The notes under the pieces are model-generated. The model saw nothing but the letters and a program-made list of their open reading frames with translations. It searched no databases and was not told the DNA's origin. A stretch of 6,810 nt of DNA from the NCBI GenBank assembly GCA_003168295.1, contig PMST01000038.1:1-6810 (forward strand). Direction: 5' to 3'. The DNA comes from Actinomycetota bacterium (GTDB lineage Bacteria > Actinomycetota > Actinomycetes > Streptosporangiales > Streptosporangiaceae). Position 1 is the first letter of the stretch. Each line of letters opens with the position of its first letter. This document shows positions 1-6,810 of the stretch, in pieces. A program made the position numbers and the translations under genes.

Positions 1-569
1 TCACGCTCCCATCGTCCCAGCCGCGAGGCGGTCTGGGCAAGCGAATGGAGGCCGGGGCGTGGGGTGCCGTCGCCGACGCCCTGGATAGGAGCTGGCCGAA
101 CCCGGTGGACCGCCAGGCACGGAAACACCGGCCACCTAGGCCGCCATGGAAGGCACGCCGGCGTCGGTCTGGACGTGTTAGGGCTACTGGCAGGACTCGC
201 AGGCCACCAGCGAGGCATTCGCAATGGGGACAAGCTATGGCGCGGATCCGTCGCGGATAACTTCCAGTATGGACGTCGAATGTTGCCTGATGTGATTTTC
301 GCTCCGCTCACGTTCCGGTGCGATAGCCGGCCGCAATGTTCGATGAGCGGGACGATCCGGTACTGAGGGCTTGGTGCGGCATCGTAAGCCCGATGGAAGA
401 ACCGGATCGACGTAAATGCATAGGCCGACCTGAGTGACGCTCGTTGCCCGTATTCACACCGTGGTCCTCTATGAGTCCGCTGAATTAGGCCTCTTCTGCG
501 GGTTGTTCGTGACTGCTGCCGCAGACGGCTAGTCGGTGACCTTCATCCTCAGCCGATAGGGGTCCGGGG
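1..569. other. Gene-poor region downstream of phaC
   Basis: No convincing gene is seen on either strand. The open frames here are short, rich in Arg/Pro/Gly and lack family motifs, and in-frame stops interrupt the other frames. It lies downstream of the phaC stop codon on the minus strand. Visible structure includes a nested inverted repeat (353-409, listed separately), a short ATCCG/CGGAT palindrome at 246-258 and a weak 4-bp GCCG/CGGC hairpin at 518-529 just past the phaC stop. It could be decayed coding DNA, but I recognise no family in the translations. Confidence 0.6.
353..409. other. Nested stem-loop downstream of phaC
   Basis: The outer arms are CGATCCGGT (353-361) and ACCGGATCG (401-409), perfect 9-bp complements. 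Nested inside are GGGCTT (367-372) and AAGCCC (386-391), perfect 6-bp complements around a 13-nt loop. The two stems are separated by a 5 x 9 nt internal loop. It lies about 160 bp beyond the phaC stop codon, so it could be a late 3' structure of the phaC transcript, a small structured RNA or a protein-binding site. There is no T-tract, so a classical intrinsic terminator is not supported. Confidence 0.4.
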
Positions 570-2228
570 CTATTCGACCACGTAGGTGCCAGGCGCCTCG
601 GTGAGCGGCGGGTACTGGCGGTTGCCGAGCGTCGCCCGGGCCGTCTTCTCGGGGCCGGAGCGCGCGATCAGCCACTCGGACCAGGGCCGCCACCACGAGC
701 TCTTCTCCATGGCGGCAGTCTTGACCCACTCGTCGGGATCCGCCGCCGTGGGCGGGCCGTACCAGCGGTCATAGCGCTCGCTGTCCGCCGGGTAGACGAC
801 CGACTGGATGTGACCTGAGCGAATCAGGGTCATCTCCGTGTTACTGCCGCCGACCAGATGGGCGGTGTCGTAGCAGGCCCGCCACGCCGTGATGTGGTCG
901 GTGTAACCACCGACGTGGTAGCTGTCGCAGGTGACCTTGCTGAAGTCGGTCTTGACGCCGAGCAGTGTCGGCCCGTTGCCGTCCCACCCGTCCATGGCCA
1001 GTCCGCTGGACTCCTTCGCGAACCTCGCCGTGGTCCGGGTGGCATCGTCGTTCCACGCCAGGACGTCGAACGGCGCGGGCGACTCGCCTTTGAGCCATCC
1101 GCTGACCAGGTAGTTGAACACCAGGTCGTTCGGCCGCAGCATGGCGAACAGGCTGCGCAGCGCGGTCCCGGGGACGATCTCGTTGTTGGCGGCGGCCTGC
1201 TCGAGGACAGTGCGCGCCTGGCTGGTGTCGAGCATGCCCACGACGTTCGGCTTGCCGCCGGTCAGCATGGTCACCACGAAGGTCGCCGCCCCGGCCGACT
1301 CATCGCCGATAGCGGCGTAGTGCGCGAGCACGTAGGAAAGCGTGATGCCGCCGGCGCACAGCCCGAGAAAGTTGATCTTGTCGCTGCGGGTGATCTTCTT
1401 GACCACCTCGTTGGCTCGCTCCTCCGCGGCGAGGTAGTCATCCAGTCCCCACTTCCCGTCGCCGCGCTGGGAGCTCGGGTTCCGCCAGACGACCATGAAA
1501 ACACCGAGGCCCTGGCTGACGGCGAACTCGGCCAGCGACCGCCCCGGCGAGAGATCCAGGATGTAGTGCCGGTTGATCTGCGGCGGGATCATCAGCAGCG
1601 GAATGCTGCGGACCTTGGGCGTGGTGGGCGTGTACTGCAGCAGCTCGAACATCTCGTCCCGGTACACCACGGCACCCGGGGTGGCGGCGATGTCCTTGCC
1701 GACGGTGAATTGCTTGCGGTCAGCCATGGATGGCATCCCGCCGCGGGCCATATCGTTCAGCATGTTCTGGGCGCCGCGCGCGAGCGACAGGCCGCTGGTC
1801 TCGATGGCCTTTCGCAGTGCCTCGGGGTTAGTGCCTAGATAGTTGGTCGGAGCCAGCGCGGCCGCGATGACGTCGGCCGCGAAGCGAGCGCGCGCTCTAT
1901 TCTGCCAGGAGCCGTCCACGCCCTGGTACATCCGCTCCATCCACATCTCGAACAGTCGGTAGGACTGGCCCATGGTGCGGAAATAGGGGATGCTTTGCCA
2001 CGCCTCATCGGCGAAGCGCTTGTCTCGCTTGTCGAACGAGATATCCGACTGCCCGAGCACGATCTTGGTAATTTCTTTGGCTAGCCACGGCATTTCCTTC
2101 GCGACAGCGGCGGGGTCGGCGAGATCGGCGATGGCGTTGACCATGTCCAGCGGCAGCATTCCGGCCGCTGTTTCGGTCGCCTCTGACATGATGTCCATGG
2201 CGCTGGTGGGTGCTTCGTTGGTGTCCAT
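570..2228 (-). CDS. phaC: Poly(3-hydroxyalkanoate) synthase (PhaC, class I-like)
   Basis: This enzyme polymerises (R)-3-hydroxyacyl-CoA into polyhydroxyalkanoate with release of CoA, acting at the surface of the growing granule. The predicted product is 552 residues, the usual size for a single-subunit class I synthase. The N-terminal PhaC_N-type region includes the block GKDIAATPGAVVYRDEMF (about 177-194). The alpha/beta-hydrolase part follows with PPQINRHYILDLSPGRS (215-231), VVWRNP (246-251), the lipase-like box GLCAGG with nucleophile Cys291, then FDVLAWNDDATR (387-398), GYTDHIT with Asp444, SGHIQS with His473, and SWWRPWSEWL (511-520). The Cys-Asp-His triad is intact, so the enzyme should be active. 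I chose the ATG at 2228 because GGGGAGG precedes it closely; the open frame continues 40 codons upstream to 2348, but that part lacks family similarity and runs into the regulatory element. Substrate chain length cannot be read from the sequence; the neighbouring thiolase and reductase suggest short-chain monomers. Confidence 0.96.
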   Translation of the reverse strand: MDTNEAPTSAMDIMSEATETAAGMLPLDMVNAIADLADPAAVAKEMPWLAKEITKIVLGQSDISFDKRDKRFADEAWQSIPYFRTMGQSYRLFEMWMERMYQGVDGSWQNRARARFAADVIAAALAPTNYLGTNPEALRKAIETSGLSLARGAQNMLNDMARGGMPSMADRKQFTVGKDIAATPGAVVYRDEMFELLQYTPTTPKVRSIPLLMIPPQINRHYILDLSPGRSLAEFAVSQGLGVFMVVWRNPSSQRGDGKWGLDDYLAAEERANEVVKKITRSDKINFLGLCAGGITLSYVLAHYAAIGDESAGAATFVVTMLTGGKPNVVGMLDTSQARTVLEQAAANNEIVPGTALRSLFAMLRPNDLVFNYLVSGWLKGESPAPFDVLAWNDDATRTTARFAKESSGLAMDGWDGNGPTLLGVKTDFSKVTCDSYHVGGYTDHITAWRACYDTAHLVGGSNTEMTLIRSGHIQSVVYPADSERYDRWYGPPTAADPDEWVKTAAMEKSSWWRPWSEWLIARSGPEKTARATLGNRQYPPLTEAPGTYVVE

Positions 2229-2231
2229 GAC

Positions 2232-2238
2232 CCTCCCC
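2232..2238 (-). promoter_or_regulatory. Ribosome binding site deciding the phaC start
   Basis: On the minus strand the sequence reads GGGGAGG, then GTC, then ATG at 2228. This purine-rich site supports the shorter 552-residue protein over the upstream in-frame ATG at 2348. That upstream ATG lies within the palindrome-bearing repeat R1, where translation start is unlikely. Confidence 0.65.
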
Positions 2239-2321
2239 GAGGGTGCTACAGGGCGGCCGATAGCGCTGGAAGCGCCGGGTCTGCCGGTCCGTAATCTCAC
2301 TGTTACAACGCCCCAGGGGGC

Positions 2322-2348
2322 GGTCAAGACCCCGATGGGCCCGGTCAA
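2322..2348 (-). promoter_or_regulatory. Possible phaC promoter (-35-like TTGACC elements)
   Basis: On the minus strand two TTGACC hexamers occur, at 2348-2343 and 2327-2322. The second is followed after 16 nt by TAACAG, a loose -10. The first directly abuts the perfect palindrome at 2350-2365, an arrangement in which a bound activator could contact polymerase. The -10 match is poor, so this is only a candidate for the phaC promoter. Confidence 0.3.
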
Positions 2349-2456
2349 AAGGGACTTAAGTCCCTAATGCGATGATCTATCGCTGGTTCTTGCTGGATCA
2401 CGGGACCGTAGCATCCGGGTTACGTGGCACCGGGCTAGAAGGGGCCGATGAGGCTG
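2334..2456 (+). repeat. Direct repeat R1 (promoter-like element, copy 1)
   Basis: This ~123-bp segment matches 6512-6632. The first 97 positions align without gaps at 80 of 97 identities, and the last part aligns with a 2-nt length difference. Shared blocks include GGGCCCGGTC, the palindrome GGGACTTAAGTCCC, TGCGATGA, GGATCACGGGACCGTA and TACGTGGCAC, ending with GAGGCTG, which in the second copy is part of the thiolase ribosome binding site. Here GAGGCTG is not followed by a start codon but by a CGCGGC/GCCGCG hairpin (2460-2477). The element points away from phaC, so it is either an orphan promoter whose gene was lost or a duplicate that now serves phaC divergently through its symmetric palindrome. 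Confidence 0.85.
2350..2365. promoter_or_regulatory. DosR/DevR-like box (perfect palindrome) upstream of phaC
   Basis: AGGGACTTAAGTCCCT is a perfect 16-bp palindrome. Its core GGGACTTAAGTCCC fits all 14 core positions of the mycobacterial DosR consensus TTSGGGACTWWAGTCCCSAA. The outer flanks fit less well. It is centred about 130 bp upstream of the phaC start. A half-site-like GGGACC follows at 2402-2407, also conserved in R2. The response regulator itself is not in the window; another NarL/LuxR-family regulator with similar specificity is possible. Confidence 0.7.
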
Positions 2457-2771
2457 TCTCGCGGCGGTCGAGCCGCGGACAGCTCTAGGCCGTCACCGTG
2501 GGTTCTATAGTTTGCGGATCGCCTGGCGAATTACCGCGCGATCCGGGACCTTTGGCCTTAGGCGCCACGCCGATGCTCCTAGCTCGGCTCCAGCGGTCAG
2601 AAAAGAACACAAAGCCATTTATCTTCGTACTCACGCCTTATGGGTTGGCGGACTTCGCATCTGGACTTCGCATCCGGATCTGGCTTTGCCTGGCTTGCCG
2701 GGCGATCTGGCGGCCGGGGATCCGGATCTTCATCCAGGCCGTGATGGCCGATATCAGGGAGATGCTCGTAC
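2457..2771. other. Intergenic stretch between R1 and the dehydrogenase relic
   Basis: No gene is recognised here. The two overlapping plus-strand frames of about 90 codons have no family motif. Visible elements are a 6-bp hairpin directly after R1 (2460-2477), a degenerate GGGACC box at 2545-2558, and a short tandem duplication of GGACTTCGCATC at 2650-2661 and 2663-2674. A GGGAG motif about 10 nt before the ATG at 2772 looks like the surviving ribosome binding site of the broken dehydrogenase gene. Confidence 0.5.
2543..2560 (+). promoter_or_regulatory. Degenerate DosR-like box upstream of dehydrogenase relic
   Basis: GGGACCTTTGGCCT (2545-2558) matches 10 of 14 core positions of the DosR consensus and keeps the GGGAC and GCC half-site pattern. 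It lies about 220 bp upstream of the relic start codon, further than is usual for an activator site. It may be a relic or a chance match. Its weight comes mainly from the other, stronger boxes in the same window. Confidence 0.35.
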
Positions 2772-2884
2772 ATGGACTTTGAGCTGACCGATGAGCAGGA
2801 ACTGGTCCGCGAGGCGGTAAAGGAGTTCGCCGACGCCGAGGCGCCTTCGCCCTGACCGAGCCCGCCGCGGGCACCGATGCCGCC
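2772..2884 (+). pseudogene. Acyl-CoA dehydrogenase remnant (internal deletion and frameshift)
   Basis: The ATG at 2772 opens MDFELTDEQELVREAVKEF, the typical N-terminus of a bacterial acyl-CoA dehydrogenase (flavoprotein oxidising acyl-CoA to 2-enoyl-CoA). This frame stops at 2853-2855. In a different frame from 2840 the sequence reads GAFALTEPAAGTDAA, the highly conserved active-site block (usually ALTEPxAGSDAA) found near residue 120 of intact enzymes. About 100 residues between the two blocks are therefore missing, and the junction shifts the frame. Similarity is lost after about 2884, although the second frame stays open to 3001 and overlaps the 3' end of the opposing small gene. The ~380-residue family length and flavin-binding C-terminal domain are absent, so the gene is dead. 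An upstream GGGAG suggests it was once expressed. Confidence 0.8.
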
Positions 2885-2966
2885 AAGGAAGCCGGGCTGC
2901 GCCGCAAAGAGCGCCGCCCCCGGCGCCCTGAAGTGGCACTACCCTGGACCGCGCCCGGCGACTGGT

Positions 2967-3227
2967 TCAGGTCCGGGGGCGTAGCTGCCCGCCGCTCCTG
3001 ATGGTGACCTCGCCGGTGCAGACGTCCATGCCCTCTACCGGGCCGGCGAACGCGCGACCGTCGCGGGTGGTGACCACCGCGAGGTCGCCAAGAAACCAGC
3101 GATCAGGCCAGAGCACCGGGACGCTGATCGTATCCTCGCCGGCTGCGATTTGGCTGGCGGTCAGGCTGCTCGCGATGCGGTGCTGCACCGTGTCCGTGAT
3201 GCCATCGACGTAAGGCTGTGCCGTCAT
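2967..3227 (-). CDS. Small protein of unknown function (86 aa)
   Basis: I do not recognise the family. The predicted 86-residue product starts MTAQPYVDGITDTVQHRIAS, continues through a segment with alternating hydrophobic residues (ISVPVLWPDRWFLGDLAVVT), and ends in a Gly/Thr/Val-rich stretch (GRAFAGPVEGMDVCTGEVTI) suggestive of a small beta-rich domain. It has no signal peptide or membrane segment and a single Cys. The ATG at 3227 was chosen because AGGGAGA (3234-3240) lies 6 nt upstream on the minus strand; the open frame extends 37 codons further, into AT-rich promoter-like DNA. It sits on the same strand as phaC and the CoA-transferase but is separated from both by long gaps, so it is probably its own transcription unit. 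The good ribosome binding site and protein-like composition argue that it is real. Confidence 0.7.
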   Translation of the reverse strand: MTAQPYVDGITDTVQHRIASSLTASQIAAGEDTISVPVLWPDRWFLGDLAVVTTRDGRAFAGPVEGMDVCTGEVTIRSGGQLRPRT

Positions 3228-3299
3228 CGCTTGTCTCCCTTTTGCGTGGTTTGCTAAGTGAATGCAGCATGCTGGCTGGCCAAGAGATATTTCCGTGAT

Positions 3300-3305
3300 A
3301 TTATC
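3300..3305 (-). promoter_or_regulatory. Possible -10 element of the 86-aa gene
   Basis: On the minus strand the sequence reads GATAAT within CAGATAATATCACGG, in an AT-rich patch about 75 bp upstream of the ATG at 3227. No good -35 hexamer is visible at standard spacing. The call rests only on the hexamer match and the local drop in GC. Confidence 0.25.
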
Positions 3306-3629
3306 TGTGAGCACCATTTCGATCTCTCCCGGGCCCACTGTGCCGACAATTTCATCATCTTATATTCGGGACGGCCGAAGACAAGGACGAGGTTGCCTAG
3401 GACCTCGGGCGTCGCTCAGATCGGGCTCTTTGACCTGCGAAAACGCACCTCAAAAATTATCAATTCTTGTTGTTGTCTACCCGGTGGAAGCGTGTAAACA
3501 AGGCGTCCGCTGGGGACTGCTGATTGGCCTGGGACTGATGTTCTCCTCGATCCAGACGATAAACACGGCGGGATTGTGCCGCTCGGGACAGGCGGGTGGT
3601 GCCTAGGCCGCCGTACTCATGCCGTCATC

Positions 3630-3656
3630 CTCTAATTGATGAATCATTTATTAGAG
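3630..3656. promoter_or_regulatory. AT-rich inverted repeat, candidate operator
   Basis: CTCTAAT (3630-3636) and ATTAGAG (3650-3656) are perfect 7-bp complements separated by 13 bp, with TGATGAATCA in the spacer, itself partly symmetric. The centre-to-centre distance of the arms is 20 bp, about two helical turns, as expected for a dimeric repressor site. It is an island of AT in a GC-rich genome. No regulator gene is adjacent, so its partner is unknown. Confidence 0.4.
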
Positions 3657-3681
3657 AATGGCCGGCGGCGCTTCAGTGGGG

Positions 3682-3756
3682 CTTTCTCATTCCCGGCGGC
3701 GGCACGCCGCGACGTCACCAGACCGTGACGAACCCGTCACGACCAGGATGAGAAAG
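3682..3756. other. Branched fold-back element with alternative hairpins
   Basis: The outer arms CTTTCTCAT (3682-3690) and ATGAGAAAG (3748-3756) pair perfectly over 9 bp. Inside are GCGGC/GCCGC (3696-3700 with 3706-3710), and three GTCAC/GTGAC-type arms: CGTCAC (3713-3718), CGTGACG (3724-3730) and CGTCACG (3735-3741). The middle arm can pair with either neighbour, giving two mutually exclusive hairpins. The element lies downstream of the CoA-transferase on its transcribed strand. It may be a structured RNA or a cluster of binding sites. It is not a tRNA: there is no D-arm or T-arm arrangement. Confidence 0.4.
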
Positions 3757-3819
3757 GGCTCACCGGTCACTGACCTTTCGGGACGCTCAACTCACGCCAG
3801 CGGTGGCGAGGTCGAGCTT

Positions 3820-3844
3820 GGGGTGGGCCGGGACCTCCCACCCC
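3820..3844 (-). terminator. GC-rich hairpin after CoA-transferase
   Basis: GGGGTGGG (3820-3827) and CCCACCCC (3837-3844) form a perfect 8-bp stem with a 9-nt loop. It is about 75 bp beyond the CoA-transferase stop codon on the minus strand. No U-tract follows, which is common for actinobacterial hairpin terminators, so it is a candidate only. Confidence 0.45.
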
Positions 3845-3918
3845 CGGGCGCGCCGGTCAGCTCGCCAAGGCCACCCACGTACTGCAGCTCCGCGAAGCAT
3901 AACCAGGATGGAAAAGGC

Positions 3919-5439
3919 TCAGTGCGGCCGCATGCTGCCGTCGCGCAGGTACCGTACGTGCCACGACAATGCCTCGTTGAGCAGGTGCGGGGTGTGCTTG
4001 CCGGGTCCGGTGGCAGTCGCCCGGTCGAGGTAGTCCTGCAGGGCCGGCCGGTAGTCGGGGTGCGCGCAGTGGTCGATGATCTGCTGGGCTCGGCGCCGCG
4101 GCGGCAAGCCGCGCAGGTCGGCGACGCCCTGCTCGGTGATGATGACATGTACGTCGTGCTCGGTGTGGTCGACGTGGCTGACCATCGGCACAATGCACGA
4201 GATCGACGCGTTCTTGGCGGTCGAGGGGGACAGGAACATCGCTAGGTAGGCGTTGCGGGCGAAATCGCCGGAGCCGCCGATGCCGTTCTGCATGCTCGAG
4301 CCCATGATGTGGGTGGAGTTCACGTTGCCGTAGATGTCGGCCTCGATCATGCCGTTCATCGCCAGGCAGCCGAGCCGGCGTATAACCTCCGGGTGGTTGC
4401 TGATCTCCTGCGGGCGAAGGATGATCTGGTGGCGGTAGTCCGCGATACCGGCGTGCAGGTCGGCGATGCCGTCCTGGCTGAGGGAAAAGCCTGTCGCTGA
4501 GGCGATGGTCATCGCGCCTGAGCGCAGCAGTTGCAGCATGCCGTCTTGGACCACCTCGGTGTAGGCCGTTAGCGGCGGGAACGCCCCACCGTCAAGCCCG
4601 GCGAGCACGGCGTTGGCGATGTTGCCGACGCCGGACTGCAGCGGCGGCAGCGTGGCGGGTAGCCGCCCGCGCCGTACTTCGTGGGTCAGGAAGTCCAGGA
4701 CGTGCCCGGCGATCAGCCGCGAGTCCTCGTCAGCCGGTCTGGACGGGGCGCTGTAATCCGGTTCGTGTGTCGGGACGACGGCGATGATTTTCTCCGGCGG
4801 GCAGTGCAGGTAGGGCGTGCCGATCCGGTCGGACGGCGTGACGATCTGGATCGGTGCGCGGTGCGGGAGCAGCGCGGAGCCATGCAAAACGTCGTGCATT
4901 CCCTCCAGCTCGGCGGGCTGCCAGGAGTTGACCTCAAGGATCACCCGGTCGGCCATGTCGATCCATGTTGTGTTGCTCCCCACCGAGGAGGACGGGATCA
5001 GCGCCCCGTCGGCGGTGATGCCGGTCACCTCGATGAGCGCGACGTCGAGGTGACCGAAGACGCCTTCGGCGACCATCTGCGCGACGTGCGACAGGTGCAC
5101 GTCCACGTAGTCCAGCAGCCCCGCGTTGATCTTGGCGCGGGTCACCGGGTCGGACTGGTAGGGCATGCGCAGATCGATTCCGCCTGCCGCCGCCAGCGCA
5201 CCGTCCAGCTGCGGCGCGGTAGACGAGCCGGTCCAGACGCCGACCGTAAAGCGGTCACCGCGTTCGGCCGCCTCGGTGATCCGGGCGACCAGCGCGGTCG
5301 GCACCGCCTTCGGATGGCCAGAACCGGTGAATCCGCTCATCCCGACGTTGTCACCCGGCGCGATGAACGTGGCTGCGTCTTCAGCTGGCATCACCTTGTC
5401 AGCAAGGGCCTTGTACCGCAGCCGCGACTGGTCTGTCAT
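3919..5439 (-). CDS. Acetyl-CoA hydrolase/succinate CoA-transferase family enzyme
   Basis: This is a class I CoA-transferase of the AarC/Cat1/Ach1 type, which moves CoA between carboxylic acids such as succinate, acetate and propionate through a glutamyl-CoA intermediate in the cytosol. The 506-residue product is full length for the family (about 500). Landmarks in order: GMSGFTGSGHPK near the N-terminus (33-44), PSSSVGSNTTW (149-159), LQSGVGNIANAVL (267-279), TEVVQDGML (294-302) whose Glu295 is the likely catalytic glutamate, GGSGDFARNA (388-397), and IVPMVSHVDHTEHDV with ITEQGVADLRG (416-445) and CAHPDYRP (458-465). The ATG at 5439 is preferred over the one at 5460 because GGGAG lies 8 nt upstream of it. 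It is transcribed divergently from the reductase gene. The specific acyl partners cannot be read from sequence; an acetyl-CoA:succinate or propionyl-CoA:succinate exchange, or a 4-hydroxybutyrate CoA-transferase role, would all fit a PHA island. Confidence 0.92.
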   Translation of the reverse strand: MTDQSRLRYKALADKVMPAEDAATFIAPGDNVGMSGFTGSGHPKAVPTALVARITEAAERGDRFTVGVWTGSSTAPQLDGALAAAGGIDLRMPYQSDPVTRAKINAGLLDYVDVHLSHVAQMVAEGVFGHLDVALIEVTGITADGALIPSSSVGSNTTWIDMADRVILEVNSWQPAELEGMHDVLHGSALLPHRAPIQIVTPSDRIGTPYLHCPPEKIIAVVPTHEPDYSAPSRPADEDSRLIAGHVLDFLTHEVRRGRLPATLPPLQSGVGNIANAVLAGLDGGAFPPLTAYTEVVQDGMLQLLRSGAMTIASATGFSLSQDGIADLHAGIADYRHQIILRPQEISNHPEVIRRLGCLAMNGMIEADIYGNVNSTHIMGSSMQNGIGGSGDFARNAYLAMFLSPSTAKNASISCIVPMVSHVDHTEHDVHVIITEQGVADLRGLPPRRRAQQIIDHCAHPDYRPALQDYLDRATATGPGKHTPHLLNEALSWHVRYLRDGSMRPH

Positions 5440-5447
5440 CCCGCATG

Positions 5448-5452
5448 CTCCC
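5448..5452 (-). promoter_or_regulatory. Ribosome binding site deciding the CoA-transferase start
   Basis: GGGAG on the minus strand is spaced 8 nt from the ATG at 5439. The in-frame ATG seven codons upstream (5460) has no comparable purine-rich site. The family similarity begins downstream of both. Confidence 0.55.
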
Positions 5453-5568
5453 GTCCGCATCCCGGAGGCCTAGCCAGGCTGCGTGCGCCGCAGGACCCTT
5501 CCCCGGTCATGAGTGCTCACTTTACGGGTGGGTGCGAGCCAGCTATGTAGCACCGGCTCCGATCCCCA

Positions 5569-5598
5569 GGGACCGTCACGGTAAGGGACCAAAGCCAC
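5569..5598. promoter_or_regulatory. Tandem GGGACC boxes, DosR-like
   Basis: GGGACC starts at 5569 and again at 5585, 16 bp apart. The second site, GGGACCAAAGCCAC (5585-5598), matches 11 of 14 core positions of the DosR consensus. The first, GGGACCGT, is the same 8-mer found in R1 (2402) and R2 (6580). Pairs of sites are the usual architecture of DosR-controlled promoters. The pair is 120-150 bp from each of the divergent start codons, so it could serve either gene or both. Confidence 0.5.
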
Positions 5599-5719
5599 TA
5601 GCCAGCGAAAAGCCGCGGACGTACGACGAATTACGTACAGCACATGCCGCCGACCGACGAAGGCCGACCCGGCGAGCACCGCGGCCCGCGCAGATAAAAA
5701 GATAATAAGAGGAGACCCG

Positions 5720-6472
5720 ATGTCAGAGAGAATCGCGATTGTGACCGGAGCGGCCCGCGGCATAGGCGCGGGGACGGCTGTCAGGCTGGCCGCCGACGGT
5801 ATGGCCGTGGCCGTCCTCGACCTGAACGAAGCCGACTGCGCCGCAACGGTGAAGGAGATCGAGAACGCCGGCGGGCGTGCGCTCGCGGTCGGCGCCGACG
5901 TCAGCCAGACCGATCAGGCGAATGCTGCGGTCGAGCGGGTGGCCGCCGAGCTGGGCGCGCCGACGGTGCTGGTCAACAACGCCGGGATAACCCGCGACGC
6001 CATGCTGTTCAAGATGACCGACGAGCAATGGGACTCGGTGATCGCCGTCAACCTGCGCGGCCCGTTCCTGATGACCAGGGCGATCCAGAAGTACATGAGC
6101 GAGCAGAAATGGGGGCGGATCGTCAACATCTCGTCGTCGTCGGGGCTCGGCAACCGCGGGCAGGCCAACTACTCCGCCACCAAGGCCGGCGTGGAGGGCT
6201 TCACCAAGACGCTCGCCAAGGAGCTGGGTAAGTTCGGGATCACCGCGAACGCGGTCGCGCCGCACTTCATCGCCACCGACATGACCGCGAACATGGCCAC
6301 CAGCCTGAAGATGTCGTTCGAGGAGCTGGTGGAGACCTACAAGAAGCAGATAGCCGTAAACCGGGTCGGCCAGCCGGCCGACGTGGCGGCCGCTATTTCC
6401 TTCCTGGTCGGCGAGGACGCGGGCTTCGTCTCCGGCCAGGTCATCTACGTGGCGGGCGGCCCCCTGTGCTGA
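5720..6472 (+). CDS. SDR reductase, FabG-like (3-oxoacyl-ACP / acetoacetyl-CoA reductase)
   Basis: This is a short-chain dehydrogenase that reduces a 3-oxoacyl thioester to the (R)-3-hydroxyacyl form. Beside phaC and a thiolase the likely job is acetoacetyl-CoA reduction (the PhaB step), although FabG-type reduction of ACP substrates cannot be excluded. The 250-residue product is full length. The Rossmann motif TGAARGIG is at 9-16, NNAG at 86-89, and the catalytic set is Asn111, Ser138, Tyr151 and Lys155 (YSATK), at the positions seen in E. coli FabG. Asp34 at the end of the second beta strand (AVLDLNE) is typical of NAD(H)-preferring SDRs, whereas most FabG/PhaB enzymes use NADPH. A segment around 187-215 (MTANMATSLKMSFEELVETY) forms a longer substrate loop, and the protein ends VAGGPLC. 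AGGAGA (5710-5715) gives a clear ribosome binding site. A hairpin follows the stop, so it is probably a separate unit from the thiolase. Confidence 0.92.
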   Translation: MSERIAIVTGAARGIGAGTAVRLAADGMAVAVLDLNEADCAATVKEIENAGGRALAVGADVSQTDQANAAVERVAAELGAPTVLVNNAGITRDAMLFKMTDEQWDSVIAVNLRGPFLMTRAIQKYMSEQKWGRIVNISSSSGLGNRGQANYSATKAGVEGFTKTLAKELGKFGITANAVAPHFIATDMTANMATSLKMSFEELVETYKKQIAVNRVGQPADVAAAISFLVGEDAGFVSGQVIYVAGGPLC

Positions 6473-6484
6473 CCCACGACTTCT

Positions 6485-6501
6485 TGGCGCCCCCTGCGCC
6501 A
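6485..6501 (+). terminator. Hairpin after the reductase gene
   Basis: TGGCGC (6485-6490) and GCGCCA (6496-6501) form a perfect 6-bp stem around a 5-nt loop, 12 nt after the reductase stop. No T-tract follows. Its position just before the R2 promoter element suggests it separates the reductase and thiolase transcription units. Confidence 0.5.
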
Positions 6502-6511
6502 CTCAAGCCTG

Positions 6512-6632
6512 GGTGGGCCCGGTCCAAAGGGACTTAAGTCCCCAGTGCGATGACCTATGGCCGGTTTCCGTCGGATCACGGGACCGTAACGTCCGCACTA
6601 CGTGGCACGAGGCCACACGGCCGAGGAGGCTG
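6512..6632 (+). repeat. Direct repeat R2 (thiolase promoter element, copy 2)
   Basis: This is the second copy of the ~120-bp element at 2334-2456, in the same orientation 4178 bp away. It spans the gap between the reductase hairpin and the thiolase ribosome binding site (GAGGAGG, 6624-6629 region). It carries GGGACTTAAGTCCC at 6529-6542 and GGGACCGTAACGTCC at 6580-6594, followed by TACGTG (6599-6604), which is conserved in both copies and could be part of a -10. Here the element is correctly placed to drive a gene, so this copy is probably the functional one. Confidence 0.85.
6529..6542. promoter_or_regulatory. DosR/DevR-like box (perfect palindrome) upstream of thiolase
   Basis: GGGACTTAAGTCCC is a perfect 14-bp palindrome fitting every core position of the mycobacterial DosR consensus. 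It is centred about 103 bp before the thiolase start. A second GGGACC/GTCC element lies at 6580-6594, but its half-site spacing is 2 bp longer than canonical, so only the first site is a strong call. Confidence 0.7.
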
Positions 6633-6638
6633 AGAATC

Positions 6639-6810
6639 ATGGAAGACGTATTTGTTCTGTCTGGTGTCAGGACCCCGATCGGCAAGTTCGGCGGTGGCCT
6701 GGCCTCCGTCCCGCCCTGTGATCTGGCCGCGAAGGTGGTGCGCGAGGCGGTCAGCCGGTCGGGCGTGGACCCGGCTCAGGTGGGCCACGTGGTGTTCGGC
6801 AACGTGCTGC
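6639..6810 (+). CDS. Acetyl-CoA acetyltransferase (thiolase), 5' part only
   Basis: The frame from ATG 6639 runs off the window after 57 codons. The product begins MEDVFVLSGVRTPIGKFGGG, the characteristic N-terminus of biosynthetic/degradative thiolases (VxxxRTPxGxFGG), and continues LAAKVVREAVSRSGVDPAQVGHVVFGNVL, also typical. The family condenses two acetyl-CoA into acetoacetyl-CoA or cleaves 3-ketoacyl-CoA. The acylated Cys (near residue 90) and the C-terminal His/Cys motifs lie beyond the window, so integrity cannot be judged. GAGGAGG nine nt upstream is a strong ribosome binding site. Next to a reductase and phaC it is the likely PhaA-type first step. Confidence 0.93.
   Translation, partial: MEDVFVLSGVRTPIGKFGGGLASVPPCDLAAKVVREAVSRSGVDPAQVGHVVFGNVL

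Follow-up and report, generated by a model that had tools for sequence, protein, structure and literature searches.

DosR-like palindromes in a duplicated thiolase promoter beside PHB-type genes of an actinobacterial locus

Does a DosR-like regulator control the PHB-type genes of this actinobacterial locus, as a sequence-only reading had proposed? The window, i.e. the whole stretch of 6,810 nucleotides analysed here, encodes PhaC, a ScpC-type CoA-transferase, an SDR reductase and a thiolase, assigned by curated models and Pfam profiles. The gene phaC (570..2228, minus strand; 552 residues; PhaC_N, PF07167) encodes a PHA synthase with the triad C291, D444 and H473, aligned to solved synthases and invariant in 26 homologues; against the class I model TIGR01838 it scores 440.7 bits, below the cut-off of 622.65. 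The succinyl-CoA:acetate CoA-transferase (3919..5439, minus strand) exceeds the cut-offs of both NF053853 (707.9 bits, cut-off 500) and TIGR03458 (753 bits, cut-off 658.7); its reading frame is open to 5460, and homologue alignments place the start probably at 5439. Divergent from it lies the SDR reductase of FabG/PhaB type (5720..6472, plus strand; profile matches), scoring 237.6 bits with the acetoacetyl-CoA reductase model TIGR01829, below the cut-off of 302.1, for which the neighbouring genes suggest acetoacetyl-CoA as the substrate. The thiolase (6639..6810, plus strand; Thiolase_N, PF00108; BktB/PhaA-type models) is represented by its N-terminal 57 residues as the window ends inside the gene, and a check of the beta-ketothiolase active site is confined to these residues.

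The proposal was built on two perfect palindromes GGGACTTAAGTCCC, which are present exactly as claimed at 2351..2364, centred 129.5 bp before the ATG of phaC, and at 6529..6542, centred 103.5 bp before the ATG of the thiolase gene. Allowing up to three mismatches, these same two places alone match in the window, with 0.21 matches expected, and the 14-mer is rare, since none of the 246 genomes of a phylum draw carries an exact match. Compared with GGGACTTNNGNCCCT, the stringent DosR consensus used for Mycobacterium smegmatis (PMC6448022), copy 1 has no mismatch on both strands (2350/2351) and copy 2 none on one strand (6528). With up to two mismatches to GGGACTTNNGNCCCT, we found six strand hits at four distinct places in 6.8 kb, all outside recognised genes, whereas 60 shuffles of the window averaged 0.58 hits and 221 fetched loci (2.23 Mb) contained 0.33 sites per 6810 bases; counting the duplicated pair once leaves three places. 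The looser consensus GGGACTWWAGTCCC with up to four mismatches shows no excess in the window (10 hits versus 9.8 in shuffles).

Control by a DosR-type activator of the NarL family is the reading that we rank highest. A different NarL/DevR-family response regulator, unrelated to oxygen/NO dormancy, might instead read the palindrome and co-regulate the genes in response to, for example, nutrient stress or an excess of carbon. DevR-like paralogues are numerous in actinobacteria, and the evidence for a reader is the site itself, which is of the mycobacterial and not of the Streptomyces OsdR type. We consider this alternative rather unlikely, as the palindrome matches the stringent DosR consensus exactly; PolS-PolR, the sole other two-component system encountered in the searches, has a different site, and PolR of Microlunatus was rejected as the palindrome reader because its consensus, as given in the available part of PMC6754071, is GTTCACnnnnnGTTCaC.

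OsdR of Streptomyces coelicolor is likewise a DevR-like regulator with a palindromic site, from a relative order (PMC5069765). The window palindromes rank first and second with the Streptomyces OsdR matrix (10.2 and 8.8 bits), but all 26 OsdR table sites reach at least 12.2 bits, and the top scores of shuffled sequence (mean 9.0) are not exceeded either. OsdR sites are mostly of the GGGCC type, and the predicted-target table in the accessible portion of that paper is without a PHA synthase (PMC5069765). A further DosR-like site, absent from the earlier reading, is GGGACCTTTGGCCTT at 2545..2559 (plus strand), with two mismatches to the stringent consensus, which resembles the OsdR site AGGGACCTTCGGCCCC of SCO0167 and SCO0216 (PMC5069765).

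This site bears on the possibility of a local, PHB-dedicated regulator binding the palindrome, the likeness to a DosR box then being convergence. The best sites do cluster at the window's PHB genes, and dedicated PHA regulators are described in reviews for other bacteria, but the site at 2545 precedes an acyl-CoA dehydrogenase remnant and no PHB gene, and profile searches recognised no regulator gene, PHB-dedicated or other, among the genes of the window. We regard a local regulator as improbable.

Between the divergent CoA-transferase and reductase genes the reported tandem of GGGACC sites was recovered at 5569 and 5585. The better one, GGGACCAAAGCCAC (5585..5598), matches 11 of the 14 positions of GGGACTWWAGTCCC, i.e. 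has three mismatches in the consensus scan, and the weak site GGGACCGTCACGGT (5569..5582) scores -9.5 bits with the Streptomyces OsdR matrix. The 8-mer GGGACCGT, described as recurring in three regulatory regions, does occur at 2402, 5569 and 6580, but the copies at 2402 and 6580 belong to the same repeat; as a DosR site it was rejected, since it scores badly as a DosR-type site.

This repeat changes how the two palindromes have to be read. A direct repeat links 2336-2442 with 6514-6620, identical at 86 of 107 positions (80%), and in a gapped alignment the homology extends as far as the ribosome site of the thiolase gene. Copy 2 of this promoter module (6514..6638, plus strand) comprises the palindrome, a GTA element and the ribosome site GAGGAGG and faces the thiolase gene, whereas copy 1 (2336..2460, plus strand) has the ribosome site GATGAGG, lacks a start codon at the matching place and is oriented away from phaC. 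As both palindromes lie within one direct repeat, they count as one observation: their positions upstream of phaC and the thiolase gene stand, but they represent one duplicated promoter. Although 21 of the 107 positions differ between the copies, the palindrome and GGGACCGT are the same in both (P 0.004).

A GTA element is located 57-58 nt from a box, facing the thiolase, phaC and CoA-transferase genes alike; this spacing was recognised post hoc, and the two cases that did not enter its definition give P about 0.001. These putative -10 regions are GTAACGT at 6586..6592 (plus strand), 57 nt away when counted from the thiolase palindrome's first base, the non-canonical GTAACAGT at 2299..2306 (minus strand), 58 nt from the palindrome on the phaC side, and GTAAAGTG at 5518..5525 (minus strand), 57 nt from the 5569 site before the CoA-transferase gene. 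At DevR target promoters the boxes are closely packed and the proximal box overlaps the -35 region (PMC3029386). A candidate degenerate box, ATGACCTATGGCCG, was read by eye at 6550-6563; the start sites of these promoters are predicted ones.

That the thiolase promoter alone is functional, copy 1 being a duplication relic that does not control phaC, fits its orientation, its eroded ribosome site and start codon and the run-length tests of the two copies, which gave no significant conservation (P 0.36 and 0.11), and the acyl-CoA dehydrogenase remnants further on beyond copy 1 indicate that the region has decayed; we nevertheless hold this to be very doubtful, the palindrome having stayed intact in spite of the 21 changes (P 0.037 for the palindrome alone) and GTAACAGT facing phaC from 58 nt away.

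The original claim that the genes are wired to a DosR-like regulator thus survives in part: the identity of the palindrome with the stringent consensus and the shared GTA spacing support it, but the three independent regions reduce to one duplicated promoter and a third region with weak sites (5569/5585). From the genes, sites, duplication and spacing observed in the window we infer a scheme according to which a NarL-family response regulator of the DosR/DevR type would activate the thiolase gene and phaC, and perhaps the CoA-transferase gene with the divergent reductase gene, together, acting via the 14-bp palindrome approximately 63 bp before the predicted transcription start. The thiolase promoter would have been duplicated to the phaC side, where the module copy would have lost its own gene while the palindrome was retained as an upstream site of phaC. 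With the regulator switched on, by analogy under low oxygen or NO, acetyl-CoA would be channelled into the 3-hydroxybutyrate polymer under consumption of reducing equivalents, and the CoA-transferase would convert acetate and succinyl-CoA to acetyl-CoA and succinate. For this joint co-activation scheme, including the promoter duplication and the PHB sink, we see the chances as evenly balanced. Our broader proposal is more tentative, namely that in a sparsely sampled soil lineage, probably uncultured Streptosporangiaceae, the oxygen/NO dormancy regulon might drive both the making of PHB and the transfer of CoA from succinyl-CoA to acetate, which together would serve as a sink for electrons and carbon, forming a counterpart of the storage lipid driven by DosR in mycobacteria, with phaC recruited by duplication of the complete thiolase promoter.

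The locus resembles the mycobacterial DosR/DevR regulon, besides the consensus, in having several candidate boxes per promoter region. The storage-lipid gene tgs1 is a DevR target (PMC3029386); a triacylglycerol synthase stands there in place of the PHB genes here, which belong to another lineage and whose link to such a regulator is predicted from their sites. In Pseudomonas and Herbaspirillum the oxygen-sensitive Anr/Fnr activates phaC and PHB aids redox balance (PMC9049629, PMC7204398), similar to the scheme proposed here, although Fnr is an iron-sulphur regulator and not a two-component regulator of the NarL family, acting in another phylum at another site. A full-text search combining DosR/DevR with PHB/PHA, with most subscription journals outside its range and hits judged by title or by the accessible part of PMC6754071, found no report on DosR control of PHA genes; a full-text search of the same range found none on PHA in Streptosporangiaceae, and PHB is not treated in the available portion of the comparative actinobacterial study PMC3388012. 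If true, the scheme would mean that PHB could serve soil actinobacteria as a store of reducing power during dormancy, with a two-component system responding to oxygen/NO in control, in parallel to the mycobacterial storage-lipid response and the proteobacterial Anr/Fnr control of PHB. The promoter duplication would then clearly exemplify how a gene can enter a regulon by the copying of a promoter.

A general DosR-phaC link in actinobacteria was rejected: in 84 other actinobacterial phaC upstream regions the stringent site is not enriched (3 versus 4.7 in shuffles), and therefore the DosR-PHB wiring, if it exists, seems to be particular to this lineage. In these 84 upstream regions GGGACTWWAGTCCC with up to three mismatches gave 3 versus 2.0 expected, and the weak consensus 25 versus 18.0 (sd 3.3). 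A general link of the site to CoA-transferase genes was likewise discarded (2 of 28 actinobacterial upstream regions versus 1.0 expected; 0 of 47 others versus 1.4).

None of the genomes searched contained a relative with the same gene arrangement. Using the PhaC alignment (tblastn), 39 stretches of genome contigs fit the pattern and none encodes a relative, the same holding for 46 stretches of viral contigs, in which the extended box pattern had no match either. Window positions 2334-2450 matched no plasmid, and PhaC retrieved 217 plasmid records, every one below 60% identity. Likely Streptosporangiales genomes were picked by WhiB content, composition and origin-gene motifs, and one of these picks proved Frankia-like in its MurA; an alignment of a small protein (A2) had no match in any of 70 genomes. 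In whole-genome draws, which overlap in that the same genomes recur, the PhaC alignment matched 4 of 13 genomes at E up to 0.001, 0 of 51 at 1e-60, 17 of 296 and 4 of 198 at 1e-80, 11 of 329 at 1e-110, 3 of 5 and 65 of 298 at 1e-120 and 0 of 396 at 1e-150. A piece of the CoA-transferase led to 80 loci kept from genome contigs, the best PhaC among them being 37% identical. Contigs behind the PhaC clusters reach 547 kb. Among the aligned PhaC loci, which leave out those of the 11/329 draw at 1e-110, the best identity is 43.6% over the full length and 51% over residues 69-255, and the PhaC_N family occurs in 7 of 31 relatives of genome G006.

The sequence-only reading had connected the PHB-type genes to a DosR-like regulator responding to hypoxia or NO. 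All sites it named were found at the positions given, and the DosR-like sites are real and non-random, their number as independent sites having been overstated. Applying GGGACTTNNGNCCCT, the stringent M. smegmatis consensus described in PMC6448022, with up to two mismatches resulted in six strand hits at four places (2351, 2545, 5584 and 6528), whereas 60 shuffles averaged 0.58 hits, all four places lying outside the genes recognised in the window and reducing to three if the duplicated pair is counted singly. A background of 2,234,293 bases (221 loci) contains 109 sites within two mismatches, none of them exact, corresponding to 0.33 per 6810 bases, and the exact 14-mer forming the two perfect palindromes (2351-2364 and 6529-6542) was found in none of the 246 genomes drawn from a phylum. 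With the weak consensus RRGNCYWNNGNMM the window has 11 strand hits versus 3.3, several being located within genes, and for GGGACTWWAGTCCC with up to four mismatches the window is not enriched (10 hits versus 9.8).

As best reading, which we consider plausible, a DosR/DevR-type activator would act at the thiolase promoter, would reach phaC through the copied palindrome and would perhaps also act in the region separating the divergently oriented CoA-transferase and reductase genes, the regulator itself, the transcription start sites, the signal and the physiology being putative. DosR turns on triacylglycerol synthesis in mycobacteria. The gene tgs1 is described as a DevR target (PMC3029386), and oxygen control of phaC via Anr and Fnr is known in proteobacteria (PMC9049629, PMC7204398); judged by titles or passages, no paper on DosR control of PHA genes was recognisable among those listed by full-text searches.

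The nearest regulators are mycobacterial DosR and Streptomyces OsdR (PMC5069765). With a matrix built from 26 OsdR sites of the latter study, the palindromes rank first and second in the window (10.2 and 8.8 bits), not exceeding the best shuffle scores (mean 9.0, 95% 13.7) and scoring lower than every OsdR site. Another NarL-family regulator, the family to which DosR/DevR belongs, could control these genes instead, or a local PHB regulator; the palindrome is of the mycobacterial DosR type. Site 2545-2559 (+), GGGACCTTTGGCCTT, resembles the OsdR sites AGGGACCTTCGGCCCC of SCO0167 and SCO0216 (PMC5069765) and precedes an acyl-CoA dehydrogenase remnant.

Both palindromes descend from one promoter, since each is contained in one copy of a direct repeat. 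The copies, 2336-2442 and 6514-6620, agree at 86 of 107 positions, and their gapped alignment extends across the thiolase ribosome site, which reads GAGGAGG in copy 2 and GATGAGG in copy 1. The phaC-side copy could be a relic, as a promoter pointing away from phaC and having no start codon at the position matching the thiolase start; comparison of the copies mildly favours that it kept its function, showing zero changes in the 14 bases of the palindrome (P 0.037) and still none when the 8-mer GGGACCGT is included (P 0.004), both elements having been specified beforehand by the sequence-only reading, with run-length tests of the two copies reaching significance neither for the single longest run (P 0.36) nor for the three longest (P 0.11). 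As a DosR-type site, GGGACCGT is a weak candidate: the OsdR matrix gives it -8.6 bits at 2402, -9.5 at 5569 and -12.4 at 6580, and of these three occurrences, two belong to one duplicated element.

For the DosR/DevR-type activator, a common spacing of 57-58 nt adds support for joint control. On the thiolase side, 57 nt separate the first palindrome base from the start of GTAACGT, the equivalent place in copy 1 being GTAGCAT; the phaC-facing GTAACAGT starts 58 nt from the palindrome and the CoA-transferase-facing GTAAAGTG 57 nt from the 5569 site. Among 3538 other point-directions taken from non-coding parts of the window, 0.59% have GTAA at 56-58 nt, compared to two of eight site-directions not used in defining the element (P about 0.001). 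This support is only moderate because the GTA element and the distances were chosen post hoc, after inspecting the sequence, because one of the sites (5569) is weak and because GTAACAGT departs from the canonical -10. Taking the GTA element as the -10 region would put the palindrome near -63 and a degenerate box read by eye, ATGACCTATGGCCG (6550-6563), near -42, where the proximal DevR site would be expected to overlap -35 as in DevR target promoters (PMC3029386).

The PHA synthase gene phaC (570-2228, minus) encodes the retained synthase triad C291, D444 and H473, the scpC-type CoA-transferase (minus, start probably 5439) is above the ScpC equivalog cut-off, and the thiolase gene starts within the window at 6639 (plus). 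Compared to curated models, PhaC is below the TIGR01838 and the SDR reductase (5720-6472, plus) below the TIGR01829 cut-off, so that PhaC class and reductase substrate are predictions based on the neighbouring genes. In classical SDRs an aspartate closing strand beta-2 is indicative of NADH, and the aspartate in this position of the reductase (LDLNE) points to NADH as cofactor. Downstream of promoter copy 1 and site 2545, two pieces in different frames at 2772-2941 (+), both matching Pfam weakly (E 0.067 and 0.056), suggest a decayed acyl-CoA dehydrogenase gene. A small protein of 86 residues without Pfam match (2967-3227, minus) has 302 homologues among 308 candidates, many on MAG contigs, with the conserved motifs YVDGxTxTV and PDRW; the matches listed include one from a Streptosporangiaceae MAG (P0195), and no source among the homologues listed gives a function.

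The synthase lineage is widespread: a homologue search yielded 2375 proteins from 7999 scored candidates, and at least 120 clusters in metagenome and MAG data are 84-100% identical to the window's PhaC. It is absent from the reference genome contig set searched by patterns, and whole-genome searches with a PhaC alignment turned up no genome carrying it (best identity 43.6% among loci aligned). Upstream of other actinobacterial phaC genes (84 distinct segments from a subset of hits, taking one PhaC per locus, dropping repeats and short flanks and adding 40 further places), the stringent site is present in 3 versus 4.7 in shuffles and the weak consensus in 25 versus 18.0 (sd 3.3). CoA-transferase upstream regions contain a site in 2 of 28 actinobacterial cases versus 1.0 and in 0 of 47 others versus 1.4. 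By these controls, a DosR box at phaC or CoA-transferase genes is not a trait of actinobacteria in general. At locus L130 (genome G965), the segment upstream of a different PhaC gene has two closely placed DosR-like sites, GGGACGAAAGTCCT and GGGACGAAGGTCCT. In a Pseudonocardiales MAG (locus L001, 8865-8879), GGGACGTCCGGCCCT has one mismatch to the stringent consensus and is positioned about 41 bp upstream of where a related CoA-transferase is estimated to start.
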